From Candidatus Hydrothermota bacterium (GTDB lineage Bacteria; Hydrothermota; Hydrothermia; B15-G9; DRBW01), in the NCBI GenBank assembly GCA_021158525.1, contig JAGGUL010000091.1, forward strand, positions 1 through 33,143: DNA of 33,143 nt, read 5' to 3'. The notes under the pieces were generated by a model. That model did not search any database. It saw only the letters and a list, made by a program, of their open reading frames with translations, and had not been told where the DNA came from. Positions within the stretch are counted from its first letter, which is position 1. Every line of letters begins with the position of its first letter. Both the position numbers and the translations under genes were made by a program. Shown here one piece after another: positions 1 to 33,143 of the stretch.

Positions 1-123
1 ATATCCGAATGTGCCGTAATTGGTGATTCTGAGCCACATCAGGCCGGCATCGTGGGGCGCGGAATGCCATATCGCCCCCAGAAAGGTAACCATCAAAGGC
101 AAGAGAACCATCGCTCTTTTCAT
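1..123 (-). CDS. N-terminus of a secreted protein (partial, runs off window)
   Basis: Only the first 41 codons are present; the gene continues beyond base 1. The protein begins with a signal peptide (MKRAMVLLPLMVTFLGAIWHS) followed by a segment reading 'GLMWLRITNYGTFGY'. In my experience a WxRxTNYGxxG opening is common at the mature N-terminus of large secreted proteins of FCB/WOR-3-like bacteria that end in a C-terminal sorting domain; that is family knowledge, not proof. The start is supported by an AGGAGAG ribosome-binding site that overlaps the stop of the upstream transglutaminase-like gene, 11 bases away, so the two are probably co-transcribed and translationally coupled. Function beyond 'exported protein' cannot be told from this fragment. 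Confidence 0.75.
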   Translation of the reverse strand, partial: MKRAMVLLPLMVTFLGAIWHSAPHDAGLMWLRITNYGTFGY

Positions 124-134
124 TTTCTCTCTCC

Positions 135-2348
135 TTATCTCACGATAACGAATTTTGCCACCCTTTCCTCCGGGCCAGCCTTGAGCCTCAAGAAGTAAAG
201 GCCGGAGGGCAGATTCAGATCGATGGGAATCCTGTGGTCCCCGCCGTCCATTTGTCCGTCAAGAATAGTTGACAGCTTCCTGCCCGAAACGTCATAGAGA
301 TCAAGAGAGACCCGGGAGCCTTCCCCACAGGAGAACTGAACCATCGCCTTTCCCCGCGAGAAAAGGGGCCTGACGGATAGCTCCGGGATCCTGGAATCCC
401 CGCGTACCTCTGCGACCTCCGTGAGCTTGTTCCGGTAAAGGGAAAGCCTAAGGTTCAGGCCGACGGAGGTCGTGAGGTTCTCCTCGTTCGAGATCACGAC
501 GAAATAGCTGCTGCCAGAGGGTCTTAATTTGACATCTATTACCGTGTCATCCGTGATTTTAGAGCCTACCAGAGCCCTGAAGGAGAGCCCCTCGGTGTAC
601 AAGGAGTAATTCGTCGAATCCATCACAAAGAGATATATGGAGCCGACGTCGCCGACTTTCTCACAGTAAGTGTGATAAAACCCCTCATCGCCGGTGTTTC
701 TCCTGGCGCGGGCGTAGCCGTGGAGTATCTCATATCGGAGGTCGACATCGATTTTAACCTTATACAGCGGAAACCCGCTTTCCTCCTGCGGCTCGAAGAT
801 AGGAAAGGTGGCGAAGTAGGGCAGTGCCACGGTCTTGTAGTAATGCCCGCCCGTCTGACTATAGGAGATGATCTGAATTATCCCCGAAGGATCTGAGGGG
901 TAGTCGCCGAGGGGTGAATTTACGTGAAAATAGAAATTCCGGAGGTTTCCGAGCTCGAAATACGCCCTGCCCAGCTCATCGGTAAATCCCCAGCAGGACA
1001 CTTCGTAACCCCCGTACCATCCCTCGCTATAGTGAAGTATCCTGGCACCGTCCACAGGCAGACCCCTGAGGTCCTCAACTTTGACGAAGAGAGAGCAGGT
1101 GTTGGAATAATGCCCCGTGACGGTTCTCACCAGTCCGTCGGACCTCCATTCCATGACTGAAGAGACCTCTTTGCCCCCGCCGTGGTCGTGATCATAGGCC
1201 GTTCGCGGGTCGTTTATGTGAGTAGCGCCGAATCCGAGATCCACCTGATACTCATGCCATCCCCCGTCGTAGAATTCGTTCCAGACGTGATCCTCTGCCA
1301 GCGTGAAGACCGAGGTCGTCGGTATCAGACAGGCCCTGCAGGCGGCTGCCAGCAGATCCTGGAGCTCACCGCAGTTCCCGTTGTGTTCGTGCGCTATGAC
1401 GTTGGGCTGAATCGGCCTGTTGCCCGATGCTGGCTCGGGAACCGTCCTCGAAGCCCAGTTCCCTATTATATCAAGGGCTGTCTGGGTCGAATCAAATTCC
1501 CTTCCGCCGGGAAATACCTGTGGAGTGTCGGTGACAACCCAGAGCAGCCTGGCGCTTCTGATTTTCTCCATGAGAAGGGGATATCCTGAATCGGCCTCAT
1601 ACAGAAGGTATTCGCGCCAGAATTTGTTGTAAACATATTCGTCCATGCGGGGCGACTCGTCGGAAAGCTGGGGATGAACGATGTAGAAGTAATAGTAATA
1701 GGGATCCAATTCCCTCTCCACTGTATCGCCTTCCACCTGAACTCTGTATCGCACTGTCGAATAATAATCGCCCCCAGGGCTGTCGTAATCGACTATATCG
1801 ACGAAATCCAGTGAGTCATCGTTTCTGTATAAAAGCTCCGCATTAACGAGCAGCAATTCAGGATCAAAGGTCGAATCCTGAAGGATCTCCGGGCTGACGT
1901 GGGCCACCGTAAAAGCAATTTCATCCCTGAACCTCTCTTCAGGCGGGTCTATGATCATCTGAGCATAGATTTCCTGATAGGTGGAATCAAGCCGCTGAAA
2001 GTTATCGAAAAGTTCATCTCTCACCCACCGAGGAGCAACGTTGAGAGCTTCGACGGCGAGAGGGACCAGCGCGGAGTCGGGCATATATGTCATGTTGATC
2101 TGGTCCCCGCGACCGACGGAAAAGGCCGCCCGTTCCTGTTGAGGCAAAAGGAGAGCAAGGTTCAAAGTGTCGCAGAGAACCCACTCGTATGTATCCTTCA
2201 CGCCCTCCTGGGGGCTCAATTCCAGTTGAACGGGCTCTTCATACGTCGTGGCGAGTTCTATTCCCCTTACTTCGGGGATCTTCCCGCCTGTGAAAACCGT
2301 CTTTCCGGGGATAGAAAGCAACTGAAGCGAAATTAACCAGGATATCAT
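135..2348 (-). CDS. Secreted transglutaminase-like protein with C-terminal sorting domain
   Basis: A 737-residue exported protein. A short hydrophobic N-terminus (residues 2-14) is a weak signal peptide. Residues about 285-385 hold a transglutaminase-like (papain-fold) core with the expected triad: Cys326 in 'GNCGELQDLL', His354 in 'EDHVWNEFYDGGWH' and Asp370 in 'YQVDLGFG'. Residues about 420-480 look like a carboxypeptidase-regulatory-type beta-sandwich. Residues 660-737 form a type IX-like C-terminal domain ('VSLDLYDVSGRKL ... PSGLYFLRL ... KFVIVR'). The fold suggests a protease or amidase/crosslinking activity on proteins outside the cell, but the substrate is unknown. ATG is preceded by GGGGAGG and a TTGTTA-17-TATAAT promoter. 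The downstream partial gene follows after 11 bases. Confidence 0.85.
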   Translation of the reverse strand: MISWLISLQLLSIPGKTVFTGGKIPEVRGIELATTYEEPVQLELSPQEGVKDTYEWVLCDTLNLALLLPQQERAAFSVGRGDQINMTYMPDSALVPLAVEALNVAPRWVRDELFDNFQRLDSTYQEIYAQMIIDPPEERFRDEIAFTVAHVSPEILQDSTFDPELLLVNAELLYRNDDSLDFVDIVDYDSPGGDYYSTVRYRVQVEGDTVERELDPYYYYFYIVHPQLSDESPRMDEYVYNKFWREYLLYEADSGYPLLMEKIRSARLLWVVTDTPQVFPGGREFDSTQTALDIIGNWASRTVPEPASGNRPIQPNVIAHEHNGNCGELQDLLAAACRACLIPTTSVFTLAEDHVWNEFYDGGWHEYQVDLGFGATHINDPRTAYDHDHGGGKEVSSVMEWRSDGLVRTVTGHYSNTCSLFVKVEDLRGLPVDGARILHYSEGWYGGYEVSCWGFTDELGRAYFELGNLRNFYFHVNSPLGDYPSDPSGIIQIISYSQTGGHYYKTVALPYFATFPIFEPQEESGFPLYKVKIDVDLRYEILHGYARARRNTGDEGFYHTYCEKVGDVGSIYLFVMDSTNYSLYTEGLSFRALVGSKITDDTVIDVKLRPSGSSYFVVISNEENLTTSVGLNLRLSLYRNKLTEVAEVRGDSRIPELSVRPLFSRGKAMVQFSCGEGSRVSLDLYDVSGRKLSTILDGQMDGGDHRIPIDLNLPSGLYFLRLKAGPEERVAKFVIVR

Positions 2349-2380
2349 TTTTTCCAGACCTCCCCTTAAGTGACATCTAC

Positions 2381-2409
2381 ATTATACTTCCAGGTCCTTC
2401 CCCTAACAA
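2381..2409 (-). promoter_or_regulatory. Sigma-70 promoter of the transglutaminase-like gene
   Basis: Reading on the minus strand, TTGTTA (2404-2409), a 17-base spacer, then the consensus TATAAT (2381-2386). The start codon lies 32 bases downstream with a GGGGAGG ribosome-binding site between, so the leader would be about 27 nt. Sequence match only. Confidence 0.6.
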
Positions 2410-2418
2410 GAAGTCGCT

Positions 2419-2634
2419 TTACCTGCTTTCCGTTTTTACCTTACCGAAATAATGGGCACACCGCCGGCAATAATGGGTTGGAGCATCGGCATATCTGAGA
2501 ACGCCCGCCAGCATGATCTCTCCCCTTTCGGCTTTCTCCATGTCTTCAGGCTTTGGGTCCCCGTAAACAATGGGTATAACCTGGTCCTTCTGTCCACATA
2601 AGGGACAGGAAGGTTTATCAGAAGATTCCGTCAT
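2419..2634 (-). CDS. Small zinc-ribbon protein
   Basis: A 71-residue protein with two metal-binding pairs, CPLCG near residues 10-14 and CRRC near the C-terminus ('HYCRRCAHYFG'), as in small zinc-ribbon proteins. No catalytic motif is visible and I do not recognise the family. A longer frame begins at 2691, but I choose the ATG at 2634. It has a GGGGG Shine-Dalgarno seven bases upstream, and a TTGTAT-17-TAAAAT promoter places the -10 box (2667-2672) inside the longer frame, so a transcript from it would begin near 2660, downstream of the longer start. It sits divergent from the LapA-like gene and upstream of the transglutaminase-like gene, which has its own promoter. Confidence 0.65.
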   Translation of the reverse strand: MTESSDKPSCPLCGQKDQVIPIVYGDPKPEDMEKAERGEIMLAGVLRYADAPTHYCRRCAHYFGKVKTESR

Positions 2635-2666
2635 TTTAGCCCCCTTTGAGCTGCTGCTCTTTTCCC

Positions 2667-2695
2667 ATTTTACACCCGCCGCTTCCGGCATACAA
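2667..2695 (-). promoter_or_regulatory. Promoter of the zinc-ribbon gene
   Basis: Minus strand: TTGTAT (2690-2695), 17-base spacer, TAAAAT (2667-2672). Expected start of transcription is near 2660, about 25 nt ahead of the chosen ATG at 2634. Confidence 0.5.
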
Positions 2696-2712
2696 GTTCT
2701 CAGAATTCCGTC

Positions 2713-2741
2713 TTGGAAAAATTCACCTCAAAGGTTATCCT
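2713..2741 (+). promoter_or_regulatory. Probable promoter of the LapA-like gene
   Basis: TTGGAA (2713-2718), 17-base spacer, TATCCT (2736-2741), followed by GGAGGG and the ATG at 2762. The -10 box is off consensus, so this is a moderate prediction. Confidence 0.4.
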
Positions 2742-2761
2742 TATAGAAAACGGAGGGAAAG

Positions 2762-3154
2762 ATGAGGTTTTCATTTGCGTGGATTATCCTGTATGTCATA
2801 ATAGGTGGACTTTTCCTCATGATCAACGGCGACCTGGCCCTGGCGAGATTCGACGTTAACCTGCTTTTTGGAAGGGCGGAAGTTCCTCTTCTGGCACTGT
2901 TTATCGCCTTCTCGGTCCTGTGGATGATAGTGCTGCTCCTCGTGGACGCCATGAAAGTCGATAATTTGAGCCGCGAGGTGGAAAAATTAAAGGCACAGCT
3001 TCACGATTTACAATCGGAGGAGATATCGGCTTTAAGGGGATATTTCGAGGCTCAGCTGCAGGAAGCGGCCGATGAAATCCTGGGAAGGATCGAAAACCTG
3101 GAGGGCATGCTCGAGAACTTCATGAAGGACACGGCTAATCCTGAATCCTCCTGA
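2762..3154 (+). CDS. LapA/DUF1049-like membrane protein with coiled coil
   Basis: A 130-residue inner-membrane protein. Two hydrophobic segments (about residues 5-22 and 43-62) flank a loop with 'NGDLALARFDVNLLFGRAEVPLLALF', the pattern of the LapA domain (DUF1049). The rest (about 65-125) is a charged heptad-rich coiled coil ('DNLSREVEKLKAQLHDLQ...'). LapA-domain proteins in proteobacteria help couple lipopolysaccharide assembly to envelope demand; whether that role applies here is unknown. GGAGGG lies seven bases before ATG. The 3' end overlaps the 3' end of murA on the opposite strand by 20 bases, a convergent overlap with no room for separate terminators. Confidence 0.7.
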   Translation: MRFSFAWIILYVIIGGLFLMINGDLALARFDVNLLFGRAEVPLLALFIAFSVLWMIVLLLVDAMKVDNLSREVEKLKAQLHDLQSEEISALRGYFEAQLQEAADEILGRIENLEGMLENFMKDTANPESS

Positions 3155-4394
3155 TATCGGCGCCCAGGCTCGAGAGCTTCTTTTCGAAGTCCTCGTATCC
3201 TCTGTCTAAGTGATAGATCCTGTCGATCAGAGTCTCTCCCCTGGCGATGAGCCCGGCCAGGACGAGGGCAGCGGAAGCCCTGAGATCGGAAGCCATCACC
3301 GGCGCGCCGGTCAAATGTTTCACTCCCTTTATGACAGCCGTGTCGCCCTCGACCTTTATATCGGCTCCCATTCTCTGAAGCTCAAAGGCATGTCTGAAAC
3401 GATCGGGATAAATTCCCTCTTTTATAATGCTCGTGCCGTCGGCCACCGTGAGCATCGCCATAAACTGGGCCTGCATATCCGTCGGGAAACCTGGATAGGG
3501 CGAGGTGTGAATCGTGAGAGGGAGGATTTTGCCGCCATTTGACACGGTGATCGTCCTATCTTCTTCCTCGACGGTAGCCCCGGCCTGCCTCAGCCGGTCG
3601 ATGACAGTCCTTATGTGATCGAGACAGGCTTCCCTGATCCTGACCTCACCCCCTGTCATAAAGGCGGCCACGGCGTATGTCCCCGCCTCTATCCTGTCGG
3701 GTATGATCCGGTATTCACCCGGCGAACGAAGGGCTTTTCCACCCCTCACGATTATCTCATCAGTGCCCTCGCCCTCTATATCGGCGCCGCACAGCTTGAG
3801 AAAATCGGCCAGGGCCACTATCTCCGGCTCCTTGGCTGCATTGGCGATAAGGGTCTCTCCTTCGGCGAAAGTGGCGGTCATCAACAGATGGGCCGTGGCC
3901 CCCACCGACTTCCTGTCAAAGGCGATCTCGACACCTTTGAGTTTCTTAACCTTGGCGTTGATGTAACCGTGCTCGAGCTTGATGGAAGCGCCCATGGCTT
4001 CGAGGCCGGAAATGTGAAAGTCCACAGGCCTGGGGCCAAAGGCACAACCTCCGGGCAGGGAGACGGAGGCCTTTCCCATTCTGGCGAGGAGAGGTCCCAG
4101 CACGTAGATGGAAGCCCTCATCTTCCTGACGATCTCGTAGGGAGCCGTGCTCGAGGTGAGATCTGACGTGTCCAGGGTCCACACTCCTTTTTCGAGGCGC
4201 TCCACCTTCGCACCGAGCAATCTGAGGAGCTCCGCCATGGTGAAAACATCCATGACATCGGGAACATTAAGAAGTCTGACCTCACCTTCGACGAGCAGGG
4301 AAGCTGCCATGATGGGGAGAACGGCGTTTTTGGCGCCGCTGACCCTGACCTCGCCCTTTAACCTGGCCCCACCTTTTATGAGGAATTTATCCAT
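3135..4394 (-). CDS. murA: UDP-N-acetylglucosamine 1-carboxyvinyltransferase
   Basis: MurA transfers enolpyruvate from PEP to UDP-GlcNAc in the cytoplasm, the first committed step of peptidoglycan synthesis. At 419 residues it is the usual length. Lys22 and Asn23 of 'SGAKNAVLP' are the conserved substrate-binding pair. 'SLPGGCAFGPRPVDFHISGLEAMGA' contains the catalytic, fosfomycin-sensitive cysteine, Cys117, so the enzyme is expected to be of the Cys (not Asp) type. No Shine-Dalgarno precedes the ATG. Instead TTGAAG-17-GATAAT ends seven bases before it, suggesting a leaderless mRNA. The upstream gap contains a hairpin-flanked repeat element. Confidence 0.97.
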   Translation of the reverse strand: MDKFLIKGGARLKGEVRVSGAKNAVLPIMAASLLVEGEVRLLNVPDVMDVFTMAELLRLLGAKVERLEKGVWTLDTSDLTSSTAPYEIVRKMRASIYVLGPLLARMGKASVSLPGGCAFGPRPVDFHISGLEAMGASIKLEHGYINAKVKKLKGVEIAFDRKSVGATAHLLMTATFAEGETLIANAAKEPEIVALADFLKLCGADIEGEGTDEIIVRGGKALRSPGEYRIIPDRIEAGTYAVAAFMTGGEVRIREACLDHIRTVIDRLRQAGATVEEEDRTITVSNGGKILPLTIHTSPYPGFPTDMQAQFMAMLTVADGTSIIKEGIYPDRFRHAFELQRMGADIKVEGDTAVIKGVKHLTGAPVMASDLRASAALVLAGLIARGETLIDRIYHLDRGYEDFEKKLSSLGADIRRIQD

Positions 4395-4401
4395 CGCCGA
4401 T

Positions 4402-4430
4402 ATTATCCTTCATCGGGGCTCCGGCTTCAA
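4402..4430 (-). promoter_or_regulatory. Promoter of murA, probably leaderless
   Basis: Minus strand: TTGAAG (4425-4430), 17-base spacer, GATAAT (4402-4407). Only seven bases separate the -10 box from the ATG at 4394, so transcription should begin at or next to the start codon. Confidence 0.55.
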
Positions 4431-4439
4431 GCTTTCGTG

Positions 4440-4462
4440 GTCCGTTGGGGAGTCCGTTGGGG
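4440..4462. repeat. Tandem 11-bp direct repeat
   Basis: GTCCGTTGGGG occurs at 4440-4450 and again at 4452-4462, with one base between. The second copy runs into the left arm of the first hairpin of the repeat element. It may be a slippage or insertion scar. Confidence 0.6.
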
Positions 4463-4750
4463 TCGGGTCGTGCAACCTGCACGACCCGACCCCATAAAAA
4501 CTCCATGAGGGACAAAGATTTAAAAAATATTTAACTGTGCGCATAATTTTTCCGGCCACTTTCAAGAGGGGTAAAACTGTCGTATCCATTCCGCCACAAC
4601 GGATACAGGAGATTATAGGTGCATCGCCAATCCATTGTCTCACAATGAAAAGAGAGAGCGTGCGTCATGCACGCGGGGGCATGCTACAACCTCTTGAGCT
4701 TCAAATAATTACCTGGGGTCGGGCCGTGCAACTTGCACGGCCCGACCCCA
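4459..4750 (+). mobile_element. Hairpin-flanked repeat element, copy 1 (REP/MITE-like)
   Basis: A unit of about 290 bases fills the gap between murA and the PPDK regulator. Each end is a perfect hairpin with 16-bp arms (GGGGTCGGG-T/C-CGTGCA and its complement) around a 3-base loop: 4459-4493 (loop ACC) and 4715-4749 (loop ACT). The interior has further small hairpins: GTATCC 4582-4587 with GGATAC 4601-4606, ATTGT 4634-4638 with ACAAT 4642-4646, and GCGTGC 4658-4663 with GCACGC 4669-4674. The reverse complement of 23135-23423 aligns along the whole length, by eye close to four fifths identical. No convincing protein is encoded, so this is a non-coding dispersed repeat, possibly mobilised in trans by a Y1/REP-associated transposase; that enzyme is not in the window. 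Confidence 0.75.
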
Positions 4751-4772
4751 AAAATTTTTTCAAAAAATTTTT
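4750..4772. repeat. A/T perfect palindrome
   Basis: AAAAATTTTTT, one C, then its exact complement (4750-4772), directly after the right hairpin of the repeat element and reaching into the stop codon of the PPDK regulator gene. It could be an intrinsically bent insertion site or help form a terminator. Confidence 0.5.
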
Positions 4773-5589
4773 ATCTCTCTCTGCGGAGGCCGATGGTCTC
4801 CATGATAAGGGTTGCCGATTCCTCTATGGACTTGGAAGTAACGTCGATAACCTTTATGCCTATCTTCCTGAATAGGTCCAGGCTGTACTCTATCTCCCTC
4901 CGTATCTCGTGAAGGTCCACGTAGTCGGAATCCTGAGGCATCCTGAGCCTCTCCGCCCGAGCCTGCCTTATGGCCAAGAGCCTCTCCGGCCGGATCTTGA
5001 GCCCCACGATCTTCCCACGGTCCGTCTCGTAAACCTGAGGCGGCAGCGGGAGATCCCTGACCACGGGCACATTGGCAACGCGAAATCCCCTGTACGCGAG
5101 GTAGATGCTGATGGGAGTCTTGGAAGTCCTGGAGACCCCGAGGAGCACCAGATCGGCCTCGGGAATCGTCTCGGGGTGCCTTCCGTCGTCGTGCTTCACG
5201 GTGAAGTCGATGGCCTCTATCCTCTGAAAATAGGCCTCGTCGAGGTGTCGGAAGAGGCCTGGAACAGCCATGGGGGAGATCTTCAGGAGATCGGTGAGCC
5301 TCGTGAGAACGGGCCCCAGTATGTCGATTGTGGGCACCGCCTTTTTCATTCCCTCCTCGAGCATCTTCTTCCTGAGCTCCGGGATCACTATGGTGAAAAC
5401 TATGATGCCCCTGTCCTTCCTGGCCTCATCAACGATCTGGATGACCTCATCGGGATCGCGCACATACTGGACCTTGTGCACGACGACATCGGTGGTGTCG
5501 AACTGCGTCAATGCGGCCTGTACTACGAGCTCCGCGGTCCTCCCCGTGGCATCGGATACGACGAATATGTGTCTCATCCTCGGTACCAT
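4771..5589 (-). CDS. Pyruvate,phosphate dikinase / PEP synthase regulatory protein (DUF299)
   Basis: A 272-residue bifunctional kinase/phosphorylase of the PDRP/PSRP family. It switches pyruvate,phosphate dikinase or PEP synthase off by ADP-dependent phosphorylation of a threonine and on by phosphate-dependent dephosphorylation. Typical features are the N-terminal 'HIFVVSDATGRTAE' and the P-loop 'GVSRTSKTPISIYLA' at residues 151-165. The target enzyme is not in this window, so PPDK versus PpsA cannot be decided. Two starts are possible. ATG at 5589 sits six bases after the -10 box of a palindromic divergent promoter (leaderless); ATG at 5577 (MRHIFV) fits the family N-terminus and has only a weak AGG. 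I keep 5589. Confidence 0.92.
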   Translation of the reverse strand: MVPRMRHIFVVSDATGRTAELVVQAALTQFDTTDVVVHKVQYVRDPDEVIQIVDEARKDRGIIVFTIVIPELRKKMLEEGMKKAVPTIDILGPVLTRLTDLLKISPMAVPGLFRHLDEAYFQRIEAIDFTVKHDDGRHPETIPEADLVLLGVSRTSKTPISIYLAYRGFRVANVPVVRDLPLPPQVYETDRGKIVGLKIRPERLLAIRQARAERLRMPQDSDYVDLHEIRREIEYSLDLFRKIGIKVIDVTSKSIEESATLIMETIGLRRER

Positions 5590-5595
5590 GGAATT

Positions 5596-5657
5596 TAGAT
5601 AAGGGAAAGGGCGGCGCGGGTCAACCTTTTGACCCGCGCCGCCCGGGGCAAGATAAT
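5596..5657. promoter_or_regulatory. Back-to-back divergent promoters built on a perfect palindrome
   Basis: Bases 5609-5644 are a perfect inverted repeat (16-bp GC-rich arms GGGCGGCGCGGGTCAA, loop CCTT). Each arm supplies a TTGACC -35 box pointing outward. Plus strand: TTGACC 5629-5634, 17-base spacer, GATAAT 5652-5657, ATG at 5665. Minus strand: TTGACC 5619-5624, 17-base spacer, TATCTA 5596-5601, ATG at 5589. Both -10 boxes lie 6-7 bases from the start codons, and neither gene has a good ribosome-binding site. The palindrome lies between divergent genes, so it is not a terminator and is more likely an operator. Confidence 0.6.
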
Positions 5658-5664
5658 TACATAG

Positions 5665-6066
5665 ATGAAAAAATTGAGAGGTGCCATAGCGATTCTTTTC
5701 CTCTTATTTTCGAGTTGCACCCTCTCCGAAAGGCTTCCCTCACTGGAAATAGGGAGGTACAAAAGCAAATCCTACGCCCTCAAAGAAGACTCTCAGGTAA
5801 AACCTGTATCGATCGCGAGGAAAACCATAGAGAAACACCTCGAGGACCTGAAAGTCGAGGCCGAGAAGCTCTCGGGCTTCGAGCTGGAGGGATTCAGGTA
5901 CATCTACACGTCCGTCGACAGCGTCAACGACGTCCTGATCCTGCGTTACTTCTCGCCCCTCCGAAAGAGGGATAAGTTCTACGCTGGCGTTCAGATTCAG
6001 GCCTTGGTTGATCCCCAAAACGGGGAAATCATCAAACTTCTCCTCTCGAAGGTCCCCTACGAGTGA
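5665..6066 (+). CDS. Small lipoprotein of unknown function
   Basis: A 133-residue putative lipoprotein. 'MKKLRGAIAILFLLFSSC' is a signal peptide with a lipobox (LFSSC, Cys18), so the mature protein should be membrane-anchored. The remainder is a soluble alpha/beta domain ending 'YAGVQIQALVDPQNGEIIKLLLSKVPYE', which resembles a small repeated secretion/PepSY-like fold, but I do not recognise the family. It is expressed divergently from the PPDK regulator through the shared palindromic promoter. No Shine-Dalgarno is present and the ATG lies seven bases after the -10 box, so the mRNA is probably leaderless. Confidence 0.75.
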   Translation: MKKLRGAIAILFLLFSSCTLSERLPSLEIGRYKSKSYALKEDSQVKPVSIARKTIEKHLEDLKVEAEKLSGFELEGFRYIYTSVDSVNDVLILRYFSPLRKRDKFYAGVQIQALVDPQNGEIIKLLLSKVPYE

Positions 6067-6345
6067 TCCTCACAATCGGGGGATTTCCGTAGCACCTAAA
6101 ACCTCGTCACCGACAGAAAAACGGAATACCCCATCTATCTTCACAGGACATCAAAAATTTGCCGATCTTCTCCCTCGCCCTAAAGGGCAGGCCGTCGATG
6201 TAATGTTCCCATCGACAACTTCGAGGGCATAGCCCGGCTCTGATCCCTGTCCTGAAATCGACCGGTTACAGGCCAGATTATCTATTCCTTGAGGAACAAA
6301 AAGCGACCTCTTGCCTCTCCGCACATAGTATATTAAACTTGCAGA
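6067..6345. other. Non-coding gap before galT
   Basis: I see no supported gene in these 279 bases. A 66-codon minus-strand frame (6151-6351) has no ribosome-binding site and overlaps the galT start. A small GCCCT-AA-AGGGC palindrome lies near 6178-6189. TATTAA at 6331-6336 could be a -10 box for galT, but no good -35 box is at the right distance. Confidence 0.4.
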
Positions 6346-7263
6346 GTGCACGAGATCAGGGCTGAGCCGATAGAGAACAGCTGGATTCTCCTATGTGAAA
6401 ACAGGTCAAAAAGACCCCTCGGAGCTGACGATCGCTGTCCTTTCTGTCCTGGAAGAGAGGCAATGACGCCGCCGGAGATCTTCGCCATAAGGGAAGGACC
6501 GCCCGACGGGCCGGGCTGGAGGATCAGGGTCATCCCCAACAAGTATCCGGCCGTGGATCTGCCCGACCTGAAAACCCCTCATGAGATAGTGATCGAGACG
6601 CCCGATCACAACGCCGACATTCCTGATTATCCGGCAGAACACCTGAGGGACCTCCTGCTCGTCTTCAGGAAACGACTCAAAGAGATGAGCTCAAAAAAGG
6701 ACGTGAAATACGTTCAGCTCTTCCGAAACAAGGGAGCCCGGGCTGGTGCCTCGATCTTTCACCCCCACACTCAGATACTGGCACTGCCCTTCATTCCGAA
6801 GCGGATAAAAAGCGAGCTGGAGTTCATCAGGGCGGAGGGCCTCGACTTCGAGAGAGATGAGGGCACGCGAACGGTCGCTCTGGAGGGGGATTTTATCGCC
6901 TTCGCCCCCTACTTCTCGCGCTTCCCCTTCGAGACCTGGGTGGTGCCTCGAAAAAGGCGGCCCGATTTCGCCCAGACCGAGGAGAAAGAGCTTCTCCCTC
7001 TGGCGCTTCTCCTCAAAAAGGTGATCTCAGCCCTGAAAAACATTCTGGGGGAGATCCCCTATAATCTGATCCTGCACACCCTGAAGGACCGCGATTTTCA
7101 CTGGCATTTTGAGATTTTGCCCCGTTACGAGGGGCTTGCGGGCTTCGAAGTGGCCACCGGGGTTTACATGAACAGCAAGAGCCCCGAAAGGGCCGCTTCC
7201 GAGCTCAGAGCTGCAATAAAGGAGGAGTCCGATGAGAGAAGAGATAGTCAAACTTCTGACTGA
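6346..7263 (+). CDS. galT: Galactose-1-phosphate uridylyltransferase (GalT family)
   Basis: A 305-residue enzyme of the Leloir pathway that exchanges UMP between UDP-glucose and galactose-1-phosphate in the cytoplasm. It has the N-terminal 'EIRAEPIENSWILLCENRSKRP' pattern, the metal-binding pair CPFC (31-34) and the active-site HPHTQ (139-143, nucleophile His141) preceded by 'FRNKGARAGASIF'. The second half has 'HWHFEILPRYEGLAGFEVATGVYMN', the other family signature. Canonical GalT reads HPHSQ, so Thr for Ser is a mild variation also seen in bacterial members that use other sugar or nucleotide partners. The start is GTG with no clear ribosome-binding site. Its 3' end overlaps the next gene by 32 bases. 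No galK or galE is nearby. Confidence 0.9.
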   Translation: MHEIRAEPIENSWILLCENRSKRPLGADDRCPFCPGREAMTPPEIFAIREGPPDGPGWRIRVIPNKYPAVDLPDLKTPHEIVIETPDHNADIPDYPAEHLRDLLLVFRKRLKEMSSKKDVKYVQLFRNKGARAGASIFHPHTQILALPFIPKRIKSELEFIRAEGLDFERDEGTRTVALEGDFIAFAPYFSRFPFETWVVPRKRRPDFAQTEEKELLPLALLLKKVISALKNILGEIPYNLILHTLKDRDFHWHFEILPRYEGLAGFEVATGVYMNSKSPERAASELRAAIKEESDERRDSQTSD

Positions 7264-8326
7264 CCTTATAAAGATCAAGAGCCTCGATAGAAACCCCCAG
7301 GGACTGCAGGAAATAGTCCGATATTGCCTGAATTTCCTCGAGGGCCTTCCCCTCAAAATCCAGAGGTACGAAAAATCCGGGAAACCGTCCCTCGTGATAA
7401 CTTTCGAGGATACAAAAAGGCCCAAGGTCTTCTTCGTGGGCCACCTCGATGTGGTGGATGCCGAGGAGGACCAGTTCCAGCCTAAAATCGAAGGGGATAG
7501 GCTCTATGGCAGGGGTGCTCTCGATATGAAGGGGCCCGACGCCGTCATGCTCCTTCTCTTCAGAAAGCTCGCCGAGGAAGGCCTCAAACCCGATATAGGG
7601 CTCATGCTGACGACCGACGAGGAGGTCGGAAGCGATAACGGGGTCAGGTACCTCCTCTTCGAAGAGGGCTGGTCTTCCGATTTCGCGCTGATACCCGACG
7701 GGGGCGAGAACTTCAAGCTGATAATCGCCGAAAAGGGAGTGCTGCACGTCAAGCTCACGGCCCGGGGCAAAGCCGCCCACGGCTCCCGCGTGTGGGAAGG
7801 AGTGAACGCCCTCGACGCCCTCATAAATTTCTACAACGACTTCAAGAAAGAGTTTCCTCAGGAGCCCTGCGGCGATCCGGAACACTGGCACAACACCATA
7901 AACCTGGGCCGGTTCGAGGGCGGCAATTCAGTTAACCGCGTGGCCGATAAGGGCGAAATGCACCTCGACATAAGGTTCGTGGAGCCCTGGACCTCCGACA
8001 AGATGTTCAACCATCTCAAGGAGAAAGCCTCGACTTATGGGATTGAAGAGGTGGAGCTCATAAGCCGCGGAGAGGTGATGAACACATCTCCCGACGAGCC
8101 TCACATCCTGAAATTCAGAAAAGTGGCCTCCGAGGTGCTGGGCAGGGGAGTGGAGCTCGCGAAAGAGCACGGAGCCACCGACGGCCGGTTTTTCGCGGAA
8201 AGGGACATACCCGTCGCCATAACCTATCCCATCGGGGCGAACATACACGGAAGGAACGAATGGGTTGACCTCAATTCCCTGGAGACCCTTTACAGGATAA
8301 TGTATACCTTCGTGAGGGAACTCTGA
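7232..8326 (+). CDS. M20-family metallopeptidase (ArgE/DapE/CPG2-like)
   Basis: A 364-residue cytoplasmic zinc aminoacylase or dipeptidase. The di-zinc ligands and catalytic residues can be read: His71 and Asp73 in 'GHLDVVDA', Asp98 in 'YGRGALDMKG', Glu130/Glu131 in 'TTDEEVGS', Asp156 in 'LIPDGG' and a C-terminal His in 'GANIHGRNEWV'. A dimerisation domain spans about 170-280 ('KGVLHVKLTARGKAAHGS'). The family covers N-acyl-amino-acid deacylases, succinyl-diaminopimelate desuccinylase and carboxypeptidases, and neighbours do not narrow the substrate. ATG has GGAGG seven bases upstream, inside galT, which overlaps it by 32 bases, implying coupled translation. Confidence 0.9.
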   Translation: MREEIVKLLTDLIKIKSLDRNPQGLQEIVRYCLNFLEGLPLKIQRYEKSGKPSLVITFEDTKRPKVFFVGHLDVVDAEEDQFQPKIEGDRLYGRGALDMKGPDAVMLLLFRKLAEEGLKPDIGLMLTTDEEVGSDNGVRYLLFEEGWSSDFALIPDGGENFKLIIAEKGVLHVKLTARGKAAHGSRVWEGVNALDALINFYNDFKKEFPQEPCGDPEHWHNTINLGRFEGGNSVNRVADKGEMHLDIRFVEPWTSDKMFNHLKEKASTYGIEEVELISRGEVMNTSPDEPHILKFRKVASEVLGRGVELAKEHGATDGRFFAERDIPVAITYPIGANIHGRNEWVDLNSLETLYRIMYTFVREL

Positions 8327-8327
8327 A

Positions 8328-8882
8328 GTGGCAAATTTTCCCCACCTCCTGATCACCGGCAGGCCCGGAATAGGGAAGACAACCCTGATAAAGTGGGCAG
8401 TGGAGAAAGCGAGGGGGCTGAACATCCCCTTTACCGGCTTTTACACGGAAGAGATCAGGGAGGGTGGAGAAAGAGTGGGGTTCAAAGCCGTCTCCCTTTC
8501 CGACAGAAAAACCGACGTCCTGGCCCTGAAGGGCTCAGAATCGCGTTTCAAAGTGGGTAGATACAGCGTATTTGTCGATAGATTCGAGCCGATAGCTGTT
8601 CCGGCCATAAAGGAAAACACCCTCCTCGTGATCATCGACGAGATAGGGAAAATGGAGCTCTACTCGGAGCGCTTTAAGGAGATAGTGAGATCCCTTCTTA
8701 GAGGCTCTCATCCACGGCTTCTTGCGACGATCCAGGAGAAAAGCCTGCGCCTCCTGGATTCCTGGGGCGTGAGGGACAGAGTCGAACTACTCCGCCTCGA
8801 AGAGAGGGGAGACAAAAGGGTAAAGGGAATCCTGTCGCGGTGGATAGAAAACCTGCGCCATGAAAAAGATCAATCCCTTTAA
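8328..8882 (+). CDS. THEP1-family nucleoside-triphosphatase
   Basis: A 184-residue P-loop NTPase of the THEP1 family (DUF265), first characterised from the hyperthermophile Aquifex, with activity on ATP, GTP and other NTPs. Walker A is 'GRPGIGKTT' (11-19), and Walker B with the family signature is 'VIIDEIGKMEL' (101-111). The intervening 'PFTGFYTEEIREGGERVGFKAV' is typical of the family. The cellular role is unsettled. The start is GTG one base after the preceding stop, and the end overlaps ktrB by 23 bases, so it belongs to the same operon. Confidence 0.88.
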   Translation: MANFPHLLITGRPGIGKTTLIKWAVEKARGLNIPFTGFYTEEIREGGERVGFKAVSLSDRKTDVLALKGSESRFKVGRYSVFVDRFEPIAVPAIKENTLLVIIDEIGKMELYSERFKEIVRSLLRGSHPRLLATIQEKSLRLLDSWGVRDRVELLRLEERGDKRVKGILSRWIENLRHEKDQSL

Positions 8883-10206
8883 GATACTCGTCCTCGGGTA
8901 CGTCGGCATAATCCTTCTGGGAGCCCTTCTGCTCCTTCTGCCCTTCTCGAGGCGCGGGGCCCTCTCGCCGATAGATGCCCTGTTCACTGCCACTTCCGCT
9001 GTCTGCGTGACGGGCCTCATCGTAAAGGACACTGCAACCTTTTTCACGGCCTTTGGCAAGGGAGTCCTCCTCTTCCTCATCCAGATCGGCGGCCTGGGCT
9101 ACATGACCTTCGCCACCCTTATCCTCTTCATCCTGGGCAAAAAGGGCAGCCTTGCGCTGAGGATGACCATGGCCGAGTCCTTCCCGGAACTTACGATAGG
9201 GAACGTCTACAGTTTCTCGAAAAGAATCGCCATCTACGCTTTTTCCATGGAGGCAGCCGGAGCAGCACTCCTCTACGCCGGGTTCAGCAGATACGGCATC
9301 AAAAATTCCCTCGGTCACGCCCTTTTCAATTCGGTCTCGGCCTTTTGCAACGCCGGCTTCTCCACTTTTTCCGACAGCCTGTCCCGATTCAGGGGTGATC
9401 CTCTCGTTGCCCTGACCGTTATGATGCTCTTCATAATAGGCGGGCTTGGCTTTTTCGTCCTCGACGACATGGAACGGCGCTTTCTCAAAAGGTCCGAGAG
9501 GCGACTGCTTCTCCACACGAAGGTCGTTCTCTTATCCACTTTTTCCCTGATAGTTGCCGGCGCAGTCTTCCTCTTCATCTACGAATTCAAAAGGGAATTC
9601 GCAGCTTACGGGCTCTCCGAAAAGATCCTGGCGGCCCTCTTTCAGGCCACGACGCCGAGAACAGCCGGATTCTCCACGGTTGACATAGGAAAGCTGGCGC
9701 CCGCTTCCCTGCTTCTCATAATCTTTCTGATGGTGGTCGGTGGCTCGCCCGGAGGCACTGCCGGTGGAGTCAAGACCACGGCCCTCTCGGGCCTCCTCAT
9801 ATGGATCAAAGCCTACCTTTCGGGAAAGGAGGAAGCCCATTTCCTCGGCAGGAAGCTCTCGGACGATACGATAAAGAGGATCTTCTCGGTCTGGACGCTG
9901 GCTGCCACAACCCTTTTCATCTCTTCCTTTCTGGTGGCGCTCAGCGAATCCAGCGGGCTCAGATCTTACGGCTTCTTGCCCTATTTCTTCGAGGTCGCCT
10001 CTGCCTTCGGGACTGTGGGGCTTTCGACGGGGTCCCACATGCAGTCCTATGTCAGCCTTGCCCGGGACTTTTCAACTCTGGGAAAGGGCGTTATTATAAT
10101 CACTATGCTGACGGGGAGAGTGGGCGTGCTCTCCATGGCGGCCTTCCTCGTCAGAAAAAAGAGAGATTACATAAGCCACATCGAGGGCAAATTTATAGTG
10201 GGGTAA
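8860..10206 (+). CDS. ktrB: Potassium uptake channel subunit, Trk/Ktr family
   Basis: A 448-residue integral membrane protein of the SKT superfamily, made of four pseudo-repeats of helix-pore-helix. The four selectivity-filter segments are visible: 'TSAVCVTGL' (45-53), 'SAFCNAGFS' (160-168), 'TTPRTAGFST' (264-273) and 'SAFGTVGLSTG' (381-391). The gating-loop glycine stretch 'VVGGSPGGTAGGVK' (292-305) is also present. The size and the absence of the extra TrkH N-terminal helices fit KtrB better than TrkH. The next gene encodes its cytoplasmic RCK partner, so together they should form a Ktr potassium (or Na/K) uptake system. It overlaps the THEP1 gene by 23 bases. Confidence 0.93.
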   Translation: MKKINPFKILVLGYVGIILLGALLLLLPFSRRGALSPIDALFTATSAVCVTGLIVKDTATFFTAFGKGVLLFLIQIGGLGYMTFATLILFILGKKGSLALRMTMAESFPELTIGNVYSFSKRIAIYAFSMEAAGAALLYAGFSRYGIKNSLGHALFNSVSAFCNAGFSTFSDSLSRFRGDPLVALTVMMLFIIGGLGFFVLDDMERRFLKRSERRLLLHTKVVLLSTFSLIVAGAVFLFIYEFKREFAAYGLSEKILAALFQATTPRTAGFSTVDIGKLAPASLLLIIFLMVVGGSPGGTAGGVKTTALSGLLIWIKAYLSGKEEAHFLGRKLSDDTIKRIFSVWTLAATTLFISSFLVALSESSGLRSYGFLPYFFEVASAFGTVGLSTGSHMQSYVSLARDFSTLGKGVIIITMLTGRVGVLSMAAFLVRKKRDYISHIEGKFIVG

Positions 10207-10209
10207 AAA

Positions 10210-10896
10210 ATGGAGTTCTGCGTAATTGGACTCGGCAGATTCGGCTCGGCCATAGCCCAGACCCTCGCCCGAAAGGGGCACGAGGTACTGGCCATCGACA
10301 GGGATGAGGGGAGGGTTCAGGAGCTCGAGGACAAGGTGTCCCAGGCTCTCGTCCTGGACGCCACCAACGAGAAGGCCCTGAAGTCTCTTGGATTAAAGGA
10401 CTTCGATTGGGTCATAATCGCCATGAGCCAGGACATCGAGGCTTCGATCCTCTCCACGATGCTGGTGAAGGAAGCGGGGGCTAAAAAGGTCCTGGCAAAG
10501 GCGAGTTCCGACGTACATGCCAAGATTCTCAAAAGAATAGGCGCTGACAGGGTGATCTTCCCCGAGAGGGAGATGGGACAGAAGGTTGCCGAGAGCCTGT
10601 CCTCGCCGCGCATCTTCGATTATATCGAGCTTTCTCCTGAATATTCCATCGTTGAGATCGTGGCCCCCTCCGCCTTTCAGGGCAAAACGATTAAACAGAC
10701 CGAAGCCAGAACTAAATACGGCATCCACATAATTGCCATCAAGAGAAAACAGCCCAAAATGGAAGATGAGAAGAACGTGACTTACAAAGACCTGATCCTC
10801 GTAGCCCCCGACCCGAACGAGGAGATACTCAAGGGAGACCTTCTGGTGATCCTCGGCAAAATAGAAAACATCGAAAAGGTCAAAGAGCTTAAATGA
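10210..10896 (+). CDS. ktrA: Ktr/Trk potassium uptake regulatory subunit (RCK)
   Basis: A 228-residue cytoplasmic RCK protein that binds nucleotide and gates the KtrB channel. It has an N-terminal Rossmann fold with 'GLGRFGSAIAQTLARKG' (7-23) and the acidic residue Asp30 at the end of strand 2, which contacts the adenosine ribose in NAD- or ATP-binding RCK domains. A C-terminal RCK_C domain occupies about 135-228. It starts three bases after ktrB stops and overlaps the next ATG by four bases, so the genes are co-translated. Confidence 0.93.
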   Translation: MEFCVIGLGRFGSAIAQTLARKGHEVLAIDRDEGRVQELEDKVSQALVLDATNEKALKSLGLKDFDWVIIAMSQDIEASILSTMLVKEAGAKKVLAKASSDVHAKILKRIGADRVIFPEREMGQKVAESLSSPRIFDYIELSPEYSIVEIVAPSAFQGKTIKQTEARTKYGIHIIAIKRKQPKMEDEKNVTYKDLILVAPDPNEEILKGDLLVILGKIENIEKVKELK

Positions 10897-11147
10897 ACGA
10901 GATCGAGATCCTCCTGGAGAAGGCAAAGGTCTATTTTCTCAGTCAGAATTACAACGAGGCCGAGAAGCTCTTCCTCAAGATCCTCGAGAAAGAGCCTGAC
11001 AACCTCGATGCCCTCTATCACCTCGGGGTACTGAAAGAGGTCATCCACGAGTTAGAGGAGGCCAGAAAGTACTTTGAGCGCGTCCTCGAACTCGATCCGG
11101 AAAACAGGGAGGCCCGGGAGAGGCTCGACAAACTGGCTGAGATCTGA
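10893..11147 (+). CDS. Small TPR protein
   Basis: An 84-residue all-helical protein made of two tetratricopeptide repeats ('LLEKAKVYFLSQNYNEAEKLFLKILEKEP' and 'ALYHLGVLKEVIHELEEARKYFERVLELDP') plus a capping helix. TPRs mediate protein-protein contacts, but no partner can be named. It shares an ATGA overlap with ktrA and no signal peptide is present, so it should act in the cytoplasm. The C25 protease gene follows after 15 bases. Confidence 0.8.
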   Translation: MNEIEILLEKAKVYFLSQNYNEAEKLFLKILEKEPDNLDALYHLGVLKEVIHELEEARKYFERVLELDPENREARERLDKLAEI

Positions 11148-11162
11148 CAGGAGGGAGGGCTT

Positions 11163-13673
11163 ATGTCAAAACTCATACTTGTGTTCCTGACCATATTGGG
11201 TCCACGCGGGGATATACCTCTCACTCGCTGGATCGATCCTCTGGGTAGAAAACCCATAAAAAGGAAAGAATTTGAGGCAAAAAGGCGCTTTCTCCGAGAG
11301 AGGAGAATGGGGACGGCGCTCATGCCATCAAAATCCAGCAATCCCCTCGTGGATATCCTGGTAAACACGGCCCTTTATGAGGAGATCCAGAGCTCCCTGG
11401 AACAATTCGTCTCTGATTTAGAGAGCGAAGGTTATTCGGTCAGAATCGATACGGTGAGCGGAGGCACTCCTGCTGACATCAGGTCCCATCTCAACCTTTT
11501 ATTAGACCAGGGACTCGTTGGCGCGATATTTATCGGGAATCTCCCTTTTGCCTGGTATCACATGGATGAACCGGGCTGGGGCATGACCGAGGAATTCCCC
11601 ATCGACTACTATTTCATGGACCTGGACGGAAACTGGAGCGATTCGAACGGCGACGGTTTTCTCGACGAACACTCGGGCGACAGGGAACCGGAGATCTGGG
11701 TTGGCAGACTTTATGCCGATGCCCTGACCATGTCAGCCGAGAAGAGGGCCATAGAAAGGTATTTTCAGAAAAACCATGCTTACAGGACAGGGAATTTAAC
11801 CCTGCCCGACAGGGCGCTCTCTTTGATAGACGATGACTGGATCTACTGGTACGACACGGTGAGCCTTGATCTGATCTTCGACACGGTCGACGTGCTGACG
11901 AATCCATACGCCACCACGGCCGAGGAGTACAGGAACAGACTGAGAGAAGGATACAGTTTCGTCCATATAGCTTCTCACTCATCGCCCTGGGGCCACACCT
12001 TTAAGCCGCTCAATTACGGGGGAACTTACTTCAACTTCGAGATATTTCCCCTGAATCCGAGGGCCTTTTTCTATAATCTATTCAGCTGTTCTGCCACGAG
12101 GTTCGTGGAGAACGACGATATCGGCAATTCCTATCTGTATTACAGCGATTACGGGCTTCTCGTTGTGGGGAGCACGAAAACTGGAGCCATGTACGGCTAC
12201 TATGAAGATTTTTACGGCCCCCTGGCATCCGGCAGGACCTTCGGAGATGCCTTCAAACACTGGATGACCCTCCACGCCGAGGGGGATCCCGGCTGGAACT
12301 ACGGTCTGTGCCTCCTCGGCGATCCCACCCTCACGATAATCCACAGCAGGGCTTCTTCCCCCCTGGCGTCAGCCCATGCTTCGGGCCCCTCCTGGCCAAC
12401 GGAACAGGTCTCGACGAACGACAAGACCGATGCCCAGGCGAGCGCCCTGTATCTCTCAGGGAGCCTCTATGTGGCATGGTCTTCGGGGAGAAAGATCAGG
12501 GGAGACATAATGCTCCGTTATCTCAGCGACGGGGTCTGGTCTGCGCCGTTCATGGCGGCTTACGACGAGATGTGGGATTTCTTTCCCGTTCTCACCCACA
12601 GGAACGGAAAACCGTGGATCGTCTGGCAGAGCATGAGAGACGATGATCACAATATCTACGCCATCGAATGGGAAGGCTCCGCCTTCTCAGATCCCATAAG
12701 GATCACCTCCGACAGCGCCTACGACCTGACCCCCGATGCCGTCTCCCTCGGAGACACAGCGATCGCCGTAGCCTTTCTGACCTGGAGAAACGGCAATGCC
12801 GACATCTATCTGGCTATCTTCGGCGACAGCTTCTTTCACCCGTTTCCCGCCTGCTCATCGTCCGAGGTGGAGATGGATCCCTCGCTGGTCATCGACGATA
12901 GCGGACGTCTCTGGCTCTTTTATTCTCGTCGGACGGAGGTCGGATGGAGGATAGAGGGCAAATATCTCGAGGGAATAACTTTCTCTGACCCCGTTGTCCT
13001 GTCGAGTTCCGATGGGAACGACAGATTCCCCGACGCCGCCCTGGATTCAGCGGGCAGATTGTGGGTGCTGTGGCAGGAAGACAATGAAAATTCTGTGGCC
13101 ACACAGTCGGCCTATATAGAGAATGACTCGGTTCACGGTCCCTTCACGGTCTGCGGTGAGGGCCTCAACTACATGCCCGTCGTCGCCTCCGGAGAAAGCG
13201 CTCTCTGGGCGTGCTGGACCCGCGACAACGGCGGTGACCTGGACATATACATATCCTCATACACCGACTCATCGGGGTGGCTTGAGCCTGTAGCTGCTGT
13301 GGACACTGATCACGGGGAAATGTGGCCCGACCTTCTGGTTGTGGAGGACACCCTCTACATCGTTTACCAGTCAGACGCCTCGGTGAACTGGGATATCTAT
13401 TTAACCAGGATAGATCCCGGCGGTATCGGCTGCCGCGAAGAGGAAGCGAGCGGAAATAAACTGAAGGCATCGACCTTCTTCACAGGCGCTGTTGACCTCA
13501 GCGCCCTCGGCATTCCCGAAGGAGCATCTTTCGAGGTCTACGACGTCAGCGGAAGGAAAGTACATAGCGGTGTGAGGCGGAATTCCCATCTTTACCTCGA
13601 GAAAACAGGCATTTATTTTTACAGGGTTGAGGAGGAATCGGCCCGAAAGGGCCGATTCCTCCTCCTCAAATAA
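11163..13673 (+). CDS. Secreted C25 (gingipain-type) cysteine protease with propeller and sorting domain
   Basis: An 836-residue exported protein with a short hydrophobic N-terminus and then a peptidase C25-like caspase fold (about 60-395). The catalytic dyad is His272 in 'YSFVHIASHSSPWGH' and Cys309 in 'FYNLFSCSATRF'. The acidic 'DLDGNWSDSNGDGFLDEHSGD' stretch (153-173) is a typical C25 calcium-binding feature, and 'LLGDPTLTI' closes the domain. Residues about 410-755 hold seven repeats of a pattern such as 'P.LVIDDSGRLWLFYSRR....I', which would make a seven-bladed beta-propeller. The C-terminus (about 765-836) is a type IX-like sorting domain ('FEVYDVSGRKV...TGIYFYRV...FLLLK'). The ribosome-binding site is GGAGGGAGG. 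The last 15 codons form a perfect RNA hairpin. Confidence 0.87.
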   Translation: MSKLILVFLTILGPRGDIPLTRWIDPLGRKPIKRKEFEAKRRFLRERRMGTALMPSKSSNPLVDILVNTALYEEIQSSLEQFVSDLESEGYSVRIDTVSGGTPADIRSHLNLLLDQGLVGAIFIGNLPFAWYHMDEPGWGMTEEFPIDYYFMDLDGNWSDSNGDGFLDEHSGDREPEIWVGRLYADALTMSAEKRAIERYFQKNHAYRTGNLTLPDRALSLIDDDWIYWYDTVSLDLIFDTVDVLTNPYATTAEEYRNRLREGYSFVHIASHSSPWGHTFKPLNYGGTYFNFEIFPLNPRAFFYNLFSCSATRFVENDDIGNSYLYYSDYGLLVVGSTKTGAMYGYYEDFYGPLASGRTFGDAFKHWMTLHAEGDPGWNYGLCLLGDPTLTIIHSRASSPLASAHASGPSWPTEQVSTNDKTDAQASALYLSGSLYVAWSSGRKIRGDIMLRYLSDGVWSAPFMAAYDEMWDFFPVLTHRNGKPWIVWQSMRDDDHNIYAIEWEGSAFSDPIRITSDSAYDLTPDAVSLGDTAIAVAFLTWRNGNADIYLAIFGDSFFHPFPACSSSEVEMDPSLVIDDSGRLWLFYSRRTEVGWRIEGKYLEGITFSDPVVLSSSDGNDRFPDAALDSAGRLWVLWQEDNENSVATQSAYIENDSVHGPFTVCGEGLNYMPVVASGESALWACWTRDNGGDLDIYISSYTDSSGWLEPVAAVDTDHGEMWPDLLVVEDTLYIVYQSDASVNWDIYLTRIDPGGIGCREEEASGNKLKASTFFTGAVDLSALGIPEGASFEVYDVSGRKVHSGVRRNSHLYLEKTGIYFYRVEEESARKGRFLLLK
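13629..13664 (+). repeat. Perfect 16-bp hairpin with GAAA loop inside a coding end
   Basis: GAGGAGGAATCGGCCC (13629-13644), GAAA, then its exact complement (13649-13664). It encodes the final residues of the C25 protease and ends seven bases before its stop codon and 18 bases before the ahcY ATG. The loop is a stable GNRA tetraloop. No T-run follows, so it is not a standard terminator. Confidence 0.7.
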
Positions 13674-13682
13674 GGGGTATCC

Positions 13683-14933
13683 ATGGAATACAAAATTCGA
13701 GACATCGATCTGGCTGTGGAGGGCTCGAGAAAGATAGGGTGGGCCCTCGAGCACATGCCGGTCCTAGCGAAGATCAGAGAGGATTTTGCTAAAAACAGGC
13801 CTCTCAAAGGTGTCAAAATAGCGGCCTGCCTGCACGTGACGCCCGAAACGGCCGCCCTCATGATAACCCTGAGGGAAGGGGGAGCCGAGGTGAGGCTCAC
13901 GGCCTCCAATCCCCTCTCCACCAAAGATGATGTGGCCGCTTCTCTCGTGAAAGACCACGGAGTGCCAGTCTTTGCGATTCACGGAGAGGATAGGGAGAGC
14001 TACTACGAGAACATCGAGAGGGCAGCATCCTTCAATCCGCAGATAACCATGGACGACGGCGGAGATCTGACGACCTACCTGCACCAGAATGGCCTCACCG
14101 GCGGGGTTCTCGGAGGCACAGAGGAGACCACAACGGGGGTCATAAGGTTCAGGGCGATGGAGAGGGATGGAGCCCTGATGTACCCCATAATCGCCGTGAA
14201 CGACTCACGGACGAAATACCTGTTCGACAACCGTTACGGCACGGGCCAGAGCACCATAGACGGCATCCTGCGGGCCACGAACCTGCTGATCGCCGGGTCG
14301 AACTTCGTGGTCTGCGGGTACGGCTGGTGCGGACGCGGCGTGGCGATGAGGGCGCGGGGAATGGGAGCCAGAGTGATAGTTACCGAGGTCGATCCCATAA
14401 AGGCCCTGGAGGCCCATATGGACGGCTTCACCGTGATGCCCATCGAAAGGGCGGCGGAGATAGGGGATTTCTTCGTGACCGTCACCGGGGACAAAAACGT
14501 CATCGGGAGATCCGCCATCGAAAAGCTCAAATCGGGCGCCATCCTGGCCAACTCGGGGCACTTTGACGTGGAGATCGACAAAAAAGCCCTCTACGATCTG
14601 GCGGAGAGGGTGGAGGAGGCGAGGCCACAGGTTAAACGCTTCATCCTCAAAGACGGGAGGAAGATCTACCTTCTCAGCGACGCCAGACTGGTCAACCTGA
14701 GCGCCGCAGAAGGGCATCCGCCGACGGTGATGGATATGTCCTTTGCCAACCAGGCCCTTGCCGCCCTCTACATCCTCGAGAACTCAGATAAACTCGAAAA
14801 CCGCGTGTATACCCTCCCCTATGAGATCGATGAGAGGATAGCCCGCCTCAAGCTGGAGAGCCTGGGGGTGGAGATCGATTCCCTCACCCCGGAACAGAAA
14901 AGATACCTGGAGAACTGGAGGGAGGGGACATAA
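13683..14933 (+). CDS. ahcY: Adenosylhomocysteinase
   Basis: A 416-residue S-adenosylhomocysteine hydrolase that splits SAH into adenosine and homocysteine, removing the product inhibitor of methyltransferases. Key residues are visible: His51 in '[10 protein letters not shown]', Asp125 in 'TMDDGGDL', Glu147-148 in 'GGTEETTTG', Lys178 and Asp182 in '[12 protein letters not shown]', and the NAD-binding '[19 protein letters not shown]' (211-229). The length and lack of the long insertion match the short thermophile/archaeal-type enzymes. A weak AAGGGG lies upstream. It follows the C25 protease after nine bases, so no SAH riboswitch has room here. Confidence 0.96.
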
Positions 14934-14975
14934 GGGTCTGAGTTCCCGTATCTTAGGGTTTTATGACCCATTCGA

Positions 14976-15035
14976 TTTGCACAATTATGTAAAATTTTTG
15001 CACACTAAACTGAGTGTTCTGCGGAGATATGTGCA
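14976..15035. promoter_or_regulatory. Candidate upstream activator sites (TTTGCACA repeats)
   Basis: TTTGCACA occurs at 14976-14983 and 14997-15004, exactly 21 bases (two helical turns) apart. An inverted TGTGCA lies at 15030-15035. These are about 130-160 bp upstream of the predicted start of the sigma-54 promoter, the usual range for bacterial enhancer sites. The same TTTGCACA lies upstream of the activator gene (21312-21319). Assignment to the activator is inference. Confidence 0.45.
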
Positions 15036-15109
15036 TTAACTTCACTCTCCGTTATCTCCCCACACTATAAAGAACCTCTAAACCTCCTATTCACGCGAAA
15101 AATCACATT

Positions 15110-15125
15110 CGGCAGCGTTTTTGCT
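15110..15125 (+). promoter_or_regulatory. Sigma-54 (RpoN) promoter of the secretin operon
   Basis: CGGCAGCGTTTTTGCT has GG at 15111-15112 and GC at 15123-15124, separated by exactly ten bases, and matches the consensus TGGCAC-N5-TTGC at the invariant positions. The expected transcription start is near 15136, giving a short leader with GGAGG at 15144-15148 and ATG at 15156. A sigma-54-type activator is encoded at the other end of the locus. Confidence 0.65.
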
Positions 15126-15155
15126 ACATTTAAGGCGAATGGGTGGAGGTAAGAG

Positions 15156-16178
15156 ATGAAAAGACGATTTAAGGGCTGTGAAGGAAAATGGGTGGGAGTG
15201 TTGATTTTACTCTTCCTTTCTTCTGTTCCCGCTCAAAACCCTCAGAATCCTGAAGCCAGATTGCCAATTCGTGCTGCAGAGAAGCCCAAAGTTGAGGTTT
15301 CCCCATACCCCTATGCTTCGGCAGGAAAAGCTCTGGTCACCTCATCGACTGACAAGATCGTCTTCTCATCGGACATCCTCTTGAGAAACTGGGCCGGGAA
15401 AAATCCCGTCGGCTGGTACGTTGATACCACTTTCTTTATAGCCGTCCTCCCACCGGTGCCGCACTGGGGGGCACTAATCCAGCTCAGCCCTCTGAGAGGG
15501 CCCGACGGTGAAATACCTCCCAATAGGTTGAGGGTATCTTCGCCGGCCGACGGAGAAAAGCAGAAACCGCTGGACAAGCCCCGCAAGATACTGATCAACA
15601 ACCCAGAATTTCTGGGCAAGGAAATCCCCGTGAGACTGGCAGCAACGCCCGCATGGGATGATCCGCCCGGAAAATACAGCGGAAGTTTGATAATTCAGCC
15701 ATATCCCGGAGACAGATCGCTGCCGTATGTCTCGCGCGGAGATGACGAAGCGGTGGATTATGAACAGGAGATATCGATTCAGATCGAAATCCCCCAGTTG
15801 ATAACCATAATCGTCGAAAATACCGAGGTAAACTTCCAGGTGAACTTCGTGCCCGGAGAGTACAGCGCCTCGAAAAACGTGGTCTTCAGGGTACAGACCA
15901 ACGCTTCCGAGTGGCACATAGACTGCAACGCAACGCCTCTCGTGCACACCGATAAAACCCATCAGATACCTCCCACCCGGCTTCTGTGGCAGAGAGTAGA
16001 CCGATTTGGAAACGTCTTAGACGAGGGAAATCTCGGAGACAACCCCACTGTCCTCGTCGGGCAGGGGGCTGTCCAGGATATGGAGGTGATATTGCGCCTG
16101 CGTTTACAGACAAATTCCAGCGATATCGCAGGCAATTACAAGGGAACTCTGTCGCTGACGGGCTTAGCAGGTCCTTGA
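15156..16178 (+). CDS. Secreted beta-sandwich protein, first gene of the secretin operon
   Basis: A 340-residue exported protein with a signal peptide ending about 'VLILLFLSSVPA'. Its two halves look like beta-sandwich domains. The first contains 'PGKYSGSLIIQPYPG'; the second (about 220-340) runs from 'ISIQIEIPQLITIIVENTEVNFQV' to 'LRLRLQTNSSDIAGNYKGTLSLT'. The pattern of an early strand, 'VNFVPGEYSA..VVFRVQTNASEWHI' and a final 'GNYKGTLSLT' recalls WxL and spore-coat-U/fimbrial subunit folds, but I cannot assign a family. Only one cysteine lies in the mature part. GGAGG precedes the ATG, and a sigma-54 promoter lies directly upstream. It is probably a minor surface or pilin-like component. 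Confidence 0.6.
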   Translation: MKRRFKGCEGKWVGVLILLFLSSVPAQNPQNPEARLPIRAAEKPKVEVSPYPYASAGKALVTSSTDKIVFSSDILLRNWAGKNPVGWYVDTTFFIAVLPPVPHWGALIQLSPLRGPDGEIPPNRLRVSSPADGEKQKPLDKPRKILINNPEFLGKEIPVRLAATPAWDDPPGKYSGSLIIQPYPGDRSLPYVSRGDDEAVDYEQEISIQIEIPQLITIIVENTEVNFQVNFVPGEYSASKNVVFRVQTNASEWHIDCNATPLVHTDKTHQIPPTRLLWQRVDRFGNVLDEGNLGDNPTVLVGQGAVQDMEVILRLRLQTNSSDIAGNYKGTLSLTGLAGP

Positions 16179-16246
16179 TAACGAAGAAAATTTGGAGGGG
16201 AAAGGGCAAAATGGCAAGGCCATAAATACAAACAGGAGGTATGAAA

Positions 16247-16990
16247 ATGTTGAAGAAAGCTGTGCTGGTGTTGGGGGTGCTGGTGTTAGCGATACCGGCA
16301 TTCTCCTATAATACAACGTGGGATGGCGATCCGGACAACGTGATAACGATCAATGCTGATATCAACTGCTACATTCAGATCGATTGGCAGGATGTTGAAA
16401 TACATTTCGAAGACGACACTTTCACTGATTGGTGGTCCTGGCAGCTCATGGGCGTTGGATACACGGCTTGTCCAGATCCCGAGGAAAAGTTTCCCCTCGA
16501 TCCCTGGGCTGGCGATGCATACTATTGCGGCGATTCGGGCATATACTATGAATCGGGGGATGGAGCACGTATATTCGTGCGCTCAAATAACCTCCTGAGC
16601 ATGACTGTGACAACGAACGGAGACCTTCAAGGGACCATAAACGATCCCAACAACAAGATCCCCACCTGGTTCACCGTCTGTCTCGCTCCTTTCTGGATCG
16701 GAGGAGTACAGCTCCAGGGTACCGTTCCTCTCGATGGTCCAGGACAGTATCTCTACGAGGACCCCAACAATCCAGGTGTCTTTCTCCACGGAGATGACAG
16801 CCAGGGGCACAACTATCCCAATCAGTACGCGTTCCCCTGCGAGCCCGCTGGGAATACCTGGACTCTGGGACCTATGTCCCCTTACATTCAGGGTACGATA
16901 AAGTTCCTGGCCCGGATACATCGTCATGGGTTGGCTGATCCCGGCGATTCCTACAGTACGACCCTGAATGTCGCTTTCTCGACGCCATAG
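16247..16990 (+). CDS. Secreted subunit-like protein, candidate major structural protein
   Basis: A 247-residue exported protein beginning with a clean signal peptide (MLKKAVLVLGVLVLAIPAFS). I choose ATG 16247 rather than 16241 because AGGAGG ends directly at 16239-16240, giving proper spacing only for the second ATG. The mature part is acidic and aromatic with five cysteines, and ends 'IKFLARIHRHGLADPGDSYSTTLNVAFSTP'. This closing strand pattern and the overall layout parallel the preceding gene product, suggesting a related beta-sandwich fold. The strong ribosome-binding site and the long palindrome just after the gene are what one would expect for an abundantly made subunit, but that role is inference. 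Confidence 0.6.
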   Translation: MLKKAVLVLGVLVLAIPAFSYNTTWDGDPDNVITINADINCYIQIDWQDVEIHFEDDTFTDWWSWQLMGVGYTACPDPEEKFPLDPWAGDAYYCGDSGIYYESGDGARIFVRSNNLLSMTVTTNGDLQGTINDPNNKIPTWFTVCLAPFWIGGVQLQGTVPLDGPGQYLYEDPNNPGVFLHGDDSQGHNYPNQYAFPCEPAGNTWTLGPMSPYIQGTIKFLARIHRHGLADPGDSYSTTLNVAFSTP

Positions 16991-17006
16991 CGAGAGTTCG
17001 TCAAAA

Positions 17007-17054
17007 TTAAGCGGATGGGCGCAGCGATTGCAATCGCTGCGCCCATCCGCTTAA
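17007..17054. repeat. Perfect 48-bp palindrome between operon genes
   Basis: Two 24-base arms with no loop, centred between 17030 and 17031, without a mismatch. The arm core is GCGGATGGGCGCAGCGATTG. No T-run follows, so it is not a simple terminator. Its central TTGCAA (17028-17033) lies 18 bases from TAAAAT (17052-17057), making a candidate leaderless promoter for the gene at 17064. Confidence 0.85.
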
Positions 17055-17057
17055 AAT
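17028..17057 (+). promoter_or_regulatory. Possible internal leaderless promoter
   Basis: TTGCAA at the exact centre of the palindrome, 18-base spacer, TAAAAT, then six bases to the ATG at 17064. There is no Shine-Dalgarno ahead of that ATG. The geometry equals that of the promoters of murA and the 5665 lipoprotein. Confidence 0.4.
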
Positions 17058-17063
17058 TATACC

Positions 17064-18653
17064 ATGAGAAAGCCCCTTTTATTGCTGCTTATCCTCGCCT
17101 CCCTATCGGCGCAGAAAAAAGATGACGCCGAAATGCAGGGCTTCGCTGTTAGCCCTCTCAAAATCACCGTAGATGCGAGGCGTGGGGGAAGATCAACGTC
17201 AAAATTGACAATTCTGGCCCAGAATACGAAAAAACCACTGAAATTAGAGATAAGCGTTCAGGACCTCAAGCAGGACGAAAACGGGAGCAAAATAATTGCC
17301 CCCATAGGTCAGGGGGCGCGTTCCGCCTCCCGCTGGATTAAAATCGAGAGATCGGTTAATTTGCCCCCCAATGGGAAAAAGACAATACCCTTTTCCATAA
17401 ACGTGCCTCCCACCGCGAGCGGCGCCTACTACTCATATATAGTCGTGAAATTAATCCCTCCCAAAGGGAAAGCCCAGTTCCAGACAGTCATTCAGCCCTC
17501 TGTGGCCGTCGAGGTAGAGGTGAAAGTGCGATCAAGTGCCCCGCTCCACATGGACGTGAAAAATCTTTACCTGGAGTCCGAAAACAGGTTCCTGGTCTTG
17601 GAGCTTCACAACACGGGAAAATGGAAAACGTCCGTCGAGGGCGATGTCCTCCTCTACCGAAAATCCAGTTTATCCCCGATCAGGGTCGAGATCCCCTTCA
17701 GGACGGGGGGCGTTCCCTTCGAGATATACCCCGGAATGATGGTTAAGGTTAGATGTCCTATAGACAGGGCGGTAAGGCCCGGCACTTACAGGGCAATAGC
17801 GAGGCTCCTCCTCAACGGGAAATGGAAGTCTAACAGCGAATTTGAGCTCTACGTGCCCGGAGAAAAGTCCGCCGCCCTGAAAAGCAAAAAACTGAGAAAT
17901 GTCGAGTTCGACCTCGATATATCCGTTGAGCCCCGGATTATCGAACTTTCACTTCCATACCGCGGATCGCGAACGATCCCCGTCCGGGTGACCAATCACG
18001 ACAAGAGGAAGGCCGAGATAAGGGCGACGATCTCCAGCGTGAAACTTGAAAAAAGCGGCTTTTTAACATACTTAAAAACCCCGGTGAAAGGAAACTGGAT
18101 ATCCCTCTCGACAGAGAAAGTCATCCTGGAGCCAAACCGAACACACACATTTCTTGTCAGGGTGACAACACCTCCGGGTTATGAGAAGGACAGCTTCGCT
18201 GTGGCGGCCGTGAGGATCAGGGCAAAAGCCCTCTCCAAAAGCGGAAAATGGCTATCGGAAAACGACTTCGGAGTGCTCCTCTCGGTGAATGACCCCCGGG
18301 TGTCGCCCGCGGACATCAGGGTCTTAAAACCCCGTCTGATAAGGCCTGCCCCGGAAAAAAATCCAACAACGGCTGTCGTAAAAGTCAAGAACACGGGCAA
18401 AAGGATCGCCAAGATACACGGGAAAATTCTGCTTGAGAGAGCAGACGGAAGTGTGATTTCCACGATGTATATCGGGAAAACGGAAGATGAAATCATCCTT
18501 CCCGGGAATATCAGGGAGTTCAGGATGCCTATAATTCCGTTAGATGCAGGAAAGTTCCGGGTCAAGGCGGTCATCTACCTCGGAGAGAGCACAACTCCCG
18601 TAGTCAGTTCAGTATCTTTCAGGAGCAAATCTTCTGTCCCCGAGGGGCTATAA
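17064..18653 (+). CDS. Exported multi-domain Ig-like protein (DUF916/fimbrial-chaperone-like)
   Basis: A 529-residue exported protein with a signal peptide (MRKPLLLLLILASLSA). It is made of several Ig-like beta-sandwich domains. The first (about 25-150) reads 'FAVSPLKITVDARRGGRSTSKLTI' and 'SVNLPPNGKKTIPFSINVPPTASGAYYSYIVVKL', the pattern of DUF916 and PapD-type chaperone N-domains. A second starts near 155. A third begins near 287 ('VEPRIIELSLPYRGSRTIPVRVTNHDKRKAEIRA'). A CARDB-like one begins near 430 ('TTAVVKVKNTGKRIAKIHGKILLE'). It lies between a subunit-like gene and a secretin, so a periplasmic chaperone or adhesin role is plausible but unproven. Its stop overlaps the secretin start by one base (TAATG). 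Confidence 0.6.
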   Translation: MRKPLLLLLILASLSAQKKDDAEMQGFAVSPLKITVDARRGGRSTSKLTILAQNTKKPLKLEISVQDLKQDENGSKIIAPIGQGARSASRWIKIERSVNLPPNGKKTIPFSINVPPTASGAYYSYIVVKLIPPKGKAQFQTVIQPSVAVEVEVKVRSSAPLHMDVKNLYLESENRFLVLELHNTGKWKTSVEGDVLLYRKSSLSPIRVEIPFRTGGVPFEIYPGMMVKVRCPIDRAVRPGTYRAIARLLLNGKWKSNSEFELYVPGEKSAALKSKKLRNVEFDLDISVEPRIIELSLPYRGSRTIPVRVTNHDKRKAEIRATISSVKLEKSGFLTYLKTPVKGNWISLSTEKVILEPNRTHTFLVRVTTPPGYEKDSFAVAAVRIRAKALSKSGKWLSENDFGVLLSVNDPRVSPADIRVLKPRLIRPAPEKNPTTAVVKVKNTGKRIAKIHGKILLERADGSVISTMYIGKTEDEIILPGNIREFRMPIIPLDAGKFRVKAVIYLGESTTPVVSSVSFRSKSSVPEGL

Positions 18654-20263
18654 TGAACATGAAAAGAAAAAAACATCTCCTGCTCGGCTGGATTTACCTT
18701 TCTGCAATGGCACTGATTACCTGTGCCACCCCGAATCCGAAGCAAAAGGTGAATTTTCAGAGCGACCAGGAGGAATCAATATATCTCGTCCTGCAGAAAG
18801 TGAAACAACTCCATGCCCTCGGTCACTACAGCAGAGCCGCGGAGATCCTCAAATCTATCGGCCGCCAGAATTATTCCTATTATATGACCGACGACATCCT
18901 CTACTGGCTCGGAAGATGCAGGCTCAAACAGGGCCAGTACGAGAAAGCGGCGAGGTGCTTCAGGCTCCTGAGGAAATATTACCCACGATGTGAGGTTAAA
19001 TTTGAGGACCTGCCAGAACTTGAAGCCCAGGCCCAGGAAATGAAGCCGATCGAGATAAAATCGGAGTCCCCCGTCGAGGGCGAGAGAGGAAGCGCGAAAA
19101 GCTCCAGGGGCCCCAGAATCTCAAACGTGTATTACGAAACGGATATCCGCCAGGTACTGGCCGATATATCAGCCCAGACAGGCATCACTATCATCCCGGG
19201 TCCATCCATTGAGGGTTACGTGACTGCTGAAATAAAAAACCTGCCCCTCGAGGAAGCGCTCGCTATGATGTTATATCCTCTCGGCTATAGCTTCCGCAAA
19301 ATCGGCGACTTCTACCTGGTTGGCTCTATCTCCCCTGAGAGCCCCTCGTTCTCGATGATTGCCATCACGGAAGAGATAAAACCCAGGTATCGCACAGCTC
19401 AGGAGGTATATTCCCTCCTGTCCGGTTACCTGAAGGGCTATGTGCAGCCCGATCCTCAGGGCAATGCGTTGATAGTCACTGCCCCCGCGAACATCATCGA
19501 GAAAATCAAGGAAGAAGTCGATAAACTCGACCATCCTCCCGTGCAGGTACTGATCGAAGCGACCGTCGTGGAAATGGGTTCTAAAGCCCAGAAAATGCTC
19601 GGAATCGACTGGGACTGGACCGGGACGAAGAACAACATAGCCTTCAAAATCGCGAAATTTCAGTTTCCGTTGATGGATTCCTCTTTCCTGATGGAATATA
19701 CGAAAGAAGGCGGCACATTCAAGGACATGCTTTTCGATATGCGGCTTGCTCTGAGAGCCATGGCCTCGAGCGACAAAATTCATATCAGGGCCAACCCGAA
19801 GATCACGACTCTGGACGGAAAAGAGGCCGTCATAAGAATTGGCAAGGAAGCCTATTATTCCCTGATGAGGGGCTCAACAGCTTATCCCTACATCACGCTC
19901 GAGAAAATATCCACAGGTATAATTCTCAAAATAACCCCTTACATCGGCGAAAAAGCCGATATAACAGCGGATCTGCACATTGAGATAAGCGATGTAACTG
20001 GCACTGGCCCTACCAATCTACCGGTGACAACTGTCAGATCTGCGGACACCAGGGTGCACATATTTAACGGCCAAACTATAAGCATCGGGGGCCTTACGTC
20101 ACAGAGCGATAAAAACAGCGGCAATCGAATTCCCTTCCTCGGGAGCATTCCCGTCCTGGGCTATTTATTCGGCAGTTCAGGCTGGAATAAAGAAAAGACA
20201 GAGGTAATTATCTTCATCACTCCGCACATCCTGGTCGATCCGAGGGAATTCGACGATCTCTAA
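18653..20263 (+). CDS. TPR-containing secretin lipoprotein (GspD/PilQ family)
   Basis: A 536-residue outer-membrane secretin, the ring-forming channel of type II/III secretion and type IV pilus systems. It starts with a signal peptide and probable lipobox ('ALITC', Cys24; Thr at -1 is unusual). A TPR-like segment (about 40-110) is followed by an N0/STN domain (about 156-222, 'ISNVYYETDIRQVLADISAQTGITI'), a secretin_N repeat (about 243-300) and the C-terminal secretin barrel. The barrel holds the hallmark 'RIPFLGSIPVLGYLFGS' and the closing 'EVIIFITPHILVDPREF'. The fused TPR may act as its own pilotin. No ATPase, inner-membrane platform, prepilin or peptidase gene is next to it. It ends three bases from the convergent activator gene. 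Confidence 0.92.
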   Translation: MNMKRKKHLLLGWIYLSAMALITCATPNPKQKVNFQSDQEESIYLVLQKVKQLHALGHYSRAAEILKSIGRQNYSYYMTDDILYWLGRCRLKQGQYEKAARCFRLLRKYYPRCEVKFEDLPELEAQAQEMKPIEIKSESPVEGERGSAKSSRGPRISNVYYETDIRQVLADISAQTGITIIPGPSIEGYVTAEIKNLPLEEALAMMLYPLGYSFRKIGDFYLVGSISPESPSFSMIAITEEIKPRYRTAQEVYSLLSGYLKGYVQPDPQGNALIVTAPANIIEKIKEEVDKLDHPPVQVLIEATVVEMGSKAQKMLGIDWDWTGTKNNIAFKIAKFQFPLMDSSFLMEYTKEGGTFKDMLFDMRLALRAMASSDKIHIRANPKITTLDGKEAVIRIGKEAYYSLMRGSTAYPYITLEKISTGIILKITPYIGEKADITADLHIEISDVTGTGPTNLPVTTVRSADTRVHIFNGQTISIGGLTSQSDKNSGNRIPFLGSIPVLGYLFGSSGWNKEKTEVIIFITPHILVDPREFDDL

Positions 20264-20266
20264 GCC

Positions 20267-21229
20267 TTACTTCACTCTCAAGTTATATTTTTGCAGCTTC
20301 AGATAGAGAGTCCGCCTGCCTATGTTCAGCAGTTTTGCCGCCTTTGTTTTATTGCCACCTGCAGCCCTCAAGGCTTCCAGTATAGCTTTTTTCTCCGCAT
20401 CCTCAATTGTCTTACTGCTCGGTTGTATCTCATTTCTTTCTTCATTTAATAGCTCGGGCGGCAAATCCCTCGTGTCTATGCAGCTTCTATCACTGAGTAT
20501 ATAGGCTTTCTGAATAACATTTTTCAGCTCGCGTACATTACCGGGCCACCTGTAAAACATCATGGCTTCGAGTGCTCTCTTTGTCACGCCCTCTTTCCTC
20601 TTTTTGTATTTCCTGTTGAAACACGAAATAAAAAATTTGGCCAGGACCGGGATATCGCTCAGCCGATCCCTCAGAGGGGGTATCTTTATGCGCACACACG
20701 CCAACCGGTAATACAGATCCTTCCTCAATTTGCCCTTCTCTATAGCCTCGTCGACATCCTGATTTGTAGCGGCCAAAATCCTGACGTCGACCCTCGTATA
20801 TTTCGAATCCCCAATGCGTTTGATCTCCCTGTCCTCTATCGCTCTCAGCAGCTTCGTCTGAAGAGAAACAGGCATTTCCACGATCTCGTCGAGGAACAGC
20901 ACGCCTTTATTGGCGGCGCCGAAAAGACCCTTATAGTCTGAATTAGCACCCGTGAAAGAGCCCTTTTTATACCCAAAAAATTCGCTTTCCATAAGATCTC
21001 GGGGGATAGCGCTACAATTCACGGGTATAAAGGGCATAAAATTTCTATCGCTTAAAGCATGGATCACCCTCGCTGCGAGTTCCTTTCCCGTCCCTGTCTC
21101 ACCCTCCAACAGCACCGGGAAATCCCCGTGGGCAACCCTCCTGATTACTTCTTTTATCCTCCTGATTTCTTTGCTCACCCCCACAATTGCATTAAGGGGA
21201 TCGCCATCACTGTAGGATAAATCTCTCAC
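20267..21229 (-). CDS. Sigma-54-dependent activator without sensory domain (PspF-like)
   Basis: A 320-residue bacterial enhancer-binding protein that hydrolyses ATP to open sigma-54 promoters. The AAA+ domain starts almost at the N-terminus (about residue 13), so no receiver, GAF or PAS domain is present, as in PspF. Walker A is 'GETGTGKE' (43-50), the sigma-54 contact loop is 'GSFTGA' (90-95; canonical GAFTGA) and Walker B is 'VLFLDE' (110-115). A Fis-type helix-turn-helix closes the protein ('GNKTKAAKLLNIGRRTLYLKLQKY'). Without a sensor, control must come from expression level or a partner protein. It starts with GTG after GAAGGG and has its own TTGACA-17-TAAATT promoter. It faces the secretin operon convergently, three bases apart. 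Confidence 0.93.
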   Translation of the reverse strand: MRDLSYSDGDPLNAIVGVSKEIRRIKEVIRRVAHGDFPVLLEGETGTGKELAARVIHALSDRNFMPFIPVNCSAIPRDLMESEFFGYKKGSFTGANSDYKGLFGAANKGVLFLDEIVEMPVSLQTKLLRAIEDREIKRIGDSKYTRVDVRILAATNQDVDEAIEKGKLRKDLYYRLACVRIKIPPLRDRLSDIPVLAKFFISCFNRKYKKRKEGVTKRALEAMMFYRWPGNVRELKNVIQKAYILSDRSCIDTRDLPPELLNEERNEIQPSSKTIEDAEKKAILEALRAAGGNKTKAAKLLNIGRRTLYLKLQKYNLRVK

Positions 21230-21264
21230 AGCCCTTCTGCTCCTTTTTTAACAAGCCCAATTTT

Positions 21265-21293
21265 AATTTAACAAATGTATTTCGTGCTGTCAA
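21265..21293 (-). promoter_or_regulatory. Sigma-70 promoter of the activator gene
   Basis: Minus strand: consensus TTGACA (21288-21293), 17-base spacer, TAAATT (21265-21270). The GTG start at 21229 lies 35 bases beyond the -10 box. Confidence 0.65.
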
Positions 21294-21311
21294 GTCCAAT
21301 ATTGTCAAAAA

Positions 21312-21319
21312 TTTGCACA
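21312..21319. promoter_or_regulatory. TTTGCACA word upstream of the activator promoter
   Basis: The same octamer found twice upstream of the secretin operon lies here, 18 bases beyond the -35 box of the activator promoter. It could be an autoregulatory site. Confidence 0.35.
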
Positions 21320-21341
21320 CCCCCTTTTTATGTGATCCATC

Positions 21342-21911
21342 TCATTGTCTATTTTGATCTTCAGCGGATTCATCTATTCCACCGTAGCTCCATCTAACTA
21401 TGAGGTCTGACTCGGGCATAAAATCGGAGAATGTCCCGGAAAATGTTCTCTCCCCGTTGCTGATCTCGACCTCATCGAGAGGAATGGAGATGTGGATTTT
21501 TTTCCATACGCTCGGCATGCTCACCTTAAAATAGGCCTCTTTTAACGGCTGCACCCAGCTTCTCGTAGACCTGAGTATATACCGCGCATAGGCCGATTTC
21601 AGCTTCTGAACATACCTGACCCTGATTGTTTTCCTGCCTTCCGGCTCTATCGTGAAATTCAGCTTTATCCCCCGGGGAGTGAAGTTAAAATCGGCCTCCT
21701 CCACGATTATTTCGTCGGGGTAATCGGCGCTGTCGAGCGGAAAGGGGTAATACAGATAAGCCTCCACCCTCTCATCGGTAAGGTTTCTGAAAGTGTATTC
21801 TCCCTCCACAACCACACTGGTGCTGTCCAGGGTCATGGTCACCTTTTCAGATTCGAAAGAATAGGGAACTGAAGACAATGCCAGAAATAAAAGGGCCCAG
21901 ATCGAGCTCAT
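21342..21911 (-). CDS. Secreted protein, DUF4424-like
   Basis: An exported protein of 189 residues when started at ATG 21911, which overlaps the upstream stop as ATGA and opens directly on a signal peptide (MSSIWALLFLALSSVPYSF). A frame extended to 21935 exists but puts eight extra polar residues before the signal. The mature part is one beta-rich domain: 'VTMTLDSTSVVVEGEYTFRNLTDERVEAYLYYPFPLD' with later 'RYVQKLKSAYARYILRSTRSWVQPLKEAYFKV'. This resembles DUF4424/VIT-like domains with 'N.t......YYPFP' and a tryptophan-containing second half; the match is from memory and tentative. It is co-transcribed with the lamin-tail protein. Function unknown. Confidence 0.65.
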   Translation of the reverse strand: MSSIWALLFLALSSVPYSFESEKVTMTLDSTSVVVEGEYTFRNLTDERVEAYLYYPFPLDSADYPDEIIVEEADFNFTPRGIKLNFTIEPEGRKTIRVRYVQKLKSAYARYILRSTRSWVQPLKEAYFKVSMPSVWKKIHISIPLDEVEISNGERTFSGTFSDFMPESDLIVRWSYGGIDESAEDQNRQ

Positions 21912-22960
21912 GGCATCAGTATCTTTTGGGTGCAAATTGTTCCTTTCTTCCCCGAAATCCTCAGAATGTAAACACCTTTTCTCGCTTTGGGAAAGGCGAA
22001 AAAGTGGATTCCTCTGTTCAAAATTCCCCTGTGGATCTCTGACAACACCCTGCCGGAAGGGTCTATAAGCGTCACCTTGAGAAATTGATCCCTCTGGATG
22101 TTCAGTACAACACCGTCTCTCATGACCTTCAGCTCGACCGACGGCTCACCCCCGGATATGGCGCTTTCTTCCTCTCTCACTCGATTGTAGCCGAGATATA
22201 TATTCCTGTGGAGGGTATCGCCGGCGTGAACGTAAACAGATTCCTGATAGGTACCGTATTCGGGATGGGAAGCAGAGAGAAGGTACATCCCCTCTCCCAG
22301 GCCGAAAAGCCAGTAAAAGCCTAAGTTTACTCCTTCGACACAGCTCAGACAGCTCTGATATCCCATCGCACCCGATGCAGTGACCGACGCGTTCTCGAGA
22401 TATGCGTTTCCCGGCCCCCGAACTGTGCCGAAAATATCGCCGTAATCGTCGTTGGCTAAGCCCGGCGTCGGGGTGAGATCGAAATACCACGACATATACT
22501 GGTCCTCCCATCCCATCATGCAGGAAGGCCCTATTATGTTGAGGCGGCTCGCAGACGCGCCCGCTGGAGGTGTGGGGAATTTCGTGGGGCTATAAAATCC
22601 CCAGTTATTCCAGTCCACATTTCCCCATATTATCCAGTCGACTAATGATCCATTATCGTTATACAACCTCAGTGTATCCGCTTCGTCACCCAGAGAAAAC
22701 ACTCCCGAGGTATTCCATGTGCCGACGATAAGATAGAAAGTATCGACAATATTCCAGGAATCGATAACGGCTGTTCCTTCGTGCGTTACTATCGTCCAGC
22801 CCCCCACATCGCCAAGGCTGATGTCTGGCTCCGCATGGAGCTCAATCCATTCAGAGGAACCCGGCCCGGTTTTTATCTCGTTTACAATAGTGACCACATA
22901 GGGGTTGGCGAAGAGGCCTCCGCAGAACGATAAGAAAAGAACAAATAAAAAACCTCTCAT
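21908..22960 (-). CDS. Secreted lamin-tail-domain protein with C-terminal sorting domain
   Basis: A 350-residue exported protein. Residues 1-18 are a signal peptide ending '...GGLFA'. Residues about 25-170 are a lamin-tail domain (LTD): 'VNEIKTGPGSSEWIELHAEPDISLGDVGGWTI', 'GDEADTLRLYNDNGSLVDWIIWG' and 'TPTPGLAN'. Residues about 175-255 look like a carboxypeptidase-regulatory beta-sandwich ('GDIFGTVRGPGNAYLENASVTASG'). The last 80 residues are a type IX-like sorting domain ('LKVTLIDPSGRVLSEI...KGVYILRISGKKGTICTQKILMP'). LTD proteins are common on the surfaces of FCB bacteria, usually without known function. GGGAGG precedes the ATG, and a TTGCAA-17-TAATTA promoter lies upstream. Confidence 0.82.
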   Translation of the reverse strand: MRGFLFVLFLSFCGGLFANPYVVTIVNEIKTGPGSSEWIELHAEPDISLGDVGGWTIVTHEGTAVIDSWNIVDTFYLIVGTWNTSGVFSLGDEADTLRLYNDNGSLVDWIIWGNVDWNNWGFYSPTKFPTPPAGASASRLNIIGPSCMMGWEDQYMSWYFDLTPTPGLANDDYGDIFGTVRGPGNAYLENASVTASGAMGYQSCLSCVEGVNLGFYWLFGLGEGMYLLSASHPEYGTYQESVYVHAGDTLHRNIYLGYNRVREEESAISGGEPSVELKVMRDGVVLNIQRDQFLKVTLIDPSGRVLSEIHRGILNRGIHFFAFPKARKGVYILRISGKKGTICTQKILMP

Positions 22961-22993
22961 AAAGCACCTCCCACGTTTTCGGCCTATATTAAT

Positions 22994-23022
22994 TAATTAA
23001 ACCCAAAATAGGCAGCTTGCAA
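22994..23022 (-). promoter_or_regulatory. Promoter of the lamin-tail protein gene
   Basis: Minus strand: TTGCAA (23017-23022), 17-base spacer, TAATTA (22994-22999), leading to GGGAGG and the ATG at 22960. Confidence 0.5.
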
Positions 23023-23134
23023 GTACCACCTGAACAGGCACCTCCCAAAGGGCTCCAGCACAGAAGGCAGGTGTGTGGATGTATGTCCGGGGAATGATAT
23101 TTTTGAGGTCGTAAATTGGGAGACGGTTATGTTA

Positions 23135-23423
23135 GGGGTCGGGTCGTGCAACCTGCACGACCCGACCCCAAGTAATTTACTGAAACTCAGTAAGTTACAG
23201 CACACCTCCGCGTGCGTAACGCACACTCTCTCTTTCCGTTGTGGGACAAGGGATCGGCGATGTGCTTCTAATCCTCTGTATCCATTGTGGCGGAAGAGAT
23301 ACGGCAATTTTACTCACTTGAAAGCGGTCGAAAAAATTTTGCGCACAGTTAAATATTTTCCAAAATTTTGAGGTTCAAAGAGTACTGAGGGGTCGGGGGG
23401 TGCAACCTGCACGACCTGACCCC
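23135..23423 (-). mobile_element. Hairpin-flanked repeat element, copy 2 (inverted)
   Basis: A second copy of the unit at 4459-4750, in opposite orientation, between nrdJ and the lamin-tail gene. The hairpin at 23135-23169 is perfect (16-bp arms, loop ACC). The one at 23389-23423 has mismatches (GGGGTCGGGGGGTGCA against TGCACGACCTGACCCC). Reading the minus strand, AAATATTTAACTGTGCGCA, the CCGCCACAA box and the inner hairpins recur in the same order as in copy 1. Several paired positions differ but still pair (for example GTATCC/GGATAC becomes GTATCT/GGATAC, a G-U pair). A further 7-bp hairpin TTACTGA-GTT-TCAGTAA is present here. Confidence 0.75.
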
Positions 23424-23450
23424 AACAAAACCAACAAACCAACAACAGAA

Positions 23451-23479
23451 GAGCGCGGTCCGCAAAGCGGACCGCGCTC
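23451..23479 (-). terminator. Probable terminator of nrdJ
   Basis: A perfect 13-bp stem (GAGCGCGGTCCGC and complement) with a 3-base loop lies 43 bases after the nrdJ stop. On the minus strand it is followed by a T/G-rich tract (TTCTGTTGTTGGTTTGTTGG), so it is a plausible but not ideal intrinsic terminator. Confidence 0.5.
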
Positions 23480-23522
23480 AACGCTTTATCTCGGGTTCTG
23501 CTGCCGGGGGCAGGCTACGGCA

Positions 23523-25838
23523 TCACTCGCACTTCGAATAGCCACAGTCCCGGCAGATCATACAGCCCTCGGTGTAAACCATAACTCCCCCACATTCGGG
23601 GCAGATCTCGGCGTCACTGTATGAATCCTCCTCGCTCTTTTTCCCGTCGCCAGCCATGAGGAGGACAGGGCTGACCACAGCCGATTTGCCGTTTTTCTTC
23701 GGAAGGAGCTCGAGCTGCTCGCCTCCCTTCAGGTACTTCTCGAGGGCCTTCGCTATGGCGTCTGGAACCGAGAAGACTATCTCGCCGTCCTCCTGCCTCA
23801 CGGGCGTGGAGCTCTTTATGGACTTGAGCTGTTTGATGACCTCCTTGGGCGAAATCCCGGACCGAAGGGCGAGAGATATCAGACGTCCTATCGCTTCGGT
23901 GAAGGCCATCGAGGAGGACCCCGATTTGCCCAGGTGGACGAAAACCTCGAAAAGGCCGTATTCGTCTTCGTTGACGGTGACATAGAGGCTTCCCATCTCC
24001 GTCTGCATCTTTATGGTGCGGCCCTTCGTCACCAGGGGCCTGGAGCGAGGCGAGATGGTCCCCGCCCTCTTTCTTTTCTCGCTATCTTTTGCCACCACTA
24101 TCACCTGCTCCTTCCTTGAACCGTCCCTATAAACGGTGATGCCCTTGAGGTTCAACTCATGGGCATGCATATAAGCCTTCTCCACATCTTCCGGCGTTGC
24201 CTCGTTCGGCATGTTGATCGTCTTCGACACGGCATTGTCGACATATCTCTGAAAGGCAGCCTGCATGCGCACATGTTGCTCGGGCGGAATATCGAAGGTT
24301 GTATCGAAAATCTCCCTGACCAATTCCGGTAACTCCTCGACCCTCTTTATCGTTCTCTTGCCTGCCAGCTTCTCCATGATGGTCTCGGAATAAACTCCCA
24401 GTTCCCGAAGGGCCTTTTCGAGATACCTGTTAACATAGAGAAGCTCCTTGCCCCCGAGAACTTTTTTCACGTAAACAAGGGAAAAAATGGGTTCGATGCC
24501 GCTCGATGTATCGGCGATCATGGAGATCGTGCCGGTGGGGGCTATGGTGGTCACGGTGGCATTCCTCATGGGGGGCTTGAAAACGCTCTTATCTATGTTC
24601 GGGAAAGAACCCCTTTCTTCGCCGAGTTCCCTCGATTTCTCGCGGGCGACCTCCTGGATAAACTTCATGACCTCGCTGCCGATGTCCAGAGCCTCCCGGG
24701 AGCGGTAGGGAACCCCGAGCTGGATCAGCATGTCGGCGAATCCCATCACGCCCAATCCGATCTTCCTGTTGGCCCTGGTCATCTCTTCGATCTCGGAGAA
24801 AGGAAAGTGGTTGGCATCTATGACGTTATCGAGAAAGTGAACGGCATCCTCCACCGTCTTTCTGAGCCCGTCCCAATCGATCCGGTCGAGGGCTTCCTTA
24901 AGGGTCGCCTTTCTCCCATTTTCCAGGAAGAACATTTCTCCGTGCACGAATTTCGCCAGGTTCACTGAGCCCAGGTTGCATGACTCATAGGGAAGCAGGG
25001 GCTGCTCGCCGCAGGGATTTGTGGACTCGATCTCGCCTGCTCCGGGCACGGGATTGAATCGATTTATCACGTCGATAAAGATGACGCCGGGCTCGCCGTT
25101 CCTCCACGCCCCGTCGACGAGCTTTTTCCAGACCTCCCTTGCCCTCAATTTACCCACAACCTTTCCTGAGCGGGGGTTTATGAGCTCGTACCCCTCGTCC
25201 TTTTTGACGGCCTCCATGAACCTGTCGGTTATGGCCACGGAGATGTTGAAGTTAGCGAGCTCTCCCTCTTTATGCTTGGCTGTTATGAAGTCGAGGATAT
25301 CGGGGTGATCGACCCGCAGGATCCCCATGTTCGCACCGCGCCGCCTCCCGCCCTGTTTCACCGCTTCGGTGGCCTCGTTGAACACCTTCATGAAGGAAAT
25401 AGGTCCCGAGGCCACTCCGCCGGTGGAACTGACGATATCGTTGTGCGGTCTGAGCCTCGAGAAGGAAAATCCGGTTCCGCCCCCCGTTTTATGGATAATT
25501 GCCGTTTTTTTTACAGCCTCAAAAATTTCATCCATGGAATCTCCCACCGGAAGCACGAAGCAGGCCGATAGCTGTCCCAGGGGCGTTCCCGCGTTCATCA
25601 GCGTGGGGGAGTTGGGGAGGAACCTGAATTCGACCATCATGTTATAAAACTTTTCGGTGACGGCCTCCACGTCGGCCGCCCCGTCATAAAGCCTCTCTAC
25701 CTCTGCGATGGTCTGGGCGACCCGCAGAAACATCTCCTCGGGTGTCTCGATAACCTCCCCCTTGTTGTTTTTCTTCAGATACCTGTTTTTCAGAATCGTC
25801 AAAGCGTTTTCGGAAAGACTCAACTCGCTCAATACCAT
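23523..25838 (-). CDS. nrdJ: Adenosylcobalamin-dependent (class II) ribonucleotide reductase
   Basis: A 771-residue class II reductase that makes deoxyribonucleotides using a B12-generated radical, with or without oxygen. The radical-site elements are Cys93 in '[10 protein letters not shown]' (one of the redox pair) and Asn274-Cys276-Glu278 in 'NPCGEQPL', followed by '[11 protein letters not shown]' from 287. Phosphate-binding '[14 protein letters not shown]' spans 118-131. The C-terminus carries a cysteine-rich tail with 'CPECGG' and '[13 protein letters not shown]', typical of class II enzymes and needed for re-reduction. There is no N-terminal ATP-cone, so overall activity control by dATP may be absent. 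The gene has a perfect-consensus promoter and a GGGGG ribosome-binding site. Confidence 0.96.
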
Positions 25839-26151
25839 TTCTCTAACCCCCTTATTTCCAATGACTTATAGAGATTTTCGACCCACTTTTCCACATTATA
25901 TAATTCTCCCTCTCGTCTGTCAAATGGGAAATTTAACCTCTTATGCCACAAAAACATATTTGAATTTCGCTGGAACAAAACTATTCAAAGTTGCTCATTA
26001 ACTCAAAAGGGAAATTGCGACAGGCAGGAATTTTATTCTCTCGAAGAAACAGGGGATTTACGTGTTTTCTGATTTCTTTTTCTCATATCGAACCGATAGG
26101 GGAAATTCCATAAGTCGCTGTGTGCCATAGGGGACAACCGCGAGACAAAAT
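25839..26151. other. Gap between accA and nrdJ
   Basis: No gene is supported in these 313 bases. The nrdJ-proximal part holds the nrdJ promoter and leader. TTTTCCACA (25888-25896), one mismatch from a DnaA box, overlaps the promoter -10 region. I see no B12 riboswitch box and no clear accA terminator. Confidence 0.5.
25895..25923 (-). promoter_or_regulatory. Consensus sigma-70 promoter of nrdJ
   Basis: Minus strand: TTGACA (25918-25923), 17-base spacer, TATAAT (25895-25900), both hexamers perfect. The leader would be about 50 nt, with GGGGG ahead of the ATG. Confidence 0.75.
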
Positions 26152-27114
26152 TTAACTCGAAAGGGCTACTTCTTCAATGTACCCTATTCTCCTGTACCTT
26201 TCCCTTCGCTCCCTGAGGACCTCCTCGGGATCTTTAACGACCAGCTCTTTCAGGTGATAGAGTACCCTTTCCTTCGCCGATTTTATGGCCGTCTCAGGGT
26301 CTCTGTGGGCACCTCCGAGGGGTTCCTCTATGATCTCGTCGACGATTCCCAGCCTCTGAAGGTGCTCCGGGGTCAACCTAAGGGCCTCGGCCGCCTTCGG
26401 GGCAAGCTTCCCGTCTCTCCAGATAATCGAAGCACAGCCCTCGGGAGATATCACGGAATAGATCGAATACTGCATTGCCAGCACCCTATCGGCAACGGCG
26501 ATGCCGAGAGCGCCGCCGGACCCCCCCTCTCCTATTATGAGGGTCAATAGGGGAGTTTTGAGCTGCAGCATTACCTTGAGGTTCTCGGCTATGGCCATGG
26601 ACTGTCCCCTCTCCTCGGCGCCGACACCCGGATATGCCCCGGGCGTATCGACTATCGTGAAAACCGGAAGGGAGAACTTCTCGGCGAGCTCCATCAGGCG
26701 CCGGGCCTTCCTGTATCCTTCGGGATGGGGCATTCCGAAGTTCCGCCTTATCTTCTCGTTGGTGCTTCGGCCTTTTTCCTGCCCGATCACCACCAGCCTC
26801 AGGCCCTCGAGCTTGCCTATACCGCCCACGATGGCAGGATCGTCGCCATAATGCCTGTCCCCGTGGAGCTCCACAAAATCATCTATCATGCCGTTTATGA
26901 AATCAACGGCATGAGGCCTGTCCGGATGTCTGGCGAGCTGGACTTTCTGCCACTCGGTGAGCTGCGAATAGATCCGGACCTTGATCCTGTTGGACTGTTC
27001 TTCTAAGGTCTTTATCTCCTCGGCGAACTCGGGATGCTCCCTGGTTAGCTTCTTTAACTCCTCGATTTTTTTCTCGATCTCGTATATGGGCCTTTCGAAA
27101 TCAAGAAATCTCAT
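26152..27114 (-). CDS. accA: Acetyl-CoA carboxylase carboxyltransferase subunit alpha
   Basis: A 320-residue alpha subunit of the carboxyltransferase that forms malonyl-CoA for fatty acid synthesis. The N-terminal helical hairpin 'FERPIYEIEKKIEELKKL' is followed by the crotonase-fold core with 'DDFVELHGDRHYGDDPAIVGGIG', 'GMPHPEGYRKARRLMELAEKF', 'DTPGAYPGVGAEERGQSMAIAENL' and the oxyanion-hole glycine stretch 'IGEGGSGGALGIAVADRVL'. The length is normal. The beta subunit (accD) is not in the window. Its ATG overlaps the stop of the upstream barrel gene as ATGA, so it is translationally coupled to an outer-membrane protein gene, an unusual partner. Confidence 0.96.
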   Translation of the reverse strand: MRFLDFERPIYEIEKKIEELKKLTREHPEFAEEIKTLEEQSNRIKVRIYSQLTEWQKVQLARHPDRPHAVDFINGMIDDFVELHGDRHYGDDPAIVGGIGKLEGLRLVVIGQEKGRSTNEKIRRNFGMPHPEGYRKARRLMELAEKFSLPVFTIVDTPGAYPGVGAEERGQSMAIAENLKVMLQLKTPLLTLIIGEGGSGGALGIAVADRVLAMQYSIYSVISPEGCASIIWRDGKLAPKAAEALRLTPEHLQRLGIVDEIIEEPLGGAHRDPETAIKSAKERVLYHLKELVVKDPEEVLRERRERYRRIGYIEEVALSS

Positions 27115-27971
27115 GGCTTGAAGCTATAGGTGAGCCCTAAATGATGTACATCGTCGAAGCCCAGGGTCGTGAGCCTGTAAGCATAGGACAGGGTAAAACC
27201 CTTAAACCCATAAGACAGCCCGAAAACAAGGGGATCAACCTCACGGCCCAGAGCATAGGCAACCATGAGCCCCAGATTATCGACGGGGGCAAAATTCGCC
27301 TTGAAAAGGTGTTCCACTCCCAGGCCTGAAAAAAGGCTCTTGTTCTCGTTGTAAGTGATGACCTTCCGATACTCGTAACCGAACCTGAACTTACTTATCT
27401 CCCCGCTCCCGGAAAATCTCACCTCGGTGGGCATCTTGTAGTCAATCTCCCTGAAACCGGCCTTCAGGCCGAAATGCCGCACTGCCAGGCCGAAACTTGC
27501 GAAGGGGAGCTTCTGAGGCCTGTAGAACATCCCCGCATCGAGAGTTATGTTCGAGGCCTCGTCATAAAGTATCTTGTCGTAAAAATAGCTTATGCCGAAA
27601 CCTATGGAGAGCTCCTGATCTATCCTGAAGCCCTTCCTCAGGGAAAAGTTCAGGGCGTAGGGCCTGAAACTCGGGCCGCCTTCGTCATTGGGAGAAGTTT
27701 CCTGGTACTCGAAACTCCCGAAGTCCACATAAAGAAGGCTCACACCATAGGTCTTCCATTTCAGGTTCAGCGTCGACAGCCTGGAATCCGACAGCCAGAA
27801 GGTCTGTCCAAGTTCTATGCCCTCTCCCGGGATCACGAGGATCCCCGGATTTAACATGGCAGAACCCAGATAAGCTTCGGAAACAAAAGGTTCTGATGGA
27901 TCCGTGGGCACGAGCTCAAAATTAAAACCCGGTCCCGCAGCCAGCAAAGCCGCGATAAAGAGATGCAACAT
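27111..27971 (-). CDS. Outer-membrane beta-barrel protein (PorV/UPF0164/FadL-like)
   Basis: A 286-residue protein with a short signal peptide (MLHLFIAALLAAGPG) and an almost continuous run of amphipathic beta-strands ('GIELGQTFWLSDSRLSTLNLKWKTYGVSLLYVDFGSFEYQE' through 'LVFGLSYGFKGFTLSYAYRLTTLGFDDVHHLGLTYSFKP'). It ends in an aromatic strand as outer-membrane barrels do. The start of the mature part ('SEAYLGSAMLNPGILV') and strand style resemble the PorV/PorQ/UPF0164 family found with type IX secretion. That is relevant because three proteins in the window carry type IX-like tails, but the match is by style, not by diagnostic residues. It lies between parA and accA, starting after AAGGAG. Confidence 0.65.
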   Translation of the reverse strand: MLHLFIAALLAAGPGFNFELVPTDPSEPFVSEAYLGSAMLNPGILVIPGEGIELGQTFWLSDSRLSTLNLKWKTYGVSLLYVDFGSFEYQETSPNDEGGPSFRPYALNFSLRKGFRIDQELSIGFGISYFYDKILYDEASNITLDAGMFYRPQKLPFASFGLAVRHFGLKAGFREIDYKMPTEVRFSGSGEISKFRFGYEYRKVITYNENKSLFSGLGVEHLFKANFAPVDNLGLMVAYALGREVDPLVFGLSYGFKGFTLSYAYRLTTLGFDDVHHLGLTYSFKP

Positions 27972-28004
27972 AACTTCTCACTCTCCTTGTGTTTGAGCCA
28001 TATT

Positions 28005-28769
28005 TTAAAGCACAGCCTCCCATTTTCCCATCATTTCCCTGGCGAGATCCACATATCGCCTCGCGCCTTTCGAATCTGGCGCAAAGGAAAGAAGGGGTTT
28101 CCCCAGGACGGGGGATTCGAGAAACCGGACGCTGCGCGGAATGGTCGTCTCGAAGACTTTTTCGTCGAAATATTTCTTGATCTCGGATACTATATTGGGC
28201 GCAAATCTGAATCTCCTGTCGTACATGGTTATGACGAAACCCTCTATCTCCAGCATCGGGTTGAGAGAGGACTTTATCAGCTTGATCGTCTTCAACAGCT
28301 GAGGCAGCCCCTCCAGGGCGAAGTAATCGCATTGAAGCGGTATCAGAACGGAGTTGGCAGCCACGAAACTGTTGACCGTCATGGTGCTGAGGGTGGGGGG
28401 AGAGTCGATCAGCAGAATATCAAAGCCTTCAAGCTTCTTAAAGGCATCTTTGAAACGCCTCTCCCAGCCCTTCTGGCTCCGAAGCTCCACTTCCAGTCCC
28501 TGGAGTTCTGAGGAGGAGGGAATTATGTAAAATCCCCTGGGTTCCGCGGGAACGGCCGCGTCGTCGACGCCGCTGATCCCCTGAAGCACATCATAAAGGG
28601 TCCTGCCCTTATAGCCATCGTGGAGCAGAGACTTGGTGAGACCACCCTGGGGATCGGCGTCCACGAGAAGGACCCTCTTCCCGAGAAAGGCAAAAGAGGC
28701 CGCGAGATTTATCGCCGTGGTGGTCTTTCCCACGCCCGGCCTCTGGTTGGCAATGGCTATCTTCCTCAT
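28005..28769 (-). CDS. ParA/Soj-family ATPase with altered Walker A
   Basis: A 254-residue ParA-type ATPase. Members dimerise on ATP, bind DNA or a membrane surface and position chromosomes, plasmids or protein complexes. Here the deviant Walker A reads 'ANQRPGVGKTTT' (7-18) instead of the usual NQKGGVGKTTT, so the signature lysine is Arg10 and the next Gly is Pro11. Walker A' 'VLLVDADPQGG' and Walker B 'FDILLIDSPPTL' are normal. rsmG lies directly upstream, as at many chromosome origins (rsmG-parA-parB), but the next gene is an outer-membrane protein, not parB. A TTGAAT-18-TATAAT promoter ends eight bases before ATG, suggesting a leaderless mRNA. Confidence 0.88.
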   Translation of the reverse strand: MRKIAIANQRPGVGKTTTAINLAASFAFLGKRVLLVDADPQGGLTKSLLHDGYKGRTLYDVLQGISGVDDAAVPAEPRGFYIIPSSSELQGLEVELRSQKGWERRFKDAFKKLEGFDILLIDSPPTLSTMTVNSFVAANSVLIPLQCDYFALEGLPQLLKTIKLIKSSLNPMLEIEGFVITMYDRRFRFAPNIVSEIKKYFDEKVFETTIPRSVRFLESPVLGKPLLSFAPDSKGARRYVDLAREMMGKWEAVL

Positions 28770-28777
28770 TCTCGTCT

Positions 28778-28807
28778 ATTATACTGACCTCTTGCCCCGA
28801 AATTCAA
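28778..28807 (-). promoter_or_regulatory. Promoter of the parA gene, probably leaderless
   Basis: Minus strand: TTGAAT (28802-28807), 18-base spacer, TATAAT (28778-28783). Eight bases separate the -10 box from the ATG at 28769. Confidence 0.6.
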
Positions 28808-28812
28808 CGTAT

Positions 28813-29406
28813 TTAATCTCTCCTGAAAAACAAAAGGTAAAAGGGTGCTGTCCTGTATGGATTCTCGATTATCTCTATCCTATCGGGAAGCAATTCGAGC
28901 CTTTTGTCAGCGGAGTAGAGGAGGAGGTAGCCTCCCTCCTTCAAGAGGTGGGGAAGTTCGTCCAGCAGTTCCTCGGTGCTCCCTGTCGCCCTCGTCAGGG
29001 CGAGATCGGCTTCGTATCTCAGATCCTCCCATCGCGCGTTAACCACCTCCAGGTTCTCCAGTCCGAGTTCCCTCCGGACCTCCCTGAGGAAAACCCACTT
29101 CTTCCTCCTGGATTCTATCAGTGTGAACCTCTTTTCGTCGAGAACGATGGCCAGGGGGATCCCGGGAAACCCGGCCCCCGAGCCAAGATCGAGAATGTGT
29201 CGTCCCTCAACGTAGGGCGATATGAGAAGCGAATCGGCGAAGTGCTTCTCAAGTCCTTCTTTCAGGTCTCTCCTCGACACCAGAGCAAACCTGTTCCCCC
29301 AGAGGAGAAGCAATGATTTATAGGCCTCAAGCCGTGCCCACTTCTCGGCGGGAATGGAAATTCCCCTTTCTTCCAGAAGGAGCTTCAGCCTCTTGAAATT
29401 ACTCAT
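28813..29406 (-). CDS. rsmG: 16S rRNA (guanine-N7) methyltransferase RsmG
   Basis: A 197-residue SAM-dependent methyltransferase (GidB) that methylates N7 of G527 in the 530 loop of 16S rRNA; loss of the enzyme gives low-level streptomycin resistance in other bacteria. 'LWGNRFALVSRRDLKEGLEKHFADSL' (35-60) and the SAM-binding motif 'ILDLGSGAGFPGIPLAI' (71-87) are diagnostic. The later 'ALTRATGS' segment, in place of the usual SRA, is slightly variant. The gene overlaps rqcH by eight bases and is followed 43 bases later by parA. Confidence 0.94.
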   Translation of the reverse strand: MSNFKRLKLLLEERGISIPAEKWARLEAYKSLLLLWGNRFALVSRRDLKEGLEKHFADSLLISPYVEGRHILDLGSGAGFPGIPLAIVLDEKRFTLIESRRKKWVFLREVRRELGLENLEVVNARWEDLRYEADLALTRATGSTEELLDELPHLLKEGGYLLLYSADKRLELLPDRIEIIENPYRTAPFYLLFFRRD

Positions 29407-30823
29407 CGAGCCTCACCTGAATGACCTCTTCCCTTTCCAGGGTCACGGTCCCCGGCTGCCCGGGAACCCGCCTGACGTATTTTCTGGGGGTGTAGCTGAC
29501 GAGCCCCTTTCCGTCCGCCGAAAGGTTGGAATGGAGAAGCGCGAGCCGGGCGGCAAATAATATGTCATCCTCACCGGGTTCCCGGCCCTCGGTTTTAAGG
29601 ATCACGTGAGCTCCTTTTCCGCCCTTCACGTGAAAAAATATGTCGTCCCTCGTGCCGAGCTCAAAGGTCACCATCTCGTTGCTCTTCCTGTTTTTGCCTA
29701 TATATACCCTGAGTCCTCCTGGCGAAGTGAAAACGTGATAGGGCGGGGTAGACTCTTTACCTCCCTGTGCCTCTTTCGGTTTTTCCCCCTGTCTGCCCGT
29801 CTCAGAGCGCTCCCGGATTTTCCTGTCTATCTTCTCGAGGCCCCTCTTCATTCGCTTGTAAAGGCTGAAGTAGCGGTCGGCGTTCTCTCCAGGACTCAAC
29901 CGCGGATCCAGTGGGATCACCTTCCCCTCTAACTCAACGGAGCTGGCTCCCCCCTCGATCTCGTTGATGTGGCGAAGAATCAGTTCGCCGTATTCCCTGA
30001 ACCTGGGGAATTCCCTCAGCCTTTCTCTCTCCCGCAAAAGAGCCTTCAGGACCCGGTCTTCCCTCTCTTTCCTGGGAGAGGTCTCTCTGAAATAATACTC
30101 TATAGCCTCTGAGAGCGTCTCGAATTCTGCCCTTTCTTTTCCCTCTAAGCACGGGGAGGGCAGGGGGGCGTAATAGAGGGGCCGCCCATCCTCGAGATAG
30201 ACGAGGGGCTTCTTTTCCTCAAGGGCTCTCTTCACGTAATCTGAGACCAGATTTCTGAGATTCTCACCGCAAGATAAGTAGGGGAAAAACTTCCCCAGGT
30301 AAGTCCTCAGCTCCGTATCGTCCATTTCGTCAAGCCGGAAGAGACTTCGGGGCTTCTCCGGTGGAGGCACGTATTTCTCGTCCCGGACCACCTTCCTGAA
30401 CCGGGATCTTCCGGGAGGCACCTCCTGAAAAAAATCTGTTATGATGCCGTCCTGGTCCACCAGTATCACGTTTGAATATTTCCCGGTCAGTTCGATCGCC
30501 AGAACAGGACGGCTCATAAGGCCGTGTGAGAGCTTTTTTTCGAAAAGCAAGTATAAAACCCTATCCCCCCTCCGAATTTTTGCTCCTCGGAGCCTGTAGC
30601 CCTTTAAAAGGGGGGTAAATGAATGGGGATCGCCCCCCATTGAGTCTGTCAGATGAACCCTTATGTGGGGGTGCATAAGAGATACGAAGAGACGCTTGGC
30701 CCTGCCCTTGAATTCGAAAAAGAGGTCCCTTTTCTCGCAACGGACTTCCCGTATTTCCCCGTTCAGCAATTCGCTGAGGATCTCATCCCGGATTATCAGG
30801 ATATCGAGCTCTGAGAACATCAT
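29399..30823 (-). CDS. rqcH: Ribosome quality control factor RqcH (NFACT family)
   Basis: A 474-residue NFACT protein. RqcH binds stalled 50S-peptidyl-tRNA complexes and recruits tRNA-Ala to add C-terminal alanine tails that mark the nascent chain for degradation. It has an NFACT-N domain (about 1-180) with Asp87-Arg88 ('RRGDRVLYLLFE'), matching the Asp-Arg pair required for tailing in Bacillus RqcH. A shortened coiled-coil middle (about 250-350) follows, then an NFACT-R domain (about 365-470) with 'YIGKNRKSNEMVTFELGTRDDIFFHVKGGKGAHVIL'. It is roughly 90 residues shorter than the Bacillus protein, mainly in the middle. tRNA-Ile lies 40 bases upstream and may share its transcript. No Shine-Dalgarno is seen. 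Confidence 0.9.
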   Translation of the reverse strand: MMFSELDILIIRDEILSELLNGEIREVRCEKRDLFFEFKGRAKRLFVSLMHPHIRVHLTDSMGGDPHSFTPLLKGYRLRGAKIRRGDRVLYLLFEKKLSHGLMSRPVLAIELTGKYSNVILVDQDGIITDFFQEVPPGRSRFRKVVRDEKYVPPPEKPRSLFRLDEMDDTELRTYLGKFFPYLSCGENLRNLVSDYVKRALEEKKPLVYLEDGRPLYYAPLPSPCLEGKERAEFETLSEAIEYYFRETSPRKEREDRVLKALLRERERLREFPRFREYGELILRHINEIEGGASSVELEGKVIPLDPRLSPGENADRYFSLYKRMKRGLEKIDRKIRERSETGRQGEKPKEAQGGKESTPPYHVFTSPGGLRVYIGKNRKSNEMVTFELGTRDDIFFHVKGGKGAHVILKTEGREPGEDDILFAARLALLHSNLSADGKGLVSYTPRKYVRRVPGQPGTVTLEREEVIQVRLDE

Positions 30824-30863
30824 CGGAAAAGTTTAAGGCAGGAAATCACATAATAAAAGAAAA

Positions 30864-30938
30864 TGGGCCTAGGTGGAGTCGAACCACCGACCTCGCGCTT
30901 ATCAGGCGCGCGCTCTAACCAGCCTGAGCTATAGGCCC
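30864..30938 (-). tRNA. tRNA-Ile (anticodon GAT)
   Basis: The minus strand folds as a full cloverleaf of 75 nt: acceptor stem GGGCCTA with TAGGCCC, D-arm with AGCTCAGGCTGGTTAGAGC, anticodon arm GCGCCTGATAAGCGC with anticodon GAT, and a T-arm with GGTTCGACTCC. CCA is not encoded. A sigma-70 promoter lies directly upstream. Confidence 0.97.
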
Positions 30939-30950
30939 ATTGCGGTTTTT

Positions 30951-30979
30951 AATATAAAATAAAGAACTCCTCCTGTCAA
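30951..30979 (-). promoter_or_regulatory. Promoter of tRNA-Ile
   Basis: Minus strand: TTGACA (30974-30979), 17-base spacer, TATATT (30951-30956), 12 bases before the mature tRNA 5' end. Confidence 0.7.
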
Positions 30980-31130
30980 TATCTCGGCAGAATACCTCTC
31001 GTCCCCAATACAGAAGCTGGAAACATCGGCAAATCACTCACTGTCCTCGCAGCAAAAGCCTCTCCTCTCAAACCTTCCCGGTTTTATCCTTCTCCCCCAG
31101 CAAATGTCGTCTCTTCAGCCCCTTTCACGA

Positions 31131-32366
31131 CTACAATTTTACGGGAACTTCCCGCCCTTCTGCCAGGACGAGCTCGGGATGGCTCATGAGCTCGAAGGGG
31201 TTACCGTTCCAGAGAACAAAGCTCGCCAGCTTGCCCTTCTCGACGGATCCGAGAACGCCATCGATGCCCAGGATCTTCGCGTTTCTCATAGTTATTATCT
31301 CAATCGCCTTTTCGGGCGTAATTCCGTAAAGAAGGAAATACCGAAGTTCGTAAAAGAGAAGGTACTGGAGTACGACGGGGTGATCTGTCATCAATCCATA
31401 GAAAACGCCCGATTCTATGAGGGGCTTTACGTTTTTATAGCTCGAATTTTTCAATTCCACCTTATAGTTGAAGCTTGAGATGGGGCCGTAGACCACGGGA
31501 ATGTCTTCATTTTTTAGTTCGACGAAGATCTCCTTCTCAAAGACATCGGCGGTGTGGTCGGCAGTCACCTTCAGTCCGAATTTCTTCTTGAGGTCTATGA
31601 GGTAAAGCACATCATCGGCCTTGTGCACGTGCACTTTTCCGATCTTCTCGCCCCTCAGGAGCTCCAGGATCGACCTCTCGAAAGGAGTGAGTTCAACCTC
31701 CAGGCTCTCTTTCAGGAGCGCCTTCCTCTCCTCAAATTCCTCCTGCGTTATTTCCCCCTTCTTCAAAGACTTCTCCAGATCCTTAACGCCTTTTTGAAAT
31801 TCTATCTCTTGCTTCCTGGCTTTCCTCTTGACCTCGTCAAGCTTGAATTCCAGGTGAGAATTTGCGCCCATCCTCGTATTGAATCTCTTCCCACCCCATT
31901 GTCCGTACACAGAACGGGGATTGTAGCCAAGCGCCATCTTGTATCCGTAATCCCTGAAAAAGGCTTCCTTCCGGTTCCTGGCGAAATTTCTGATGACCAC
32001 AGCCTTTCCGCCCAGAAGGTTACCGCTGCCGGGAACTATGCAGCTGTATAGCACCCCGTTCTCCACTGAGTTTTTAAAGGCAGTATCGTCGAAATAAACC
32101 GAATCCAGTGGATTTAACACGGGCTGAATCGAATCGGCGTAATCGTTGGTTTCACCCTCGGTGTAGGGTTCACCTTCTCTATCCATTCCGATGTGAGCAT
32201 GGGCATCTATAAAGGCCGGCGTGGCATAGGGAAATTCCCCGACGAGATCTCCTTCCGGTTTCTTTGTTCCGACATAGGAAATCTCATTGTCACTCACACC
32301 TATGTACACATTCTCCAGGAGGTTTCCCTTCCCATCATAGAGCTTCTTCGCAAAGTATACCTTCAT
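31131..32366 (-). CDS. Amidohydrolase-superfamily protein (imidazolonepropionase-like)
   Basis: A 411-residue metal-dependent hydrolase with the small N-terminal beta-sandwich ('VYIGVSDNEISYVGTKKPEGD') and the TIM-barrel metal site. His56 and His58 lie in 'FIDAHAHIG', later histidines in 'KVHVHKADD' and 'VTADHTAD', and the catalytic Asp in 'GLMTDHPV'. The C-terminal 'NAKILGIDGVLGSVEKGKLASFVLWNGNPFE' returns to the sandwich. A charged helical insertion (about 175-230, Lys/Glu-rich) separates the halves. The superfamily includes imidazolonepropionases, prolidases and dihydroorotases, and the substrate cannot be fixed here. No signal peptide is evident. A strong promoter lies 114 bases upstream; the 16S rRNA gene lies further upstream on the same strand. 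Confidence 0.88.
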   Translation of the reverse strand: MKVYFAKKLYDGKGNLLENVYIGVSDNEISYVGTKKPEGDLVGEFPYATPAFIDAHAHIGMDREGEPYTEGETNDYADSIQPVLNPLDSVYFDDTAFKNSVENGVLYSCIVPGSGNLLGGKAVVIRNFARNRKEAFFRDYGYKMALGYNPRSVYGQWGGKRFNTRMGANSHLEFKLDEVKRKARKQEIEFQKGVKDLEKSLKKGEITQEEFEERKALLKESLEVELTPFERSILELLRGEKIGKVHVHKADDVLYLIDLKKKFGLKVTADHTADVFEKEIFVELKNEDIPVVYGPISSFNYKVELKNSSYKNVKPLIESGVFYGLMTDHPVVLQYLLFYELRYFLLYGITPEKAIEIITMRNAKILGIDGVLGSVEKGKLASFVLWNGNPFELMSHPELVLAEGREVPVKL

Positions 32367-32802
32367 GATCGCGCTCCTTTTTTTTCACCGATATTCCCGA
32401 CAGAACCGAATTTTCGCATTAAAAAATCCAAGTTTCTCGCACTGCAAAACATACAGCGTTCGCATTACGAACTTTCCTGATTATAGCTTAACCTGGTGAG
32501 AGCGTCAACACTGAAAATTCCGGTGAATTTTTTCGTGCGGCTGGCTTAAAAACGGAACAGTGCGTCCGCAAAGGGAGTAAAGTTGAGACTCCCCGGCATT
32601 TTCTCTGCTCTCAAACTGAAATCCCAAAGAGAAAGTCGGGTTTTCGGAAAGTCAGGAGCCGAAAAGAGCAGGGCAGTCCCCTGTTCCGGTGGAATCGAAC
32701 GAAGGGGATTCCTGTTACTCCTTTTTGGGAGAGTCTCAGCCGATCCTTCCCGGGAATAATGAGGACGCTGGATGCTTTAGACCCCTTTCAGAATTCAGAT
32801 CC
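32367..32802. other. Gap between amidohydrolase and the 16S terminator
   Basis: No gene is supported in these 436 bases. They hold the amidohydrolase promoter (32480-32508) and its leader of about 107 nt. The part from 32521 to 32800 is featureless to me: no tRNA, no 23S or 5S sequence and no convincing reading frame. Confidence 0.5.
32480..32508 (-). promoter_or_regulatory. Promoter of the amidohydrolase gene
   Basis: Minus strand: TTGACG (32503-32508), 17-base spacer, consensus TATAAT (32480-32485). Confidence 0.65.
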
Positions 32803-32843
32803 GAAAAATAAAAAAGGCGCCTTCCTCACGGATAAGCGCCTTT
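32803..32843 (-). terminator. Intrinsic terminator after the 16S rRNA gene
   Basis: Minus strand: AAAGGCGC (32836-32843) pairs with GCGCCTTT (32813-32820), with a further CC/GG pairing inside, followed by the T-rich run TTTTTTATTTTT (about 32804-32815). It lies about 50 bases beyond the 16S 3' end and should stop transcription before any 23S gene. Confidence 0.75.
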
Positions 32844-32893
32844 AAGAGATAAAGTGGTGTGCCTCTGAGTTTAAAGTTCTTTTTGCTCCTTAA

Positions 32894-33143
<250 letters not shown>

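Follow-up and report, generated by a model that had tools for sequence, protein, structure and literature searches.

Hairpin-ended elements of near-constant length as probable satellites of a single Y1 transposase in a Candidatus Hydrothermota genome

Hairpin-ended elements in the window and the genome

The window, a stretch of 33,143 nucleotides of contig JAGGUL010000091.1 from a Candidatus Hydrothermota (WOR-3) bacterium, carries two copies of a hairpin-ended element in mutually inverted orientation, at 4459 to 4749 (element 1) and 23135 to 23423 (element 2). In each, two 35-nt palindromes (16-bp arms, 3-nt loop) enclose a core of ∼220 nt (Table 1). The initial annotation of this DNA had described two such inverted copies, and both the coordinates and genome-wide matches far above chance confirm them. 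It had also placed a 16-bp hairpin at every end: the stem is perfect in three of the four, but the right hairpin of element 2 has mismatches. The homologous non-coding core was correctly recognized, the two cores being 79% identical with no reading frame shared across copies. The GGGGGG mismatch variant of the right hairpin of element 2 is common to copies C7c and C81 and to the stray contig L078 (see below); its occurrence at one end of all four suggests that hairpin and core travel together.

Table 1. Positions of the component parts of elements 1 and 2 in the window
Feature	Position	Strand	Remarks
Element 1 left terminal hairpin	4459..4493		Perfect 16-bp palindrome, 3-nt loop ACC on +
Element 1 left dyad AA-N5-TG-N5-CA-N5-TT, AACTCCATGAGGGACAAAGATTT	4499..4521	+	Putative protein-binding site; conserved across 9 core clusters
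Element 1 left inner motif GTGCGCA	4537..4543	+	43 nt from hairpin
Element 1 central spacer	4544..4665		Non-coding; sequence variable, length near-constant
Element 1 right inner motif GTGCATG (on -)	4666..4672	-	42 nt from hairpin
Element 1 right dyad, AATTATTTGAAGCTCAAGAGGTT on -	4688..4710	-	End-module comparison and consensus
Element 1 right terminal hairpin	4715..4749		Arm GGGGTCGGGCCGTGCA, loop ACT on +
Element 2 left terminal hairpin	23135..23169		Perfect
Element 2 left dyad, AATTTACTGAAACTCAGTAAGTT	23174..23196	+	End-module comparison
Element 2 left inner motif GTGCGTA	23212..23218	+	End-module comparison
Element 2 central spacer	23219..23339		Core comparison
Element 2 right inner motif GTGCGCA	23340..23346	-	End-module comparison
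Element 2 right dyad, TACTCTTTGAACCTCAAAATTTT on -	23362..23384	-	End-module comparison
Element 2 right terminal hairpin	23389..23423		13/16 pairs; GGGGGG mismatch variant

A separate, perfect GC-rich hairpin at 23451 to 23479, GAGCGCGGTCCGC-TTT-GCGGACCGCGCTC, is followed by a T-rich stretch on the minus strand. It lies directly past a ribonucleotide reductase-like gene, is kept in the sister species and is likely the terminator of that gene.

The genome (2.0 Mb in 129 contigs) was searched with the arm GGGGTCGGGTCGTGCA, allowing ≤2 mismatches, as the initial annotation had proposed. The search gave many copies, not two: there were 42 matches per strand, whereas a reversed-pattern control gave 1 and 0. 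The 42 hairpins make up 18 doublets, four solo hairpins and two that border a transposase gene. With nine doublets of the sister species and one on the stray contig, 28 complete doublets are known, all of 289 to 293 nt. The copies form nine core clusters, with low identity between clusters, and are intergenic as far as simple ORF calls tell. Among the genomes of 60 relatives, the hairpin was found in one, G001, the sole genome of the same genus (hereafter the sister species). One region, G000:C7:322-8080 (L044), has three copies inside 8 kb; the remaining sequence there was unmatched in the sister genome, and its element content differs in the misbinned strain described below. Elements may mark the junctions of a variable island in this region.

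The transposase unit and the shared end module

The only Y1_Tnp gene of the genome (C4:2441-3301, 286 aa) lies between two perfect palindromic hairpins, one on each side. An earlier suggestion that a RAYT or similar gene be sought was thus well founded: one RAYT-like gene was found, bounded by the same hairpins as the doublets. The protein matches Y1_Tnp at 48 to 51 bits (cut-off, 23) and carries NNHYHLL and RYIVLNPVRA (the HUH motif and the tyrosine). The NCBIfam model REP_Tyr_transpos scores 77 bits, slightly below its cut-off of 80, and transpos_IS200 scores 20 bits against a cut-off of 55. At C-terminal residues 209 to 268, HTH_Crp_2 scores 32 bits, above its cut-off, and several further HTH models fall below theirs; all of these HTH matches are partial. 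A PDB sequence search with the transposase gave no match. The whole unit is 1226 nt long, and the fixed spacing of the doublets therefore does not apply to it.

Among the 60 relatives, the closest transposase is that of the sister species, which is 87% identical and has the hairpin at the same downstream place; its contig starts before the position where the upstream hairpin would appear. A dN/dS of 0.054 between the two species shows, at the level of codon substitutions, purifying selection on the transposase gene. The dS of this pair (L042 2441-3301 versus L076 106-951) is ∼1.3, three times the 0.41 of the neighbouring gene.

Doublets and transposase unit share an end module that, with the fixed length, was absent from the initial annotation and is a new observation here. 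Read inward, the hairpin is followed after 4 to 5 nt by a 23-bp dyad, AA-N5-TG-N5-CA-N5-TT, and then by GTGC at 41 to 43 nt from the hairpin. This placement of GTGC holds at 60 of 60 ends, a set that includes the two ends of the transposase unit here and the one end visible in the sister species, with a distance of exactly 42 nt in 51 of them, and is seen in ∼1% of shuffled ends. The inner motif, 42 nt in, has the consensus GTGCRYA. When one representative per core cluster (nine) and the transposase unit were each sampled at both ends, the consensus was AA.Tt.tTg....tcAa....TT...a.A........tGTGCGtata, which holds 22 bits besides GTGC. The module is absent from solo hairpins.

No covariation was found between the variable pairs of the dyad, and a dyad folding as a hairpin was rejected on this ground. 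Conservation without covariation indicates a sequence motif, as expected of a double-strand protein site. CAA-N4-TTR, a motif of the ends, is similar to one half of the IHF consensus. Sites of the form TTG-N4-6-CAA are in excess between the hairpins (39 versus 9.9 expected in all copies; 8 versus 3.2 with one copy per cluster), and some of them lie mid-core and not just at the ends, e.g., at 4635 to 4645 of the window; these may be additional dyad-like sites.

The shared end anatomy of doublets and transposase unit is the main ground for calling the doublets satellites. Both window elements are probably non-autonomous satellites of the genome's single Y1/HUH transposase, which is RAYT-like, carries a C-terminal HTH region and is of the TIRYT kind. 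The suggestion that the elements resemble REP doublets, are non-autonomous and are linked to a Y1-type transposase has accordingly fared well, given the many copies and the single RAYT gene enclosed by matching hairpins. We propose the following. During replication, the HUH domain would cut the palindrome in its single-stranded hairpin form. The dyad on double-stranded DNA would be bound by the HTH region or by an HU-type protein, either of which would also pair both ends. The whole unit would be copied to intergenic sites, and the near-constant length would reflect the need for a set spacing of the two ends in that complex. Solo hairpins would probably arise from doublets that lose one hairpin and the spacer between the hairpins. 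The link between HTH region and dyad is a guess, because the transposase of G042, a WOR-3 relative, aligns over the HTH region and its short terminal inverted repeats (TIRs) leave no room for a dyad.

Shared sites, constant length and hairpin pairing

Comparison of flanks placed eight doublets, element 1 among them, and the transposase gene at the same sites in both species. At a further site, a solo hairpin here (C35) corresponds to a full doublet (C29) in the sister species. Empty sites in relatives had been suggested as a check, and one was found: the site of element 2 lacks the element in the sister species, measuring 86 bp versus 414 here, with flanks too diverged for a junction to be read. 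The surroundings of C7 and C47 were sought in the sister genome and not found, and C81 sits at a contig end; none of the three is informative for this comparison.

A second comparison is provided by contig L078 (QMLL01000329.1), a 3.07-kb stretch of which (425-3499) matches this WOR-3 genome at 99% identity and which also contains an element of this type. The contig has been assigned to a Guaymas Basin Deltaproteobacteria MAG, probably by misbinning. At the site of copy C7b it has no element, and another copy lies close by; its surroundings differ, so recombination could also account for this difference. In both absent-element cases (element 2 and C7b), the flanks are too rearranged for a clean junction. 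By position, nearly all of the sister-species copies are old and have stayed in place, and element 2 has no counterpart there. With most sister copies at shared sites, movement is rare now, although probably not extinct, and the ends could be kept for a host role.

Length and sequence have evolved differently at these sites. Between the hairpins of seven orthologous doublets, 27% of positions are substituted and the net length change is 4 nt in 1529. The non-coding flanks at shared sites show 21% substitutions, and their length has changed by a net 209 nt in 968, or 134 nt without the worst-aligned flank (C123a upstream, 75 nt). Net length change per base is thus ∼80-fold greater in flanks than in cores (∼55-fold leaving out the C123a upstream flank). 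The spacing between the two GTGC motifs is 127 to 130 nt in 28 of 28 doublets. Identity between orthologous pairs is 74 to 77% in the ends and 71% in the cores. These comparisons are most simply explained by selection that acts on length and little on sequence, and we infer that a set spacing needed between two bound ends explains the near-constant length.

Much of this evidence would also suit once-mobile elements that have become fixed host sites, where the domesticated transposase or HU-type proteins would occupy hairpins and dyads at a set spacing, with roles such as DNA organisation or insulation of neighbouring genes. Eight doublets and the transposase gene occupy the same sites in both species, with one further doublet/solo site; sequence drifts but length does not; the genome has two HU-family genes; and the copies are intergenic by simple ORF calls. 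We nevertheless regard this account as possible rather than likely: ends barely better conserved than cores are weak evidence for a vital site, there has been turnover at unshared sites (element 2, probably C7b), and collapse to a solo hairpin was tolerated at C35. A bolder form of the idea, in which a domesticated HUH-HTH transposase and its satellites constitute a fixed-geometry chromosomal system of ∼20 sites, with spacer length alone selected and a host role beyond transposition, is speculative and, in our judgement, doubtful.

The near-constant length might instead result from common descent and a low indel rate, with no selection. The doublets may all stem from one ancestor, and some small gaps do exist in the cores, but this explanation is improbable given flanks that, though less substituted than the cores, have changed so much more in net length.

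Satellites of the Y1 transposase remain our preferred reading of the elements. Among the terminal hairpins, 49 of 56 pair perfectly, and arm changes in orthologous hairpins are double (compensatory) in seven cases versus single in two. In 3 of 14 orthologous hairpins, the two species carry the loop in opposite orientations. Template switching yields arm homogenisation with spacer inversion in the absence of selection (PMC8604942), and hairpin compensation can arise in this way (PMC8604942, PMC8794818). Loop inversions beside compensatory changes are the signature of polymerase template switching (PMC8604942), and selection on pairing is therefore not proven. Pairing is kept by compensatory change, and the loop inversions suggest that template switching has acted alongside selection. 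Selection on single-strand structure, as first claimed, was in this respect overstated, although the compensatory changes behind it are real. The claim that an ACC loop follows the chromosome strand used four hairpins and does not hold across all copies, in which both orientations occur. Loop orientation as a strand signal was rejected: orientations are mixed, and the excess of GGT over ACC (16 to 7) scored against unidirectional genes includes orthologs that are not independent.

The terminal hairpins are strong, and the whole element folds with a z score of −8.1. Core folding gave z scores of −0.7 and −1.7, and over all 28 cores the mean is −0.80 and −0.66 on the two strands, like that of shuffled sequence. 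Covariation, which had been proposed as a check, is present as compensatory change in the hairpin arms but is weak in the core (8 double changes versus 3.1). The small hairpins formerly described in the core are weakly supported by these values. An Rfam search of the window returned rRNA and tRNA only, with no match to the element. A decayed gene in the core, which the initial annotation had named among the cases that would count against it, was rejected, and so was a hidden gene, as there is neither a common frame across copies nor a three-base periodicity of substitutions.

A dispersed structured non-coding RNA with hairpin caps, also raised at first, is very unlikely on this evidence. The z score of the whole element, the compensatory changes in the hairpins and the weak excess of double changes in the core are compatible with it, but core folding on either strand is like that of shuffled sequence, Rfam gave no match, the conserved dyad lacks covariation, and template switching can produce hairpin compensation (PMC8604942, PMC8794818). 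Least credible of all is a MITE of another transposase with inverted repeats, linked to the Y1 gene by chance: the symmetric ends resemble ordinary MITE inverted repeats, but the sole Y1 gene has identical hairpins and, equally far from them, an identical subterminal module, an arrangement found again in the sister species.

Comparison with known systems

Unlike IS200/IS605 elements, in which TnpA usually occurs in several mobile copies, the transposase here is present in one copy and falls below the cut-off of transpos_IS200. Escherichia coli BIMEs, some of which contain IHF sites, resemble the doublets in having two palindromes linked by an internal stretch with protein-binding motifs (putative here), but their sequence differs. 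Doublets also resemble REPINs and REP doublets (Bertels and Rainey 2011, PMC3116915) as intergenic, dispersed, paired palindromes in a genome with a single Y1 transposase. In contrast to REPs, there is no consistent GTAG/GT[AG]G at the hairpin foot, where adjoining bases are variable; the spacer is ∼220 nt with conserved ends, versus 20 to 100 bp for most REP dimers (PMC3733652); and there are ∼20 copies rather than the usual >100 (PMC2817692).

More distant transposases of the phylum have TIRs with GGGGTCAGG, which also form inverted pairs elsewhere in their genomes, of 104 to ∼263 nt. Three such WOR-3 genomes (G042, G044 and G045) share with the present one related transposases and inverted GGGGTCAGG repeats around short non-coding spacers, but their ends are non-palindromic, lengths range from 104 to ∼263 nt, and no shared subterminal module was seen.

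Di Nocera et al. (2013) described RAYT-like genes flanked by inverted repeats (TIRtrons), with copies elsewhere as singles and dimers; some of the repeats have GGGGWSAS and some are self-complementary (PMC3733652). Most TIRtron genes fall in TnpA_Y1 subclass 2.1, with C-terminal HTH domains, and REP-like sequences were not found beside subclass 2.1 genes (Quentin et al. 2018, PMC6006769). The present system shares with these TIRtrons or TIRYTs a RAYT-like Y1 gene, a C-terminal HTH region, flanking inverted repeats with a GGGG-start motif, and repeats dispersed as singles and dimers (here 4 solos and 18 doublets). Compared with GGGGWSAS, the arms here read GGGGTCGG (7 of 8 positions), a few arms read GGGGTCAG, and the TIRs of the relatives read GGGGTCAG. 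The difference is that the ends here are a full 35-nt palindrome followed by the dyad and GTGC and that the dispersed pairs are of near-constant length. A dyad/GTGC module behind palindromic ends, with near-constant length, was not found described in the limited open-access literature consulted (including PMC3733652 and PMC6006769).

How RAYT-type transposases spread repeats, what bacteria gain from keeping them and what the HTH domain of TIRYT-type proteins targets are unsettled matters in this field. The ends described here are defined to the base: the palindrome would serve the HUH domain, the dyad may be recognized by a double-strand binder, and the spacing is near-fixed. A length that is under selection while the sequence is not is an uncommon signal and one that is directly testable. 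The system fits the TIRYT type, and the dyad/GTGC module and the fixed length set it apart.
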